A stretch of DNA of 64,000 bases from Streptomyces phaeolivaceus. Lineage in GTDB: Bacteria > Actinomycetota > Actinomycetes > Streptomycetales > Streptomycetaceae. The translations under genes were made by a program, and so were the position numbers. The notes under the pieces are model-generated. The model saw only the letters and a list, made by a program, of their open reading frames with translations, made no database searches and had not been told where the DNA came from. Numbering within the stretch: position 1 is the first letter of the stretch; each line of letters begins with the position of its first letter. Shown one piece after another: positions 1 through 64,000 of the stretch. The stretch covers positions 2,604,001 to 2,668,000 of the forward strand of contig NZ_CP045096.1 in assembly GCF_009184865.1 (NCBI RefSeq). The letters are read 5' to 3'.

Positions 1-2
1 TC

Positions 3-185
3 ACCGACCGCGAACGCGACGCCCTCAACGCCTCCGCCGACGGCGCCACCGTCGCCGACATCGCCACCCGCCTCCATCTCTCCGAGTCCACCGTCCGCAA
101 CCACCTCTCCGCCGCCATCGGCAAGACCGGCACCCGCAACCTCGTGGAGGCACTACGGGAGGCCCGCCAGCGGGGGTGGCTGTAG
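3..185 (+). CDS. LuxR/NarL-type response regulator, C-terminal part only
   Basis: The window opens inside this gene; 60 residues remain, ending with a TAG. The visible part is the GerE/LuxR helix-turn-helix: a TDRERDAL start of the domain, then VADIATRLHLSESTVRNHLS, which is the scaffold and recognition helix, then the usual KTGTRNLVEALREAR dimer helix and a RGWL end. Family knowledge makes this the output domain of a two-component or stand-alone regulator; the receiver domain would lie to the left of the window. There are about 200 bases to the next gene on the same strand and no reason to see an operon. Confidence 0.9.
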   Translation, partial: TDRERDALNASADGATVADIATRLHLSESTVRNHLSAAIGKTGTRNLVEALREARQRGWL

Positions 186-393
186 CCGCCGCCAGTGCCA
201 CGAACCGGCTCACGTCCGAGCCTGGCCGCACAGCCTCACCGGCCCGCCGCCACCCCGCCCCTTCCCCTGACGGCTCGCCACTTCCTCATGGGCAGGTCAA
301 GTTTTCGTTAGTCACTCGAAACAACGGAATAGTTGCCCAGGCGCACGAGGTTCAGATGGCACATACCCTCACCCGGCCAGGAGGCCACGCTCC

Positions 394-2984
<2,591 letters not shown>

Positions 2985-3021
2985 CCCTCCGAGCCTCCCC
3001 CGGGCCACCTCCGGGCCGGCG

Positions 3022-5175
3022 CTACGCCACCTCTATGCCGTGGTCCTGGACCAGTTCCTCCAGGCCGCCCCGGTATCCCTTGCCGCCCACGACGAAGTCC
3101 CAGTCGCCGCCCGCGCGGCGGCGGAAGGAGCCGAGGGTGAGGGCCGTTTCGCCGGTGCGGCCGTCGGAGACGTCCAGGCGGCCCTGTTCGGCGCGGGACG
3201 GGTCGAGGAGGCGGATGCCCGCGTCGGTGAAGCCGGAGAGGTCGGCGTCGGGGTTCACGGCCGGGTCGATCGCCGCCACCAGGACGAGACGGTCGGCCTC
3301 CGGGGGCAGCGCGTCGAAGTGGACCTGGATCGCGGCCTTGTCGGGCACGGTCGGCGGGACCGCTCTGACGGTGCCTTCCGGGGTCCGGGGGTTGTTGTAG
3401 AACACGAAGTGGTCGTCGCTGAGGACCCGGTTGCCGTGGCAGACGAGCGCGCAGACGTCCAGGGCGACGCCACCGGTCCAGTACATGCCGAGCACGCTGT
3501 AGTCGTCGGGGGCAGGGGTGGGGGCCGGCCCGTTCGAGGGGTCCGCAGGGGTTCGCTGCGCGGGCAGCACCACGGTGGGGTCGGTGGAGGACACGGGAGC
3601 GGGGGCGGGACTGGGGGCGGGAGCGGGGGCCTCGCCCGTGCCCAGGCGTCCCCGCAGGCCGTGCCGGTGCAGCAGGTCGACGAGTTCACGCCCCGACACC
3701 AGCTCCAGCGGTTTGCCGTTGGCGAAGGTGTGGGAGCCGGGTCCGAACTTGGACGTCGTCACGAGGACGCCCTTGTTGGCGCCGGCGTCCTGGACCGTGC
3801 CGTACAGATCGCGGACGGCGGACGGCGGGACGGTGTTGCGGTAGCGCTTGACCTGGACGACGATCTTGCCGCCCCGGATGGGGGTCGGGTCCAGGGCGTC
3901 GACGTCCACCCCGCCGTCGCCCGAGCGCTGGGTCGTGACCGCCTGCATGCCCATGGCCCGGAAGAGTTCCGCGACCAGTGACTCGAAGGCCAGGGGGTCC
4001 ATCTCCAGCAGGTCGGGCTCGTCCTCGCCGCCGTGGGTGACGACGCCGTTGCCCACGTCGTCGGGGCGGCGGCCGGGGCGGACGGGGGTGCGCTGGTCCG
4101 GCCGGGCGGACAACTGGCCGCGCAGCGCGTCCGTGAGGCAGTCGACGGCGCTCACCTGCTCCAGGTGCAGGTCGGCGAAGACCGACCGGGGCACCTGGAC
4201 GGTGGTCACGAAGATCTGGGCGCGGCGGCCGGTCGCCGGGTCGTGGTCGTCCACGAAGCCGTTCAGGACGACCGACTCCAGCGCGCCGAACTCGTCGGCG
4301 GCGAAGAGGTCGTGGAGGACGAGCAGGGCGCACTGAGCGAGCACGTCACGGTAGAGGGACCGCCGCTGGGTGACCGGGCGCGGGCGCTCCTTGTCCTGGT
4401 CGACGCTCGGCATGTAGACGACGGTCTTCGCCTCGGGGACGACGTCGTACCTGGGCAGTTCCCAGTCCAGGACCAGTTGGCGGGCCGCCGAGTCGTAGGC
4501 GGCGGCGACGCCCCGGGGGAAGCCCTCGGGCCAGGCGGGCGAGGCGTAGAGGGCGGCGGAGAAGTAGTCGACGGCGGCTTCCGGGTCGCCGTCGCGCAGG
4601 GCGGTCGCCATCCGCGTGAGCCCCGCGTTGTGCCGTCGGATCTCGGCCCGCTGTCCGTCCGCCCACTGCTCGTACTGCCGCTGGTACTGGGCGAGTTGAT
4701 GCTGCCTCTGGGCTTCGGCGGCCTGGGCCGCGTGCCAGTCGTGCTCGAAGCGGGCGCGTGCCTCGGCCTGCGCCTGGGCGCGCCGCTGCGCGGACCAACC
4801 GCCCTGTGCCTGATAGTGGTTGGGGTCCGGCATGGGTACGGGGTGGGCGAGCGGCCCGGGGGAGAACGGCTCCAGGCGCTCGGGGCGGGTGAGGGACGCG
4901 GCCCGGAACGCCGGGGCGCGGCAGCCTGCGGCCAACAGCCCTTCCAGGGCCTCGACCTGGGCGTCCAGTTCCTCGGTGCGGCGGCGGGCCTCCGCCTCGC
5001 GCTGCTGCCGGTAGTGCGCCTGCTGCTCCCGCTGGCTGCGCGCCACCTCCCGCTGGTACGCGCGCTGTTGTCGCTCGTACTCGCGCTGCTGCCGGGCCCG
5101 TTCCTCCGACTGACGCTGCTGTTGGCGTTGTGCCTCGGCCCAGATCCCGGCCAACCCGTTGGAGCGACGACTCAT
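3022..5175 (-). CDS. Coiled-coil / Mrr-type restriction endonuclease / TerD fusion protein
   Basis: A 717-residue protein with three parts. Residues about 10-260 are rich in Gln, Arg and Glu and read as a long coiled coil with a central helical stretch. Residues about 395-510 form a PD-(D/E)XK nuclease of the Mrr type: FESLVAELFRAMG, then GDGGVDVDALDP (catalytic Asp near residue 423) and KIVVQVKRY (the QxK signature near 440). Residues about 555-717 are a TerD domain: VLGMYWTGGVALDVCALVC, FVFYNNP, VHFDALP and a GDWDFVVGGKGY end, a calcium-binding fold linked to tellurite/stress systems. ATG has GGGAGGG eleven bases upstream. The join of a DNA-cutting domain to a TerD sensor-like domain suggests a damage- or phage-responsive effector; that role is inference. 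Confidence 0.85.
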   Translation of the reverse strand: MSRRSNGLAGIWAEAQRQQQRQSEERARQQREYERQQRAYQREVARSQREQQAHYRQQREAEARRRTEELDAQVEALEGLLAAGCRAPAFRAASLTRPERLEPFSPGPLAHPVPMPDPNHYQAQGGWSAQRRAQAQAEARARFEHDWHAAQAAEAQRQHQLAQYQRQYEQWADGQRAEIRRHNAGLTRMATALRDGDPEAAVDYFSAALYASPAWPEGFPRGVAAAYDSAARQLVLDWELPRYDVVPEAKTVVYMPSVDQDKERPRPVTQRRSLYRDVLAQCALLVLHDLFAADEFGALESVVLNGFVDDHDPATGRRAQIFVTTVQVPRSVFADLHLEQVSAVDCLTDALRGQLSARPDQRTPVRPGRRPDDVGNGVVTHGGEDEPDLLEMDPLAFESLVAELFRAMGMQAVTTQRSGDGGVDVDALDPTPIRGGKIVVQVKRYRNTVPPSAVRDLYGTVQDAGANKGVLVTTSKFGPGSHTFANGKPLELVSGRELVDLLHRHGLRGRLGTGEAPAPAPSPAPAPVSSTDPTVVLPAQRTPADPSNGPAPTPAPDDYSVLGMYWTGGVALDVCALVCHGNRVLSDDHFVFYNNPRTPEGTVRAVPPTVPDKAAIQVHFDALPPEADRLVLVAAIDPAVNPDADLSGFTDAGIRLLDPSRAEQGRLDVSDGRTGETALTLGSFRRRAGGDWDFVVGGKGYRGGLEELVQDHGIEVA

Positions 5176-5356
5176 GCGCTACAGGCCCTCCCACCGGAGC
5201 CCCGCCGACCGCACGGCGAAGCCCCGCCCCCACAACCAGACGTAACCGAACGACTCTATCCCGCGACGGCGTGTACGCCTACCGCTGGTCAGCGGGTGAT
5301 CGTTCCCCTGGGGGTTCCGCTCGGGGTTCGATCCCCCGTTATCCGACCGCGCGTGC

Positions 5357-5456
5357 GTGGGGCTTCTCGCGCAGTTCCCCGCGCCCCTGAAAAGCAGGGG
5401 CCGCGCCCCATGCTTTTCACTGCGCGAAAAGCCCCACCGGGCCCGCGCCCGACAAC
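5357..5456. repeat. Dispersed palindromic repeat, copy 2
   Basis: GGGGCTTCTCGCGCAGTTCC, then a short stem (CCCCTGAAAAGCAGGGG), the CATGCTTTTCACTGCGCGAA arm and a GCCCGCGCCCGACAACCGCC end. It lies between the divergent nuclease-TerD and amidase genes, so here it cannot be a simple intergenic terminator for either gene. Confidence 0.85.
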
Positions 5457-5487
5457 CGCCACGGCCCCGCCCCGTAAGGTGGCGGAC

Positions 5488-6444
5488 GTGTCGTACGTAG
5501 GCCCGGACTTCGATCCGCCCCAGCCCCGCCGTCCCGTTTTCCGTCGCCCGGCGACCGTGGCGGTGGCCGCGGTCGTGGTGGGGGCGGTGGCCGGGTGGGG
5601 GGTGTGGCAGGCCGTCGGGGATTCCGGCGGCGGGTCCGGTGGCGCGACCGGCCCGCAGACCCGGTCGGCGCCCCCTCCCCCGGCGACGGGCGAGCCGTCC
5701 ACCTCCGGTGACGCCGGCAAGGGCGAGAGCGAGGAGGCCACCCCTTCCGCCTCCGCGCCCGCCGCCACCGGCCCCCTCAAGGGCAAGGTCGTCGTCATCG
5801 ACCCCGGTCACAACCCCGGCAACTTCCAGCACACCACCGAGATCAACCGCAAGGTGAACATCGGGACGAACGCGAAGGAGTGCGACACGACGGGCACGAC
5901 CACCAACGACGGTTATCTGGAAGCCGAGTTCACGCTGGATGTCGCCCGGCGGACGCGGACGCTCCTCGAACGGGAGGGCGCCACGGTGAAGTTCACCCAG
6001 GACGACGACCGCGACTGGGGCCCCTGCATCGACGAGCGGGCGAAGATCGGCAACGAGGCGAAGGCGGACGCGGTGGTCTCGATCCACGCGGACGGCTCCG
6101 GCGCCGGCAACCGCGGCTTCCACGTCATCCTGCCGGGCTCGGTGCACGAGGGCGCCGCCGACACCCGGCCCATCGTCGCCCCCTCCCGCGACCTCGGCGA
6201 ACGCATCGCGGGCTACTTCGTCCGCGCCACCGGCAGCGCCCCCTCCAACTACGTCGGCGGCGGCACCGGCATCGTCACCCGCACCGACCTCGGCGGCCTC
6301 AACCTCTCCACCGTCCCCAAGGTGTTCATCGAGTGCGGCAACATGCGTGACAGCAAGGACGCGGCCCAGCTCACCAGCGGCCCCTGGCGCCAGAAAGCGG
6401 CCCAGGGAATCTCGGACGGCATCACGAGCTTCCTCGAAAATTGA
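5488..6444 (+). CDS. Membrane-anchored N-acetylmuramoyl-L-alanine amidase (Amidase_3)
   Basis: 318 residues. After a short cytoplasmic head there is one hydrophobic anchor (PATVAVAAVVVGAVAGWGVW), a Gly/Pro/Ser linker, then the zinc amidase domain from about residue 95. The zinc and catalytic residues are visible: VVVIDPGHNPGN (His), GYLEAEFTLDVARR (Glu), VVSIHADG (His) and VFIECGNM (catalytic Glu). It cleaves the lactyl amide between peptidoglycan glycan and stem peptide, outside the membrane. The frame is open far upstream, but GTG at 5488 is chosen because AAGG lies eight bases before it and the anchor then starts at a sensible place. A decayed copy of its last 51 codons follows directly. 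Confidence 0.85.
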   Translation: MSYVGPDFDPPQPRRPVFRRPATVAVAAVVVGAVAGWGVWQAVGDSGGGSGGATGPQTRSAPPPPATGEPSTSGDAGKGESEEATPSASAPAATGPLKGKVVVIDPGHNPGNFQHTTEINRKVNIGTNAKECDTTGTTTNDGYLEAEFTLDVARRTRTLLEREGATVKFTQDDDRDWGPCIDERAKIGNEAKADAVVSIHADGSGAGNRGFHVILPGSVHEGAADTRPIVAPSRDLGERIAGYFVRATGSAPSNYVGGGTGIVTRTDLGGLNLSTVPKVFIECGNMRDSKDAAQLTSGPWRQKAAQGISDGITSFLEN

Positions 6445-6471
6445 ACAACTTTCCCTTTGCGGAATGCGCGC

Positions 6472-6624
6472 GGCGGTCTCAATCTGTCAACAGTTCCCGC
6501 CGTGTTCATCGTGTGCGCCGCGATGCGCGATATCCATGACGCGGCACCGTTGACCAGCGGTGCCCGGCGACAGAAAGTGGCACGGGGGAACTCTGAGGAA
6601 ATCGTGAGTTTCCTGCGAGGGTAG
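6472..6624 (+). pseudogene. Decayed tandem copy of the amidase C-terminus
   Basis: Starting 28 bases after the amidase stop, 50 codons and a stop align without gaps to the last 51 codons of the amidase (6292-6444). GGLNLSTVP is identical in both; FIECGNMRD has become FIVCAAMRD; DAAQLTSG has become DAAPLTSG; SFLEN has become SFLRG. The Glu of the catalytic VFIECGN motif is Val here. No start codon or upstream domain is attached. It is read as the remaining tail of a duplicated amidase gene; only the DNA alignment is direct evidence. Confidence 0.85.
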
Positions 6625-6793
6625 CGGGCGGGTCGTGATCATCGGGATGATCCCGGCGGACACCCACGTCGGTCGGGCGATAGGGTCGTCCGTACGATGA
6701 GGGGCCACCCCCGCGCTTCCCACCACGGCCTGACGGCGACATGGTGACGGCGACGCCTCCACCGATGACGAGACGACTGACGAAGGACCTGAA

Positions 6794-7630
6794 GTGAATA
6801 TCCGCTCCCTCACCAGAGGCGACGGCGTCGTGATCGGAGCAGCGGTATTGCTGTTCATCGCGTCGTTCCTCGACACGTTCGACGGCTCCGGCGACGACGT
6901 ACCCAATGCCTGGGACAACCTCGGCTTGGTGATGAGCATGTACGTCGGCGGCATCGTCGGTGCGGTGCTGATCGTCCTCGCCCGTGCGCTGCCGCAGCCG
7001 CCCAAGGTCATCGGCCTGGACGTCGGCCAGCTCGGGGTGGCGCTGACCATCTTCGCCGCGTGGACCTCGTTCTGGTCCATCATCGACCCGTTCGGAGCGA
7101 TGGAGGAGCTCTTCGGCACCTTCGGCAGCTCGGAGCCCGACTCCGGTGCCGGCCTCATTCTCGGTCTGATCGCGTGCCTGCTCCTGGCCGTCGCCGCCAT
7201 CGCCACCCCCCTCGTCCCCGCCCTCAAGGCCGCTCTGGTCGGTGCTCCGCGTCCGGCCGTGGCGCCGCAGCCGTACGGGGCGCAGCCGCCCGGTGGTTAC
7301 GGGTACCCGGGCGCCGGTGCCCCGGGCCCGTTCGGTGCGGGGCAGCCGGGGCCGGGTCAACCGGGTCCGGGCGCGCCGTTCGGTGGTGGTGCTCCGCAGC
7401 AGCAGGCCGCGGCGCCGCAGCCGCCGGCCGGTGACTTCTCGCCGTTCTGGTTCGCCGTGCCGGTGGCCCGTCCGCTGTTCGCGGAGGACGGTTCGCAGTC
7501 GACGATCGCCGAACTGGCTCCGGGCACCTGGTACCTGGCGGTCGAGCAGCGCGGCCCCAACCTGGTGGCCCAGACGCAGGACGGCCGCCGCGGCGTCCTC
7601 CAGGACACCAGCGGTATCCAGCGCGGCTGA
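6794..7630 (+). CDS. Four-helix membrane protein with Gly/Pro/Gln-rich tail (DUF5336-like)
   Basis: 278 residues starting at GTG. Four hydrophobic helices occupy roughly residues 11-140 (VVIGAAVLLFIASFL, MYVGGIVGAVLIVLARAL, LGVALTIFAAWTSFW, GLILGLIACLLLAVAAIA). A disordered stretch of GAGAPGPFG/QPGPG-type repeats follows (about 150-215), then a compact C-terminal piece with FWFAVPVARPLF and LAPGTWYLAVEQRG. This architecture is found in actinobacterial proteins of the DUF5336 group, of unknown role. A good intrinsic terminator follows. Confidence 0.75.
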   Translation: MNIRSLTRGDGVVIGAAVLLFIASFLDTFDGSGDDVPNAWDNLGLVMSMYVGGIVGAVLIVLARALPQPPKVIGLDVGQLGVALTIFAAWTSFWSIIDPFGAMEELFGTFGSSEPDSGAGLILGLIACLLLAVAAIATPLVPALKAALVGAPRPAVAPQPYGAQPPGGYGYPGAGAPGPFGAGQPGPGQPGPGAPFGGGAPQQQAAAPQPPAGDFSPFWFAVPVARPLFAEDGSQSTIAELAPGTWYLAVEQRGPNLVAQTQDGRRGVLQDTSGIQRG

Positions 7631-7651
7631 TCGCCTCCCGCGTCCGTACGA

Positions 7652-7684
7652 CCGGCCCCTCGCTCTTCCGAGCGGGGGGCCGTT
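7652..7684 (+). terminator. Intrinsic terminator after the DUF5336-like gene
   Basis: GGCCCCTCGCT pairs with AGCGGGGGGCC across a short CTTCC loop and is followed by GTTGT. It sits 22 bases after the stop codon of the membrane protein gene and before the oxidoreductase ribosome site. Confidence 0.75.
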
Positions 7685-7738
7685 GTCGTACAGTCGCCTC
7701 CGCCCGGTTCGGCTGACGCACCGTCAGGAGGCAGGCGT

Positions 7739-8749
7739 ATGCGGCTCGGTCTGGCACTCGGCTACTGGGGGCGCGGCCCCTCGGCGGACCATGTCCCGCT
7801 GGCGCGGGAGGCGGAGCGGCTCGGCTACGACTCGGTGTGGACCGCCGAGTCCTGGGGCTCGGACGCCTTCACGCCGCTCACCTGGATCGCGGCGCGGACG
7901 TCAAGGATCAAGCTGGGTACGGCGGTCGCGCAGATGGCCGCCCGGTCGCCCACCACCACCGCGATGCACGCCCTGACCCTGGACCATCTCTCCGGCGGGC
8001 GCGTCCTGCTCGGTCTCGGGCTCTCGGGGCCACAGGTCGTCGAGGGCTGGTACGGGCGCCCGTTCCCGAGGTCCCCGCTGACCGCGACCAGGGAGTACGT
8101 CGATGTCGTACGCCAAGTCCTCGGCCGTGAGGCCCCGGTCGCGCTGGACGGACGCTTCCACCCGCTGCCGTACGACGGCCCGGACGGCACCGGCGTCGGC
8201 AAGGCGCTGAAGTCCATCACCCACCCCCTGCGCGCCGATCTGCCCGTCCTGCTCGGTGCGGAGGGGCCGAAGAACATCGCGCAGACGGCCCGGATCGCGG
8301 ACGGCTGGCTGCCGTTGTACTGGTCGCCGACGCGGTCCGAGGTCTACGAGGCGTCCCTGACCGACGCGCCCGAGGGCTTCCTCGTCGCGCCCATGGCACA
8401 GGCGAAGGTCTGCGACGACATCGCCGAGGGGCTGTTGCCCGTCAAGGCCATGCTGGGGTTCTACATCGGCGGGATGGGGCACGCCAAGCGCAACTTCCAC
8501 GCCGATCTCATGGCCCGGATGGGGTACGGGGAGGAGGCCCGGCACATCCAGCGGCTCTTCCTCGACGGGCGGCGCGAGGAGGCCGTACTCGCCGTGCCGG
8601 ACGCCTTCGCTGACGAGATCTCGCTCGTCGGACCGCGTGAACGGATCGCGGAGCGGCTGGAGTTGTGGCGGAAGGGGCCGGTGACCGATCTACTGGTCCT
8701 CGCCCCCGATCCGCACACGCTGCGGGTGCTCGCCGAACTCAACTCCTAG
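7739..8749 (+). CDS. LLM-class F420-dependent oxidoreductase
   Basis: 336 residues of the luciferase-like monooxygenase TIM-barrel family. The N-terminus RLGLALGYWGRGP and AREAERLGYDSVWTAESWG are typical, with IKLGTAVAQMAARSP, DHLSGGRVLLGLGLSGPQV and LPVLLGAEGPKNIAQTARIA further on, which match the F420-binding actinobacterial subgroup. It should transfer hydride to or from coenzyme F420 on an unidentified substrate. ATG follows CAGGAGG by seven bases. It is separated from the preceding gene by a terminator, so probably has its own promoter. Confidence 0.9.
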   Translation: MRLGLALGYWGRGPSADHVPLAREAERLGYDSVWTAESWGSDAFTPLTWIAARTSRIKLGTAVAQMAARSPTTTAMHALTLDHLSGGRVLLGLGLSGPQVVEGWYGRPFPRSPLTATREYVDVVRQVLGREAPVALDGRFHPLPYDGPDGTGVGKALKSITHPLRADLPVLLGAEGPKNIAQTARIADGWLPLYWSPTRSEVYEASLTDAPEGFLVAPMAQAKVCDDIAEGLLPVKAMLGFYIGGMGHAKRNFHADLMARMGYGEEARHIQRLFLDGRREEAVLAVPDAFADEISLVGPRERIAERLELWRKGPVTDLLVLAPDPHTLRVLAELNS

Positions 8750-8891
8750 GCCGGGCGTCTCCCGGTCCCAGGTGCGGACCTTGCCACGGCCTCCGAACGA
8801 GCCACGGCGACGGCGGGTTGACCGGCGGGTGTCGGCGAAGTGCCCGTCGTCCGTTCGGTTTCGAACGGGATTCACGGGCAACCCGTACGGC

Positions 8892-9179
8892 ATGTCTCGA
8901 TATAGCGGCTCCAACCAGGCGGGCCGGGTCATAGCGATCGTCGCCGACATCATGGCCTTCATCCTCGGCCTGTGGATCCTGATGTATCTGCTGGACGCCA
9001 ACAGCACGAACGACTTCGTGCAGTTCGTCCATGACGCGGCCCGCTGGCTCGCCGGCTGGTCGCACGACCTGTTCACGTTCGACGAGCAGTGGGCCAGGGT
9101 GGTGGCCGGGTATGGCCTGGCGGCCGTCGTCTACCTGTTCGTGGGCCACGCCATCGCCAACCGGATGCACCGCCACTGA
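8892..9179 (+). CDS. Small conserved membrane protein, 95 aa
   Basis: Two hydrophobic segments are clear: VIAIVADIMAFILGLWILMYLL (about 12-33, DNSTNDFVQFVHD follows outside) and VVAGYGLAAVVYLFVGHAIA (about 69-88), with Arg/His at the C-terminus. ATG at 8892 is chosen over an in-frame upstream start because the added residues are Arg/Pro-rich and unlike a protein N-terminus; no strong ribosome site is seen, so the message could have a weak or short leader. Function unknown. Confidence 0.75.
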   Translation: MSRYSGSNQAGRVIAIVADIMAFILGLWILMYLLDANSTNDFVQFVHDAARWLAGWSHDLFTFDEQWARVVAGYGLAAVVYLFVGHAIANRMHRH

Positions 9180-9186
9180 GCGAGCG

Positions 9187-9340
9187 CGGGTCCGGCGGGG
9201 GCTGGTCGCGCAGTTCCCCCCGCGCCCCTGAAAAGCAGGGGCTGCGCCCCATGCCTTTCAGGCCCGCAGGGCCTGGCTTCTAGGGGCGTGGGGAACTGCG
9301 CGAGCAACCACGAACCACCCGCACCCGACAACGCACCCTC
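9187..9340. repeat. Dispersed palindromic repeat, copy 3
   Basis: Carries GGCTGGTCGCGCAGTTCC, CCCCTGAAAAGCAGGGGCTG, GGGGCGTGGGGAACTGCGCG and the outer tail AGCAACCACGAACCACCCGC. It fills the space between two convergent genes and is a plausible bidirectional terminator here. The outer tail is nearly identical to a stretch inside the fused ATPase gene at 24576-24602. Confidence 0.85.
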
Positions 9341-9343
9341 ACC

Positions 9344-10411
9344 TCAGCAGCACTCCGCGTCCAGCCCGCGAGGCAACCGCTCCCCTCCGAACACCGCGCA
9401 CGTCGCCTCGTCGCCCCCCAGCGCCGCCACCGCCAGCAGCAGCGACCCCGCGGTCCAGGAGGTCAGCTCCTCGGGCCAGATCACCCGGTCCTCGAAGACG
9501 TAACCCGTCCAGTACAGGCCGGAGTCGGCGTCGCGGAGGTGCTGGATGGACTGGAGGATGTCCAGGGCACGGTCGGACTCGCCCATCGCCCAGAGCGCCA
9601 GGGCGAGTTCGGCCGACTCACCGCCGGTCACCCACGGGTTGGGGACCACGCAGCGGACCCCGTAGCCGGGTACGACGAACCGGTCCCACCCTTCCTCGAC
9701 ACGGGACTTGGCCTCGCTGCCGGTGAGCGCGCCGCCGAGCACGGGGTAGTACCAGTCCATCGAGTAGCGGTCCTTGTCGAGGAACCGCTCGGGGTGCCGG
9801 CGTATCGCGTGCCGTAGCGCGCCGACCGCCAACTCCCAGTCCGGCTGCGCCTCTTCGCGCTGCTCGGCGATGGCGAGCGCGCAGCGCAGCGCGTGGTGGA
9901 TGGAGGAACTCCCGGTCAGCAGCGCGTCGTTCACGGCCGTGCCGTCGTCCTCGCGCTTCCAGCCGATCTGCCCGCCGGGCTGCTGGAGCCGCAGGACGTA
10001 TTCGACGGCCGCGTACACGGCGGGCCACATGCGGTCGAGGAAGGTGTCGTCGCCGGTGGCCAGGTAGTGGTGCCAGACGCCGACGGCGATGTACGCGACG
10101 AAGTTGGTCTCGCGGCCCCGGTCGGTGACGTCGTCGGCGTCCCCGTCGGCGTACGCGGCGTACCAGGAGCCGTCCTCGTTCTGGTGGCGGCGCAGCCATG
10201 CGTAGGCGCGCTCGGCGGCCTCGTGCTCACCGGCCGCGTCCAGGGCCATGGCGGCCTCGGTGTGGTCCCACGGGTCGAGGTGGTGTCCGCGGAACCACGG
10301 GATGGCACCGTCCGCGCGCTGCACCGCGAGGATGCCCCGCACGGTGACGGCGGCCTCCTCGGCGGTGAGGACCCCGGGCAGGACCAGGTGTTCTGTCCGG
10401 GGAGTGGTCAC
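9344..10411 (-). CDS. Alpha/alpha-toroid protein (prenyltransferase/squalene-oxidase-repeat type)
   Basis: 355 residues, GTG start. Repeated helical-hairpin motifs with the QW-like signature are visible: LAVQRADGAIPWFRGHHLDP, AYAWLRRHQNEDGSWYAAYA and LRLQQPGGQIGWKREDDG, then SSSIHHALRCALAIAEQ and DSGLYWTGYVFEDRVIWPEE. The family fold is an alpha-toroid shared by terpene cyclases and some glycoside-acting enzymes; no DXDD catalytic motif of squalene-hopene cyclase is seen, so a cyclase role is not supported. The start GTGA overlaps the stop of the methyltransferase gene, so the two are translationally coupled. The three-gene unit suggests modification of a glycosylated product. Confidence 0.8.
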   Translation of the reverse strand: MTTPRTEHLVLPGVLTAEEAAVTVRGILAVQRADGAIPWFRGHHLDPWDHTEAAMALDAAGEHEAAERAYAWLRRHQNEDGSWYAAYADGDADDVTDRGRETNFVAYIAVGVWHHYLATGDDTFLDRMWPAVYAAVEYVLRLQQPGGQIGWKREDDGTAVNDALLTGSSSIHHALRCALAIAEQREEAQPDWELAVGALRHAIRRHPERFLDKDRYSMDWYYPVLGGALTGSEAKSRVEEGWDRFVVPGYGVRCVVPNPWVTGGESAELALALWAMGESDRALDILQSIQHLRDADSGLYWTGYVFEDRVIWPEELTSWTAGSLLLAVAALGGDEATCAVFGGERLPRGLDAECC

Positions 10412-11175
10412 TTGGCGTCCGCCGGGGCAGCGGCGGCGGTGGGGGCGACGGCGGCGACGGGCAGGTGCGGCTTGGTCGCGTACGCCACGAAGCTCTTGCC
10501 GATCAGCGGGTTCAGCGCCTCCTCGGCGACCCGGGTGGCCAGCGGCTTCCTCATGATGTCCCAGACCAGCAGCTTGTGGTACGCCCGCACCGGCAGCGCC
10601 TTGTCGTTGTCGACGCCGAACGCGCACTTCAGCCACCAGTACGGCGAATGCAGGGCGTGCGCGTGATGGGTGCCGTACGGCTTGAGGCCCGCCTCGCGGA
10701 TCCTGGCCAGGAGTTCGTCCGCCTTGTAGATGCGGATGTGGCCGCCCTCGACCTCGTGGTAGGCGTCGGAGAGCGCCCAGCAGACCTTCTCGGGGCCGTA
10801 GCGCGGGACGGTGATCGCTATCCGGCCGCCGGGCTTCAACACCCGGACCATCTCGGCGAGTACGCCCTTGTCGTCGGGGATGTGCTCCATCACCTCGGAG
10901 ATGATGACGACATCGAAGGACTCGTCGGGGAAGGGCAGCGCGAGGGCGTCGCCCTCCATGGCCGTGGCGGTGGCGCCCTCGGGGGCCTCGCCGGCCTCCT
11001 TCATCGCCGCGAACCACTTGGCGACCTCGCGGATCTCCTCGCCGTTCTGGTCGAGGGCCACGACCCGGGCGCCGCGCCGGTAGCACTCGAAGGCGTGCCG
11101 GCCCGCTCCACAGCCGAGATCCAGGACACGGTCCCCCGGGGCGAGCGGGAACCGGGAGAAATCGACGGTCAGCAC
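10408..11175 (-). CDS. Class I SAM-dependent methyltransferase
   Basis: 255 residues. Motif I is VLDLGCGAGRHAFE, the motif II acidic residue follows in VVALDQN, motif post-II is EGDALALPFPDESFDVVI, and a VLKPGGRIAITVP motif III follows. The GTG start lies inside the end of the glycosyltransferase gene (GTGCTGA, 7-base overlap), and its own stop overlaps the next GTG by four bases. An AGGG sits upstream of the start within the glycosyltransferase gene. The C-terminal tail is Ala/Pro-rich. Likely acts on the glycan or lipid product of the neighbouring glycosyltransferase; substrate not known. Confidence 0.88.
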   Translation of the reverse strand: MLTVDFSRFPLAPGDRVLDLGCGAGRHAFECYRRGARVVALDQNGEEIREVAKWFAAMKEAGEAPEGATATAMEGDALALPFPDESFDVVIISEVMEHIPDDKGVLAEMVRVLKPGGRIAITVPRYGPEKVCWALSDAYHEVEGGHIRIYKADELLARIREAGLKPYGTHHAHALHSPYWWLKCAFGVDNDKALPVRAYHKLLVWDIMRKPLATRVAEEALNPLIGKSFVAYATKPHLPVAAVAPTAAAAPADAK

Positions 11176-12551
11176 GTGGCCCTGCTTTCGGAATAGTTGC
11201 TGGTGGAGGCCGCAGAGGTAGGTGTGGAGGTGTCGGCGCGGGCGATCGCCTCGCGGTAGTGCGCGACCGTGCCCTCGGCGGCGCGGGCCCAGGTGAACCG
11301 CTGGAGCACCCGCTCGCGTCCCGCCCGCCCGAGCCGTGCGCGCAGCTCCGGGTCGCCCAGCAGCCGGTTCAGCGCGGCGGCCAGGGCGCCCGGGTCGCCC
11401 GGGGGCACCGCGAGGCAGGTCTCGCCGTCGGGTCCGGCGACCTCCGGTATGGCCCCGCCGGTGGTGGCGACCAGCGGCGTACCGGTGGCCATGGCCTCGG
11501 CGGCGGGCAGCGAGAACCCCTCGTACAGCGAGGGCACACAGGCGGCCTCGGCCGAGCGGACCAGGTCGACCAGCTCGGCGTCCGAGATGCCCTTGACGAA
11601 GTCGACGGCGCCTTCGAGGCCGTACCGCTCGATCGCCGCGGCGACCGGGCCCTCGGTGGGGCGCTTGCCGACGACGACCAGATGGGCGGTGGGGTGTTCG
11701 GCGCGGGCCTTGGCGAGCGCCTCGACGAGGAAGACGAGGCCCTTGAGCGGCACGTCCGCGCTGGAGGTGGTGACGATCCGGCCCGGCACCCGGGCCACGG
11801 CCGGATTCGGCGAGAAGAGGTCGGTGTCGGCGCCGATGTGCACGACGTGCATCCGGTCGTCGCGTACGCCGAGGTGGTCGACGATCTCCTGGCGGGAGGT
11901 GCCGGAGACGGTGAGCACGGACGGCAGCCGGCGCGCGACGCGCTTCTGCATCCGGGTGAAGGCGTACCAGCGGCGGACGGACATCCGCCGCTGCCAGCCC
12001 TCGGCGGCGTCCAGCTCCAACTGCCGGTCGACGGTGATGGGGTGGTGGATGGTGGTGACGAGCGGGGCGCCCACGTTCCCCAACAGCCCGTAGCCGAGGG
12101 TCTGGTTGTCGTGGACGACGTCGAACTCGCCGCGCCGGGCGCGCAGATGGCGGCGGGCGCGGAGGGAGAAGGTCAGCGGTTCGGGGAACCCGCCGGTCCA
12201 CATGGTCGCCACTTCGAGGGCGTCGACCCAGTCGCGGTACTCGCCGCGCCCCGGGGTGCGGAAGGGGTCGGGCTGCCGGTAGAGGTCGAGGCTCGGCAGT
12301 TCGGTGAGGGATATCCGGCCCGGACCGTCGCCGGGCACGGCGTCCTCGTCGAGCACGGGGTAGGGCTGGGAGCCGATCACCTCGACCCGGTGGCCGAGGC
12401 GGGCAAGCTCGCGCGAGAGGTGGCGTACGTAGACGCCCTGGCCCCCGCAGAACGGGTTCCCTTTATAGGTGAGGAGCGCGATGTCGAGCGGTCGCTCGCC
12501 GTCCGCGGCGAGGTCGTGTCGGGACCCCGCCTGACTGGCCTCAGCGGTCAC
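11169..12551 (-). CDS. GT4-family glycosyltransferase
   Basis: 460 residues. The N-terminal GT-B domain starts with DIALLTYKGNPFCGGQGVYV and has LARLGHRVEVIGSQPYP; FDVVHDNQTLGYGLL and the Rossmann linker follow. The donor-site E-x7-E motif is SLYEGFSLPAAEAMATGTPL near residue 365. GTG at 12551 is preferred because AGGGGG lies upstream and further upstream sequence is the regulator intergenic region. It heads a three-gene overlapping operon. A KstR-type operator lies 55 bases upstream of its start, so the operon may belong to the same regulon; this is inference from position. Confidence 0.88.
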   Translation of the reverse strand: MTAEASQAGSRHDLAADGERPLDIALLTYKGNPFCGGQGVYVRHLSRELARLGHRVEVIGSQPYPVLDEDAVPGDGPGRISLTELPSLDLYRQPDPFRTPGRGEYRDWVDALEVATMWTGGFPEPLTFSLRARRHLRARRGEFDVVHDNQTLGYGLLGNVGAPLVTTIHHPITVDRQLELDAAEGWQRRMSVRRWYAFTRMQKRVARRLPSVLTVSGTSRQEIVDHLGVRDDRMHVVHIGADTDLFSPNPAVARVPGRIVTTSSADVPLKGLVFLVEALAKARAEHPTAHLVVVGKRPTEGPVAAAIERYGLEGAVDFVKGISDAELVDLVRSAEAACVPSLYEGFSLPAAEAMATGTPLVATTGGAIPEVAGPDGETCLAVPPGDPGALAAALNRLLGDPELRARLGRAGRERVLQRFTWARAAEGTVAHYREAIARADTSTPTSAASTSNYSESRATC

Positions 12552-12605
12552 TCCTGGCCCCCTTCTCACTGCGATTTCCCGTGAGATTACGACGAGACGG
12601 TAATC

Positions 12606-12619
12606 TAGAACAAGTTTCA
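12606..12619. promoter_or_regulatory. KstR-type operator TnnAACnnGTTnnA
   Basis: TAGAACAAGTTTCA fits the known KstR pattern TnnAACnnGTTnnA at all eight fixed positions. It lies in the divergent region between the glycosyltransferase operon and the kstR-like gene, 55 bases from one start and 161 from the other. It suits autoregulation of the repressor and possibly control of the glycosyltransferase operon. Confidence 0.7.
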
Positions 12620-12780
12620 GAGTTGATCGTTCAAGAGGCTCTGAATCTACCGGGTGGTAGAACCGCTGCGAGAAGTGGATCAGGTGATTCACGCCACGGC
12701 AGACGCCGCGGCGGACGCCCTGGCATGCTATTTGATCGCATACCCTCACCGACCGTCACGACCGTCACGGAACGAGACCC

Positions 12781-13437
12781 ATGCCTGCGGAAGCCAAGGT
12801 GGAGACCAAGCCGGCGTCCAAGGTGGACGCCGGCACCGCGCGACCGGACTCGCCGCCCCTCACGGAGCGGCAGGAGGCCCGTCGGCGCCGCATCCTGCAC
12901 GCGAGCGCCCAGTTGGCCAGCCGGGGCGGTTTCGACGCCGTGCAGATGCGTGAGGTCGCCGAGTCCTCCCAGGTCGCCCTGGGGACGCTGTACCGCTACT
13001 TCCCCTCCAAGATCCATCTGCTGGTCGCCACCATGCAGGCCCAGCTGGAGCACATGCACGGCACGCTCCGCAAGAAGCCCCCGACCGGCGAGACGGCCGC
13101 CGAGCGCGTCGCCGAGACCCTGATGCGGGCCTTCCGTGCCCTGCAGCGCGAGCCCCATCTCGCCGACGCCATGGTCCGCGCCCTCACCTTCGCCGACCGC
13201 GGCGTCAGCCCCGAGGTCGACCAGGTCTCCCACCAGACCACCGCGATCATCCTCGACGCGATGGGCCTGGAGAACCCGACGGCGGAGCAGCTCTCGGCGG
13301 TCCGCGTCATCGAACACACCTGGCACTCGGCCCTGATCACCTGGCTCTCCGGCCGCGCCTCGATCGCCCAGGTGAAGATCGACATCGAGACGGTGTGCCG
13401 CCTGATCGACCTGACGGCCGCGGAGCGACGGCCGTAG
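12781..13437 (+). CDS. kstR: TetR-family repressor, KstR-like
   Basis: 218 residues. After a 25-residue disordered head, the TetR DNA-binding domain is seen: RRRRILHASAQLASRGGFDA, VQMREVAESSQVALGTLYRY and FPSKIHLLVATMQ. The recalled sequence of mycobacterial KstR is closely similar in this domain (VQMRxVA, VGTLYRYFPSKxHLLV) and again in the ligand domain (RALTFADRGVSPEVDQV). KstR represses sterol/cholesterol degradation genes and responds to CoA-linked steroid intermediates. Three sites fitting its operator are in this window, at 12606, 17978 and 36042. No strong ribosome site precedes the ATG. The assignment of KstR is from sequence likeness plus operators; exact inducer is not known. Confidence 0.8.
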   Translation: MPAEAKVETKPASKVDAGTARPDSPPLTERQEARRRRILHASAQLASRGGFDAVQMREVAESSQVALGTLYRYFPSKIHLLVATMQAQLEHMHGTLRKKPPTGETAAERVAETLMRAFRALQREPHLADAMVRALTFADRGVSPEVDQVSHQTTAIILDAMGLENPTAEQLSAVRVIEHTWHSALITWLSGRASIAQVKIDIETVCRLIDLTAAERRP

Positions 13438-13675
13438 GGACACCGGCGACGGAAAAGACCTACGAGACGGGTTCCCTGCGCCGGTACCGCTCTTCCGGGG
13501 CAGGTGCCGAGGGTCACCGGCCGGCCCTGTCGTGCGACCTTCCGGCCTCTCAGCCCGACCGTCGACGTCGGCACCGGCGACACACAACCTCTCGCCGCTG
13601 TCGGCTACTCCGGTCGACTCCCTCACTCGTCTCGTAGGCTGCTTTCCACGATAGAACACCCATACGGGAGCACAA

Positions 13676-13695
13676 CCCCCAAAGGGGATTTTTTA
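13676..13695 (+). terminator. Intrinsic terminator with T-tract, in the 262-base gap 13438-13699
   Basis: CCCC, a CAAA loop, GGGG and then ATTTTTTA: one of the very few T-tracts in the window. It points rightwards and lies 238 bases after the kstR-like stop, just before the convergent TPR gene stop. The remaining gap (13438-13675) has no convincing gene or motif. Confidence 0.65.
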
Positions 13696-13699
13696 CCCT

Positions 13700-14566
13700 C
13701 TAGCCCATGATCTCCAGGCCGCTCCAGGTCCGGCCGATCGCCTTCTCGCCCGCCCACCGGTCCAGCAGCCGCCGGGCGTCCTCCTCCGGGGCGGCCAGGG
13801 AGACGCGCTGGGCGCCGGTGCCCGGGGTGTGGCGTTCCTTGTGGAGGGTGCCCTCGCCGCAGCAGGAGCAGTGCATGGTGACGGCGCTCGCGGGCTCCGC
13901 GCCGAAGTCGTGGTCGGCGAAGAGGGCGAGCAGGGCCTCCAGGTCGGCGGGTTCGCCGGCCGCGACCGTCACCTGGAGGGTGGGCAGCTCGGACGGTTCG
14001 AAGAGGAGCAGTTCGTCGAAGACGGGGAAGGCCGTGCCGTCGAGGACGCGTTCGCCGTTGGGCTGCCCGTCGTGGAGGACGATCTCGCCGTAGCGTCGGC
14101 CGCCGGTGACCGGGACGTTCATCACGCGTCCGCGCGTCGGGCAGAGCCGCTCGATCCACACGACCTCGTGTGCGCCGTCGGTGTCCAGACGCACACAGGC
14201 ATGGCCGAGGCGGGCGTCGATCTCGCCCTCGCCGTCGGGCAGCCGAACGCCGAAGCCGGCCCAGGCGTCGCGGGCGACGGCCCAGTCGCGGCGGATCGTG
14301 GCCGCGATGCCGAGGTTCCAGAACGCGGGGTCGCCCTCGCCGCGCGGGGCGCGGGCGGCGGCCTGGACGCCCAGCTCGTACGCCTTGTCCCAGTCGCGCA
14401 GGAACTTGTGGCCGAGGGCGGCGTCGTACCACCACTCCGCACTCGACGTCTCGTCCGGGAAATGGGCGAGCACCCGCTCGTAGAGGTCGGCGGCGCGCCG
14501 CCACTCCTCGGCGTCCCAGGCCGCGTACGCCTGCTCGATCAGCTCTTCGGCCTCGGACTTCCGCAC
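13700..14566 (-). CDS. TPR-containing conserved protein
   Basis: 288 residues. The first 110 residues hold TPR-like helices (AEELIEQAYAAWDAEEWRRA, DLYERVLAHFPDE, AALGHKFLRDWDKAYELGVQ, FWNLGIAATIRRDWAVARDA). The remaining part has a repeated beta-rich pattern (VVWIERLCPTRGRVMNVPV, YGEIVLHDG) and a CSCCGEGT motif with three Cys near residue 230 that could bind metal. GTG at 14566 is chosen with GGGGAAG upstream; longer in-frame extension runs into the inverted-repeat element and looks random. Role unknown. Confidence 0.75.
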   Translation of the reverse strand: MRKSEAEELIEQAYAAWDAEEWRRAADLYERVLAHFPDETSSAEWWYDAALGHKFLRDWDKAYELGVQAAARAPRGEGDPAFWNLGIAATIRRDWAVARDAWAGFGVRLPDGEGEIDARLGHACVRLDTDGAHEVVWIERLCPTRGRVMNVPVTGGRRYGEIVLHDGQPNGERVLDGTAFPVFDELLLFEPSELPTLQVTVAAGEPADLEALLALFADHDFGAEPASAVTMHCSCCGEGTLHKERHTPGTGAQRVSLAAPEEDARRLLDRWAGEKAIGRTWSGLEIMG

Positions 14567-14626
14567 TTCTTCCCCGCCCCGACTTCCTGATCGTTCCTGT
14601 GCCGACGGCAGAGCGTAAGCCCCCTG

Positions 14627-14727
14627 GGGTCCTTCTGATGAATCTCCGTGGGAGAAGGAGCGGCGTTCGGTGCGTGCTCTCGGCGTGCCGGGCGTCGCGA
14701 CGCCACGGAGATCCATCAGAAGGACCC
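14627..14727. repeat. 101-bp element with 25-bp terminal inverted repeats
   Basis: The arms 14627-14651 and 14703-14727 pair over 25 bases with one mismatch; each starts or ends with GGGTCCTTCTGATG / CATCAGAAGGACCC. The 51-base centre has no evident gene. The right arm ends exactly on the first base of the CTAG target duplication of the IS next to it. The size and shape fit a miniature inverted-repeat element or a large RNA hairpin in the leader of the TPR gene. Confidence 0.75.
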
Positions 14728-14730
14728 TAG

Positions 14731-16117
14731 TACTGCAACCGCATCTGGCGTGACGGATGGTCGGCGGTCTCGTTGGTATGACTGTGTGCTGATGCGCTGA
14801 CGGTTGAGCAGGTCGAGTCGTGGTCCGAGGGGGTGGCCGGGCTCCATGCCCGGTTCGCCCACCGTTTCGGCAGGTCGGAGCCCCGCGAGCGGGCGCTGGA
14901 CTACCTGAACGGACTCGTCGCGCCGCTGGAGAAGAAGAACGGGTGGACGCTGTCCGAGCAGGTCGGGCAGCTCCGCCCGGACGGCGTCCAGCGCCTGCTC
15001 AACCACTCCGACTGGGACGAGAACGCGGTCCGCGACGATGTGCGCGACTTCGTCGTGGAGACCATCGGAGCCAAGAACGCGGTCCTGATCTGCGACGACA
15101 CCGGTTTCCTGAAGAAGGGCACCAAGTCCGCCGGAGTCCAGCGGCAGTACACAGGTACCGCCGGCCGCACGGAGAACTGCCAGATCGGGACCTTCCTGGC
15201 CTACGCCTCCGCCAGGGGGCGGGCATTGATCGACCGTGAGCTCTACATCCCCGTTTCCTGGACGGATGACCGTGAGCGCTGCCGCGCAGCCGGGATCGAC
15301 GACGAGATCCCCTTCGCGACCAAGAATGAGCACTGCAAGTGGATGCTGCAACGTGCCGTCGACGCAGGCATCCCGTTCGCGTGGGTCACCGCTGACGAGG
15401 CATACGGGCAGGTCAAGCACCTGCGGGTATGGCTGGAGGAACGCAGGATCGCGCACGTACTGGCCACCAAGGTCAACGACACCGTGACCACGGCGGACGG
15501 CGGCGACGCCAGGGTGGACCAGTTGGTCGCCGCCCTGCCCAGGCAAGCGTGGAAGCGGGTTTCCGGGGGCCAGGGCGCGCACGGCGAACGGATCTACGAC
15601 TGGGCCCGCGTCGCCATCCGCCCGTACTGGGAGAACGGCTTCGGGCACTGGGTTCTGGCCCGCCGCAGCATCAGCGACCCCACCGAGATCGCCTACTACG
15701 TCTGCTACGGATCGGTGGCCTCCCGGCTGAAAGACCTGGTCAAGGTAGCCGCCGCGAGGTGGGCGGTGGAGGAGTGCTTCCAGACCGCCAAGGGCGAGTG
15801 CGGCCTGGACCACTACCAGGTGAGGCTCTACCGGGCCTGGTACCGCCACATCACCCTGGCCATGGCCGCCCTCGCCTACCTGACCGCCGTCCGCGCCGCA
15901 GAAGCCGCAAAAGGGGCGGAGCGGACGACGAGCAAGACCTCATACCCCTCAGCGTCCCGGAGATCCGCCGACTGATCGGCCACATCATCGTCACGCCCCG
16001 CCACCACAGCAACGACCATCATCTGCACTGGTCACGCTTCCGACGACGCAGCCAGGCCCGTGCCCGCCGCTCCCACTACAAACGCCGAGGCCACAACCCG
16101 CAGATGCGGTTGCAGTA
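14731..16117 (+). mobile_element. Insertion sequence, IS701 family, complete
   Basis: 1387 bases bounded by perfect 17-base inverted ends TACTGCAACCGCATCTG (14731-14747) and its complement (16101-16117). Four-base direct repeats CTAG flank it (14727-14730 and 16118-16121), which matches the YTAG target preference known for IS701. One transposase gene fills it. The right CTAG supplies the stop codon of the ferredoxin gene, so the insertion came in exactly at that gene's end without removing coding sequence. Confidence 0.93.
14833..15975 (+). CDS. IS701-family transposase (DDE)
   Basis: 380 residues from GTG. The DDE triad is visible: first Asp in LICDDTGFLKKGTKSAGVQR (about residue 89), second in WVTADEAYGQ (about 193), Glu in WAVEECFQTAKGECGLDHYQ (about 320). 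The frame is open upstream to 14782 and reads LTVEQVESWSEGVAGLHARF; family members usually begin at the TVEQ position, so a rare CTG start at 14797 is possible. No frameshift or early stop, and both ends are intact, so it may be active. Confidence 0.9.
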   Translation: MAGLHARFAHRFGRSEPRERALDYLNGLVAPLEKKNGWTLSEQVGQLRPDGVQRLLNHSDWDENAVRDDVRDFVVETIGAKNAVLICDDTGFLKKGTKSAGVQRQYTGTAGRTENCQIGTFLAYASARGRALIDRELYIPVSWTDDRERCRAAGIDDEIPFATKNEHCKWMLQRAVDAGIPFAWVTADEAYGQVKHLRVWLEERRIAHVLATKVNDTVTTADGGDARVDQLVAALPRQAWKRVSGGQGAHGERIYDWARVAIRPYWENGFGHWVLARRSISDPTEIAYYVCYGSVASRLKDLVKVAAARWAVEECFQTAKGECGLDHYQVRLYRAWYRHITLAMAALAYLTAVRAAEAAKGAERTTSKTSYPSASRRSAD

Positions 16118-16351
16118 CTAGTCCTCCGGCGGGAACACCGGCTCCCCGCTCCCGAGCAGGGCGATCGAGATGGCCTCCACGGGGCAGCCCTCGGCCGCCT
16201 TCAGGATGCGTTCGCCGGCGTCGGGCTCGGGGTCGACGGGGTGGGACTGCATGGCGGAGTCGAGGCGGAAGGAGTCCGGTGCGAGGTGGGTGCACTGGGC
16301 GGAGCCGATGCAGAGGGAACGGTCGACCTCCAGGTGCCAGCGGTCGCCCAT
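16118..16351 (-). CDS. 3Fe-4S ferredoxin, P450-type electron donor
   Basis: 77 residues. Cluster ligands fit the short actinobacterial [3Fe-4S] type: LCIGSAQCTHLAPDSF with two Cys and a late CPVEAISI. Acidic surface (VDPEPDAGERILKAAEG) is typical for reductase/P450 docking. ATG lies two bases after the aldehyde dehydrogenase stop, with GGGGAGG inside the end of that gene, so they form an operon. An IS701 element sits immediately after its stop codon. It could feed electrons to the CYP125-like P450 at 36.2 kb, since both loci carry related operator signals; that pairing is inference. Confidence 0.88.
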   Translation of the reverse strand: MGDRWHLEVDRSLCIGSAQCTHLAPDSFRLDSAMQSHPVDPEPDAGERILKAAEGCPVEAISIALLGSGEPVFPPED

Positions 16352-16353
16352 AA

Positions 16354-17841
16354 CTACGCCTCCCCCGCCTCCCCGGCGGCGGCCGGGGGCTCGTATCCGG
16401 CCGGGAGGTGGATCATCTTGTGCTCCAGGTACTCGCCGTAGCCCTCGGGGCCGAACTCGCGCCCGAGGCCGGAGTTCTTGTAGCCGCCGAACGGACCGAG
16501 CATGTCGAGGCTGAAGGTGTTGACGGAGTAGGTGCCGGTGCGGACCCGGCGGGCGATGTCGATGCCGCGTTCGTCGTCGGCGGTCCAGACGCTGCCGCTG
16601 AGGCCGTATTCGGAGTCGTTCGCGATGCGTACGGCCTCGTCCTCGTCGCCGTACGGGAGGAGGCAGATCACCGGGCCGAAGATCTCCTCGCGGGCGATGC
16701 GCATGGAGTTGTCGACGTCGCCGAAGAGGGTCGGTTCGACGTACCAGCCGTGCTCCAGGCCGGCCGGACGGCCGCCGCCGGTGAGGATCTTGGCGCCCTC
16801 CTCCTGGCCGATGCGGATGTAGTCGAGGCTGCGGCGCTGCTGGCGGGCGGCGACGAGGGGGCCGAGTTCGGTGGCCGGGTCGAGGGGGTCGCCGATCTTC
16901 AGCGCGGAGGCGTAGGCGGCGAAGGCCTCGGCGAACTCGTCGTAGCGGGAGCGCGGGACGAGGATGCGGGTCTGGGCCACGCACGCCTGGCCGTTGATCA
17001 TCCAGGCGAAGGGGGCGATGCCCGCCACGGCGGTCGCCGCGTCCGCGTCCGGGAGGATCACGGCGGCCGATTTGCCGCCCAACTCCAGTGTGACGCGGGT
17101 GAGATGGCGGGCGGCGACCTCCATGACCCGCTTGCCCGCGGCGACCGAGCCGGTGAAGGAGACCTTGTCGACGCCCGGGTGACCGACCAGGTACTCGCTG
17201 ACCTCCCGGTCGGCGGGCAGGACGGACAGCACGCCCTCGGGCAGTCCGGCCTCGGCGGCGATCTCCGCCAACAGGTAGGCGTCCAGCGGGGTTTCGGGCG
17301 ACACCTTCAGGACGACCGGGCAGCCGGCGAGAAGGGCGGGGGCGAGTTTGGCGGCGGCGGTGAACTGCGGGACGTTCCAGGGGACCACGGCCGCGACCAC
17401 CCCGACCGGCTCGCGGCGCACCAGGATCTTGCCGAGGACGCCGTCCCGCCGCTCCTCGTAGGTGAATCCGCGCGCCGTCGTGATCGCCGCGTCCCACACC
17501 ATCATCGAGGCGAGCGCCTGCACCATCACGCTGGAGGTGTACGGGGTGCCGTTCTCGGAACTGATGATCCGGGCGAACTCCTCGTACCGCAGGGCGAAGG
17601 CGTCCTTGATCCGGGTGACGATCGCGATCCGCTCGTCGAGGGTCGTGTGGGGCCAGGGGCCGTGGTCGAAGGCGTGGCGCGCGGCGGCCACGGCGCGGTC
17701 GACGTCCGCGCGCGAGGCGTGCGGGACGCGGCCGATGACCTCCTCCGAGTGCGGCGAGACCACCTCGATGACGTCCGTGCCCAGGGGGTCGGTCAGCTCC
17801 CCGCCGATGAACAGCTGTCCGTGTTCCACGAGTTCGGTCAT
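16354..17841 (-). CDS. NAD(P)-dependent aldehyde dehydrogenase
   Basis: 495 residues of the ALDH superfamily. Seen are PVGVVAAVVPWNVPQFTAAA with the catalytic-site Asn, VSFTGSVAAGK, the general base in VTLELGGKSAAVI, the nucleophile GQACVAQTRI (Cys287) and EEIFGPVICLL. It oxidises an aldehyde to a carboxylate in the cytoplasm. ATG with GGGAGG eight bases upstream. It forms an operon with the ferredoxin and is divergent from the MBL-fold gene. The divergent region holds two regulatory palindromes, one of KstR type. An aldehyde of a sterol or isoprenoid side chain, made by a P450, would be a sensible substrate; not proven by sequence. Confidence 0.9.
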   Translation of the reverse strand: MTELVEHGQLFIGGELTDPLGTDVIEVVSPHSEEVIGRVPHASRADVDRAVAAARHAFDHGPWPHTTLDERIAIVTRIKDAFALRYEEFARIISSENGTPYTSSVMVQALASMMVWDAAITTARGFTYEERRDGVLGKILVRREPVGVVAAVVPWNVPQFTAAAKLAPALLAGCPVVLKVSPETPLDAYLLAEIAAEAGLPEGVLSVLPADREVSEYLVGHPGVDKVSFTGSVAAGKRVMEVAARHLTRVTLELGGKSAAVILPDADAATAVAGIAPFAWMINGQACVAQTRILVPRSRYDEFAEAFAAYASALKIGDPLDPATELGPLVAARQQRRSLDYIRIGQEEGAKILTGGGRPAGLEHGWYVEPTLFGDVDNSMRIAREEIFGPVICLLPYGDEDEAVRIANDSEYGLSGSVWTADDERGIDIARRVRTGTYSVNTFSLDMLGPFGGYKNSGLGREFGPEGYGEYLEHKMIHLPAGYEPPAAAGEAGEA

Positions 17842-17892
17842 GGCCGTTGCCTCCCGGAGCCACTTCTCTGACATACCGTCAGTTTCGAATAG

Positions 17893-17910
17893 GGAACTGA
17901 TACCAGTTCC
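17893..17910. promoter_or_regulatory. 18-bp near-perfect palindrome upstream of the aldehyde dehydrogenase
   Basis: GGAACTGATACCAGTTCC is symmetric except at the central two pairs. It lies 52 bases upstream of the aldehyde dehydrogenase start. Just beside it, ACATACCGTCAGT (about 17871-17883) is another half-site-like sequence. Neither fits the KstR pattern, so a second TetR-like regulator may control the operon. Confidence 0.5.
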
Positions 17911-17977
17911 AGTGGAAGGAGTCCATGTCGTGCGCCGATCGACGGCCGCGCGCGGACCGTCTCGCACCCATCCCTGG

Positions 17978-17991
17978 TGAAACTCGTTCTA
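17978..17991. promoter_or_regulatory. KstR-type operator before the MBL-fold gene
   Basis: TGAAACTCGTTCTA fits TnnAACnnGTTnnA at all eight fixed positions and its right half, GTTCTA, is the exact consensus half-site. It ends 14 bases before the ATG at 18006, where bound repressor would block a promoter directed at the MBL-fold gene. Confidence 0.7.
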
Positions 17992-18005
17992 GTTATAGTG
18001 ACTTC

Positions 18006-19034
18006 ATGACACACGTGACCGATCACGGCGGAGGCGTACGGTCCATCGAGGTCCCCATCCCGGACAACCCGCTCGGCCACACCCTCGTGTACGTCGTCGA
18101 CACCGACCGGGGGCCGGTCCTCGTCGACACCGGCTGGGACGACCCGGCGTCGTGGGACAGGCTCGCCGCGGGGCTCACGGCGTGCGGTACGTCGGTCGCG
18201 GAGGTCCACGGGGTCGTGATCACCCACCATCACCCCGACCACCACGGTCTGTCGGGGGCGGTGCGGGAGGCGTCCGGGGCGTGGATCGCGATGCACGCGG
18301 CGGACACGGCGATCGTACGGCGGACCCGGGGGACCGGTCCGGACCGGTGGTTCACGTACATGACGGCCAAGCTCACGGCCGCGGGCGCCCCGGAGGAGCA
18401 TCTCGCGCCGCTCCGCGCACCCCGCAGGCCGCGTGCCCTGCCCGGGTTCACGCCCGCGCTCCCCGACCGCGACATCGTCCCCGGTGAACTCCTCGACCTC
18501 CCCGGCCGCCGCATCCGGGCGATCTGGACGCCGGGCCACACGCCGGGGCACGTCTGCCTCCATTTGGAGGAGGCGCACCCTTCCCGACTGCCCGGCCACG
18601 GACGGCTGTTCTCCGGCGACCACCTCCTGCCCGAGATCAGCCCGCACATCGGCCTCTACGAGGACCCGGACGACGACACGGTCACCGATCCTCTGGGCGA
18701 CTACCTCGACTCCCTGGAACGCGTCGGGCGCCTCGGCCCGGCCGAGGTGCTCCCCGCCCACCAGTACGCGCTCACCGACTCCGCCGCGCGCGTACGGGAG
18801 TTGCTGGCGCACCACGAGGCCCGCCTCACCGGTCTGCTCACCCTCCTCGCCACGCCCCTCACCCCCTGGCAGCTCGCCGAACGCATGGAGTGGAACCGCC
18901 CCTGGCCCCAGATCCCCTTCGCCTCCCGCAACATCGCGGTCTCCGAGGCGGAGGCGCACCTACGACGCCTGGTGAAACTGGGGCGGGCGGAGGCGGTGAC
19001 GGGGAGCGATCCGGTGGTGTATGTGGCGGTGTGA
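18006..19034 (+). CDS. MBL-fold metallohydrolase
   Basis: 342 residues. The metal site is ITHHHPDHHGL (HxHxDH) near residues 76-83; further ligands are TPGHTPGHVCL and FSGDHLLPEISPHI, and a late HQYAL. The C-terminal 90 residues (LLAHHEARLTGLLTLL, WQLAERMEWN, AEAHLRRLVKLGRAEAV) form a winged-helix-like tail seen in the lactamase-B/thioesterase-like group of hydrolases. Such proteins cleave thioesters, lactones or phosphoesters. A KstR-type operator ends 14 bases before the start, and no ribosome site is clear. Its place beside ALDH and under that operator suggests a hydrolase in side-chain degradation; this is inference. Confidence 0.85.
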   Translation: MTHVTDHGGGVRSIEVPIPDNPLGHTLVYVVDTDRGPVLVDTGWDDPASWDRLAAGLTACGTSVAEVHGVVITHHHPDHHGLSGAVREASGAWIAMHAADTAIVRRTRGTGPDRWFTYMTAKLTAAGAPEEHLAPLRAPRRPRALPGFTPALPDRDIVPGELLDLPGRRIRAIWTPGHTPGHVCLHLEEAHPSRLPGHGRLFSGDHLLPEISPHIGLYEDPDDDTVTDPLGDYLDSLERVGRLGPAEVLPAHQYALTDSAARVRELLAHHEARLTGLLTLLATPLTPWQLAERMEWNRPWPQIPFASRNIAVSEAEAHLRRLVKLGRAEAVTGSDPVVYVAV

Positions 19035-19127
19035 GGGGGGCAGGTGTGAGGGGGTGCGGAGGCGTGGGGCGGGCGGGTGCGTGAGGCGGGGCGGGGCGCG
19101 GTCTTCGCGGGGCGCCTGGCTCACCCT

Positions 19128-19204
19128 GCCCTGCCCCCTCCCCCCTCCTCTCCCCTCCTCTCCCCTCCCCTCCCCTCCCCTCCCCTGCGCTCCGCTCCCC
19201 CGCC
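19128..19204. repeat. Polypyrimidine tract in the gap 19035-19205
   Basis: The 171-base gap between the MBL-fold gene and the convergent kinase-like gene is strand-biased: purine-rich at its left (GGGGGCAGGTGTGAGGGGG) and a run of CTCCC/CTCCT units from about 19128 to 19204. Simple-sequence and homopyrimidine; could form triplex DNA. No gene or conventional terminator is seen. Confidence 0.7.
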
Positions 19205-19205
19205 C

Positions 19206-20024
19206 TCAAGTCGCCGCCCTCCCCGGGCCCTTGAGGGTGCGTATCAACTCCTCTGCGGCTCCCATCAGTTCGACCTCCCGTGCACTCATCGTCGGCTGCG
19301 CCGCCCGGCGTCGTCGTGCCTCGACCAGGCCCTCTTCCGTGAGCGCGGAGGGGCCGTCGGATTGATGAGCGAGGAGGGAGACGAGGGTGGCGTGGGCCAT
19401 GGCAGCGCGGAAGTCGGCGGTGTCGACGGCGACTTGGGCGAGGATCATCGCGGAGATGCCCCAGTCCAGGCCGGGTGGCCCCTCCTCGGCGTTGCTCCAG
19501 TCGATGACCTGGGGGCCGTAGGGCGTGACGATGACGTTCTCGGGGTGCAGGTCGAGGTGGAGGACTCGGCGGTCGGACGCGTGGCCGCGGGGCGGGAGGG
19601 CGTGCAGTGTGCGCAGCAGGTGGGCCAGGGCGGCGCCGGCCCGGTCCGGTCCGAGCAGGCCCGAGGCGAAGGCCTCCAGCATCGTCGGCCCGGACAGCCG
19701 CTCCAGCACCATCTCCGCACGCGTCGCCGAGCGCACACGCGGTACGGGATAGCCGTGGCTCCGCACGTACTCCATGACCTCGGCCTCGGCGACCGCGTCC
19801 CCCCAGTCGTCCCGATAGCGCCGCAGCACCCAGGCTCGGGCGCCGCCCGCCGGGTCCCGTGGGGGTGTGTCGGATGCGTCACGGTCGGCGGGGAGGTGGG
19901 GGGTGTCGGCTTCGGGGCCTTCGGGGAGTGGGCCGGGGCGGGCCGCTCCGGACTCGGGTTCGTCGTCGTGGAGTTCGTACACGTCGGCCGTGCGGCCCGA
20001 GCCGAGGAGTCTTCCCGTGCGCAT
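19206..20024 (-). CDS. Aminoglycoside-phosphotransferase-fold kinase
   Basis: 272 residues. The APH/choline-kinase fold is visible: N-lobe start RLLGSGRTADVYEL (glycine loop), AWVLRRYR (possible Lys/Arg at the nucleotide site is shifted), catalytic loop VLHLDLHPENVIV (HxDxxxxN, with Asp as base) and the metal site VIDWSNAEEGPPGLDWG. Substrate cannot be told; such genes are common as solitary actinobacterial kinases of small molecules. A disordered acidic/Pro insert sits in the N-lobe (about residues 20-60). Divergent from the B12 riboswitch operon. Confidence 0.85.
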   Translation of the reverse strand: MRTGRLLGSGRTADVYELHDDEPESGAARPGPLPEGPEADTPHLPADRDASDTPPRDPAGGARAWVLRRYRDDWGDAVAEAEVMEYVRSHGYPVPRVRSATRAEMVLERLSGPTMLEAFASGLLGPDRAGAALAHLLRTLHALPPRGHASDRRVLHLDLHPENVIVTPYGPQVIDWSNAEEGPPGLDWGISAMILAQVAVDTADFRAAMAHATLVSLLAHQSDGPSALTEEGLVEARRRRAAQPTMSAREVELMGAAEELIRTLKGPGRAAT

Positions 20025-20081
20025 CGCCCGAACCTATCCCGGTGCACAGGGAGCGCTCAGGGTTTTACTACCGGCAGGTAG

Positions 20082-20215
20082 AGTGACCGGGTCGTCATCA
20101 CACCCGTACTGGGGGAAGCCGGTGCAAATCCGGCGCTGACCCGCAACCGTGAACCGGCCCCGGCAAGGGGACGGTGAGTCGGATCGCCCGGTACGGAACC
20201 GTGACCGGCTCGCGT
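20082..20215 (+). promoter_or_regulatory. Cobalamin riboswitch
   Basis: The conserved core is clear: GAAGCCGGTGCAAATCCGGC, then GCTGACCCGCAACCGTGA (the B12 box and J-regions), followed by GGTGAGTCGGA and a closing GGTACGGAACC strand. It lies 107 bases upstream of the first ATG of the operon. Family knowledge: adenosyl- or aquocobalamin binding shuts down expression of B12 uptake or synthesis genes. Boundaries are estimated. It implies that all five genes that follow respond to cobalamin. Confidence 0.93.
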
Positions 20216-20321
20216 CACCGGCGGTCCGCCGGTGCACGGCACCGTCGAGGAATACGGAGCCGAGCCGCCCGGCGCTTCGCCGTGCGCCCGGCTCCCCGTC
20301 AGGGAGGGGCAACCCCCGATC

Positions 20322-21716
20322 ATGAACGTCCGCCGCAGCGCCGCGGTAGTCGCCGTACTGGCCGTAACAGCCGGTCTCGGCACGGGACTCGGTAGCGGTA
20401 CCGGTATCGGTACCGGTAGCGGTAGCGGTACCGGCACCGGTTTCGCGCCGGTCGCCGTCGCCGTCACCGCCGCCGACGCGGCCTCCGCGTCCCCGGACAC
20501 CGCCGCCGCTCCCTCCGCCTCGCCGTCGCAGGCGATCCCCACCGGTCTGTACGGCTCCAACGACCCCACGTACGACGGCGTCTGGCGGCAGTCGCTCGCG
20601 CTGCTCGCGCTGGACACCGTCGGGGAGAAGCCGGGTGCGGGGGCGGTGGAGTGGCTCGTCGGGCAGCAGTGCGGCAGTGGGGCGTTCGCGGCGTACCGGG
20701 CGGACGCCACCGCCGAGTGCGACGCGAAGACGGCCGTCGACACCAACAGCACGGCCGCCGCGGTGCAGGCGCTCGCCGCGGTTGGCGGCCGGAACGCCGA
20801 GGCCGGGCGGGCGGTGAGCTGGCTGAAGGAGAACCAGAACAAGGACGGCGGCTGGGGCTACACCGCCGGCGGACCCAGCGACGCGAACTCGACCTCCGTC
20901 GTCATCGGCGCCCTGACCGCCGTGGACGAAGCCCCCGAGCGGCAGAAGAAGGACGGCAACTCCCCCTACGACGCCCTCCGCGCCCTCGCCATCCCCTGCG
21001 CCGAAAGGGATGGCGAGGACGCGGAGGCCGGAGAGAACAGCGGGGATGGCGGGGGCGGCGGGGGCTTCGCCTATCAGCCCGACAAGAAGGGTGGGCTCGT
21101 GGCCGACGCCGATGCGACGGCCGCCGCCGTGCTCGGCAGCCTGGGTGAGGGGTTCGTGGCCGAGGCGGGGACCGGGGAAGGTGCCGCCGGGAAGTGCGTC
21201 GCGGGTGACTCTCCTGAGGAGCTGGCCCACAACGGGGCCCGTTACCTGGCCGGTGACCTCGCCGCCGACGGCTATCTGAAGTCCGCCCTCGCGGGTGCGG
21301 AGGACCAGCCGGACCACGGCAACACCGCCGACGCGGTCGTCGCGCTCGCCGCCGCCGGGGACGAGGAGGCGACCGCGAAGCCGCTCGCCTGGCTGGCGAA
21401 GAACCACGGCGTCTGGGCGGCCGAGGCCGGGCCCGCCGCGTACGCCCAGCTCGTCTTCGCCGCGCACGCCTCCGGCGGCGATCCGCGCGACTTCGGCGGC
21501 ACCGACCTCGTGGCACGGTTGAAGGAGACCGGTCCGGCGCGTGATGTGGACGACTACTCCTCCGTACCCCACGACGACACGGCCGCCGGGGAGACGCGCT
21601 ACGACGGTGGACTCGGGGCGGGCGCGTGGTGGGCGATCGGGCTCGGGGGCGTCGTCGTGGCGGCTGTCGTCGGGTTCGTGGCGGTCAGGGCCGGCAGGAA
21701 GCGGCGGGAGGCGTGA
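20322..21716 (+). CDS. Secreted, membrane-anchored toroid protein of the B12 operon (transcobalamin-like fold candidate)
   Basis: 464 residues. N-terminal signal segment (SAAVVAVLAVTAGLG), a low-complexity Gly/Thr stretch, then repeated prenyltransferase/squalene-oxidase-type helical hairpins: WRQSLALLALDTVGEKPGAG, VEWLVGQQCGSGAFAAYRAD, AVSWLKENQNKDGGWGYTAG, NTADAVVALAAAGD. The end is one hydrophobic helix followed by RAGRKRREA, which would anchor the protein with its bulk outside. It is the first gene after a cobalamin riboswitch and overlaps the next gene by GTGA. Eukaryotic intrinsic factor and transcobalamin use the same alpha-toroid fold to hold B12, so a surface cobalamin-binding protein is a fair hypothesis. 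The enzyme residues of terpene cyclases are not evident. Confidence 0.8.
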   Translation: MNVRRSAAVVAVLAVTAGLGTGLGSGTGIGTGSGSGTGTGFAPVAVAVTAADAASASPDTAAAPSASPSQAIPTGLYGSNDPTYDGVWRQSLALLALDTVGEKPGAGAVEWLVGQQCGSGAFAAYRADATAECDAKTAVDTNSTAAAVQALAAVGGRNAEAGRAVSWLKENQNKDGGWGYTAGGPSDANSTSVVIGALTAVDEAPERQKKDGNSPYDALRALAIPCAERDGEDAEAGENSGDGGGGGGFAYQPDKKGGLVADADATAAAVLGSLGEGFVAEAGTGEGAAGKCVAGDSPEELAHNGARYLAGDLAADGYLKSALAGAEDQPDHGNTADAVVALAAAGDEEATAKPLAWLAKNHGVWAAEAGPAAYAQLVFAAHASGGDPRDFGGTDLVARLKETGPARDVDDYSSVPHDDTAAGETRYDGGLGAGAWWAIGLGGVVVAAVVGFVAVRAGRKRREA

Positions 21717-22459
21717 CCGGCCGTCGTCGCGGGGGCGCCGGGTCGCGGTCGCGTGGGGTGCTGTTGCTGCTGAGCGGTGTCCTGGTCGTGCTGGGGCCGG
21801 GGGGCCTGGGGCAGGGGCAGGCGCAGGCGCAAGCCGCCGCGTACCGCTACTGGTCGTTCTGGGAGCGGGACGGTTCGGCCTGGGCGTACGCCACGCAGGG
21901 GCCGTCGACCGCGCGGCCGTCCGACGGGGAGGTGCAGGGCTTCCGGTTCGCGGTCAGCCGGGACTCCGGGGACGCGGTCCGGCCGCGTGGGGCCGCCGAC
22001 TTCGCCACGATCTGCGGGGGCACGGGCGCGCGGGGCGGGGAGAAGCGGGTCGCGCTGGTCATCGACTTCGGTACGGCGGCGGACGCGCCGGCGGGCGAGA
22101 CGCCTCCGGCGGCGCGTACGGCGTGTGCGCGGGTGGCGGACGACGCGACCACTGCCGAGGCGTTGGCCGCTGTCGCGGGGCCGCTGCGGTACGACACGAG
22201 TGCGATGCTCTGCGCGATCGCGGGGTATCCGAGGGCGGGGTGCGGGGAGGCGGTCGGGACCGACGCCGACGCCACCGCCACCGCCACCGCCGGCGCTGAT
22301 GCTGATGCTGATGCTGATGCTGATGCCGCGAGTTCATCGGCCGCGGACTCCTCCGGCGGGGAGGGGGCAGGGCCGGCCGTCGGGCTGTTCGCGGGTGTGG
22401 GGGTGGTGGCCGTGCTGGGGGCCGCGGCGGTGTGGCAGGCGCGGCGGCGCCGGGGGTAG
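21713..22459 (+). CDS. Secreted anchored protein, second gene of the B12 operon
   Basis: 248 residues. GTG start overlapping the previous stop; signal peptide GVLLLLSGVLVVLGPGGLG followed by AQAQA; a domain with AYRYWSFWERDGSAWAYATQ, DGEVQGFRFAVS and KRVALVIDFG; then an Ala/Asp repeat stalk and a C-terminal helix (AGVGVVAVLGAAAVWQ) with ARRRRG. I recall related actinobacterial proteins being called the SCO2322 family; no biochemical role is known to me. In human B12 carriers a small beta domain partners the toroid; this protein could be the split-off counterpart, by inference from operon only. Confidence 0.72.
   Translation: MTGRRRGGAGSRSRGVLLLLSGVLVVLGPGGLGQGQAQAQAAAYRYWSFWERDGSAWAYATQGPSTARPSDGEVQGFRFAVSRDSGDAVRPRGAADFATICGGTGARGGEKRVALVIDFGTAADAPAGETPPAARTACARVADDATTAEALAAVAGPLRYDTSAMLCAIAGYPRAGCGEAVGTDADATATATAGADADADADADAASSSAADSSGGEGAGPAVGLFAGVGVVAVLGAAAVWQARRRRG
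22295..22324 (+). repeat. Five GCTGAT units coding an Ala-Asp stalk
   Basis: Five perfect GCTGAT copies, each coding Ala-Asp, preceded by GCCGAC/GCCACC units coding the same kind of stalk. GCT and GAT are rare codons in this genome, so the expansion is likely recent slippage. It lies between the extracellular domain and the membrane anchor of the second B12-operon protein. Confidence 0.85.
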
Positions 22460-22465
22460 GGGTCG

Positions 22466-23689
22466 ATGCGGTGGTTCACAGGGCGCCCGGAGTCGGGGTC
22501 GGCCGGGGCGGGGTCCCGCGACTCGGCGGCCCGGCAACCCTCCCCCAGGGCTGGTCGGGAACGTGGGGTGCACCCCCTCGCGTGGTGGCTCTGGGCGTTG
22601 GGGCTGGCGACCGCCGCGTCGCGGACCACCAACCCGCTGCTGCTCGGGCTGCTCGTCGCGGTCGCCGGGTTCGTCGTGGCGACGCATCGGACGGACGCGC
22701 CCTGGGCCCGTTCGTACGCCGCGTTCGTGAAGCTGGGGTTGGTGGTGCTGGTCGTACGGCTGGGGTTCGCGGTCGTGCTGGGGTCGCCCGTCCCGGGGAC
22801 GCACACGCTGTTCACGCTGCCCGAAGTGCCGCTCCCCGACTGGTCGCAGGGGATCCGGCTCGGCGGCCGGGTCACGGCGGAGGGTTTCCTGTTCGCGCTG
22901 TACGACGGGCTGCGGCTGGCCACCCTGCTGATCTGTGTCGGCGCCGCGAACGCCCTCGCCAACCCGGCACGGCTGCTCAAGTCCCTCCCCGGCGCCCTCT
23001 ACGAGGCGGGCGTGGCCGTCGTCGTGGCGATGACGTTCGCCCCGCACCTGGTGGCGGACGTCCAGCGGTTGCGGGCCGCGCGACGGCTGCGCGGGCGCCC
23101 GGACCGGGGCGTTCGGGGGCTGCTGCATGTCGGACTGCCGGTGCTGGAGGGCGCGTTGGAGCGGTCGGTCGCCCTCGCCGCCGCGATGGACTCGCGCGGC
23201 TACGGCCGTACGGCACAGGTCCCCGCCCCGGTCCGCCGTACGACCGCCGCGCTCACCCTCGGCGGGCTGCTCGGCGTCTGCGCGGGAACGTACGGTGTAC
23301 TGACCGCCGAGGGCGGCACCTACGGCCTCCCCGTGCTGCTCACCGGGCTGGCCGCCGCGCTCACGGGGCTGCGGCTGGGCGGCCGGCGCTCGCCGCGCAC
23401 CCGCTACCGGCCGGATGTGTGGGGGGTGCGCGCGTGGCTGGTGGCCGGGTCCGGTGTCGCCGTCGCCGCGCTGCTGATCGTCTGCGCCGCGTACGACGCC
23501 GCCGCCCTGCACCCCGGTGTCGTCCCCCTCACCTCTCCGAGCCTCCCCCTCGGGCCGGCCGCCGCGATCCTGCTGGGCCTCCTCCCCGCGTTCGTCGTGC
23601 CCACCCCACCGAGATCCGCACCGCTGGAATCCGCCCCACCGAGATCCGCCGCACCGAGATCCGCCGCACCGACGAAGGAACGCGCATGA
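22466..23689 (+). CDS. ECF transporter transmembrane component EcfT (CbiQ-type)
   Basis: 407 residues with six or more hydrophobic segments. The coupling-helix signatures are seen as LRAARRLRGRPDRGV (Ala-Arg-Arg motif) and AAAMDSRGYGRT, both typical for EcfT where they touch the ATPases. The start ATG is 6 bases after the previous stop, and the stop TGA overlaps the next ATG. It couples ATP hydrolysis to movement of the substrate-binding S protein. The C-terminal tail encodes 15-base repeats (see 23608). Confidence 0.9.
   Translation: MRWFTGRPESGSAGAGSRDSAARQPSPRAGRERGVHPLAWWLWALGLATAASRTTNPLLLGLLVAVAGFVVATHRTDAPWARSYAAFVKLGLVVLVVRLGFAVVLGSPVPGTHTLFTLPEVPLPDWSQGIRLGGRVTAEGFLFALYDGLRLATLLICVGAANALANPARLLKSLPGALYEAGVAVVVAMTFAPHLVADVQRLRAARRLRGRPDRGVRGLLHVGLPVLEGALERSVALAAAMDSRGYGRTAQVPAPVRRTTAALTLGGLLGVCAGTYGVLTAEGGTYGLPVLLTGLAAALTGLRLGGRRSPRTRYRPDVWGVRAWLVAGSGVAVAALLIVCAAYDAAALHPGVVPLTSPSLPLGPAAAILLGLLPAFVVPTPPRSAPLESAPPRSAAPRSAAPTKERA
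23608..23672 (+). repeat. Short tandem repeats (about 15 bp) at the end of EcfT
   Basis: ACCGAGATCCGC units recur with 15- to 33-base spacing, coding PPRSAP-type repeats at the C-terminus of EcfT just before the stop. They lie within 80 bases of the ATPase start and so could vary without harming the transporter core. Confidence 0.75.
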
Positions 23690-25437
23690 TCCGCTTCGAG
23701 GATGTCTCCGTGACGTACGACGGGGTGGACCGACCCACCGTCCAGGGCGTGGACTTCGAGGTCCCGGAGGGTGAACTCGTGCTGCTCGTCGGGCCGTCGG
23801 GCGTCGGCAAGTCGACGGTGCTCGGGGCGGTGAACGGGCTCGTGCCGCACTTCACCGGTGGCACCCTGCGCGGCCGGGTCACCGTGGCCGGCCGGGACAC
23901 CCGTACCCACAAGCCGCGTGAACTCGCCGATGTGGTGGGCACGGTGGGGCAGGACCCGCTGTCGCACTTCGTGACGGACACCGTCGAGGACGAACTCGCC
24001 TACGGGATGGAGTCGTTGGGGATCGCCCCGGACGTGATGCGGCGCCGGGTGGAGGAGACGCTCGATCTGCTGGGCCTCGCGGACCTCCGCGACCGGCCCA
24101 TCGCCACGCTCTCCGGCGGCCAGCGACAGCGCGTCGCCATCGGGTCCGTCCTCACTCCGCACCCACGCGTCCTCGTCCTCGACGAACCGACCTCCGCGCT
24201 GGACCCGGCCGCCGCCGAGGAGGTCCTGGCCGTGCTCCAGCGACTCGTCCACGACCTCGGCACGACCGTCCTCATGGCCGAACACCGCCTGGAACGAGTG
24301 GTCCAGTACGCCGACCAGGTCGCCCTCCTCCCCGCGCCGGGCGCCCCCCTGACCCTCGGCACACCACCCGAGATGATGGCGATCTCGCCGGTGTACCCCC
24401 CGGTGGTGGACCTGGGCCGCCTGGCGGGCTGGTCCCCGCTGCCCTTGACGGTGCGGGACGCCCGCCGCAGGTCGGGCCCCCTGCGGGAACGCCTGGCGAC
24501 TCAAGCCCCGCCCCGGGCACCGACCCGGGCACCGGAGGGGCGCGGGGCTGTCACATGTGCGGCTCCGCCGCGTGGGCGCGAGCAATCACGAACCACCCGC
24601 ACCCCGCACACAACAGAACCCCCCACCCCCTCCCCGGCGGCAGTCGACGCCCTCTCCGTCCACCACGGCCACGTCCACGCCCTCACCCACGTCACCCTCA
24701 CCGTCACCCCCGGCGAGACGATCGCCCTGATGGGCCGCAACGGCGCCGGCAAGTCCACACTCCTCTCCGCCCTGGTCGGCCTGGTGACACCGGCGTCAGG
24801 CTCGGTACGCGTGGGCGGCCTCACACCGCACCGCACGGCGCCCAAGGACCTCGTACGCCGCGTGGGACTCGTACCGCAGGAGCCCCGCGATCTGCTGTAC
24901 ACGGACACGGTCGCGGCGGAGTGCGCGGCGGCCGACCGGGACGCGGGGGCCGAGCCGGGCACGTGCCGGGCGCTGGTCTCCGGTCTGCTCCCGGCGATCG
25001 CGGACGACACCCACCCCCGTGACCTGTCCGAGGGTCAGCGCCTGGCCCTCGCCCTCGCGGTCGTCCTGACGGCCCGCCCCCCGCTGCTGCTCCTCGACGA
25101 GCCGACCCGGGGCCTCGACTACGCGGCCAAGTCCCGCCTGGTCACGACCCTGCGCGCGCTCGCCGCCGACGGTCACGCCATCGTGCTGGCCACCCATGAC
25201 GTGGAACTGGCCGCCGAGCTGGCCCACCGGGTCCTGATCCTCGCCGACGGCGAGATCGTCGCCGACGGTCCGACCCCCGAGGTCGTCGTCGGCTCCCCGT
25301 CCTTCGCCCCGCAGGTCACGAAGATCCTCGCGCCGCAGCAGTGGCTGACCACGGCCCAGGTACGACGCGCTCTGCGGGCGGCGGAGGGACCGGACCGGCC
25401 GGAGCGGGGCGCGCCCGCCCCCGGGGAGCGGTCATGA
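23686..25437 (+). CDS. ECF transporter fused double ATPase (EcfA1-EcfA2)
   Basis: 583 residues carrying two ABC ATPase domains. First: VGPSGVGKST (Walker A), TLSGGQRQRVAIG signature, VLVLDEPTSALDP (Walker B). Second: MGRNGAGKSTLLSAL, DLSEGQRLALALAVVL (SEGQ instead of SGGQ) and LLLLDEPTRGLD. The halves are joined by a linker of about 60 residues whose DNA is a degenerate copy of the dispersed palindromic repeat (24503-24612). ATGA overlaps with both neighbours show tight translational coupling. It drives uptake of the substrate of the S component at 25434; the riboswitch points to cobalamin or a precursor. Confidence 0.92.
   Translation: MIRFEDVSVTYDGVDRPTVQGVDFEVPEGELVLLVGPSGVGKSTVLGAVNGLVPHFTGGTLRGRVTVAGRDTRTHKPRELADVVGTVGQDPLSHFVTDTVEDELAYGMESLGIAPDVMRRRVEETLDLLGLADLRDRPIATLSGGQRQRVAIGSVLTPHPRVLVLDEPTSALDPAAAEEVLAVLQRLVHDLGTTVLMAEHRLERVVQYADQVALLPAPGAPLTLGTPPEMMAISPVYPPVVDLGRLAGWSPLPLTVRDARRRSGPLRERLATQAPPRAPTRAPEGRGAVTCAAPPRGREQSRTTRTPHTTEPPTPSPAAVDALSVHHGHVHALTHVTLTVTPGETIALMGRNGAGKSTLLSALVGLVTPASGSVRVGGLTPHRTAPKDLVRRVGLVPQEPRDLLYTDTVAAECAAADRDAGAEPGTCRALVSGLLPAIADDTHPRDLSEGQRLALALAVVLTARPPLLLLDEPTRGLDYAAKSRLVTTLRALAADGHAIVLATHDVELAAELAHRVLILADGEIVADGPTPEVVVGSPSFAPQVTKILAPQQWLTTAQVRRALRAAEGPDRPERGAPAPGERS
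24503..24612. repeat. Dispersed palindromic repeat remnant inside the ATPase fusion gene
   Basis: GCCCCGCCCCGGGCACC, GGAGGGGCGCGGGGCTG and GGCGCGAGCAATCACGAACC match the arms and the outer tail of the intergenic repeat, most closely copy 3 (GCGAGCAACCACGAACCACC). Here it is translated as the linker between two ATPase domains, with the frame open throughout. Confidence 0.7.
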
Positions 25438-26243
25438 GCCGCCCGGTCCCCCTCTCCCCCCGTACCGTCGCCGCCCTCCTGATCGTCAGTGTCATCGGGG
25501 GCGCGGCCTTCGGCTGGCCCTTCTTCGCGGATCCCGGGTCGCAGGTGACCGCGCACGCGAAGGACGCGCCCTGGCTGTTCGCGGGGCTGCTCGTGCTGCT
25601 GGTCGGGGTCGTCGGGGCGACGCTCTCCGAGGCCGGGCTCGGCGCGAAGGCCGTGGCGATGCTCGGGGTGCTCGCGGCGACCGGCGCGGCGCTGCGCCCC
25701 ATCGGGGCCGGAACCGCCGGGATCGAGCCGATGTTCTTCCTGATGGTGCTCAGCGGCCGGGTCCTCGGCCCCGGCTTCGGCTTCACCCTCGGCGCGGTCA
25801 CGATGTTCTCGTCCGCGCTGCTCACGGGCGGGGTGGGGCCGTGGATGCCGTTCCAGATGCTGGCGATGGGGTGGTTCGCGATGGGCGCCGGGCTGCTGCC
25901 GGGCGCGCGGCGCCTGCGCGGCCGTGGCGAACTCGTCCTGCTCGCCGCGTACGGCTTCGTCGCCGCGTTCGCGTACGGCACGGTCATGAACCTCTACGGC
26001 TGGCCCTTCATCGACACGCTCGCCTCGAACATCGCCTTCGACGCGGCGGCGGACCCGGCCACGAACCTCGCCCGTTTCACCGCGTACTGCCTGGCCACCT
26101 CCCTCGGCTGGGACCTGGGCCGCGCGACCGTCACCGTCGTGCTGACCCTCACCCTCGGCGCCCCGGTCCTGAAGGCACTGCGCCGGGCCACCCGCCGGGC
26201 CGCGTTCGAGAGCGCGGTCACCTTCACCCCGCCCACCCGGTGA
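25434..26243 (+). CDS. ECF transporter substrate-binding (S) component
   Basis: 269 residues with about six hydrophobic helices (VAALLIVSVIGGAAFGWPFF, WLFAGLLVLLVGVVGATL, AVAMLGVLAATGAALRPI, and others). The pattern ALRPIGAGTAGIEPMFFLMV followed by GRVLGPGFGFTLGAVTMFSS is the ECF S-component/ABC-QueT-like conserved core. The ATG overlaps the ATPase stop. In this riboswitch operon it is best read as a cobalamin-type (CbrT-like) binding component; cobalt or another corrinoid precursor is not excluded. Confidence 0.88.
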   Translation: MSRPVPLSPRTVAALLIVSVIGGAAFGWPFFADPGSQVTAHAKDAPWLFAGLLVLLVGVVGATLSEAGLGAKAVAMLGVLAATGAALRPIGAGTAGIEPMFFLMVLSGRVLGPGFGFTLGAVTMFSSALLTGGVGPWMPFQMLAMGWFAMGAGLLPGARRLRGRGELVLLAAYGFVAAFAYGTVMNLYGWPFIDTLASNIAFDAAADPATNLARFTAYCLATSLGWDLGRATVTVVLTLTLGAPVLKALRRATRRAAFESAVTFTPPTR

Positions 26244-26592
26244 CCCGTGTGTGAGGTCCCGTCCACCGTCCGTCACATGAACCGTGAACCACCCCACAGG
26301 GCCCACATCACATACGATCCGGGCTCGTAGATCGAAGCGCATGACATGTGCACGGCCTTATGGGCGCTGACCTGGGCTTTGAGAGCCACGTCACAGAGGG
26401 GGCGTTCGGCGCGGATACGACCACCACTAGCAAAAGGGGTCATTGCGGACGCTCGCTCCGGCTGTTTCTCTGAATGAGTCGCAACGGCGCCGACGAGCCC
26501 ACCCGGGCCTCGGCGCCGACGTACGCCCCCACCGCACACCACGTGGTGAAGGCATGCCCGCGACGGCCATGTCCCCGAAGAAAAGGTGCCCC
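26244..26592. other. Intergenic region, 349 bases
   Basis: Between the S-component gene and the transglycosylase gene. It contains GCACATGTG-like and CACGT-containing short palindromes and an AAAAGG ribosome site at the right end. No riboswitch is recognised, although a regulatory leader would be usual for cell-wall hydrolase genes in this group. No tRNA or gene is seen; an in-frame upstream extension of the transglycosylase (from 26443) looks random. Confidence 0.5.
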
Positions 26593-27003
26593 GTGACCAT
26601 CTCCGTTCTCCGCCGTATCGCCTCCCCGAAGAAGGCCCTCGCCGGTGTCACCCTGGCCGCCACCGCGACCGGTGCCCTGCTCGCCGCCGCGCCCGCCCAG
26701 GCCGCGTCGGAGGCCTCTCAGGCGCAGTCGGTCGCGAAGAAGATGATCTCGGACTCGGCCCAGTACAAGTGCTTCTCCCACATCGTCGACCACGAGAGCG
26801 ACTGGGACGTCAACGCGACGAACGCGTCCTCCGGTGCCTACGGCCTGGTCCAGGCGCTCCCCGGCTCCAAGATGGCCTCCGCCGGCTCCGACTGGAAGAC
26901 CAACGCCGCCACCCAGATCAAGTGGGGCGTGGACTACATGAAGGACCGCTACGGCAGCCCCTGTGGCGCGTGGAACTTCTGGCAGGCCAACAACTGGTAC
27001 TGA
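26593..27003 (+). CDS. Secreted lytic transglycosylase-like protein
   Basis: 136 residues. A clear signal peptide (ISVLRRIASPKKALAGVTLA with an AAAPAQA|AS cleavage region), then a small lysozyme-like fold: FSHIVDHESDWDVNATNASS holds the catalytic Glu (HES) and the family's SGAYGLVQALPGSKMAS, with IKWGVDYMKDRYGSPCGAWN at the end. It cuts the glycan backbone of peptidoglycan outside the cell. GTG at 26593 is chosen because AAAAGG lies eight bases before it; upstream ATGs at 26554 and 26569 are in frame but less well placed. Confidence 0.88.
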   Translation: MTISVLRRIASPKKALAGVTLAATATGALLAAAPAQAASEASQAQSVAKKMISDSAQYKCFSHIVDHESDWDVNATNASSGAYGLVQALPGSKMASAGSDWKTNAATQIKWGVDYMKDRYGSPCGAWNFWQANNWY

Positions 27004-27096
27004 TCCGGCACGAGCGGCACGAGCAGCACGAGCAGCACGAGCGGCACCACCGGCTCCACCCTCACCACCGGCACGTCCGAGTGCCGGCACGGACCG

Positions 27097-27132
27097 AAGG
27101 CGGCGGCCCCCGATCCCCGGGGCCGCCGCCTT
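27097..27132 (+). terminator. Strong hairpin terminator of the transglycosylase gene
   Basis: A perfect 14-base stem (AAGGCGGCGGCCCC with GGGGCCGCCGCCTT) around an 8-base loop. Between the stop codon and this hairpin lie short tandem GCACGAGC units (27007-27045). No long T-tract follows, as is usual in this group. Confidence 0.8.
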
Positions 27133-27210
27133 CGCCATCCCCCGCTCCCCCCATTTCCCCCGTGCCCCGCCCCCGCTCTCCCCGGGACCCCCGGCCCGGG
27201 GCGGATCGTG

Positions 27211-27616
27211 AAGGGCGCCGCACCGAACTGGTCACCGATGCGCTCCGGGCCGCGGCCCGTACCCGTGGCGGAACCCTTGACGGGGCGATATTCCACAGCG
27301 ACAACGGCGCCCAGTACTCATCGAAGGACTTCGCGAACGTGTGCCGCGAACTCGGCGTGACCAGATCGCGCGGGGCGGTCGGAACCTCGGCGGACAACGC
27401 CGCTGCCGAGTCTTTCAACGCAAGCCTGAAACGGGAGACCCTGCAAGGAAGGAGACCCTGCAAGGAAGGAGACGCTGGCCAGGAGCGCGCGAGGCCCGCC
27501 TTGCGGTGTTCCGGTGGGTCACTCGCTACAACACGAGAAGGAGGCACTCAGCACTCGGCCAGATCAGCCCAATCGCCTTCGAACAACGATCGGCTACGCT
27601 GGCCGATGCCGCATAG
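27211..27616 (+). pseudogene. IS3-family transposase (rve integrase core) remnant, frameshifted
   Basis: About 135 codons of an OrfB-type integrase: RTELVTDALRAAARTRGG, then IFHSDNGAQYSSKDFANVCR (second catalytic Asp) and SADNAAAESFNASLKRETLQ (catalytic Glu). A 17-base tandem duplication, GAGACCCTGCAAGGAAG at 27435-27451 and again at 27452-27468, shifts the frame. The original frame resumes as RRRWPGAREARLAVFRWV and YNTRRRHSALGQISP. The N-terminal half and both IS ends are absent. Confidence 0.88.
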
Positions 27617-27632
27617 CAAACGGTGTCCACGA

Positions 27633-27671
27633 CTCGGGGTGAGGCCCCAGCCGGGCCTCCCCCACCCCGAG
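27633..27671. terminator. GC-rich hairpin in the gap 27617-27837
   Basis: CTCGGGGTGAGGCCC pairs with GGGCCTC and ACCCCGAG, with a small asymmetric bulge. It sits just after the IS3 remnant. The rest of this 221-base gap shows no gene; it holds the likely promoter for the protease gene. Terminator function is uncertain as no T-tract is present. Confidence 0.4.
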
Positions 27672-27837
27672 AGCCATGAGCGCTCCCACGTCAACCTCCG
27701 GGTCCTCGCCGTCCTCGCCTATCTGCGCAGCACCCGCCCCGCCCCCGAGGGCTGACAACCCGCCCCGGATGCGGTGGTCATGGCCGGGGCGGAGAATGGG
27801 AGGCGTCCCTCCCACGCCACGCGCATCGGGAGCCGTG

Positions 27838-29655
27838 ATGGACCGAGCGGAACTGCTGGCCGTGTTCTACGGGGAGGGGCCCGTCCCCGTGCTGTGGGCG
27901 ACCGACTGCCCGGTGCACTTCGACGTGTGGCTGGCCTTCGCCTCACCACCCCCGGCGCCACCACCGCCGGCGCCACCACCGTCGTCGCCCCCACCGGCGC
28001 CCCCGTCGGCGCCCCCGTCGGCATACCGGCAGGATCTGATCCTCGCCGTCCGTGAGGAGTACGGCGTCGAGCGGGCGCTGGAACGGCTGACGCGGATGCG
28101 GTTGACGGAGGCGTGCCGGCCCGTGGCGGCCGGGAGTTTCGTGGTGGCGCAGGTGACGCTGGAGGAACTGGTGACGGCGCTGCTGCCGTTGACCAGTCTC
28201 GCGGGCGTGGTGCGGGTGTCGCACGAACTCGCCGTCGAGAGCGGGGCGGAGGGGATCGAGGCGGCGCTCCGGGGACATGTCCGGGCCCCGGCGACCAGCG
28301 AGATCCACGACAACATGCAGCGCCGCCAGGAACGCGGACGGCAGCTCACCTGGTTCCTGAACCTGCTGCACCGGGTCGTCGCGGACGCGGCCCCGGACGG
28401 GCGCGACGGGCGCGACGTGACCGGCGTGCTCGCGCGGATGCTGGCCGACGCCGTCCCGGACACCCACCCGGTGCGCGGCGCCCACAGTCCCGTCGGCCAG
28501 GCCGTCGACCGGCGGCAGAAGTACCCGATCGTGTCGGTGACGACGAACCGCCGGGCGACCCGGGCGGTCGTACGGTCCCGGCGGACGATCAAGGCCGACG
28601 CCGCCGAGCAGGTGTTCTCGGTAGACAGCGCCTCCATCGGCTGGGCCGTGGTCGACAGCGGCATCGACGCACGGCACTCGGCGTTCCACGAGTGGGACAC
28701 CACCGTCTCCCCGCCACGCAAGCTGGAGTCGCGTATCGCCCGCTCCTTCGACTTCACCTGCGTACGGGCGAAGCTGCCCGACGACGCGCTGGTCAACGGG
28801 CTGGTGAACTGGTCGGCCGCGCTGCCGTCCGTGGAGCACGACCCGGCTCCCGGCCCGCCCGCGCCGGGGCACCCCGACCCGTACGTCCCGCCCGGCGACC
28901 AGCACGGCACGCACATCGCCGGGATCATCGGCGGGTGGTGGCCGGAGCTGGAGTTCCGGGGGATCTGTCCGCGTATCCGGCTGTACGACTTCCGGGTGCT
29001 CGACGACGACGGCGAGGGCGACGAGTTCTCCATCGTCACCGCGCTCCAGGCGGTGCGGCACATCAACGAGCAGGCCGGGCGGTTCGTGATCGCCGGGGTC
29101 AACCTCAGTCTGTCGGTGCCGCACGACGTCGCCACGCACTCCACCGGCTGGACCCCGGTGTGCGTCGAGTGCGACCGGCTGACCCGGTCGGGTGTGGTGG
29201 TGGTGACGGCGGCCGGGAACGCCGGGTTCACCGGGACCGTCCGCACCCTGGGCACCGGCTACCACGACATCAGCATCTCCGATCCCGGCAACGCGGAGTC
29301 GGTCATCACCGTCGGCTCCACGCACCGCAGCAATCCGCACCGCCACGGCGTCAGTTACTTCTCCAGCCGTGGCCCCACCGGCGACGGGCGGCCCAAGCCC
29401 GACCTGGTGGCGCCGGGCGAGGACATCGACGGTCCGATCCCCGGCGAGGGCATCGCCGCCATGCACGGCACCAGCCAGGCGGCGGCCCATGTGAGCGGGG
29501 CGGCGGCCATGCTGCTGGCCCGCTACCGCGAGTTGCTCGGCCGCCCCGAGCGCGTGAAGGAGATCCTCTGCGCGACGGCGACCGACCTCGCCCGTGAACG
29601 AGACTTCCAGGGCCATGGGCTCGTCGACGTACTGCGTGCCATGCAGTCCGTGTGA
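27838..29655 (+). CDS. S8-family serine protease with N-terminal extra domain
   Basis: 605 residues, no signal peptide. Residues 1-60 include a Pro/Ser-rich stretch; about 60-260 is an unassigned, mostly helical region. The subtilase domain has all three catalytic motifs: AVVDSGID (Asp273), DQHGTHIAGI (His356), HGTSQAAAHVSG (Ser546), with AAGNAGFTG holding the oxyanion Asn. Being cytoplasmic and followed by an MBL-fold hydrolase and a patatin lipase (37-base gap and a 4-base overlap), it looks like the sensor or processing member of a three-protein cassette. Role in defence or cell death is inference. ATG is directly preceded by a GTG; no strong ribosome site. Confidence 0.9.
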   Translation: MDRAELLAVFYGEGPVPVLWATDCPVHFDVWLAFASPPPAPPPPAPPPSSPPPAPPSAPPSAYRQDLILAVREEYGVERALERLTRMRLTEACRPVAAGSFVVAQVTLEELVTALLPLTSLAGVVRVSHELAVESGAEGIEAALRGHVRAPATSEIHDNMQRRQERGRQLTWFLNLLHRVVADAAPDGRDGRDVTGVLARMLADAVPDTHPVRGAHSPVGQAVDRRQKYPIVSVTTNRRATRAVVRSRRTIKADAAEQVFSVDSASIGWAVVDSGIDARHSAFHEWDTTVSPPRKLESRIARSFDFTCVRAKLPDDALVNGLVNWSAALPSVEHDPAPGPPAPGHPDPYVPPGDQHGTHIAGIIGGWWPELEFRGICPRIRLYDFRVLDDDGEGDEFSIVTALQAVRHINEQAGRFVIAGVNLSLSVPHDVATHSTGWTPVCVECDRLTRSGVVVVTAAGNAGFTGTVRTLGTGYHDISISDPGNAESVITVGSTHRSNPHRHGVSYFSSRGPTGDGRPKPDLVAPGEDIDGPIPGEGIAAMHGTSQAAAHVSGAAAMLLARYRELLGRPERVKEILCATATDLARERDFQGHGLVDVLRAMQSV

Positions 29656-29692
29656 CGCGGCCCGGTGAGGCGGCCCGGTGAGGCGGACGACC

Positions 29693-30868
29693 ATGCTGAC
29701 CTTCGATTTCCTCGACGCCCGCCACGGCGACTGCTTCCTGGTCCGCTGGGACGCGGAAGACCCCCGGGGCCCACGCGACGAACGGCACGACGAACGGCAC
29801 GACGAACGGCGCGAAGAGCGGCACGACGAGCGGGTCATGCTCGTCGACGGCGGGCCCGCCGGGGTCTACCGGGCCTCCCTCCAGGGCCGGTTGCGCGCGC
29901 TCACCGGCCGGAACGGGGGCGGCGCGCACCGGAGCCCGGACGACGGCACCCCACCCCACCTCGACGTCGTCTGTCTCTCGCACGTCGACGACGACCACGC
30001 CGGCGGTCTGGTCCGGCTCTTCAAGGACATGCGGCAGGCCCAGCAGGACGGGGAGGCCCCGCCGTACGACGTGGACGCGCTGTGGTTCAACTCCGTGGAG
30101 GAACTCGTCGACCAGCGGGCCCCCGGGCTGAGCGCCTCCGTCCACCCACTCCTCGAAGCCGCCGCCTCCTCCGACGCGGCCGTCACCGCCAGCTACAACC
30201 AGGGCCGGGACATCCGCAACGCGGCCACCGCCCTGCGGCTGGACGGCAACGCGCCCTTCTCCGGCCCCCTCACCGAGGGCGCCGAGGCGACCCTGCACGA
30301 CCTGGACGTCACGGTCGTCGCCCCGGACGAGGGCGCCCTCGCCGAACTGGAGGAGAAGTGGCGTGAGGCGAAGCTGCGGCGCGATCCGGAGGTCATCTCG
30401 GCGGCGTACGCGGACAGTTCGGTGCAGAACCTGTCCAGCATCGTGCTGCTGCTGCGGCACGGGGGCGGCACCGCGCTGCTCACCGGTGACGCCCGGGGCG
30501 ACCACGTCCTGGCCGGGCTGCGCGCCCTCGACCTGGTCGACGACGCCGGCCCGCTCCACCTCGATCTGCTGAAGCTCCCGCACCACGGCAGCGACCGCAA
30601 TGTGGAGCCCGACTTCTTCGAGCGGATCCGGGCCGACCACTACGTCGTCTCGGCCGACGGGGTGCGCCACCACCACCCGGGCGAGGACACCCTGCGCTGG
30701 CTCGTGGAGTCCCGCGCCCCCGAGGACGAGTACGTCGTCCACCTCACCAACCACATCCCCTTCGCCGAGGAGACGCTGGAAGGACTGCGCGCGGACCGCG
30801 CCTTCGAGGTCGACGTCAGAGGGCCCGCCGACCAGGCGCTCGTCATCCCGATCGGAGGCCGGCCATGA
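29693..30868 (+). CDS. MBL-fold hydrolase of the ComEC/Rec2-like type
   Basis: 391 residues. It starts MLTFDFLDARHGDCFLVRWD, the usual opening of solitary ComEC-like MBL proteins. The metal-binding motif is CLSHVDDDHAGG (HxDDDH); further ligands are ALLTGDARGDH and LKLPHHGSDRN. Near residues 28-50 a charged RHDE repeat (coded by a 12-base unit) interrupts the domain. A GTG at 29678 is in frame but ATG 29693 is more likely. Its stop overlaps the patatin ATG. The protein probably cuts nucleic acid, nucleotide or phosphodiester; the substrate is not seen. Confidence 0.88.
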   Translation: MLTFDFLDARHGDCFLVRWDAEDPRGPRDERHDERHDERREERHDERVMLVDGGPAGVYRASLQGRLRALTGRNGGGAHRSPDDGTPPHLDVVCLSHVDDDHAGGLVRLFKDMRQAQQDGEAPPYDVDALWFNSVEELVDQRAPGLSASVHPLLEAAASSDAAVTASYNQGRDIRNAATALRLDGNAPFSGPLTEGAEATLHDLDVTVVAPDEGALAELEEKWREAKLRRDPEVISAAYADSSVQNLSSIVLLLRHGGGTALLTGDARGDHVLAGLRALDLVDDAGPLHLDLLKLPHHGSDRNVEPDFFERIRADHYVVSADGVRHHHPGEDTLRWLVESRAPEDEYVVHLTNHIPFAEETLEGLRADRAFEVDVRGPADQALVIPIGGRP

Positions 30869-32187
30869 CCAGGTCACGGCATGCGGAGGACACCTTCACC
30901 CGCCCCGGCCCGCGTACGGCCCCCGTATCCGCCCCACCCGCCGCGGCCCCTTCCCCCGGCCCGGCCGACGCGCCCGCCTGGGCCGTCGACTCCCCCGCGC
31001 TCGGCACGGGCCTCACCACCCGGCCCTGCGGCGACTCCCTCCGCCCGGCCGAACCACCGCCCGCCACCGGCACCCCGGTCGCCCTCGCCCTCTCCGGCGG
31101 CGGCTTCCGCGCCACGCTCTCCGCGCTGGGCTTCGTCCGGCTGCTGGCCGACACCGGACTGCTCGCCCGGCTGCGCTACTCCTCCTCCGTGTCCGGCGGC
31201 TCGATCGCCAACGCCTGTCTGGCCACCGCCTGGCCGGCCCTGCGCGCGCGGGACTTCACCCCCGAGGCCGTGGACGACCTGGTCATCGCCCCCGTCGTCG
31301 ACCGGGTCGGCGCCCACTCCCTCAAGCGGGCGCTGCTCCGGGACATCTGGCGCACCCTCGGCCCCACCACCCGCACCGATCTGCTGGCCCGCCGCCTCGA
31401 CGACTGGTTCCTCGACGGGACCGAGCTGGCGGACCTGGACCCGCAGGTCCGCTGGATCGTCAACGCCGCCAACCTGACGACCGGCGTCCGCTTCACCTTC
31501 GAACGCGAGGTGTACGGCGACTACGCGATCGGTCTCGCCCGCACGTCCGGCACGGGCCTGCGCCTGAGCCGGGCCGTCTCGGCCTCGGCCGCCGTCCCCG
31601 GCCTCTTCCCACCCGTGGTCCTCGACGCCTCCCCGTTCCCCTGCGCCACCCACCGCCCGGCGCTCCTGGACGGCGGCACCTACGACAACACCGGCCTGGA
31701 GGCCCTGGACAGCGACAACTACCGCCATACGTTCCTGTGCGCCCTCAACGCCGGGGGCCTGCTGCGGCCGGGTCTGTACGGCCGGGTCCCGGTGATCCGC
31801 GATCTGGCGCGGGCCAACTCCCTCCTCTACCGGCAGAGCACCGCGCTGCGCACCCGGGCCACGATCGAACGGTTCCGGCGCGGCGCGGCCCTCGGTCCGC
31901 ACGGTGAGGTCCCGCCCGGGGCCCGCCGGGGCATCCTGGTGCAGCTCTCCACGGACTTCCCGTTCGCGGACCCGCTGCTGCACCGCTGGCGCGCGACGTT
32001 CCCCGAGCACCGCACCCACGACGGCCGCGATCTGTCCCTGGTCCCCACCGTCTTCGACCGCCTCGCCCCGTCCCTGTGCCGGGCCCTGGTCCACCGGGGC
32101 TGGTGGCTGGGCGGCGCCGGCCTCGCCGCGTACCATCCCGAACTCCTCCCCCCGGACCTGACGACCCTCCACCCACCGGAACGCTGA
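30865..32187 (+). CDS. Patatin-like phospholipase
   Basis: 440 residues. After a disordered Pro/Ala-rich head of about 70 residues, the patatin core follows: LALSGGGFRATLSALGFVRL (GGGxR oxyanion), SSVSGGSIANA (GxSGGS-type nucleophile, Ser110), and LLDGGTYDNTG with the catalytic Asp269. Such lipases degrade phospholipids, and in several bacterial immune systems a patatin is the membrane-killing effector. Here the gene starts within the stop of the MBL-fold gene (ATGA), so the three genes protease-MBL-patatin are probably one transcript. No signal peptide. Confidence 0.9.
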   Translation: MTRSRHAEDTFTRPGPRTAPVSAPPAAAPSPGPADAPAWAVDSPALGTGLTTRPCGDSLRPAEPPPATGTPVALALSGGGFRATLSALGFVRLLADTGLLARLRYSSSVSGGSIANACLATAWPALRARDFTPEAVDDLVIAPVVDRVGAHSLKRALLRDIWRTLGPTTRTDLLARRLDDWFLDGTELADLDPQVRWIVNAANLTTGVRFTFEREVYGDYAIGLARTSGTGLRLSRAVSASAAVPGLFPPVVLDASPFPCATHRPALLDGGTYDNTGLEALDSDNYRHTFLCALNAGGLLRPGLYGRVPVIRDLARANSLLYRQSTALRTRATIERFRRGAALGPHGEVPPGARRGILVQLSTDFPFADPLLHRWRATFPEHRTHDGRDLSLVPTVFDRLAPSLCRALVHRGWWLGGAGLAAYHPELLPPDLTTLHPPER

Positions 32188-32240
32188 CCGGCGCCGCCGG
32201 CCGACGCCGGCCGACACCGGCCGATCACCACCGGCCGGCG

Positions 32241-32929
32241 TCATCGGCCCCGGTCGTCGCGCCGCACGTCCGCGCACTCGACGTCGTCGGTGCCCCGGGC
32301 GCCGTACGGGTCGACGGTCGTCCCCGTGGGAGTGACCTCGCCGTCCAGGCACAACTGCCCGTCCATCAGCCGCAGATCGAGCGTGAACCGGACGCCCTCG
32401 CCGGAGCGCCGCAGGCCCTGGACCCGGTCGTCGATGTAGCCGAGGCCGCGCAGGGTGTCGCCCACGGCGCCGGGTGTCGGTGCGGAGGCGCCCTCGAACG
32501 CCTTGGTGACGCGGCCGGTGTGGACACGGGCCTCGCACTTCTCCAGCGAGGTCAACTCCACCTCCTTCGCGGCGTCTTCGGGATCCCGGGGTTCCCCGGT
32601 GGGCAACGGCTCGTCGGGAAGGGGCAGTTCGGTCGGCTCGGTCGTCGGTGGTGCGGCGGAGTCCGGCTCCTCCTCCGGGACCGCGGTCGGCGGGGCCGGG
32701 CGCTTCCCCGCGCACGGCTCGCCGAGGCCGACGAGCAGTTCCATGAAGGCCAGATACTCGGCGTCGGCGGCGGCGGCCCGATCGGCCGCGGCCGACCCGG
32801 CCCCGACCCGGCCGCGTTCGCCGGGTCACCGGCGTCCGCCCGATCCGTGCCACAGGCGGTCAGCGCGAGCGCGCACACTGCCGCCAGCGCGGCGCCGACG
32901 CGCCGCGTTCCCCGTGCAGTTCGTCTCAT
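32241..32929 (-). pseudogene. Frameshifted lipoprotein gene
   Basis: A lipoprotein start (AALAAVCALALTACGTDRAD, lipobox LTAC) is in one frame (from ATG at 32929) and the remainder, ADAEYLAFMELLVGLGEPCA to the end at 32241, is in another. The switch falls in the G/C run around 32790-32815, where a one-base change would join them. The mature part has Pro/Glu-rich linkers and then EKCEARVHTGRVTKAF and LDLRLMDGQLCLDG, unassigned. Could be a real mutation or a sequencing error in a GC-rich tract. Confidence 0.7.
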
Positions 32930-33016
32930 GCCAGAAGTGTGGGCGCGGGCAACGAACCGGACATGAGTACGACTACTCAGCTTCGCCCTGGGTGGCCCCG
33001 GCCCCGGCCTCCGGTG

Positions 33017-34711
33017 TCAGCACGCCCCGCCGGATTCCTGCTCCGGCAGATACCGGGCCCGCTCCTGCCGGGTGAGGTCGCGGTGGACCGCCCGGCAGAT
33101 GTCGTCGATCGCCTCGGCCGGGCGGGGAAGGGCCGCGTCCCAGAGCCGCAGACGGTTCCCGTGGTCACCGACCGCGAGGGTGCGGCCGTCGGGGCTGAAC
33201 GTCACACTCGCCGCGCTGTCCCCGGGCAGAGTGGCGCGCACGTACCGGGTGGCGGTGTCCCACAGCCGTACGGCGCCGTCGGCGGCGGTGGCGAGCGTCC
33301 GGCCGTCGGGGCTGAAGGACAGCGCGACCGGGCCCTCCGTGAGGCTGGCGGTGAGCGTGGCGTCGAGGTCTCCGGAGCCGGTGTCCCACAGCCGTACCGT
33401 GCCGTCGTGGCTGCCGCTGGCGAGGGTCGTGCCGTCCGGGCCGTGGGCCAGCGCGGACACCGTCCCGGTGTGCCCGGTCAGCCGGCGTTCCAGAGGGACG
33501 GCCGCGGCGGCGTACAGGCTCCGCGTGGCCTCCAGGGTGGGGCTGGTCCGGTACGCCCTGATGGCGAGCAGCGAGGCGAGGTCGGTGTCGCTCTCCAGCA
33601 GGGCGGCGGACTGGGCGGCCAACTGCCGGGAGGGTCCGTCGCGTTGGGCGTCCAGTGCGTTCTGGCGCTGTGAGTAGGCGACGGCCGTGGCGGTGAGGGC
33701 GAGGGCGAGGAGGCAGGCCGGGGAGGAGACGAGGACACGCAGCCGGCGGGTGGTGCGGGCCTCGGCGCGCTCCTCCTGCTCCAGGGCGTCGAGCCCGGCC
33801 GCGAGGAAGGCGGCCTCCTGGGCGGTCAGGTCGTCGGTGCGGCCCGGCGCTCCGAAGTGCTCCCGTGCCGTGACGAGCCGGCTCCCCCGGTACAGCGCGC
33901 CCGCGTCGCGGCCCAGCTCCTCCCAGGCGCGGGCCGCCTCGGTCGGCTGCCGGTGGGCGCGCAGCCGGTCGCGGTCCTCCTCGATCCAGCCGCGCAGCCG
34001 GGGCCAGGCGGTGAGGAGCGCCTCGTGGGCGACCTCGACGGCGGTGCCGTCGACGGTGAGGAGGCGGGCTCGGGCGAGCGCCTCCAGGACCCGGGCGACC
34101 TCCTCCCGTCCGGTGCCCGTGGTCTCCAGTTCGGCCCTGTCGGCGGGCCGGCGGGTGTCGGGGGTGCCGTCGCCCGGGGAGCTCAGCCGCAGCAGCACCC
34201 GGCGGGCGGTGGCCGCCTCGCCGTCGGTGAACCGGCCGTACACGTCCTCGGCGGTCTTGGCGATCGCCCCGTCCAGTCCGCCGGCCGCCTCGTACCCGGC
34301 GAGGGTCAGGGTCTTGCCCCGGCGGCGGCGCCAGGTCTCCAGCAGGACGTGCGACAGCAGCGGCAGCCCGCCGGGCGCGTCGGTGATCTCCTCCACCAGC
34401 CGGGTGGTCAGCGCCCGCTCCACGGTCAGTCCGGCCGCGGCGGCCGGTCCGACGACGACCTCGCGCAGCTCCGCCGAACTCATGGGCCCCGCCAGCAGGT
34501 TGGCGTCCCCCAGCGCCTCGGCGAGCCCGCGGTGCTCGGCGCAGCGGCCGTGGAAGTCGGCCCGCACCGCCACCAGCACCCGCAGCCGGCTCCCCGGTTC
34601 GCGTGCGGTCGGCGACAGGTCGATGAACCGGGCGCGTTCGGCCGGGTCGTGGCAGAGGGTGAAGACCTCCTCTGGTGGGATCGGTGGTGTGGACGGCACG
34701 GGGCCGCCCAC
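33017..34711 (-). pseudogene. nSTAND NTPase/WD40 gene, truncated at the 5' end and short of WD repeats
   Basis: The readable 564 residues begin with VPSTPPIPPEEVFTLCHDP: the FEELFTLC region of family members normally follows Walker B, but the P-loop, Walker B and helix-turn-helix before it are absent. After the NTPase helical part (VRADFHGRCAEHRGLAEALG, GGLPLLSHVLLETWRRR) and an LVSSPACLLALALTATAVAY membrane-like helix come only about three WD40 repeats (TLASGSHDGTVRLWD, TLATAADGAVRLWD) instead of the usual seven or more. The C-terminus DDICRAVHRDLTRQERARYL is normal. It reads as a decayed conflict-system NTPase. Confidence 0.8.
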
Positions 34712-34812
34712 GACGGGGGACCGGGCGGCGCGACCACGGGGGACGGCCGCTCACGGGGGGGGAAGGGACGGGCCCCGCCGGCCGCACCACGGCCGGCGGA
34801 GCCCGTTCCGCG

Positions 34813-36065
<1,253 letters not shown>

Positions 36066-36217
36066 CTTCAGCAGTCTGCTGAGCCCTGCTCCGGGACCGC
36101 AAGGGGCGTGCGGCAATTGAAAAGCCGACCGAAGGGCCCATACCCCTTGCTTGTTCTGGAACCCGTTACTACGGTCACCGCAATTCCCTATATCTGATGC
36201 TCCGTCAGGAGTCGCCG

Positions 36218-37453
36218 ATGCCCTGTCCAGCGCTGCCCGACGGGTTCGACTTCACCGACCCCGACCTGCTGCACCACCGTGTCCCCCTCCCCGAGTTCGC
36301 CGCACTGCGCCGTACGGAACCGGTCCACTGGATCCCACAGGCACCCGGCGTCGCGGGCTTCGCGGACGAGGGCTACTGGGCCGTCACCCGGCACGCGGAC
36401 GTCAAGTACGTGTCCACACACCCGGAGTTGTTCTCCTCGACGGTCAACACCGCGATCATCCGCTTCAACGAGCACATCGAGCGGGACGCGATCGACGCGC
36501 AGCGGCTGATCCTGCTGAACATGGACCCGCCGGAGCACACCCGGGTCCGCCAGATCGTGCAGCGCGTGTTCACCCCGCGGGCGATCCGGGCGCTGGAGGA
36601 CAATCTGCGCCACCGCGCCCTGAACATCGCCCGCGAGGCCGTCGCCCACGCCGGCCCCTTCGACTTCGTCACCGAGGTCGCCTGCGAACTCCCCCTCCAG
36701 GCCATCGCCGAACTGATCGGCATCCCGCAGGAGGACCGCATCCGGATCTTCGAGTGGTCGAACCGGATGATCTCGTACGACGACCCGGAGTACGCCATCA
36801 CCGAGGAGGTCGGCCAGCAGTCGGCGATGGAACTGATCGCCTACGCCATGAACATGGCCGCCGACCGCAAGCAGTGCCCGGCGAAGGACATCGTCACCAC
36901 GCTGGTCGCCGCCGAGGACGAGGGGAACCTCACCTCCGACGAGTTCGGCTTCTTCGTGCTGATGCTGGCGGTCGCGGGCAACGAGACCACCCGTAACGCC
37001 ATCACCCACGGCATGCACGCCTTCCTCACCCACCCCGACCAGTGGGACCTCTACAAGCGCGAGCGCCCGGCGACCGCCGCCGAGGAGATCGTGCGCTGGG
37101 CCGCCCCGGTCAACTCCTTCCAGCGCACCGCCACCCAGGACGTGGAACTCGGCGGCAAGCTGATCAGAAAGGGCGACCGCGTCGGCATCTTCTACGCCTC
37201 CGCCAACCACGACCCGGACGTCTTCGAGAACCCCGACACCTTCGACATCACCCGCGACCCCAACCCCCACCTCGGCTTCGGCGGCGGAGGCCCGCACTTC
37301 TGCCTCGGCAAGTCGCTGGCCGTCCTGGAGATCGACCTGATCTTCAACGCGATCGCCGACGCGATGCCGGGGCTGCGGCTCGCCGGCGAGCCGAGCCGGT
37401 TGCGCTCCGCCTGGATCAACGGGGTGAAGCACCTTCAGGTGACCACCGGCTGA
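36218..37453 (+). CDS. cyp125: Cytochrome P450, CYP125-like (sterol side-chain hydroxylase)
   Basis: 411 residues. Core P450 motifs: AGNETTRN (I-helix), EIVRW (ExxR of the K helix), and the haem loop HLGFGGGGPHFCLG with Cys362. The opening LPDGFDFTDPDLL and LILLNMDPPEHTRVR, CELPLQAIAELIGIPQEDR, FFVLMLAVAGNETTRN and SAWINGVKHLQV agree with recalled mycobacterial CYP125, which oxidises the cholesterol C26/C27 terminal methyl. ATG 36218 has CAGGAG at six bases; an in-frame ATG at 36197 is weaker. Electron partners are probably the ferredoxin at 16118. Its divergence from the FadA5-like thiolase supports a side-chain pathway. Confidence 0.88.
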   Translation: MPCPALPDGFDFTDPDLLHHRVPLPEFAALRRTEPVHWIPQAPGVAGFADEGYWAVTRHADVKYVSTHPELFSSTVNTAIIRFNEHIERDAIDAQRLILLNMDPPEHTRVRQIVQRVFTPRAIRALEDNLRHRALNIAREAVAHAGPFDFVTEVACELPLQAIAELIGIPQEDRIRIFEWSNRMISYDDPEYAITEEVGQQSAMELIAYAMNMAADRKQCPAKDIVTTLVAAEDEGNLTSDEFGFFVLMLAVAGNETTRNAITHGMHAFLTHPDQWDLYKRERPATAAEEIVRWAAPVNSFQRTATQDVELGGKLIRKGDRVGIFYASANHDPDVFENPDTFDITRDPNPHLGFGGGGPHFCLGKSLAVLEIDLIFNAIADAMPGLRLAGEPSRLRSAWINGVKHLQVTTG

Positions 37454-37536
37454 CCGCCCCACCCCGCCGTACTCGGGCCGACGGCCTCCCGGCGCCGTCG
37501 GCCCGTCCCGTCCCGCCGGAGGCAGGGGCCACACCC

Positions 37537-39603
37537 CTACGCCCCGCCCCTGCCTCCGTCGTCTCCGTCCGCTCCACCGCCGATGCGCCGGGCGGCCGTG
37601 GCGAGTCTGCCGGTCGTCTCCGGTTGCTCGCGCGGTTCCCCGCGCCCCTTCCGGGGCGCGGTGGTGCGGGGGCCGGTCAGGAGGTACGTCAGGCCGAAGC
37701 CCGCGCCCACCACCGCCGCGCCGCCGACCGCGTCCAGCACCCAGTGGTTGCCCGTCGCGACGATCGCCAGGACCGTGAAGAAGGGGTGCAGCAGGCCGAG
37801 GACCTTCATCCACACCCGGGGCGCGACGATCGCGATGGTCAGGCCGCACCACAGGGACCAGCCGAAGTGCAGGGACGGCATCGCCGCGTACTGGTTGGTG
37901 AGTTCGGTGAGTCTGCCGTAGTCCGGCTTGGAGAAGTCCTGGACGCCGTGGATGGTGTCGATGATGCCGAGGCCGGGCATCAGGCGCGGCGGGGCCAGCG
38001 GGTAGAAGAAGAAGCCGACGAGCGCGAGGACCGTGGTGAAGCCGATGGCCGTACGGGCCCAGCGGTAGTCGGCGGGGCGGCGCCAGTACAGGAGGCCGAG
38101 GACGGTCAGCGGGACCACGAAGTGGAACGACGTGTAGTAGAAGTCGAAGAAGTCCCGCAGCCAGCCGATCCCGACGACGGTGTGGTTGACCCAGTGCTCG
38201 ATGTCGAGGAACAGGGCCTTCTCGACGGCGAGGACCTGCCCGGCGTGCTCCTCGGCGGCGGCCCGGCTGCCGGTGGCCTCCAGCCGGGTGCGCTGGTAGG
38301 CGGCGTAGGTGACGCGGATCAGCAGCAGTTCGAGCAGCAGGTTGGGGCGGGTGGCCACCCGGCGCAGCAGCGGGGCCCAGCTGAAGCGGGTCTCCGTCTT
38401 CGGGGCGTACTCGGTGGGGATCGGCGCCCGGTAGTACTCCGAGGTGCGGGACAGGAACGGCACGACGAGCGCGGCGGCGAGCGCGGCCAGCAGGACGACG
38501 TTGTCACGCAGTGGGTGCAGGACGCCCGTGTTCGGCACCATCATCTTCGCGGGCAGTGTCATCACCAGGACGACGGCGACCGGCCAGACGTACCGCGACG
38601 AGGCCTTCGTACCGACCCGGCCGACCACCGCGAGCAGCACCCACAGCAGCTGGTGCTTCCAGGACGTCGGCGAGACGGCGACCACGACACAGCCGGTGAT
38701 CGCGACGGCGAGCAGCAGCTGTCCGTCACGGGCGTAGCGGATGGCCCGCCGCATGCCGAGTACGGCGACGGCGGCGGCCAGCGCGAAGAAGACCGCGATC
38801 TCCAGCGGCCCCTCCAGCCCGAGCCGGAGCAGCGCGCCGTGCAGGGACTGGTTGGCGAGATCGTCCGCCCGGCCGCCGAGACCGACCCCGGCCAGATGGT
38901 GCACCCAGTAGGTGTACGAGTCGTGCGGCATCGCGGCCCAGGCCAGCGCGGTGGCCCCGGCGAAGGTGATGCCGGTGCTCGCGGCGGCCCGCCTGCGGCC
39001 GGTGAACCAGAGCAGCGGCACGAACAGCAGGACGGTCGGCTGGAGGGCCGCGGCCAGCCCTGTGCAGACCCCGCTGGTGCGCTCGCCCCGTACCGCGAAG
39101 CATCCCGCGAGGACGAGCAGGACGGGGATGATGCTGGTCTGGCCCAGGTACAGCGTGTTGCGCACGGGCAGCGACAGCATCAGCAGGGTGACCGCGACGG
39201 GGGCCGCGAGCAGCGCCGTACGGCGGGTAACTGGCTGGGGGAGGGCGCGGGCGGCGACCAGGCCTAGGGCGACGACCAGCAGGAGGGTGCCGAAGGTCCA
39301 GCCCCAGCCGAGTGTCTGTTCGGCCATTCGGGTGAGTGGCTTGAGGACGAGGCCGCCGAAGGGGGTGCCCGTGAACCGCGTCGAGTCGTACAGCGAGCCG
39401 TTCACATGCAGGACGCCGCTGGGGCCGACCCAGGTCTCCAGATCCGTCAGCCGATCGCCCCGGGGCGTGCTCAGCACGACCGCGACCTGCCGCACCGCCA
39501 GGATCCCGGCGAACAGCCACAGCAGGGCCCGGACGGTGCCCAGTCTCGCCGCCGTCGCACTCCTGCCCACGGCACCGCCCGGTCTGCTCTGCTCCGTCGC
39601 CAC
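37537..39603 (-). CDS. Bifunctional GT87 mannosyltransferase-like / PAP2-like phosphatase
   Basis: 688 residues with about 16 hydrophobic helices. The N-terminal 400 residues resemble the GT87 polyprenyl-phosphate-mannose-dependent transferases (LTDLETWVGPSGVLHVNGSL, GQTSIIPVLLVLAGCFAVRG, SPTSWKHQLLWVLLAVVGRV). The C-terminal part is a PAP2/AUR1-like domain: MPSLHFGWSLWCGLTI (PSLHF) and GNHWVLDAVGGAAVV (H...D). Members act in lipoglycan synthesis with their active sites on the outer face. The last 40 residues are Arg/Gly-rich and the DNA there is a partial dispersed repeat (37621-37662). ATG start. Confidence 0.88.
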   Translation of the reverse strand: MATEQSRPGGAVGRSATAARLGTVRALLWLFAGILAVRQVAVVLSTPRGDRLTDLETWVGPSGVLHVNGSLYDSTRFTGTPFGGLVLKPLTRMAEQTLGWGWTFGTLLLVVALGLVAARALPQPVTRRTALLAAPVAVTLLMLSLPVRNTLYLGQTSIIPVLLVLAGCFAVRGERTSGVCTGLAAALQPTVLLFVPLLWFTGRRRAAASTGITFAGATALAWAAMPHDSYTYWVHHLAGVGLGGRADDLANQSLHGALLRLGLEGPLEIAVFFALAAAVAVLGMRRAIRYARDGQLLLAVAITGCVVVAVSPTSWKHQLLWVLLAVVGRVGTKASSRYVWPVAVVLVMTLPAKMMVPNTGVLHPLRDNVVLLAALAAALVVPFLSRTSEYYRAPIPTEYAPKTETRFSWAPLLRRVATRPNLLLELLLIRVTYAAYQRTRLEATGSRAAAEEHAGQVLAVEKALFLDIEHWVNHTVVGIGWLRDFFDFYYTSFHFVVPLTVLGLLYWRRPADYRWARTAIGFTTVLALVGFFFYPLAPPRLMPGLGIIDTIHGVQDFSKPDYGRLTELTNQYAAMPSLHFGWSLWCGLTIAIVAPRVWMKVLGLLHPFFTVLAIVATGNHWVLDAVGGAAVVGAGFGLTYLLTGPRTTAPRKGRGEPREQPETTGRLATAARRIGGGADGDDGGRGGA
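37621..37662. repeat. Partial dispersed repeat inside the GT87-PAP2 gene
   Basis: GGTTGCTCGCGCGGTTCCCC then GCGCCCCTTCCGGGGCGCGG matches the left arm of the intergenic repeat. Read on the minus strand it encodes RKGRGEPREQPE in the C-terminal tail of the membrane enzyme. The gene appears to have taken its end from the repeat. Confidence 0.65.
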
Positions 39604-39725
39604 GTGCTGTCGTCCTCCCGCCCCGTAGACGTCCCACCGAGAAGGCTCGCACTGTCCCGGTTGTGAGACGCGGGCAACCCCCTCTTCACCTGAGAGTCGC
39701 CCCTGTTTTGTCCGGATGACGATAG

Positions 39726-40000
39726 TGCGCGCAGAGTTGTCTGCGGTGCAGTGCCTGCGGTTGGATCGACAAGAACTCGCGCAAGAACCAAGCCGGGTTC
39801 GAGTGTTCCTCCTGTGGCTTCACCTGCAGCGCGGACACCAACGCCAGTATCAACATCGCGGCAGGACAGGGCGGAATCCCCCGCCCCCGGCGCACAGCCG
39901 GTGCCGGAGGGGTGACAACGGCCACCAGCTGTACGAACACCCGTGAACCTCGGCCCGAATGGGCTAAAATCCCGCTCTTCCAAGAGGGGGAGGATGTCAA
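39726..40000 (+). mobile_element. Remnant of an IS605/IS607-type TnpB gene (zinc ribbon and right end)
   Basis: In one frame the DNA reads LRCSACGWIDKNSRKNQAGF, then ECSSCGFTCSADTNASINIA and AAGQGG. This is the C-terminal zinc ribbon of TnpB (CxxC...CxxC) with the terminal active-site Asp (ADTNAS). The frame starts after a stop at 39723 and the RuvC body is gone. The segment GGCTAAAATCCCGCTCTTCC, then AAGAGGGGGAGGATGTCAA is the usual TnpB right end with the omega-RNA 3' hairpin. The next gene starts directly after it. Confidence 0.8.
39960..40000 (+). ncRNA. TnpB omega-RNA scaffold 3' end (relic)
   Basis: AATCCCGCTCTT and AAGAGGGGGAGGAT form the terminal hairpin, followed by TCAA, the usual last bases of the scaffold before the guide. 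The guide would begin with the adjacent genomic bases at 40000 or 40001. The upstream scaffold and the TnpB protein are lost, so it is probably inactive. Confidence 0.6.
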
Positions 40001-40264
40001 GTGGACGAGATGCAGACCGTGTGGGGCATGCCCGAGTGGCTGGTGTGGTTCGGCATCGGCATGGCCGTACTGGCGATCAAGGCGGTGGCCGTCGCGATCG
40101 TGCTCATCCGCAACGCCAAGCGGCAACTGCCGCCCGTACCGCCACCGGGCGCGGTCTTCATTCCGCCGGGCGCCTACCCGCCGGGGGCATACCCGCCGGG
40201 GGCACCAGGCGCCTATCCGCCGCCGAATGCGCCCACGAATCCGAAGTCCGGGCCGAACGACTGA
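40001..40264 (+). CDS. Small membrane protein with Pro/Gly/Tyr-rich tail
   Basis: 87 residues from GTG. One hydrophobic helix (WLVWFGIGMAVLAIKAVAVA with IVLIRNAKR) is followed by a proline-rich tail with repeated PPGAYPPGA units. The start lies at the end of the TnpB omega-RNA relic, whose GGGGAGG serves as the ribosome site at seven bases. An ATG at 40010 is an alternative. Function unknown; short P/Y/G-rich tails occur in actinobacterial membrane proteins. Confidence 0.7.
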   Translation: MDEMQTVWGMPEWLVWFGIGMAVLAIKAVAVAIVLIRNAKRQLPPVPPPGAVFIPPGAYPPGAYPPGAPGAYPPPNAPTNPKSGPND

Positions 40265-40381
40265 AACACACCCCGGAACCGCTGGCAGAACACCCACCCC
40301 GCGCCTATATTCATTAGCGCACCTACTTAGCTGTTCTAAGTAATTAGCGATCGCCTGACAAGGCGCGGGAGGCACAGCTTC

Positions 40382-41053
40382 ATGAGCGAGTCGCGGACCT
40401 GGGACGACGTCGACGCCTACTTCACCACCCAACTCGCCCCGAACGACGAGGCACTGGAGGCGGTGCTGCGGGAGAACGCGGCGGCCGGGCTCCCGGCCAT
40501 CGACGTCGCCGCCAACCAGGGCAAGTTCCTGCATCTCCTCGCCCTGATCCAGGGCGCCCGCCGCATCCTGGAGATCGGCACCCTGGGCGGCTACAGCACC
40601 ATCTGGCTGGCGCGGGCGCTGCCCGCCGACGGCAGACTGATCTCCCTGGAGTACAGCGCCCAGCACGCGGAGGTCGCCACCCGCAACATCGCGCGCGCCG
40701 GGCTCGACGCACTCGCGGAGGTCCGGGTCGGCCCGGCCCTGGAGTCGCTGCCCAAGCTGGCCGACGAGAACCCCGAGCCGTTCGACCTGGTCTTCGTCGA
40801 CGCCGACAAGGCCAACAACCCGCACTACGTGGAGTGGGCCCTCCGGCTCACCCGGGCCGGGAGCGTCCTGGTCGTCGACAACGTCGTCCGCGGCGGCCGG
40901 GTCGCCGACCCGGACAGCACCGAGCCGGACGTCGTCGGCACCCGGGCCGCCATCGAACTCATCGCCGCGCACCCGAAGTTGAGCGGCACGGCGATCCAGA
41001 CGGTGGGCTCCAAGGGGTACGACGGCTTCGCACTGGCCCGCGTACTGGACTGA
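40382..41053 (+). CDS. O-methyltransferase (CCoAOMT/SafC-like)
   Basis: 223 residues. The O-methyltransferase family 3 fold is visible: ILEIGTLGGYSTIWLARALP (SAM motif I), LISLEYSAQHAEVATRNIAR, FDLVFVDADKANNPHYVEWA (metal-binding Asp DAD and Lys), LVVDNVVRGGRVADP. It should methylate a catechol-type hydroxyl using a divalent metal. ATG with GGGAGG about eight bases upstream. The AT-rich region 40315-40355 holds a probable promoter. Solitary. Confidence 0.92.
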   Translation: MSESRTWDDVDAYFTTQLAPNDEALEAVLRENAAAGLPAIDVAANQGKFLHLLALIQGARRILEIGTLGGYSTIWLARALPADGRLISLEYSAQHAEVATRNIARAGLDALAEVRVGPALESLPKLADENPEPFDLVFVDADKANNPHYVEWALRLTRAGSVLVVDNVVRGGRVADPDSTEPDVVGTRAAIELIAAHPKLSGTAIQTVGSKGYDGFALARVLD

Positions 41054-41076
41054 CCCCGCCGGCCGGGGGGCTCCCG

Positions 41077-41472
41077 TCAGGCCTCGTGATAGAAGCCCAC
41101 GTTGACGCTGCGGGGGCCGGTGCGGTCGTAGATGACGAGTTCGCCGGAGCTGCCGTGCGGGAGCTTCGCCGTGCCGCCGTACGGGAGCGGTGAGGGCTGG
41201 TGGCCCAGCAGGGTCAGCCGTACCTCGGAGGAGGGGTCGGCGTGCGAGCCGCGCAGCCAGGTGACCTGCCAGCTCCCGTCCGGGGCGCAGAGGAACTCCA
41301 GATGCACCCGGGAGACGAAGAGCCAGTCGTCGGGTGTCGCGAGCCGGCACACCGCCCGATCGCGGCCCACCCGGAGCACGCCGCCCGGCTCGCTGGGCGC
41401 GTCGGCCATCAGCATGCCGGCCGTCGCCCCGGCGTCCGCCTCGGAGACCGAGGCCATGGTGAGTTCGAGCAC
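41077..41472 (-). CDS. FHA-domain-like protein
   Basis: 131 residues. The forkhead-associated core is seen as VLRVGRDRAVCRLATP (Gly-Arg of the phosphothreonine site), LFVSRVHLEFLCAPDGSWQV (SRVH) and a tailing ELVIYDRTGPRSVNV. This domain binds phosphothreonine peptides and often cooperates with Ser/Thr kinases. GTG at 41472 has AGGAG six bases before. The NxG motif normally following SRxH is not evident, so binding may be altered. Confidence 0.75.
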   Translation of the reverse strand: MLELTMASVSEADAGATAGMLMADAPSEPGGVLRVGRDRAVCRLATPDDWLFVSRVHLEFLCAPDGSWQVTWLRGSHADPSSEVRLTLLGHQPSPLPYGGTAKLPHGSSGELVIYDRTGPRSVNVGFYHEA

Positions 41473-41590
41473 GTACCGCTCCTAACGGGTCAAACTCCAA
41501 TTGTCGCTGCGCACGGCGCGTTTGGCGCGCCGCCGCCGCATGATAATTCGCCGGATCGTCCTGTTGTGCGGGCTCCGGCACAATGGACGC

Positions 41591-42010
41591 ATGACCGAGC
41601 GAAAGCCCCCCGGTGTCAGCTTCGAGTCCTTCGTCGACAAACAGATCCGCGAGGCGGAGGCGCGCGGCGACTTCACGTCCCTCCCGGGCGTCGGCCGCCC
41701 GCTGGAGAGCGACGACACGACGTACGACGAACTCTGGTGGATCAAGCGGAAGATGGCCCGCGAGGGCCTCTCCGTCCTGCCTCCCACCCTGGCCCTGCGC
41801 AAGGAGGCCGAGGACGCCCTCGCCACCGCCGCCGAGGCCCCGTCCGAACACGTCGTCCGCAAGATCATCACCGAGATCAACACCAAGATCCGAGAAATGA
41901 TGTTCAAACCCCCACCGGGACCACCGCTCGGCCTGAAGCCGTACGACGTGGAGAAGGTCGTACGGGAGTGGCGTGAGCGACGGGAGGGGAGCGAGCGCCA
42001 GCAGGGGTGA
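41591..42010 (+). CDS. DUF1992 (DnaJ-C28-like) protein
   Basis: 139 residues. FESFVDKQIREAEARGDFTS, LPGVGRPLE and DELWWIKRKMAREGLSVLPP are the DUF1992 signature found in many bacteria and in human DNAJC28, function unknown. ATG at 41591 is only six to eight bases after a CACAAT -10-like sequence with TTGTGC further upstream, so the message may be leaderless. Confidence 0.85.
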   Translation: MTERKPPGVSFESFVDKQIREAEARGDFTSLPGVGRPLESDDTTYDELWWIKRKMAREGLSVLPPTLALRKEAEDALATAAEAPSEHVVRKIITEINTKIREMMFKPPPGPPLGLKPYDVEKVVREWRERREGSERQQG

Positions 42011-42105
42011 ATCCGCTGTCCGGCCGCGCGGTACGGGTGCGGCGGACCCGGTCCCTCGATGCCCCCGGCGTCCTATGCTGAAGGGCATCGGGGGAAGGGG
42101 AACAT

Positions 42106-44766
42106 GTGGACGCTGCTGCCGTCGGTGCTCGTCTGGCGTCGAGCGTGGTCGCTCCCCTGGTCAAGAAACTCTTCGCACAGCCGGGCGCCGGTGCCGGCCT
42201 CGTCGCGCAGCCGGTGAAGGTCTCGGGCCTGGTGTCGTTCCGGGGCGAGAAGCGGGTCCTCGGCGAGAAGGAACTGCAGAAGGTCGCCACGGAGCTGGTG
42301 GCACGGGCCGTCGGCTCGGCCGGCCCGGCGGAGCGACCGGTGCCGGTCGACGAGGACGAGGCCGTCGCCGTGGCACTGACCCGCACGCTACGGGCCCTGG
42401 GCGACCTGGAGATGGACGACGTCCAGGCGGTGCAGCTCGGCCACCGGGCCCTGGCCAGACGGCTGCGCGACGCGGACCCCCGGGTGACCTTCGACCTGTC
42501 CGACGACGCGGCCCGGCTGCACGACACCCTGGTGGACGTCGCCTGTCTGCACATCCTGCACTTCTTCACCCAGCGCTCGGCCTTCGTCGCCCGCACCCTG
42601 GTCAGCCAGAGCGCCCAGCTCGCCGAGGCCGTCACCCGGATCGACCTGCTGCTGGAACGCACCCCCTCCCGGATCGGCGAGGACGCCGCCTTCGAGGCGC
42701 GCTACGCGGCGTACGTCATCGAGAAGTACGGCACGCTCACGATCTACGGCATCGACTTCACCAACTCCCCCGCCCAGTGGCCGCTGGACACCGCCTACCT
42801 CAGCCTGGAGCTGGCCGTCGGTGAGGGCACCCGCCAGCTGCCGGTCCGCGCCGACCACGTGCTCGACGGACGCGACCGCGTCCTGCTGCGGGGCGTCGCG
42901 GGATCCGGGAAGACCACACTGGTGCAGTGGCTGGCGGTGACCGCCGCCCGGGGAACCACGCTCGACGGCCATCTGGCCTCCCTGACCGGCCGGGTCCCGT
43001 TCGTCCTGGCCCTGCGGACCCTGACGCACTCCTGGCACGACCTGCCCACCCCCGGACGCTTCCTGACGGCCGCCCGCAACCCCCTCGCCGACGCGCAGCC
43101 GCACGGCTGGGCCGACCGCGTCCTGCAAGCGGGACGCGGGCTGCTGCTGGTCGACGGCGTGGACGAAGTGCCGTCCGCCGTACGGGAGAAGGCCAAGGAA
43201 TGGCTGCGCGACCTGATCGCCGCCTACCCGGGGAACCTGTGGCTGATCACCTCCCGCCCCTCGGCGGTACGGGAACACTGGCTGGACGGCCAAGGGTTCA
43301 CCGAGGGGTCCCTCGCCCCGATGAGCACGGCCGACGTCAACCACTTCATCCGGCGCTGGCACTCGGCGGCACGGGCCAGCGACACCTCCGACTGGGAACT
43401 GCTGGACAGCTACGAGCAGTCGCTGATGGCGGCGGTCCGCACCAAGGGCGACCTCTCCCGGCTGGCCACCAACCCCCTGATGTGCGGCCTGATCTGCGCC
43501 CTCCACCGGGACCGCCGGGGCTTCCTGCCCCGCGCCCGCAAGGATCTGTACGACGCCGCCCTGTCGATGCTGCTCTCCCGCCGCGACATCGAACGGAACA
43601 TGGGGCTCACCGACAGCATCGACCTCACCGAGGAGCCCAAGACCCAGCTGTTGCAGAAGCTCGCCTACAAGTTCCTGCTGAACGGCAAGTCGGAGATCGA
43701 CAGCGACCAGGCGGAGCGGATCATCGCGCACACACTGCCGTCGGTGTCCGCCGCCGCGAGCCAGGGCACGGCACAGCAGGTGTTCCGCCATCTGCTGCTG
43801 CGCAGCGGGGTGTTGCGGGAGCCCGCGCCCGGCACGATCGACTTCGTCCACCGCACCTTCCAGGACTATCTGGGCGCCAAGGCGGCCGTGGAGGAAGGCG
43901 ATCTGTCCCTGCTGGTGCTGCGTGCCACGGACAGCCAGTGGGAGGACGTCATCCGGATGGCGATCGCCCACGCCCGGCCCAAGGAACGCGCTGTCCTGCT
44001 CGGTGAGTTGATCACCCGCGGCGATGTCGCCGTCCCGCGCCGGCGCACCCTTCTCCATCTGCTCGCCATGGTGTCGCTGGAGCACGCCACGGAACTCGAA
44101 CCGACGATCCGCGCCCGGGTGGAGAAGCGGGCCGCCCGGCTGATCCCGCCCAGGAACAACACCGAGGCGCAGGACCTGGCCCAGGTGGGCCCCGTGGTCC
44201 TCGAACTGCTCCCCGGGCCCGAGAACCAGGAGCCCGAGACCGCCGTGCACACCGTCCGGACGGCGACACTGATCGGGGGCGACGCGGCGATCCCCGTCCT
44301 CGCCCGCTACACGGACGACCCGGACCCCGTCGTCCGCAGCCATGTCGCCCAGGCCTGGCATCGCTTCGACACCGACCAGTACGCGGCCGAGGTCATCGCC
44401 CGACTCCCGGACGACGACATCTACTTCGAGATCGTGACCCGGGCCGAACTCTCCGCGATCGGACACCTCGGCGGCCGGGCCCGGCTGCGCATCGGGGATG
44501 ATCTCACCCCCGACGACCTGGTGAACGCCCGTATCGCCGACCGTCTCACCTGTCTGTGGCTGCGCGCCGACCAGGCCCCCACCTGGGACTGGCTCACCGC
44601 CTTCCCCCATCTGCACACCCTGCTGCTCGACCGCGGCTTCGACGCCTTGGACCTCTCCTCGCTGGCCGCCCACCCCACGTTGCGGACGGTGGGCATGGAC
44701 CCGAGACAGCGCACGGCCGAAGGGGGCGGACCCGACTCCCGGTTCGAGATCACCACGATCGTCTGA
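42106..44766 (+). CDS. NACHT-domain STAND NTPase
   Basis: 886 residues. About 1-230 is a helical N-terminal region resembling NACHT-associated helical domains. The P-loop is GVAGSGKTTLVQWLAV (about 263-278), Walker B is LLLVDGVDEVPS (about 346), sensor NLWLITSRPSAV follows, and FVHRTFQDYLGAKAAVEEGD closes the NTPase module; the C-terminal part is helical repeats with LARYTDDPDPVVRSHVAQAW. GTG start with GGGGAAGGGG upstream. Bacterial NACHT proteins (bNACHT) defend against phage after effector activation; no nuclease domain is seen here, so its output is not clear. Convergent overlap of 17 bases with the truncated Hsp70 gene. Confidence 0.88.
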   Translation: MDAAAVGARLASSVVAPLVKKLFAQPGAGAGLVAQPVKVSGLVSFRGEKRVLGEKELQKVATELVARAVGSAGPAERPVPVDEDEAVAVALTRTLRALGDLEMDDVQAVQLGHRALARRLRDADPRVTFDLSDDAARLHDTLVDVACLHILHFFTQRSAFVARTLVSQSAQLAEAVTRIDLLLERTPSRIGEDAAFEARYAAYVIEKYGTLTIYGIDFTNSPAQWPLDTAYLSLELAVGEGTRQLPVRADHVLDGRDRVLLRGVAGSGKTTLVQWLAVTAARGTTLDGHLASLTGRVPFVLALRTLTHSWHDLPTPGRFLTAARNPLADAQPHGWADRVLQAGRGLLLVDGVDEVPSAVREKAKEWLRDLIAAYPGNLWLITSRPSAVREHWLDGQGFTEGSLAPMSTADVNHFIRRWHSAARASDTSDWELLDSYEQSLMAAVRTKGDLSRLATNPLMCGLICALHRDRRGFLPRARKDLYDAALSMLLSRRDIERNMGLTDSIDLTEEPKTQLLQKLAYKFLLNGKSEIDSDQAERIIAHTLPSVSAAASQGTAQQVFRHLLLRSGVLREPAPGTIDFVHRTFQDYLGAKAAVEEGDLSLLVLRATDSQWEDVIRMAIAHARPKERAVLLGELITRGDVAVPRRRTLLHLLAMVSLEHATELEPTIRARVEKRAARLIPPRNNTEAQDLAQVGPVVLELLPGPENQEPETAVHTVRTATLIGGDAAIPVLARYTDDPDPVVRSHVAQAWHRFDTDQYAAEVIARLPDDDIYFEIVTRAELSAIGHLGGRARLRIGDDLTPDDLVNARIADRLTCLWLRADQAPTWDWLTAFPHLHTLLLDRGFDALDLSSLAAHPTLRTVGMDPRQRTAEGGGPDSRFEITTIV

Positions 44767-45325
44767 GCAGGGCGGCGAGGGACGGGAGACGGAACCGCTT
44801 CGGCGTACCGCTCGTCCGCTGCTCCTGGGCCGGGGGTTGTTCGGGGAGCGGCCGGGGCCTCGGAACCGGGGTCCGTGCGGACTCCTGGCGCACGCGCGTG
44901 CGTTCCACCGCGCAGACGCCGTCGATGTTCATCGACCAGGTCGTGCCGGTGGCCAGGTCCGTCGCCGAGGCGCGCAGCAAGGCGTTGGCGTCGATCTCGA
45001 GCATCACCTCGATGTCCGGTGGGCCGCCCTTGGCGGGACTGGTCAGGCCTGTGAGGCGCAGGACGCCGAGTCGCTCGTTGTCGGCGGCGGTCTCGCTCTC
45101 GCCCCGCACGACCGGGATGTGCACGGTCGCCGCCGCGTCCGTGTCCCGGGCCAGGGTGAGCATCTCCGAGCGCTTCGTCGGGATGGTGGTGCCCCGCTCG
45201 ATGAGCTTGTGCGTCGCCCCGCCCCCGACGGCGATCCCCAGGGAGCTCGCGGTCACGTCCAGCAGCAGGGTGTCACGGACGCTGCCGGTGAGCACGCCCG
45301 CCTGGAGCGCGGCCCCGTACGCCAC
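44750..45325 (-). pseudogene. Hsp70/DnaK-like gene, only the C-terminal part left
   Basis: Reads VAYGAALQAGVLTGSVRDTL then LLDVTASSLGIAVGGGA and ERGTTIPTKRSEMLTLA, the junction of the ATPase and substrate-binding domains of Hsp70. The whole ATPase domain before VAYGAAL is missing; the DNA switches to group II intron sequence within a few bases of 45325-45331. The C-terminal tail is Pro/Arg-rich (VPRPRPLPEQPPAQEQ), unlike housekeeping DnaK. So this was an accessory Hsp70 protein gene. Confidence 0.85.
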
Positions 45326-45372
45326 GCACGGCGGCCGATCCCGGCCGCAGGTTCGACGATCTGTTCAACCTC

Positions 45373-46698
45373 GTGCACGACCCGGCGACGCTGATGATGG
45401 CGTTCGAACGGGTCGCGGGTAACAAAGGGGCCAAAACACCCGGAGTTGACGGCCTGACGGTCGTCAACATCGAGCAGGAGATTGGCCCTTATGGGTTCCT
45501 GGAGGACCTGCGCCGCATACTCCGGACGGGTGAGTTCCGCCCGCTGCCGGTACGCGAACGTAAGATCCCCAAGCCCGGTGGGAGCGGGAAGGTGCGCAAG
45601 CTCGGCATCCCGACCGTGACCGACCGGGTGGTCCAGGCGGCCCTGAAGCTGGTGCTGGAGCCGATCTTCGAGGCCGACTTCAAGCCGGTCTCCTACGGCT
45701 TCCGGCCCCTGCGGCGGGCACACGACGCGATCGCCGAGATCCACTTCTACGGCACCCACGGCCACCGCTGGGTCCTGGACGCGGACATCGAGGCGTGCTT
45801 CGACTCGATCGACCACACGGCCCTGATGGACCGGGTGCGAGCGCGGGTGAAGGACAAGCGCGTGCTGCTGCTGGTGAAGGCGTTCCTCAAGGCCGGCGTG
45901 CTCACCGAGTCCGCCGTCCGCGAGACCTCCTATACCGGCACCCCGCAGGGCGGCATCCTCTCCCCGCTCCTGGCGAACATCGCCCTGTCGGCGCTCGACG
46001 AGCACCTGACCGGGCCGTGGGAGCCGGGGCGGGAGATGTCGACCGGCCAGAGGCGCATGAGGCGCCGTCGCAAAGGTCTGCCGAACTGGCGGATCGTCCG
46101 CTACGCGGACGACTTCGTCGTCCTGGTGGACTCCGGCCGCGACGACACCGAAGCGCTGCGCGAGGGCATCACCGACGCGCTGCGACCGCTCGGGCTCCGC
46201 CTCTCCGAGGCCAAGACCCAGGTGGTGCACATGTCGGAAGGGTTCGACTTCCTTGGGTTCCGCATCCAGTGGCGCCGCAAGCGGGGATCGGACAAGTGGT
46301 ACGTCTACACCTACATCGCTGACCGGCCCATCCGGCAGCTGAAGGACAAGATCCGTGCCCTGACGAACAGAAAGTCGCAGCAGGACCCGAGGGACGTGCT
46401 GAGAAGGCTCAACCAGATCATGCGCGGCTGGGCCAACTACTTCAAGCACGCGGTCGCGAAAGTCACCCTGAGAACCCTCCAGCGTTTCGTCTGGCACCGG
46501 GTGATCAACTGGTGGATCCGGCTGCACCGCTGGAGGTGGAAGGACGTCCGCCGACGCCTCACCGACCACAACGGCCGGTGGCAAAGACCGTCGGCGGGCG
46601 GGATCGAGTTGTTCGACCTGCAAACGGTGACGGTCACCCGTTACCGCTACCGGGGCAACACGATCCCCACCCCCTGGGCCCTGCCCAACCACGCCTGA
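45373..46698 (+). CDS. ltrA: Group II intron reverse transcriptase/maturase (LtrA type)
   Basis: 441 residues from the first usable GTG. RT motifs: NKGAKTPGVDGLTVVNIEQE, RKIPKPGGSGKVRKLGIPTV, DADIEACFDSID, TPQGGILSPLLANIAL and RYADDFVVLVDS (YADD active site). The maturase X region (LRRLNQIMRGWANYFKHAVA) follows. No endonuclease HNH domain is seen. The frame is open a further 14 codons upstream with family-like sequence, so the natural start has been cut off. It may still give a protein, but the intron is broken. Confidence 0.88.
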   Translation: MHDPATLMMAFERVAGNKGAKTPGVDGLTVVNIEQEIGPYGFLEDLRRILRTGEFRPLPVRERKIPKPGGSGKVRKLGIPTVTDRVVQAALKLVLEPIFEADFKPVSYGFRPLRRAHDAIAEIHFYGTHGHRWVLDADIEACFDSIDHTALMDRVRARVKDKRVLLLVKAFLKAGVLTESAVRETSYTGTPQGGILSPLLANIALSALDEHLTGPWEPGREMSTGQRRMRRRRKGLPNWRIVRYADDFVVLVDSGRDDTEALREGITDALRPLGLRLSEAKTQVVHMSEGFDFLGFRIQWRRKRGSDKWYVYTYIADRPIRQLKDKIRALTNRKSQQDPRDVLRRLNQIMRGWANYFKHAVAKVTLRTLQRFVWHRVINWWIRLHRWRWKDVRRRLTDHNGRWQRPSAGGIELFDLQTVTVTRYRYRGNTIPTPWALPNHA

Positions 46699-46713
46699 AC
46701 GGCAGATTCCGTG

Positions 46714-46805
46714 GAGAGCCCGGTGCGTTGAGAGGCGCACGCCGGGTTCGGTGAGCGGCGCGGAGAGACGGGCCGGTGGCAACACCGGTACCGCGCTCCG
46801 CGCCG
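46714..46805 (+). ncRNA. Group II intron domains V and VI
   Basis: GAGAGCCCGGTGCGTTGAGA then GGCGCACGCCGGGTTCGGTG forms the domain V hairpin with the GAGA-type loop. The next hairpin (GAGCGGCGCGGAGAGACGGG, CCGGTGGCAACACCGG, CCGCGCTCCGCGCC) is domain VI with the branch-point adenosine region. The 3' end is near 46800. Gap between the RT stop and the GNAT gene is filled by these. Confidence 0.7.
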
Positions 46806-46954
46806 ACTCTACCTTCCAGAGTCCTCGGCCCAGGGCGCCTCGCCCCGTCGGGCCGTTTCGCACCGGGTTGCCCGAACCCGTTCGTTCAAACGGTGGGCGC
46901 GCGGGCGGAGACGGACATAAATCGTTTGCGGGCCACCCGCACCCGCTCCCGACA

Positions 46955-47476
46955 ATGACCGCCATGACGACTGTCTGGTCCGTGACCGCCGAGCCCCATG
47001 ACTCCCCCGTCGCCGCCGCGCTCTGGCGGGCGTACTACACGGAGGTCAGCGACCGCTGGTATCTGCTGCACGAGGGGCATGTCACGGAACCGGACGAGCT
47101 GGAGCGGGAGGTCACGGCGGACACCGGGGAGTATCTGGCGCCGCCCGGTGGGGTGTTGCTGGTGGCACGGTACGGGGGCGAGCCGCTCGGTACGGCGGGG
47201 GTGCGGCTGCTGGACGCCACGACGGCCGAGCTGAAGCGGGTGTTCCTGCTGAAGGAGGCCCGGGGCAGGGGCGGTGCCGCGCCGCTCGTGACGGCCGCCG
47301 AGGACACGGCCCGCGCGCTCGGCGCCGGGCGGATCGTCCTCGACACCCGGGACGATTTGGTCGAGGCCCGCGCGCTGTACGCCCGCCTCGGCTACGAGGA
47401 GACCGCCCCGCACAACGACGCCGCGTACGCGGACCACTGGTTCACGAAGAAGCTGGCGTGGACGTGGGAGCCGTAG
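46955..47476 (+). CDS. GNAT-family N-acetyltransferase
   Basis: 173 residues. The acetyl-CoA-binding motif is KRVFLLKEARGRGGAAPLVT (R-x-x-G-x-G/A type) followed by AEDTARALGAGRIVLDTRDD and ALYARLGYEETAPHN. It acetylates an unidentified amine. ATG at 46955 or 46964; the near-upstream GACAAT and TTGCGG suggest a promoter very close, hence perhaps a leaderless or short-leader message. Its 3' end overlaps the convergent MFS gene by 35 bases. Confidence 0.85.
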   Translation: MTAMTTVWSVTAEPHDSPVAAALWRAYYTEVSDRWYLLHEGHVTEPDELEREVTADTGEYLAPPGGVLLVARYGGEPLGTAGVRLLDATTAELKRVFLLKEARGRGGAAPLVTAAEDTARALGAGRIVLDTRDDLVEARALYARLGYEETAPHNDAAYADHWFTKKLAWTWEP

Positions 47477-49667
47477 GAGGTGCGGGCGGCGGGTCGGACG
47501 GCGGCGGGGTCATCGGCCGTCGGGTGATCGCGCCCTCGGCGTGCGGGCGTTCCGCGTCCGAGCCGCACAGCTCGGCGTTGAGTTCACCGACGAGCCGGAC
47601 GAGATCGGTGGGGCGGTCGGGGCCCCACCAGTCGCCGAGGAGTTCGGCGAGGGAGTCCTCGCGGGCCTGGGCGAGCCGGTCGGCGGCCCGGTGGCCGGCC
47701 TCGGTGAGGACGAGGTCGATGCCGTCGCGGCGGGCGAGGCCGCGCTCCTCGACCTGCCGGGTCGCCGCCATGACGATGTCGAGCGGGACGGTACTGCGCT
47801 CGGCCAGCACGGCGGGTTCGGCCCAGCCGTACCGCCGGATCCGCAGCAGCAGCCAGCTCGCGGCGGGCAGCAGGTCGTAGCCGGCCCGCGCGGTGATCTT
47901 CCGGTAGATCTCGCGGCGCCCCTCCCGGGACCCGAGCACCGACAGCGCCCGGCACACCTCGTCGTACGACGACCGCTCGACGGGGTTGCTGGCGAGCGTC
48001 TCGGTGGCGTCGGGTGCCGTGACGGAGGCCCGCAGCCGGTCCTCGCGCAGGAACCAGGCGAGGACGAAGCCGAGGAGGGCGACCGGGGCGGCGTAGAGGA
48101 AGACGTCGGTGATGGAGGAGGCGTACGCGTCGAGGACGGACGGGCGCAGCGTGGCGGGGAGTTCGGCGATCTCGCGCGGGTCGGACTTCAGCCCGTCCAC
48201 GCTGACGCCGGCCGGGAGCCGGGCCCCGTCGAGGGCGTCGCCGAGCTTGTCGCCGAGGTGCCCGGCGAAGACCGTGCCGAAGACGGCGACGCCGAACGAG
48301 GCGCCGATGGACCGGAAGAAGGTCGCGCCGGAGGTGGCGACGCCGAGGTCCTCGTAGGAGACGGCGTTCTGCACGACGAGGACGAGGACCTGCATGACGA
48401 GCCCTAGCCCGAGTCCGAAGACGAAGAGGTACGCGCTCATCTCACCGGTGGAGCTGTCCGCGTCGAGCTGGTGCAGAAGCAGCAGGCCCAGCGTGGTGAC
48501 GCCCGTGCCCGCGACGGGGAACACCTTCCAGCGGCCGGTACGGCTGACGAGCTGGCCGGAGACCGTCGAGGCCAGCAGCAGCCCGAACACCATCGGCAGC
48601 ATGTGCACACCGGACATGGTCGGCGAGACCCCGTGCACGACCTGGAGGAACGTCGGCAGATACGTCATCGCGCCGAACATCGCGAAGCCGACGACGAAGC
48701 TGATCACGGCGGAGAGGGTGAAGGTGCGGACCCGGAACAGCTTGAGCGGCAGGACGGGTTCGGCGGCCCGCCGCTCGACGGCCACGAAGACGGCGACGAG
48801 CAGCACGGCCAGTACGGAGAGGCCGATGATCTGCGGTGAGTTCCACTCCCAGGTGGTGCCGCCGAGGGAGGCGACCAGGACCAGACAGGTGGCCACGGAG
48901 GCGATGAGGAAGGTGCCGAGGTAGTCGATGACATGCCGCTCGGCCTTGCGCGGGATGCGCAGCACGGCGGCGATGACGAGCAACGCGACCGCGCCGACGG
49001 GCAGGTTGACGTAGAACACCCAACGCCAGCTCAGATGCTCGGTGAACAGTCCGCCGAGCAGCGGCCCGAGCACGCTCGTCGCACCGAAGACGGCGCCGAA
49101 CAGCCCTTGGTAGCGTCCGCGTTCGCGCGGCGGCACGAGATCGCCGACGATCGCCATCGACAGCACCATCAACCCGCCGCCGCCGAGGCCCTGAAGCGCC
49201 CGAAAGCCGATCAACTGGGGCATGTTCTGCGCCGCTCCGCACAACGCCGACCCGATGAGAAAAATCACGATCGCCGTCTGGAACAGCTTCTTGCGGCCGA
49301 ACTGGTCGCCGAGTTTGCCCCACAGCGGGGTCGCCGCCGTCGCGGCCAGCATGTACGCCGTGACCACCCACGACAGATGCTCCAGCCCACCGAGGTCGCT
49401 GACGATCGTCGGCAGCGCCGTCGACACGATCGTCTGGTCGAGCGCCGCCAGCAGCATCCCCAGCAGCAGGGCCCCGATGGAGACCATCACCCCGCCGGGC
49501 ACCCCCTCCGGGGTCGGAACGCCGTGGCCACGGGGTCCGGGCGGGGGCGTACGCCCGGCGGGCGCGTCGGTGTCGTCCGCGCCCTGGTCGGCACCGTCGG
49601 TGCCGTGGCCGCCGTCGTCGATGCCGTGGCCGGTGCGGTCGGTGTCGCGGCCGTTGTCGTCGGTCAT
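47442..49667 (-). CDS. MFS exporter (DHA2 family, 14 helices) with C-terminal winged-helix-like domain
   Basis: 741 residues. Residues about 1-60 are Asp/Gly-rich; then a 14-helix DHA2 transporter: LAALDQTIVSTALPTIVSDL (motif D1), GKLGDQFGRKKLFQ (motif A), GLFGAVFGATSVLGPLLGGL (motif C). After the last helix (about residue 560) a further 150 residues hold ASWLLLRIRRYGWAEPAVLA, VPLDIVMAATRQVEERGLAR and LVLTEAGHRAADRLAQ, a MarR-like winged helix pattern. The start is ATG after GGGAGG, preferred to an upstream in-frame start. Exporter fused to a DNA-binding-like tail is unusual; it may sense the export substrate. Confidence 0.88.
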   Translation of the reverse strand: MTDDNGRDTDRTGHGIDDGGHGTDGADQGADDTDAPAGRTPPPGPRGHGVPTPEGVPGGVMVSIGALLLGMLLAALDQTIVSTALPTIVSDLGGLEHLSWVVTAYMLAATAATPLWGKLGDQFGRKKLFQTAIVIFLIGSALCGAAQNMPQLIGFRALQGLGGGGLMVLSMAIVGDLVPPRERGRYQGLFGAVFGATSVLGPLLGGLFTEHLSWRWVFYVNLPVGAVALLVIAAVLRIPRKAERHVIDYLGTFLIASVATCLVLVASLGGTTWEWNSPQIIGLSVLAVLLVAVFVAVERRAAEPVLPLKLFRVRTFTLSAVISFVVGFAMFGAMTYLPTFLQVVHGVSPTMSGVHMLPMVFGLLLASTVSGQLVSRTGRWKVFPVAGTGVTTLGLLLLHQLDADSSTGEMSAYLFVFGLGLGLVMQVLVLVVQNAVSYEDLGVATSGATFFRSIGASFGVAVFGTVFAGHLGDKLGDALDGARLPAGVSVDGLKSDPREIAELPATLRPSVLDAYASSITDVFLYAAPVALLGFVLAWFLREDRLRASVTAPDATETLASNPVERSSYDEVCRALSVLGSREGRREIYRKITARAGYDLLPAASWLLLRIRRYGWAEPAVLAERSTVPLDIVMAATRQVEERGLARRDGIDLVLTEAGHRAADRLAQAREDSLAELLGDWWGPDRPTDLVRLVGELNAELCGSDAERPHAEGAITRRPMTPPPSDPPPAPPTAPTSTPASS

Positions 49668-49887
49668 GCAGACCTCCCGAGGACCCGAGGGCCTCATGGC
49701 AGCGCCCTCAGTCTCCTCTCCTTCGCCCTGTTCTTCGTCCTCTTCCTCCATGTCCGTTCCATCGTGGTCGGTGTGACCGGTTATGGCCTGTCGAGCCGTT
49801 CCGGAACCCCTGATTCCCGGGGCGCCTGGGAGATTCTGTGGCGACCGTTTGCTTAAACTCTGGAGTCTTCGCGGGGAGGAACGACAC

Positions 49888-51036
49888 GTGAGTGAACCGA
49901 CCAGTCACATATGCCCGGAATGCTCCACACCCAGGGCCTCGGACGGCACGCCGTCCTGCGCGTGCGGCCGCCGCGCGTCCGAGGCCCTACTCGAAGCGCG
50001 TACGGCCGAGGCGGCGGCAGCGGAGGACTTCGACCCCCTCCGGATACGCCCCTACGTGGAGCTGGGCCACGAGAACCAGGCACACCCCGGCGGCCCATGG
50101 CACCCCACGGCCCCCGACGGCGACACCCCGGGCCCCGACCAGGCCCCGACGGTCGCCCTGCCGATGACCACGGCGGCGCCCGCGACGACGACACCCTCCA
50201 CAACGGTGACGCCCTCGACCACGGAGACACCCACGGCGGCGATGCCCACGACCGGGCAGAGCACGACTAACGAACGAATGTTCGACCGGCGGGGTGGGAG
50301 GCCCGGCTGGGCCAGGGAGCCCGGCGCCGGCGGGTCACGGTCGGCGGCGCGGGCCGCCTCGACGACTCCCGCCCGCCGACGCCGCCGACGCGCCACGCTC
50401 GTCGTCGCCCTCGCCGGAACCGCCGTCGCCGGGGTGATGGCCGCCGCCGGATTCGCGAGCGGGCTGTTCGCGTACGACGCCCCGGAGCGCGACCGCGCAC
50501 TGCCGGACGATCTGCGGGCGAGCGTGCCGGACACCACGCCCGACGGGGATTCCTCGCCGGTGCGGCCGTCCGCGAAGGGCGGGGGCGCGGCTCCCGCGCC
50601 GGCGCCACCGGCCGGCGGTGCCGCGTCGCCGAGCCCCTCGAAGAGCGCGTCCCCCTCTCCGTCGCCCTCGGAGCCGTCCGGTTCGCCGTCGGCGTCCGCC
50701 TCGCCGAGCCCCTCACCGAGCGCGCCCGGCGCGGGCGCCTCCACCGGCTCGTCGGCCGCCGGCGCGGACGACTCGGACGGCTCGGACGACAGCCGGCTCG
50801 TGATGCCCAAGACGCTCCGCCTCGGCGACGACGACCCCGAGGTCACCGAACTCCAGCTCCGGCTGCGCCAGCTGGGCTACTACGAGGGCGACATCGACGA
50901 GAACTACGACACCCAGGTCGAACAGGCCGTCCTCGACTACCAGGACGACCGGGGCATCACCGAGGCCAAGGAGAAGCCGGGCGTCTACGGCCAGGTCACC
51001 CGGGCCCGACTGGAGTCCGAGACGAAGGAACCGTGA
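49888..51036 (+). CDS. Membrane-anchored peptidoglycan-binding protein
   Basis: 382 residues. The head has a small zinc-ribbon-like sequence (CPECSTPRASDGTPSCACG), a disordered Thr-rich stretch, one membrane helix (ATLVVALAGTAVAGVMAAAG), a Ser/Pro-rich wall-spanning stalk and a C-terminal PG_binding_1 domain (LRLGDDDPEVTELQLRLRQL, GYYEGDIDENYDTQVEQAVL, DYQDDRGI). It likely tethers membrane and cell wall, with a cytoplasmic zinc ribbon. GTG start with GGGGAGGA eight bases upstream. The 220-base divergent region 49668-49887 before it holds the MFS and this gene's promoters. Confidence 0.85.
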   Translation: MSEPTSHICPECSTPRASDGTPSCACGRRASEALLEARTAEAAAAEDFDPLRIRPYVELGHENQAHPGGPWHPTAPDGDTPGPDQAPTVALPMTTAAPATTTPSTTVTPSTTETPTAAMPTTGQSTTNERMFDRRGGRPGWAREPGAGGSRSAARAASTTPARRRRRRATLVVALAGTAVAGVMAAAGFASGLFAYDAPERDRALPDDLRASVPDTTPDGDSSPVRPSAKGGGAAPAPAPPAGGAASPSPSKSASPSPSPSEPSGSPSASASPSPSPSAPGAGASTGSSAAGADDSDGSDDSRLVMPKTLRLGDDDPEVTELQLRLRQLGYYEGDIDENYDTQVEQAVLDYQDDRGITEAKEKPGVYGQVTRARLESETKEP

Positions 51037-51247
51037 ACGGCGGCGGGGTCGGTCGGCGTCCCCCGCCGACCCGTGATGCCGTCCCACTCGCCTACGGGGG
51101 GAGAGCAAATGAGACGGGGCAGTCTTCAGAGGGTCACCATGAGGGCCATGTGGTCGACCCGCAGGCGCACACCATCACGTCGCCTTGGCGTTGGGGTCGG
51201 TGCTGGCCGTCTTCGTACGCGGGACACATTCGAGTCGGATCCTGTCT
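51037..51247. other. Intergenic gap with a terminator-like hairpin
   Basis: GGGTCGGTCGGCG and CGCCGACCC (about 51047-51071) could form a hairpin after the peptidoglycan-binding gene. The remaining sequence shows no protein of family type on either strand. It separates the gene from the convergent small cysteine-rich gene. Confidence 0.4.
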
Positions 51248-51478
51248 TCACCACTGAAATGGTTCAAGGTCACCCCCAGCGCACGAAGGGCAGGCGACCT
51301 GACCGGTCTGCGCACACGTGGAACATCCGCCGAAGCCATAGCAGTATGGACAGAACATCAGGCGCGCGCCGATGCACACACCGCAGTGCGAAGGCAGCGC
51401 CGCCATGAGATCGAGAACCGTTGCCGGTGGCGCTGGGTCGGATGGGCGTCGGCCGGCTCGCGGCTTTGGGGCGGGCAT
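51248..51478 (-). CDS. Small Cys-rich zinc-finger-like protein, 76 aa
   Basis: 76 residues. CGVCIGARLMFCPYCYGF, GGCSTCAQTG and VACPSCAGG give four CxxC knuckles, a DnaJ-type zinc finger pattern. N-terminus is short and basic. The ATG overlaps the stop of the preceding small gene (ATGA). Likely a regulatory zinc-binding protein; function unknown. Similar pairs occur in actinomycete plasmid-like regions, from memory and not certain. Confidence 0.72.
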   Translation of the reverse strand: MPAPKPRAGRRPSDPAPPATVLDLMAALPSHCGVCIGARLMFCPYCYGFGGCSTCAQTGQVACPSCAGGDLEPFQW

Positions 51479-51669
51479 CAGTCGCTCTTGTGCGGGTGAG
51501 CCCTGATCGTGCGCGCAGCCTCGAACCTGACTCTGGCGTCGCCACGTTGTTTCGCGCTGAGCATTTCTCCGGCGGCACTCTGACATGTCTCGCAGTCGGC
51601 CTTCGGCTTCGCCTCGTACAGCCAGTCATCGAGCGGCAGGTCAATCGGCGGCTCGGGGTACCGGTTCAC
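51478..51669 (-). CDS. Small soluble protein, 63 aa
   Basis: 63 residues from GTG: NRYPEPPIDLPLDDWLYEAK, then DCETCQSAAGEMLSAKQRGD (one CxxC) and ARVRFEAARTIRAHPHKSD, a helical pair. It is coupled by ATGA to the zinc-finger protein gene after it and overlaps the stop of a broken ORF before it by four bases. Not recognised. Confidence 0.65.
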   Translation of the reverse strand: MNRYPEPPIDLPLDDWLYEAKPKADCETCQSAAGEMLSAKQRGDARVRFEAARTIRAHPHKSD

Positions 51670-51806
51670 AGCACACCCCAGACACGCGGGCGCCGGGCGT
51701 CCACAGCGGAATGCGGATGCTTCGCGATTTCCTCGCTGGTGCCCTGTACTGCGGCAAGGTCACGGACTTCGCGGGCAATCTCGCGGGACTCAGCCAGCGC
51801 ACCGCA
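51666..51806 (-). pseudogene. Broken small ORF upstream of the cysteine-rich pair
   Basis: 46 codons ending TGA over the next gene's GTG read LAESREIAREVRDLAAVQGT, then SEEIAKHPHSAVDARRPRVW. No start fits in this frame, and a plausible beginning, YPKTRTDAVRWL, lies in another frame just upstream (about 51807-51840). A one-base change near 51795-51806 would join the two. So a three-gene unit, the first member damaged. Confidence 0.5.
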
Positions 51807-51938
51807 TCACGTTCGGGTCTTGGGGTACGCCTGCGTCACATCCCGCTCCCCCTTCACACCAGCACCGACGGTCGACCGCCGGCCTCAGTGTCCGCCGCCA
51901 CCCCGTCGGCCACGGCCTCCACCGACCCCGCCTTCCGA

Positions 51939-52625
51939 TCAACCCCCAGCCTCCCCGTCACCCCCGGCGTGCAGCCGCACAACCCCACCCTCGCCCACCT
52001 CGACCCGTACCGACGTCAGGTCGGGCACCACCACGTCGGGGCCGTGCGCTCCCGCCCGCTCTCCGATCCCCACGACCCGCATCCCCGCCGCGCGCCCGGC
52101 CGCGATGCCCGCCTCGGAGTCCTCGAAGACGACGCAGTCCCCGGGTGCCACGCCCAGCTCGGCGGCGCCCTTCAGGAAGCCCTCGGGGTCCGGCTTGCTC
52201 GCGCCGACGGACTCGGCGGTGACGCGCAGCTCGGGCAGGGGCAGCCCGGCGGCGGCCATCCGTGCCGTGGACAGGGCGACGTCCGCCGAGGTCACGAGGG
52301 CGTGCGGGACACCGCCGGAGACGAGGGACGCGAGGAACTCGGGCGCGCCCGGTATCGGGACGACGCCGTCCACGTCGGCGGTCTCCTCGGCCAGCATCCG
52401 TGTGTTGTCCGCGAGGTTCTCCGCCATGGGCCGCTCGGGCAGCAGGACGGCCATCGTGGCGTAGCCCTGGCGGCCGTGCACCACCTTCATGATCTCCGCG
52501 CCGTCCAGCCCGTGCCGCTCGGCCCAGCGCCGCCAGACACGTTCCACGGCGGCGTCCGAGTTGACGAGGGTGCCGTCCATGTCCAGCAGGAGGGCGCGGG
52601 CGGTCAGAACGGTGGTGGCCGTCAT
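51939..52625 (-). CDS. HAD-superfamily phosphatase, beta-phosphoglucomutase/PGMB-like
   Basis: 228 residues. HAD motif I LLLDMDGTLVNSDAAV (nucleophile and acid Asp), motif II ALVTSADVALS, motif III Lys in VGASKPDPEGFLKG, motif IV CVVFEDSEAGIAAG. A helical cap (between motifs I and II) gives type C1. It removes phosphate from a sugar phosphate or similar. ATG 52625 with GGAG at seven bases; upstream sequence lacks a better start. Confidence 0.9.
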   Translation of the reverse strand: MTATTVLTARALLLDMDGTLVNSDAAVERVWRRWAERHGLDGAEIMKVVHGRQGYATMAVLLPERPMAENLADNTRMLAEETADVDGVVPIPGAPEFLASLVSGGVPHALVTSADVALSTARMAAAGLPLPELRVTAESVGASKPDPEGFLKGAAELGVAPGDCVVFEDSEAGIAAGRAAGMRVVGIGERAGAHGPDVVVPDLTSVRVEVGEGGVVRLHAGGDGEAGG

Positions 52626-52838
52626 CAGCAGCTCCAAGACGCGAAACGAACGCGGGAGAACGGAGGGGAGGAATGAATGGTGGAAGGAGAGGAAGGAAGG
52701 GGCCGCGGACCGCCGGTCGGACCCGGCGAGGCGGCCCGGAGGGACAAGGCGGCCCCGCCCGCCGGTCAGGGAGTGCGGGCGGGAGCCACTTTGTTTCTAT
52801 ACGGTACAAAACATTCCGCGGCCCCGCCACCCCCTCAC

Positions 52839-53420
52839 TCATCCCGCCACGGCCTCCCACAGACTCCACACACCGAGCCCCACCATCAGCACGGCGGCGA
52901 TCCGGGTGATCAGCCCCAGCGGCACCCGCTTCATCAGCGCCTTGCCGCCGACGATGCCGAGCCCCGCCACGGCCCACAGCGCGAGCACCGCGCCGAGCCC
53001 GACGGAGAGCGGATCGTCGTAGCGGGCCGCGAGGTTGGCGGTCATGATCTGCGTCAGATCTCCGAACTCGGCGACCAGGATGAGCATGAACCCCGCCCCC
53101 GAGACCTTCCAGAAGCTCTGGTTCTCGGGCCGCCGGACCTCTTCCTCACCCTCGTCCTTCTTCATGAGCAGCACCGCCGCGCCGCCCAGGAACAGCACGC
53201 CGGTCAGCGCGTGCACGATCTGCTGCGGCAGGAGGGTGAGGACGCTGCCCGCGGCCACGGCGAGCGCGACATGCACGGCGAAGGCGGCGGCGACACCGGC
53301 GAAGACGTACGAGGCGCGGTAGCGGGTGCCGAGGACGAGGCCGGCGAGCGCGGTCTTGTCGGGGAGTTCGGCGAGAAAGACGACGCCGAAGACGAGCGCC
53401 GTGACACTGAAGCTGATCAA
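52839..53420 (-). CDS. TMEM165/GDT1-type manganese exporter
   Basis: 193 residues with six helices in two repeats. The two metal motifs are FLAELPDKTALAG and VAEFGDLTQIMTAN (E-x-G/P-D-K/R-T/S-like). Members of UPF0016 export Mn (or Ca). The first codon is TTG with GAGGAA a few bases before and no in-frame ATG/GTG alternative, so a TTG start is called. No yybP-ykoY Mn riboswitch was recognised in the upstream 100 bases. Confidence 0.88.
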   Translation of the reverse strand: MISFSVTALVFGVVFLAELPDKTALAGLVLGTRYRASYVFAGVAAAFAVHVALAVAAGSVLTLLPQQIVHALTGVLFLGGAAVLLMKKDEGEEEVRRPENQSFWKVSGAGFMLILVAEFGDLTQIMTANLAARYDDPLSVGLGAVLALWAVAGLGIVGGKALMKRVPLGLITRIAAVLMVGLGVWSLWEAVAG

Positions 53421-53667
53421 GGTTCCTCAATCGGTCGGGCCACCCCACCGAGAGAAATCATCCGCTGACGCGACACCTCGGCACGGCAGCACACGGTTCG
53501 ACCGCGCCGGACGGCACGGATGCGCACTGCTTGCCGAAGGTCTCGCTGGCGCGGTCCCGATCCACGGGACCCGCCTCCGGGCGCCGGCTCAGACGAGCTG
53601 AGCAGTATGTCGACGGTCCCGGCGAAGAGCTACTCCCCTTCTGCGACGTCAATGGTACGCCGACGCC

Positions 53668-53755
53668 GAAAAGCCCGGGGCGCAGCCCCTGCTTTTCAGG
53701 GGCGCGGGGAACCGCGCGAGAAGCCCCACGCACCCGCAGCCGACAACGCACCCCC
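53668..53755. repeat. Dispersed palindromic repeat, copy in gap 53421-53965
   Basis: AAAAGCCCGGGGCGCAGCCC, then CTGCTTTTCAGGGGCGCGGG and GAACCGCGCGAGAAGCCCCA. Left of it, 53421-53667 contains the divergent Mn-exporter promoter region and no gene that I recognise; right of it, up to 53965, a CACCCCAGGACGCCCC-type tandem stretch (53770-53815) and the ribosome site AAGGAG. Confidence 0.75.
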
Positions 53756-53965
53756 CGGCACCCGCTCACCAGGGCGCCCCAAGGCACCCCAGGACGCCCC
53801 AGGACGCCCCACCCCCAGGCTCCCCCGGCCACAATCACGACCGAACCCCTTGTCGTGTCATGCACACGTCACTAGCTTCTCACCAGACGCACATCCGCCG
53901 GTAACACGACGACGCGACCCTTCAATCGCTCGCGCCCCAACACCCCGGCCCCACAAGGAGTTCCC

Positions 53966-54610
53966 ATGCGCAGGTTCTACGCGCGTCGACGGTTCAGCAT
54001 ACTCACCGCGCTCAGCGGATTGATAGCCTCCGTCGCGCTCTTCAACGCTCCGACCGCCTCCGCCGCGCTGCCGACCCCCATCAGCGCGTCCACCGCCCGC
54101 TCCTACCTCGCCACCCTCACCGTCGCGACCGAGGACCGCACCGGGTACGACCGGGACCTGTTCAACCACTGGATCACCATCAGCGGCACCTGCAACACCC
54201 GCGAGACGGTCCTCAAGCGCGACGGTACGAACGTCGTCACCAGCTCCGCCTGCGCCGCCACCAGCGGCACCTGGTACTCCCCGTACGACGGCGCCACCTG
54301 GACCGCCGCCTCCGACCTGGACATCGACCACCTGGTGCCGCTGGCCGAGGCCTGGGACTCCGGCGCCGACAGCTGGAGCAGCGCCACCCGCCAGGCGTTC
54401 GCCAACGACCTCACCCGCCCGCAGCTCATCGCCGTCACGGACAACGTGAACCAGTCGAAGAGCGACCAGGACCCCGCCGAGTGGATGCCCTCGGTCTCGT
54501 CCTACCGCTGCACGTACGTCCGCGCCTGGGTCCAGGTGAAGTACTACTACGACCTCTCCGTCGACTCCGCCGAGAAGAGCGCCCTCACCAGCTACCTCGC
54601 GAACTGCTGA
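53966..54610 (+). CDS. Secreted HNH-family nuclease
   Basis: 214 residues with a signal peptide (RRFSILTALSGLIASVALFN then APTASA|ALP). The catalytic HNH core is DLDIDHLVPLAEAWDSG (DH as in the DUF1524/GmrSD_C-like HNH), with NDLTRPQLIAVTDNVNQSKS and DQDPAEWMPSVSSYRCTYVR: the usual N...K and two Cys. It should degrade extracellular DNA. ATG with AAGGAG seven bases before. The promoter lies right of a dispersed repeat. Confidence 0.92.
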   Translation: MRRFYARRRFSILTALSGLIASVALFNAPTASAALPTPISASTARSYLATLTVATEDRTGYDRDLFNHWITISGTCNTRETVLKRDGTNVVTSSACAATSGTWYSPYDGATWTAASDLDIDHLVPLAEAWDSGADSWSSATRQAFANDLTRPQLIAVTDNVNQSKSDQDPAEWMPSVSSYRCTYVRAWVQVKYYYDLSVDSAEKSALTSYLANC

Positions 54611-54735
54611 CACCCCCACCGGAAACCGGCCCGGAAACCGGCCGGCCCGGAAAGTGGCCCGGAAAGTGCTCCGGAACCTCCCCGTTCTCCTCCGTCGTTC
54701 CGTACCGTACGGGGCGACGGAGGAGAGTGATCGCT

Positions 54736-56430
54736 ATGGCGGGGCTGCGCCTGGGACCACTGCTGAGATATGTGGACGGCTCGTCCGCGACCGTGTGGGT
54801 CGAGGCGAGCCGTCCCTGCGTCGCCGAGGTCCGCTGCGCCGGCGGCGGGCGCGGTGAGGCCCGCACCTTCCAGATCGCCGGCCACCACTACGCGCTGGTC
54901 CCGGTGACGGGCCTCGCCCCGGGCACGGCCTCGGCGTACGAGGTCCTCCTCGACTCCACCCCCGTCTGGCCCCTGCCGGACTCCCCCTTCCCGCCCTCCG
55001 AGATCCGCACCCCGGCCGAGGGCGACGCCGTCCGGGTCGCCTTCGGTTCCTGCCGCTGGGCCGCGCCGCCCGCCGGCGACCCGGACCCGGTGGGCCCGGA
55101 CGCCCTGGACACCCTCGCGGCCCGCCTTGCCACCGAACCGGGCGCCGAGCGGCCCGACGTGCTCCTGCTCCTGGGCGACCAGGTCTACGCGGACGAGACC
55201 TCCAAGGCCACCGGCGCCTGGCTCGCCGCCCGCCGGAACCTGGCGGACCCGCCGGGCGACCAGGTGGCGGACTACGAGGAGTACACCCACCTCTATTACG
55301 AGTCCTGGCTCGACCCGGAGATCCGCTGGCTGCTCTCCACCGTCCCCAGCTGCATGATCTTCGACGACCACGACGTCATCGACGACTGGAACACCAGCGC
55401 GGCCTGGCTCGAAGCCATGCGGGCCACCCCCTGGTGGCGTGAGCGGATCCTGAGCGGCCTGATGTCGTACTGGGTCCACCAGCACCTCGGCAATCTCTCC
55501 CCCGCCGAACTGGCCGCCGACCCGGTCCACGCCGCCGTACGCGCCACCCCGGACGGTACGGACGCGCTGCGCGCCCACGCCTCCCGGGCCGACCGGGAAC
55601 CGGCCTCGGTGCGCTGGAGCTACCGGCGGGACTTCGGCCGGGTACGGGTGCTGATGCTGGACACCCGGGCCGCGCGCGTCCTCGACGAGGGCGACCGCTC
55701 GATGCTGGACCCCGGCGAGGCCCGCTGGCTGCGCGACCAGGCCCTGGACACGCCCGGCTCGTACGACCATCTGCTCATCGGTACGTCCCTGCCCTGGCTG
55801 CTGCCCCAGCTGGTGCACGACGCCGAGTCCTGGAGCGCCGCGCTGTGCCGGGGCGAGCGCGGGGAGCGCTGGGCGCGGTTCGGGGAGAAGCTGCGCCAGG
55901 CCGCCGATCTGGAGCACTGGGCGGCCTTCCCCGCCTCCTTCGAGTCCCTGACCCGGCTCATCGCCGAGGCGGGCTCGGGCGCGGACGCCCCGGCGACCGT
56001 CCTCGTGCTCTCCGGCGACGTGCACCACGCGTACATCGCCGAGCCGTCCTGGCCGGAAACCGGACCCGGCGCCCCCGACGCCACTCCCACCACTCCCACC
56101 ACTCCCGATACCCCCAACGCCCCCGACGCCCGCGTCCTTCAGCTCACCTGCTCCCCCGTGCACAACTCCATCCCGCTCTCGATAAGACTCGGCTTCCGTT
56201 TCGGCTGGAGCGGGACCGGGCGGGCGCTCGGCCGGTGGTTCGGGCGGCACGGGCGGGGGGAGCGGCCGTCGATCGACTGGCGCCGGACGGGCGGCCCCTG
56301 GTTCGGCAACCACCTCATGACGCTGACGCTGCACGGCCGTTCGGCACGGCTGCGGCTCGACCGCGCCGAGGCCGGGCGCGGCGCCAAGCCCCGTCTGAAG
56401 ACACGGTCGGAGTCGACGCTCACTCCTTGA
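54736..56430 (+). CDS. PhoD-type alkaline phosphatase/phosphodiesterase family protein
   Basis: 564 residues. An N-terminal fibronectin-like domain is followed by the metallophosphatase with VAFGSCRWAAPPAG, VLLLLGDQVYADETS (Asp, Asp), MIFDDHDVIDDWNTS (His) and LSGDVHHAYIAE. These are PhoD family metal ligands. No signal peptide or twin-arginine is present, so it is cytoplasmic, unlike secreted PhoD. ATG 54736 with GGAGGAG ten bases upstream; GTG 54727 is too near the ribosome site. A TPTTPTTPDTPN repeat precedes the C-terminal barrel. Confidence 0.9.
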   Translation: MAGLRLGPLLRYVDGSSATVWVEASRPCVAEVRCAGGGRGEARTFQIAGHHYALVPVTGLAPGTASAYEVLLDSTPVWPLPDSPFPPSEIRTPAEGDAVRVAFGSCRWAAPPAGDPDPVGPDALDTLAARLATEPGAERPDVLLLLGDQVYADETSKATGAWLAARRNLADPPGDQVADYEEYTHLYYESWLDPEIRWLLSTVPSCMIFDDHDVIDDWNTSAAWLEAMRATPWWRERILSGLMSYWVHQHLGNLSPAELAADPVHAAVRATPDGTDALRAHASRADREPASVRWSYRRDFGRVRVLMLDTRAARVLDEGDRSMLDPGEARWLRDQALDTPGSYDHLLIGTSLPWLLPQLVHDAESWSAALCRGERGERWARFGEKLRQAADLEHWAAFPASFESLTRLIAEAGSGADAPATVLVLSGDVHHAYIAEPSWPETGPGAPDATPTTPTTPDTPNAPDARVLQLTCSPVHNSIPLSIRLGFRFGWSGTGRALGRWFGRHGRGERPSIDWRRTGGPWFGNHLMTLTLHGRSARLRLDRAEAGRGAKPRLKTRSESTLTP

Positions 56431-56657
56431 TCCGCCCATTCCACACGGTTGCCACCCTTTGCGACCCCTTGCCGCCCCTTGTTACCCCTGTTGTCCGAGA
56501 TGCTCGTGAGGCATCCCACACCTGGCGCGCCCGATGGGGCCCAGGGCTCCGATCCCGTGACGTACGGCGGCATGATGAGGCGGACCGTCCGCTTCCCGGC
56601 GGGCGGTCCGCCGCACCGCGCCCCACGATGCGCCCCACACGCACGGGAGTTACCCCC

Positions 56658-58664
56658 TTGTCCGATTTTCCAGGGATCAGTGACATCGGCAGTGACATCG
56701 GCATCGCGCTCGTCGGCGCCGGCCCGCGCGGCACCAGCGTCCTGGAACGCCTCTGTGCCTCCGCCCCCGAACTGCTCGCCCCCGGCACCCGTCTGACCGT
56801 CCATGTCGTCGATCCCGCGCCGCCGGGTCCGGGCCGGGTGTGGCGCACGGCCCAGTCCCCCCACCTGCTGATGAACACGGTGGCCTCCCAGGTCACCCTC
56901 TTCACCGACGACAGCGTGGACTGCTCGGGCCCGGTACGGCCGGGCCCGAGCCTGTACGAGTGGGCGGCCGAAGCGACCGGAACGACCGGCGGATCACCGG
57001 AGTTGGGGCCCGACGACTATCCGACCCGGGCCCGGTACGGCCGCTATCTGGAGTGGGTCTTCGCCGAGGTGGTGCGCGGCGCGCCGCCCGGCATCCGGGT
57101 CGAGGTGCACGGCACCCGCGCGGTCCGTCTGGACGACGAGCCCGACGGCGGCCAGCGGCTCACCCTCGCCTCCGGCCGCGTCCTCACCGGTCTCGCCGCC
57201 GTGGTCCTCACCCAGGGCCACCTCCCCGCCCTCCCCGACCGCACGGAACGCGACCTCACCGCGTACGCCGCCCGCCACCGTCTGCGCCACTTCCCGCCCG
57301 CCAACCCGGCCGACCTCGACCTCTCCCCCGTGGCCCCCGGTGAACCCGTCCTCCTGCGCGGCCTCGGTCTCAACTTCTTCGACCACATGGCCCTGCTGAC
57401 GACCGGCCGGGGAGGCCGCTTCGTATACGACACCGGGGACACCGGCAGCACGCGGCGCCCGCGATACGTCCCCTCCGGCCACGAGCCCCGGTTGTACGCC
57501 GGCTCCCGGCGCGGTGTCCCGTACCAGGCACGCGGCGACAACGCCAAGGGCCCCTACGGCCGCCACACCCCGCTCGTCCTGACCCCCGAGGTCATCGCGG
57601 CCTTCCGCAAACGCGCGGACTCCGGCGAGGCGCCCGACTTCCTGGCGGAGATATGGCCGTTGGTCGCGAAGGAGGTGGAGACGGTCTACTACGAGGGGCT
57701 GTTGGACGCGGCGGCCCCACGGGACGCACCACGGGACTCGCCACGGGGCGACGCGCAGGACCGCCCACCACACACCCCCTTCCGCGACCGCTTCCTGACC
57801 GCCCCTCACCGGTCCCCCCAAGAAAGCGCCGTTCTCGACGAGTTCGGGGTGGCGGAGGCGGACCGGTGGTCCTGGGACCGGGTGTCGCGGCCGTACGCGG
57901 GACGGGAGTTCGCGGGCGCGGCGGAGTGGCGGGGGTGGCTGCTGGAGTATCTGCGGGAGGACGCGGCGCAGGCGGCGCTGGGGAACGTCGAGGGGCCGGT
58001 GAAGGCCGCGTTGGACGTGCTGCGGGACCTGCGCAACGAGCTGCGGCTGATCGTGGACCACGGCGGGCTGGCGGGCGGGTCGCGCCGGGAGCATCTGGAC
58101 CGCTGGTACACCCCGCTGAACGCGTTCCTGTCGATCGGCCCGCCCCGCAGCCGTATCGAGGAGATGGCCGCGCTGATCGAGGCGGGCGTACTGACCGTGC
58201 TCGGCCCACGACTCCAGGTGCGCCAGGAGGACGGGGCCTGGCTGGCGCGCTCGCCGGACGTGCCGGGGTCGGCGGTGCGGGTGACGACGGTGGTCGAGGC
58301 CCGCCTCCCGGAGCCGGATCTGCGCAGGACGGCCGACGAGTTGCTCGCCGGGCTGCTGGCGGCGGGAGCGTGCCGCCCGCACCGGACGGACGGGTACGAG
58401 ACGGGCGGACTGGACGTGACACCGCGCCCTTATCACCTGATAGACCGTCAAGGTGCCGCGCACGCACGGCGGTTCGCGTTCGGGGTACCCACGGAGGGCG
58501 TGCACTGGGTGACGGCGGCGGGCGCCCGGCCAGGGGTGGATTCGGTCACACTCTTGGACGCGGACGCGGTGGCGCGAGCCGTTCTACGTGCGACGACACC
58601 CGCGAACTCCCCTCAAGAGCAGGCAAAGAGCCGGCCAGATGTTGAACTTGCAAGCATTGATTAG
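56658..58664 (+). CDS. FAD/NAD(P)-binding protein (FAD-NAD(P)_binding family)
   Basis: 668 residues. The dinucleotide-binding start is IALVGAGPRGTSVLERLCAS, followed by LTVHVVDPAPPGPGRVWRTA and SPHLLMNTVASQVTLFTDDS. This family includes flavoproteins of the lysine/ornithine-hydroxylase-like group. TTG at 56658 has GGGAG nine bases before and is preferred to ATG 56628, which has no site. The stop codon is part of a palindrome that resembles an iron box. Substrate unknown. Confidence 0.85.
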   Translation: MSDFPGISDIGSDIGIALVGAGPRGTSVLERLCASAPELLAPGTRLTVHVVDPAPPGPGRVWRTAQSPHLLMNTVASQVTLFTDDSVDCSGPVRPGPSLYEWAAEATGTTGGSPELGPDDYPTRARYGRYLEWVFAEVVRGAPPGIRVEVHGTRAVRLDDEPDGGQRLTLASGRVLTGLAAVVLTQGHLPALPDRTERDLTAYAARHRLRHFPPANPADLDLSPVAPGEPVLLRGLGLNFFDHMALLTTGRGGRFVYDTGDTGSTRRPRYVPSGHEPRLYAGSRRGVPYQARGDNAKGPYGRHTPLVLTPEVIAAFRKRADSGEAPDFLAEIWPLVAKEVETVYYEGLLDAAAPRDAPRDSPRGDAQDRPPHTPFRDRFLTAPHRSPQESAVLDEFGVAEADRWSWDRVSRPYAGREFAGAAEWRGWLLEYLREDAAQAALGNVEGPVKAALDVLRDLRNELRLIVDHGGLAGGSRREHLDRWYTPLNAFLSIGPPRSRIEEMAALIEAGVLTVLGPRLQVRQEDGAWLARSPDVPGSAVRVTTVVEARLPEPDLRRTADELLAGLLAAGACRPHRTDGYETGGLDVTPRPYHLIDRQGAAHARRFAFGVPTEGVHWVTAAGARPGVDSVTLLDADAVARAVLRATTPANSPQEQAKSRPDVELASID

Positions 58665-58674
58665 GCCTGCCTAA
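58661..58674. promoter_or_regulatory. Iron-box-like palindrome
   Basis: TTAGGCCTGCCTAA, with TTAGGC and GCCTAA exact mirror halves. It shares TTAGGC and CCTAA with the DtxR/DmdR box consensus (about 13 of 19 positions). It overlaps the FAD-protein stop and lies 75 bases before the DoxX gene, so DoxX may be iron-controlled. Confidence 0.5.
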
Positions 58675-58748
58675 CGTGTGACTCACCGGTAATAACCGTC
58701 CCCACCGGTCCCACAAGGACCGGGTCACTACCGAAGGAGTCCCCCACT

Positions 58749-59204
58749 ATGACCGGACGCCTCAACAGCGCCCAGCCATACGCCCTCGGACTGTTCCGCA
58801 TCGTCATCGGTCTGCTCTTCACCTGCCACGGCGCCAAGAGCCTCTTCGGCGTCCTGGGCGGCGCGGACGGGCAGGGCGGCACCGTCGCCACCGGTTCCTG
58901 GCCCGGCTGGTACGCGGCCGTCATCCAACTCGTCGGCGGCGCCCTGGTCCTCCTGGGCCTCGGCACCCGCGCGGCGGCGTTCATCGCCTCCGGCTCCATG
59001 GCCTACGCGTACTTCAAGGTCCACCAGCCGCAGGCCCTGTGGCCGGTCGAGAACAGCGGTGAGGGCGCGGCCCTCTACTGCTGGGCCATGTTCCTGCTGA
59101 TCTTCACCGGCTCCGGAGCACTCGGCCTCGACCGCCTCTTCGCCAAGCGCCAGTCCGCGTCCGCGGGCAGCACCACGGCGAGCAAGTCCCCTGTGGCGGC
59201 CTGA
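58749..59204 (+). CDS. DoxX-family membrane protein
   Basis: 151 residues with four helices: LGLFRIVIGLLFTCHGAKSL, YAAVIQLVGGALVLLGLG, TRAAAFIASGSMAYAYF, and LYCWAMFLLIFTGSGALGL. LFTCHGAKSLFG is the DoxX conserved His site. In actinobacteria DoxX helps redox balance with thiosulfate/superoxide enzymes. ATG is preceded by GAAGGAG. A palindrome resembling an iron box is 75 bases upstream; regulation by iron fits but is inferred. Confidence 0.9.
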   Translation: MTGRLNSAQPYALGLFRIVIGLLFTCHGAKSLFGVLGGADGQGGTVATGSWPGWYAAVIQLVGGALVLLGLGTRAAAFIASGSMAYAYFKVHQPQALWPVENSGEGAALYCWAMFLLIFTGSGALGLDRLFAKRQSASAGSTTASKSPVAA

Positions 59205-59229
59205 CCCCACGAGCCAGAAGGAAGAAACC

Positions 59230-59261
59230 GGGGCCGCCGGGGAACACCACCCGGCGGCCCC
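59230..59261 (+). terminator. Hairpin terminator after DoxX, in the gap 59205-59480
   Basis: GGGGCCGCCGGG pairs with CCCGGCGGCCCC over an AACACCA loop. It is followed by a C/T-only tract of CTCC units (about 59278-59345). The rest of the 276-base gap is empty apart from the DedA promoter. Confidence 0.75.
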
Positions 59262-59480
59262 TCCCCGCACTCTCACCACTTCCTCCTCCTCCCCCTCCTC
59301 CCCCTCCTCCCCCTCCTCCCCCTCCATCTCCTGTCCCCCTCTCCCCTCCCTCCCCCACTCCGAATGAACACGGTGTGACGGACACATGAGCCCCTGTGAG
59401 CCGTCCGTCATACCCGGGGCGTACGCTGTTCGGCTGTCACGGGTCGCCGTGGCGTCGGGGGAAAAACAGGAGAGTGCTCG

Positions 59481-60086
59481 GTGCTTGAGAGTCTGGGTTG
59501 GCTGGCCGCCGGCCCATGGATCTACGCCGTCGTGGGCGTGTCCATCGTGCTGGACGTGTTCCTCCCGGTGCTCCCGAGCGGTGTCCTGGTCGTCGCCGTG
59601 GCCACGGCCGCCGCGGCCGAGACGGCGGCGGGTGTGGCCCGTGAGGTCCCCGACATCCTGGTGCTGATGCTCTCGGCGGCGACCGCGTCCGTGCTCGGCG
59701 ACCTGGTGGCGTACCGGCTGGCGTGGCGGGGAAGCGCCCGCCTGGACCGTGCCATCGCCCGGTCCCGCCGTCTGACGACCGCGCAGGAACGTCTCGGCGC
59801 CGCGCTCGCCCGGGGCGGCGGTCTGCTGGTGGTAGTCGCCCGCTTCGCCCCCGCGGGCCGCTCCGTGGTCTCGCTGGGCGCGGGCGCGGCCCGTCATCGC
59901 GCCCGCGACTTCCTGCCCTGGTCCGCGGTCGCCGGCCTCACCTGGGCCGCGTACAGCGTGGCCCTCGGCTACTTCGGCGCGCAGTGGCTCGGCCCCACCT
60001 GGCTGGCGACGGCGGTCTCCCTGGCCGCGCTCTTCGCCGCGGGCGCGGCGGCGGCGTACTTCATGCGTCGGCCTCAGCCACGCTGA
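59481..60086 (+). CDS. DedA-family membrane protein
   Basis: 201 residues. Helical segments and the conserved FxPxxPxG and RFxPxxR motifs are seen: VFLPVLPSGVLVVA and VVVARFAPAGRSVVSLGAGA, with AWAYSVALGYFGAQ. The DedA superfamily moves undecaprenyl phosphate or keeps membrane potential. GTG start with CAGGAGAG about seven bases before. Right of it is a long palindromic repeat copy. Confidence 0.88.
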   Translation: MLESLGWLAAGPWIYAVVGVSIVLDVFLPVLPSGVLVVAVATAAAAETAAGVAREVPDILVLMLSAATASVLGDLVAYRLAWRGSARLDRAIARSRRLTTAQERLGAALARGGGLLVVVARFAPAGRSVVSLGAGAARHRARDFLPWSAVAGLTWAAYSVALGYFGAQWLGPTWLATAVSLAALFAAGAAAAYFMRRPQPR

Positions 60087-60118
60087 TCGGGGACGCGGCA
60101 GCACTCGGGCCGGAGGGG

Positions 60119-60290
60119 TGCGTTGTCGGGTGCGGGTCCGGTGGAGGTTCTCGCGCAGTTCCCCGCACCCCTAAAAGACACAGGCCCCCACGGGCCTGAA
60201 AAGCACGGGGCGCAGCCCCGGCTTTTCAGGGGCGCGGGGAACTGCGCGACCAGCCTCCACCGGACCCGCACCCGACAACGCACCCCTACC
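60119..60290. repeat. Dispersed palindromic repeat, longest copy
   Basis: The outer arms 60119-60166 and 60234-60282 mirror each other over about 48 bases: TGCGTTGTCGGGTGCGGGTC ... with CCGGACCCGCACCCGACAAC. Inside, the TCGCGCAGTTCCCCGCACCC arm and GGGGCGCGGGGAACTGCGCG arm pair again, then a small AAAAGCACGGGGCGCAGCCC hairpin. It lies between the convergent DedA and DUF2277 genes. The left and right arms share the outer sequences with other copies. Confidence 0.9.
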
Positions 60291-60513
60291 CCGCCCGCCG
60301 CGGAGCACCCCGCACCTCCAAGCCGGCCAGCAACTCGGCCGTCGCCTCGGCGATCGCGTCCACGGCCTGCTCGAAGACCTCACGGTTGTGTGCGGCGGGC
60401 GCGCGGAACCCGGAGACCTTACGGACGTACTGAAGCGCGGCGGCCCGGATGTCGTCCTCGGTGGCCTCTTCGGGCAGGACGGGCGGACGAAGCGTCTTGA
60501 TACTGCGGCACAT
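60286..60513 (-). CDS. DUF2277 protein
   Basis: 75 residues. CRSIKTLRPPVLPEEATEDD, then IRAAALQYVRKVSGFRAPAA and HNREVFEQAVDAIAEATAEL are the whole DUF2277 family pattern; function unknown. The family starts with the conserved CR(S/N)IK. ATG start. Usually a single chromosomal gene in actinomycetes. Confidence 0.92.
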   Translation of the reverse strand: MCRSIKTLRPPVLPEEATEDDIRAAALQYVRKVSGFRAPAAHNREVFEQAVDAIAEATAELLAGLEVRGAPRRAG

Positions 60514-60699
60514 ACCCCCAGTCTCGCGCGTGCGCCCCCACAACCCCAGACCACGAAGCCCGCAGGTCACCGCCTCCCCCGCGTACCCCCAAGCACACCC
60601 TTGGATATCGGCAAGTTCCCCCGAGGATTGACTCCCCCCCCTCCCCCTTGTGATCATCACCAGGACCGGCGCGACCCACCCGGCGGAAACGAGGGCACC

Positions 60700-61650
60700 A
60701 TGACGAACGACCGGACGAACGACCGGACGAACGACCGGCTCACGGTGGCGGTGCTGGGACCGGGCGGTGTGGGCGGCCTGCTCGCCGCCCTCCTCTCCCG
60801 CGCCGGCAACCGAGTGATCTGCCTGGCCGGCGAGACCACCGCGGCGGCCCTGGCCAAGGACGGCATCCAGATCAGAAGCGCCCGCTTCGGCGACTTCACC
60901 GCCCGTGTGGAGACGGCGACCGAACTCCGCGAACCGGTCGACGCGGCACTGATCACGGTCAAGCACACGACCCTCGCCGCCTCCCTCGAACGCCTCCCGG
61001 CACCACCCCTCGGCCCCGACACCCTGGTCGTACCGTTCCTGAACGGCGTCGAGCACCCGGCGACCCTCCGCGCCCACTACGGCGACACCGTCCCCGTCGC
61101 CCCCGCCACCATCCGCGTCGAGTCGACCCGAATCGCCCCGGGCGTCATCGAACACGGCAGCCCCTTCGCGGAGGTCGACCTGACCGGCGACAGGGTCCCG
61201 CCGGGCCGCCTCAACTCCCTTGCCGGGGCCCTGGAATGGTCCGGCGTGGGCGCCCGCGTCCTGCCGGACGAGACGGCGGTGCTGTGGGCGAAGATGTCGT
61301 TCCTGGCCCCGTTCGCGCTGCTGACGACCCGTCACGGCCTGCCCCTCGGCGAGATCCGCACACGTCACCGCGCCCAACTGGCCGCCCTGGTCGAGGAGAC
61401 GGCGGCGATCAGCGCGGCCTCCGGCGCCCCCGTGGACCCGGCCGAGGCCCTCCGCCGCTACGACGCCTTCCCGCCCGCCACCAGGTCCTCCATGCAGCGC
61501 GACGCGGAGAACGGGCGCCCCCTCGAACTGGACGCGATCGGCGGCGCGTTGCTCCGCGCGGCCGAACGCCACGGCGTACCGGCACCGGTGGCGACCGAGG
61601 TGGTGACGGACCTACGAGCGGCGGAGGGACCGCGGGCGACGCTCCCCTGA
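60700..61650 (+). CDS. Ketopantoate reductase (ApbA/PanE) family
   Basis: 316 residues. After a TNDR repeat (three copies of ACGAACGACCGG at 60703-60738), the NADP motif is VAVLGPGGVGGLLAALLSRA. VDAALITVKHTTLAASLE (Lys) and NGVEHPATLRAHYGDTV are catalytic-core signs; the C-terminal domain has RSSMQRDAENGRPLELDAI (Ser, and Glu-Leu-Asp) with IGGALLRAAERHGVPAPV. It should reduce 2-oxopantoate or a similar keto-acid; many actinomycetes have several homologues, so pantothenate synthesis is not certain. ATG. Convergent with the LysR gene. Confidence 0.88.
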   Translation: MTNDRTNDRTNDRLTVAVLGPGGVGGLLAALLSRAGNRVICLAGETTAAALAKDGIQIRSARFGDFTARVETATELREPVDAALITVKHTTLAASLERLPAPPLGPDTLVVPFLNGVEHPATLRAHYGDTVPVAPATIRVESTRIAPGVIEHGSPFAEVDLTGDRVPPGRLNSLAGALEWSGVGARVLPDETAVLWAKMSFLAPFALLTTRHGLPLGEIRTRHRAQLAALVEETAAISAASGAPVDPAEALRRYDAFPPATRSSMQRDAENGRPLELDAIGGALLRAAERHGVPAPVATEVVTDLRAAEGPRATLP

Positions 61651-61658
61651 CTCCGGCC

Positions 61659-62585
61659 TCACCCCTCGACCGCCCGCACCCCGCCCCCCACCCGCACCGC
61701 GTGCCGGGCCACCGTGTCGGCGAAGGCGCGGGCCGGGGGCGACAGCGCCTCCCAGCTCCGTACCGCCCAACCGACGGTGAGCGCGGGCAGATCGGGGATC
61801 GGGACGAAGCGCAGCCCGGGGTGGCCGGGGCCGGTCCAGCCCGGGAGCGCGGGGACGACGGCGTGGCCGACACCGAGTTCGGCGAGCAGGATCGCGGTGT
61901 CCCAGTCGGCGACACCGGCACCGGACGCACTGACGGTGATGCCCAACTCGCGGTAGGCGGCGGCGAGATGGGCGTACGAGGTGGAGTTCTCCGGCAGCCC
62001 GATGAGCCGCATCCCGTCCAGCTCCCGGCCCTCCACCCGTTCCCGTCCGGCGAGTTCGTCGTCGGCGCGGACGGCGAGCACCCAGGGCAGTTCCGCGACG
62101 GCCCGCTGTTCGATGCCACGGACGGCGGGCCCCAGGGTCAGCCACGACAGGTCGAGGTCCCGGGTCGGGTCGGCCAGCGCGTCACAGCAGCCGGCGCTCG
62201 ACCGTACGGTCTGGAACTCCAGGCCCACGTCCGGGTAGGAGCGCCGGAAGTCGACGATGCCCTGCGCCATGAAGTGCCGCACGGTCGTACCGCCGGTCGC
62301 GATCCGTACGACCCCGCCGTCGCCGCGCACCATCTCGGCCAGCCGGCGCAGCGCGAGGTCGAGCCCGGTGATGCCCTCGGCCGCGGCCTCCTGGAGCACC
62401 CGTCCGGCCCGGGTGGGCACGACCCCCCGGGCCTGCCGCTCGACCAGCCCGACGCCGACTTCCCGCTCCAGCCGCCGTACGTGCTGGCTCACCGCCGACT
62501 GGGTGCAGCCCAGCTCCCGGGCCACCGCGCTGAGGCTCCCGGCCCGGCAGACGGCGACGAAGACACGGAGATCGTCGAGGGTCAT
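61659..62585 (-). CDS. LysR-family transcriptional regulator
   Basis: 308 residues. The wHTH is TLDDLRVFVAVCRAGSLSAV and LGCTQSAVSQHVRRLEREVG; the co-inducer domain follows (VRIATGGTTVRHFMAQGIVD). It typically activates a divergent or adjacent gene after a small effector binds. Divergent gene at 62739 encodes a small unknown protein, and a perfect 18-base palindrome lies 22 bases before its start. Confidence 0.92.
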   Translation of the reverse strand: MTLDDLRVFVAVCRAGSLSAVARELGCTQSAVSQHVRRLEREVGVGLVERQARGVVPTRAGRVLQEAAAEGITGLDLALRRLAEMVRGDGGVVRIATGGTTVRHFMAQGIVDFRRSYPDVGLEFQTVRSSAGCCDALADPTRDLDLSWLTLGPAVRGIEQRAVAELPWVLAVRADDELAGRERVEGRELDGMRLIGLPENSTSYAHLAAAYRELGITVSASGAGVADWDTAILLAELGVGHAVVPALPGWTGPGHPGLRFVPIPDLPALTVGWAVRSWEALSPPARAFADTVARHAVRVGGGVRAVEG

Positions 62586-62606
62586 GGCAGGACGATACCC
62601 AAGATG

Positions 62607-62624
62607 CCCAAGGTGGACCTTGGG
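62607..62624. promoter_or_regulatory. Perfect 18-bp palindrome CCCAAGGT-GG-ACCTTGGG
   Basis: CCCAAGGTGGACCTTGGG, perfect except the central GG; another CCCAAG half lies at 62598-62603 and TACCC-like flanks follow. It is 22 bases upstream of the LysR gene and 115 from the small gene's start: a candidate LysR autoregulatory box. Confidence 0.6.
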
Positions 62625-62738
62625 TATGGAGCCGCCCTCCAAGCAGTCCCTCCTCCCGTCCACCCGTTCGAATGAACCCATGCCCGAAGTGACAGAAGGA
62701 ACTCGCATCCCAAATTCGAACAGGCGTACCATTGCCGC

Positions 62739-63065
62739 GTGGCCAAGACCTATGACTTCCCCAGTGACCTCCTCGCCGGTCAGGAGGAGCTGCATCAGGT
62801 CCGGGCCGAGCTCCTGGCACTGCTGAAGCGGCTGCCCTGGTCGGTCGACCCCCTGGACGGATTCAGTGACGACAACGGCTGGCGGAAGATCGAACGCCCC
62901 GCCTCCCCGGGCTGGACGCCCGACGAGCAGGCCGAGGTCGAGAAGCTCCGCGAACGGGAACGCGAGCTGGCGGTCTTCGTGAGCTGCCACCGCTTCTGGG
63001 CGGAGGTCGCCACCGAGGAGAAGGTCGAGGCCCGCACGCGTCTGAAGCACGTGCGCGAGTCCTGA
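62739..63065 (+). CDS. Small conserved Streptomyces-type protein, 108 aa
   Basis: 108 residues, GTG start. Helical sequence: FPSDLLAGQEELHQVRAELL, ALLKRLPWSVDPLDGF and EKLRERERELAVFVSCHRFW, no signal and no domain that I know. No ribosome site, but a TACCAT -10-like box lies a few bases before, so a leaderless message is possible. The group II intron follows within 10 bases of the stop. Confidence 0.75.
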   Translation: MAKTYDFPSDLLAGQEELHQVRAELLALLKRLPWSVDPLDGFSDDNGWRKIERPASPGWTPDEQAEVEKLRERERELAVFVSCHRFWAEVATEEKVEARTRLKHVRES

Positions 63066-63069
63066 CCCC

Positions 63070-63148
63070 GGATCGGGTAGGAGGGACGGGTCGCCCGTCC
63101 CTCCTCCCACACCACCGGACATGCGGGTCACGCATCCGGCGGTTCACC
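63070..63148 (-). ncRNA. Group II intron domains V and VI
   Basis: On the minus strand GGTGAACCGCCGGATGCGTG with ACCCGCATGTCCGGTGGTG forms domain V; GGGAGGAGGGACGGG and CCCGTCCCTCCTACCC form domain VI with an unpaired A near the 3' end. The intron 3' end is close to ATCCGGGG. Confidence 0.7.
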
Positions 63149-64000
63149 AAGCTGGTCTCAACCGTTGCCAGGTCGGCTTGAGCATCTTCAGGCCCAGGTC
63201 GTCCCAGTAGGAGATGGGCAGTGCCCTGTCCAGAACAGGTGACTTCGCGACCCGCCAGTAGCCTTTGCTGCTGGCCGCCCATTCCCGAGCATCACGCTCA
63301 CCGATCCCGAGCGCCCGCAGGTTACGACGTCTGGTCGCGTACCGTTTCCATTCCTTCCAGCGGATCTGCCGCATCCTGCGACGGAACCACTTGTCCAGCT
63401 CCTGGAACACCTTGGGAGTGTCCGCGAGCTGGAAGTAGCCCATCCAGCCTGTGGTGAAGCGGTTGATCTGCGCGATGCGGTCAGCCATCGCAACGCTCCA
63501 CCGGCGCGAGGTCAGCTCCTTGAGCCGAACCTTCAGGCGTTCGACCGCCTTCGGGTCGACCCGGACCCTGACCTTCCCACCCCGGACAAAGTAGAAGCCG
63601 AACCCCAGCATCGTCATGACGGAAGCTGGGACCACCTTCGACTTCACCCGGTTGACCTTCAGTTTCAGCCGCTGCTCGACCACGGCCGTGACCGAGTCGA
63701 GCACCCTCTGAGCAGCCCGCCTGCTCCGCACGAAGATCCGCAGATCGTCGGCGTAACGTGCGAACCGGTGACCGCGCCTGAACAGTTCCCGGTCCAGGTC
63801 GTCGAGCATGATGTTCGACAGGACGGGCGAGAGCGGGGAGCCCTGCGGGGTCCCCTCCCTGCCCGGCGTCTTCACGCCGTCCACCATGACCCCGGCTTCC
63901 AGATACCTGCGAACCAGCTTCAGGACCCTGCGGTCAGTGACCTTGCGCGCGACCCGTGCCATCAGGACATCGTGCTGGACCCGGTCGAAGAACCGGTCCA
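63144..64000 (-). CDS. ltrA: Group II intron reverse transcriptase, partial (right end of window)
   Basis: The gene continues beyond the window. Visible are DRFFDRVQHDVLMARVARKV, EGTPQGSPLSPVLSNIMLDD (RT5), FARYADDLRIFV (YADD), KLKVNRVKSKVVPASVMTML (RT6-7), then the maturase/X part RIAQINRFTTGWMGYFQLAD and KWFRRRMRQIRWKEWKRYAT. No HNH domain. The stop codon lies within domain V sequences, as in compact class C introns. Confidence 0.9.
   Translation of the reverse strand, partial: DRFFDRVQHDVLMARVARKVTDRRVLKLVRRYLEAGVMVDGVKTPGREGTPQGSPLSPVLSNIMLDDLDRELFRRGHRFARYADDLRIFVRSRRAAQRVLDSVTAVVEQRLKLKVNRVKSKVVPASVMTMLGFGFYFVRGGKVRVRVDPKAVERLKVRLKELTSRRWSVAMADRIAQINRFTTGWMGYFQLADTPKVFQELDKWFRRRMRQIRWKEWKRYATRRRNLRALGIGERDAREWAASSKGYWRVAKSPVLDRALPISYWDDLGLKMLKPTWQRLRPAW

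Follow-up and report, generated by a model that had tools for sequence, protein, structure and literature searches.

Why would an ECF importer be encoded together with two secreted, anchored proteins, and what would such an importer carry into the cell? ECF importers usually operate with the S component only, and we know of no need in these systems for extracellular proteins of this kind. The question arises from an operon in a 64,000-nucleotide stretch of the 10.2-Mb genome of Streptomyces phaeolivaceus, which we call the window. A sequence-only reading of this DNA had proposed that the two proteins may form a split bacterial analogue of the animal cobalamin carriers. The operon comprises the following features.

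20114..20172, plus strand: cobalamin riboswitch aptamer core (RF00174; Rfam 33.6 bits, gathering cut-off 31.5, E 8.2e-5; recurs in the whole-genome search).
20322..21716, plus strand: SCO2321-family secreted alpha/alpha toroid with a C-terminal membrane anchor (NF053823, 510 bits; SQHop_cyclase_C, 32.7 bits, above cut-off).
21713..22459, plus strand: p2, a SCO2322-family secreted protein with a C-terminal anchor and a predicted circularly permuted DUF4430/transcobalamin-like beta domain (NF040672, 227 bits, amino acids 39-181).
22466..23689, plus strand: EcfT (CbiQ family) transmembrane component (PF02361, 33.7 bits, cut-off 25).
23686..25437, plus strand: fused EcfA1-EcfA2 ATPase (PF00005, ABC_tran, in two stretches, 189 bits).
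25434..26243, plus strand: ECF substrate-binding (S) component (PF12822, ECF_trnsprt, 32.4 bits, cut-off 30.7).

The five reading frames, none of them interrupted, follow one another in the order toroid, p2, EcfT, EcfA1A2 and S, with spacings of -4, +6, -4 and -4 bases (ends and starts 21716/21713, 22459/22466, 23689/23686 and 25437/25434), in agreement with the four-base overlaps and the single six-base gap described earlier. EcfT, the two ATPase domains and the S component are present together, each above its Pfam cut-off, which bears out the original transporter assignment. The translations of the toroid protein and of p2 each show a hydrophobic leader, a terminal membrane segment and a basic tail, as expected from their description as secreted, anchored proteins; the GPS-CTERM anchor model reached 23.8 bits in p2, under its cut-off of 28. 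The riboswitch, which the same reading had placed ahead of the operon, was recovered above its gathering cut-off, and the match covers the aptamer core only (positions 47-167 of the 189 of the model). Its score is modest, yet the same arrangement is found in at least 77 of 100 related loci, and a chance match is thus unlikely.

These loci come from the class to which the window belongs, where the SCO2322 model scored above cut-off in 103 of 296 genomes; 100 loci were taken from 99 of those 103. In 89 of them p2 is followed by co-oriented EcfT, EcfA and S genes, and in 63 it is preceded by a toroid. The listed riboswitches are Rfam matches at E up to 0.001, some scoring below the gathering cut-off, and they stand 51-373 bases ahead of the first domain. 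Five of the 23 loci without a listed riboswitch have fewer than 500 bases upstream on the contig. Thirteen of the 23 are Streptomyces loci with none among the matches listed for that genus, and a permissive re-search of eight of these (E 0.05) returned none in seven and a weak match of 27.3 bits in the eighth (L117). A simple B12-box pattern, found in the upstream regions of 13 of the 100 loci, was replaced by the Rfam search. Control by a cobalamin riboswitch is common, but not universal, among p2 loci.

The closest named relatives of p2 belong to the S. scabiei / S. bottropensis / S. europaeiscabiei group. Searched against Pfam, p2 matched no family, PF14478 (DUF4430) included. A wider actinobacterial family occupies the same operon slot as p2; its members have leaders and, in most cases, a C-terminal membrane segment, and they share the pattern VVVD...C...L...CxIDGxP...C...YWSYW...W.YS..G...GW.F. 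The NF040672 model matched these proteins weakly and in swapped stretches, for example 95-141 followed by 5-65. Two segments of p2 correspond to the two halves of this family, which we call unpermuted.

21842..21958, plus strand: segment A of p2, counterpart of the C-terminal half (S4-S5, YWSFW...GFRF) in the unpermuted relatives; the only half aligned in native order (hhalign, 45 columns).
22046..22249, plus strand: segment B of p2, counterpart of the N-terminal half (S1-S2-helix-S3, VALVIDFG...LLCAIAGYP..GC) in the unpermuted relatives; aligns ahead of segment A with a doubled profile (105 columns).

A p2 family profile built from 99 of the 100 loci was compared with the unpermuted family by hhalign. 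The native order gave 45 columns and a score of 86, whereas doubling the profile raised the alignment to 105 columns and the score to 162 (E 6.8e-26); four controls, three shuffled and one reversed, scored 9-17. Convergence as the source of this match was ruled out by the score and the controls. When p2 was rotated stepwise, the minimum (86.3) fell at the native order and the maximum (162.5) at a cut in the linker between the halves, which implies that the old N and C termini have been joined by the linker and that the chain is now opened between strands 3 and 4. These alignments indicate that p2, with the order S4-S5-S1-S2-helix-S3, is a circular permutation of the unpermuted family. A model of the latter (pLDDT 93) was read as having the standard order S1-S2-helix-insert-S3-S4-S5. 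Since the AlphaFold model of p2 reached a pLDDT of only 50, the fold of p2 rests on homology.

We then asked how this domain relates to that of the animal carriers, since vertebrate carriers end in a C-terminal DUF4430 domain, according to the accessible part of PMC4350170. Twenty unpermuted relatives gave no DUF4430 match in Pfam. As a profile, the unpermuted family aligned with DUF4430 (alignment from 28 of 30 loci, leaving out two beside contig ends) over 96 columns, with a probability of 80% and an E of 1.3e-5, and did so best in its own order; five shuffled controls and one reversed control gave E values of 0.069-0.51. p2 itself aligned with DUF4430 over 57 columns in native order (score 30, E 7.4e-5) and over 91 columns when doubled (score 37, E 1.8e-5; reversed control E 0.44), a small gain. 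Searched against the PDB, the DUF4430 profile ranked the putative metal-binding protein 3u7z (E 0.00045) ahead of transcobalamin-1 (4kki, E 0.011), and the unpermuted profile alone did not find transcobalamin. A merged profile of 15 of the 20 unpermuted and 23 of the 28 DUF4430 rows placed transcobalamin-1 at the top (E 0.00098), followed by an unrelated translation factor (E 0.0026); of the nine rows with an E of 10 or below, five were transcobalamins, whose full-length chains were matched in the C-terminal part. Because transcobalamin is missing for the unpermuted profile, reaches only E 0.011 for DUF4430 and is followed by a translation factor for the merged profile, the link to it is modest by sequence alone. 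Overall, the profiles point to p2 as a permuted relative of the DUF4430/transcobalamin-type SLBB domain and not a plain member of it.

The regulatory setting is shared by these relatives: a riboswitch precedes the first gene in 8 of 10 unpermuted loci, and a strong one (70-116 bits) was present in all nine DUF4430 loci examined.

We consider it likely that the operon encodes an ECF importer for corrinoids (the B12 group) with its own extracytoplasmic capture proteins, repressed through the riboswitch, in which the p2/toroid pair would hand the ligand to the S component. Judged by its sequence features, the operon probably imports vitamin B12. The sequences establish the gene order, the riboswitch, the family relations, the permutation and the conservation of the operon; we infer the corrinoid ligand, the pairing of p2 with the toroid and the hand-over to S. 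When cobalamin is plentiful, the riboswitch would shut the operon off, and at low B12 the operon would be expressed. Anchored p2, through its permuted transcobalamin-type beta-grasp domain, would catch the corrinoid outside the membrane, and the toroid, where present, would cover it from the opposite side, as in the two domains of transcobalamin. The ligand would then pass from p2 and the toroid to the S component, and EcfT and EcfA1A2 would drive its import.

The ligand could instead be a precursor or relative of cobalamin (cobinamide, another corrinoid, the lower-ligand base or cobalt), which the capture proteins would then serve. The host genome contains six further riboswitch matches, one of them below cut-off. 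At five of the six the next genes are cbiM, metE, cobN, the nrd alpha subunit and cbiB, the metE and cobN calls being fragments in 3-kb loci with scores below the cut-offs of their models; at the sixth, the next gene gave no match at all. As riboswitches also stand ahead of the cobalt uptake and biosynthesis genes cbiM, cobN and cbiB, regulation alone cannot name the ligand. The host also has at least some B12 synthesis genes, and the S component, which is 40-77% identical to 37 relatives of the same class, is unlike every solved one by sequence (no PDB match at E up to 10). Against such a ligand stands the apparent kinship of the p2 beta domain with the cobalamin-contacting domain of transcobalamin (accessible part of PMC1796856). 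In addition, p2 and the ECF genes are kept in a group of genomes of 1.3-2.2 Mb (f25) that resemble acI in size and operon (PMC5301498). As far as the accessible part of that study goes, acI freshwater actinobacteria carry an ECF module behind cobalamin riboswitches in strains that lack a B12 pathway, and the module was proposed to transport cobalamin; group f25 presumably represents acI actinobacteria. We regard a ligand other than complete cobalamin as unlikely and retain B12 import with surface capture by p2 as the preferred reading.

The role of the toroid within this reading is less clear-cut. The repeats of the QNKDGGWGY type that had been described do belong to a toroid, according to the NF053823 and SQHop_cyclase_C matches; their regular repetition was not borne out, since the window protein has one good copy of QxxDGGWG and the remaining repeats are degenerate by eye. 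By sequence profiles, terpene cyclases (squalene-hopene) are nearest, and the matches listed were mainly cyclases and prenyltransferases, with no transcobalamin among them. When a model of a relative's toroid fusion was searched with Foldseek, cyclases came first and transcobalamin ranked 39 (E 1.9e-3) and 48. Could the toroid then be an enzyme, a type II terpene cyclase or a relative, or a structural surface protein, with uptake left to p2 and the ECF transporter alone? The motif of type II terpene cyclases is DxDD. The toroid region of the window protein lacks it, the sole instance in that protein (DVDD) being in the tail that follows the toroid. Few toroid regions contain the motif at all (3 of 63 and 9 of 123), which argues against a cyclase. 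A function unrelated to capture fits poorly with the natural fusion of a toroid to an unpermuted beta domain in five ORFs, the beta domain coming first, and with the presence of toroids in DUF4430-ECF loci (T, A, S and a toroid together in 13 of 20). We find this explanation improbable, and a part in corrinoid capture remains our preferred reading for the toroid where it occurs.

No toroid precedes p2 in 37 of the 100 loci; in three of these (L046, L085 and L106) fewer than 500 bases of contig remain, and a toroid could be missed. A profile of diverse toroids matched none of the 31 genomes searched from toroid-less loci and all six toroid-bearing controls, and the 18 loci fetched from group f25 were all toroid-less. 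A strict two-part carrier therefore cannot be the general rule, and the frequent absence of the toroid makes p2 the constant partner of the transporter. Of the proposed split analogue of transcobalamin, the relation spread over two proteins survives; the sequence link runs through p2, in permuted form, and not through the toroid. The toroid resembles terpene cyclases more closely and is missing from about a third of the loci. On these comparisons, the transcobalamin idea appears to fit p2 and to be weaker for the toroid.

That p2 and the toroid store or sense a corrinoid at the surface while the ECF transporter works alone would suit their anchored look and the usual need of ECF importers for S only, but this is unlikely given that p2 has the full ECF set downstream of it in 89 of 100 loci and that the neighbors are retained in most unpermuted and DUF4430 loci (16/20, 66/77 and 14/20) and also in the 1.3-2.2-Mb genomes.

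The origin of the permuted form was approached through the ATPase, with an EcfA tree that combined 54 permuted, 38 unpermuted and 14 DUF4430 rows (106 in all). The DUF4430 rows fell on one side (SH-aLRT 100). In a quick EcfA tree, the permuted label needs four changes; a tree holding all permuted rows together has a log-likelihood that is 19.9 higher, with a p-AU of 0.733. Repeated swapping between permuted and unpermuted forms within families, beside a constant ATPase, was dropped because a single permuted clade fits better. As this clade is not rejected and has the better likelihood, the sequences make a single permutation event plausible, although not proved. We tentatively suggest that one swap of chain order in actinobacteria may have turned permuted p2 into a free-standing extracellular loader of the ECF B12 transporter for which the toroid is unnecessary, which would give an ECF transporter a surface substrate-binding protein of its own.

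An ECF-type B12 transporter has reportedly been described under the name CbrT. Like it, the operon of the window would encode an ECF importer, with cobalamin as the substrate there and a putative corrinoid here; unlike it, the present system adds capture proteins and a riboswitch, and its S component matched no PDB chain by sequence. The two families SCO2321 and SCO2322 (NF053823 and NF040672), to which the window genes plainly belong (510 and 227 bits), have model names without function. SCO2321 has been termed a hypothetical protein in print (PMC9237094, accessible part), and we found no mention of SCO2322 in the open-access literature.

Burroughs et al. defined the superfamily in 2007, with its two conserved glycines, noted bacterial toroid fusions and CbiO/CbiQ operons and predicted B12 scavenging (PMC1796856). 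In the accessible part of that paper, the clade ranges, besides animals, over low-GC Gram-positives, planctomycetes and, more rarely, euryarchaea, and neither "Streptomyces" nor "permut" occurs. The window shares with the DUF4430 (PF14478) SLBB and toroid systems of low-GC Gram-positives a secreted or anchored beta-grasp protein and an alpha/alpha toroid with ECF genes (PMC1796856). It differs from them in its Streptomyces and class-wide host range, in a p2 that appears permuted and lies outside Pfam DUF4430, and in the frequent lack of a toroid. With transcobalamin, haptocorrin and intrinsic factor it has in common a toroid, a small beta-grasp domain and profile similarity at the beta domain. 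Transcobalamin, however, is one chain with the toroid first and the beta domain last (PMC1796856), whereas the window encodes two anchored chains with a predicted permuted beta domain. Another 2007 paper, on the beta-grasp fold, notes a circular permutation in the UFD domain and, in its accessible part, none for the transcobalamin-type domain (PMC1949818). We found no account of this system, or of the swapped chain order of p2, in the open-access literature. The general scheme had already been predicted for other Gram-positives by Burroughs et al., whose text includes neither the Streptomyces setting nor the permutation.

Two uncharacterized families, found from Streptomyces down to genomes of 1.3 Mb, thereby gain a testable job in the extracellular capture of B12, and the bacterial kin of the animal B12 carriers now extend to actinobacteria. 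Judging from the chain order of p2, the transcobalamin-type beta domain would be able to accommodate a circular permutation. The toroid-less lineages provide a natural experiment on which part of the capture apparatus is essential, and some ECF importers, thought to rely on the S component only, may use extracellular capture proteins.

Outside the riboswitch-preceded ECF operon, a proposed corrinoid importer, the following features were recorded in the window:

9347-10486, minus strand, protein with a partial match to the profile of diverse toroids (E 5.9e-6)
42106-44766, large NACHT NTPase whose N-terminal domain is NNH1
within 45373-46812, reverse transcriptase/maturase of a group II intron (RVT_1, 132 bits; GIIM, 61 bits)
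46714-46812, group II intron RNA match (RF00029, 49.6 bits)

The toroid-profile match of the first protein was confined to a short stretch, and a Pfam search with this protein returned no family at E 1e-5. Judged by eye, its gene is adjoined by those of a methyltransferase and a glycosyltransferase. The NACHT NTPase is possibly a defence or signalling protein; directly downstream of its gene lies the group II intron (45373-46812), in which the reverse transcriptase/maturase is followed by the RNA match.

In two large genomes of group f17 (loci L109 and L110), we found SCO2322-family proteins, which carry the circularly permuted beta domain, with no adjoining toroid or ECF genes on the same strand. 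These proteins have possibly been moved or repurposed.

Three of the single-chain beta-toroid fusions (L201, L202 and L197) have, at their ends, LAxTG-like motifs ahead of the membrane segment; this suggests that the three fusions are anchored by sortase.

Two beta-domain matches were present in 42 of the 63 named loci of at least 13 kb. At some loci (L138, L190, L191, L248, L249 and others), additional beta-domain and toroid genes lie on the strand opposite to the ECF operon, which suggests that one transporter is served by several capture proteins.
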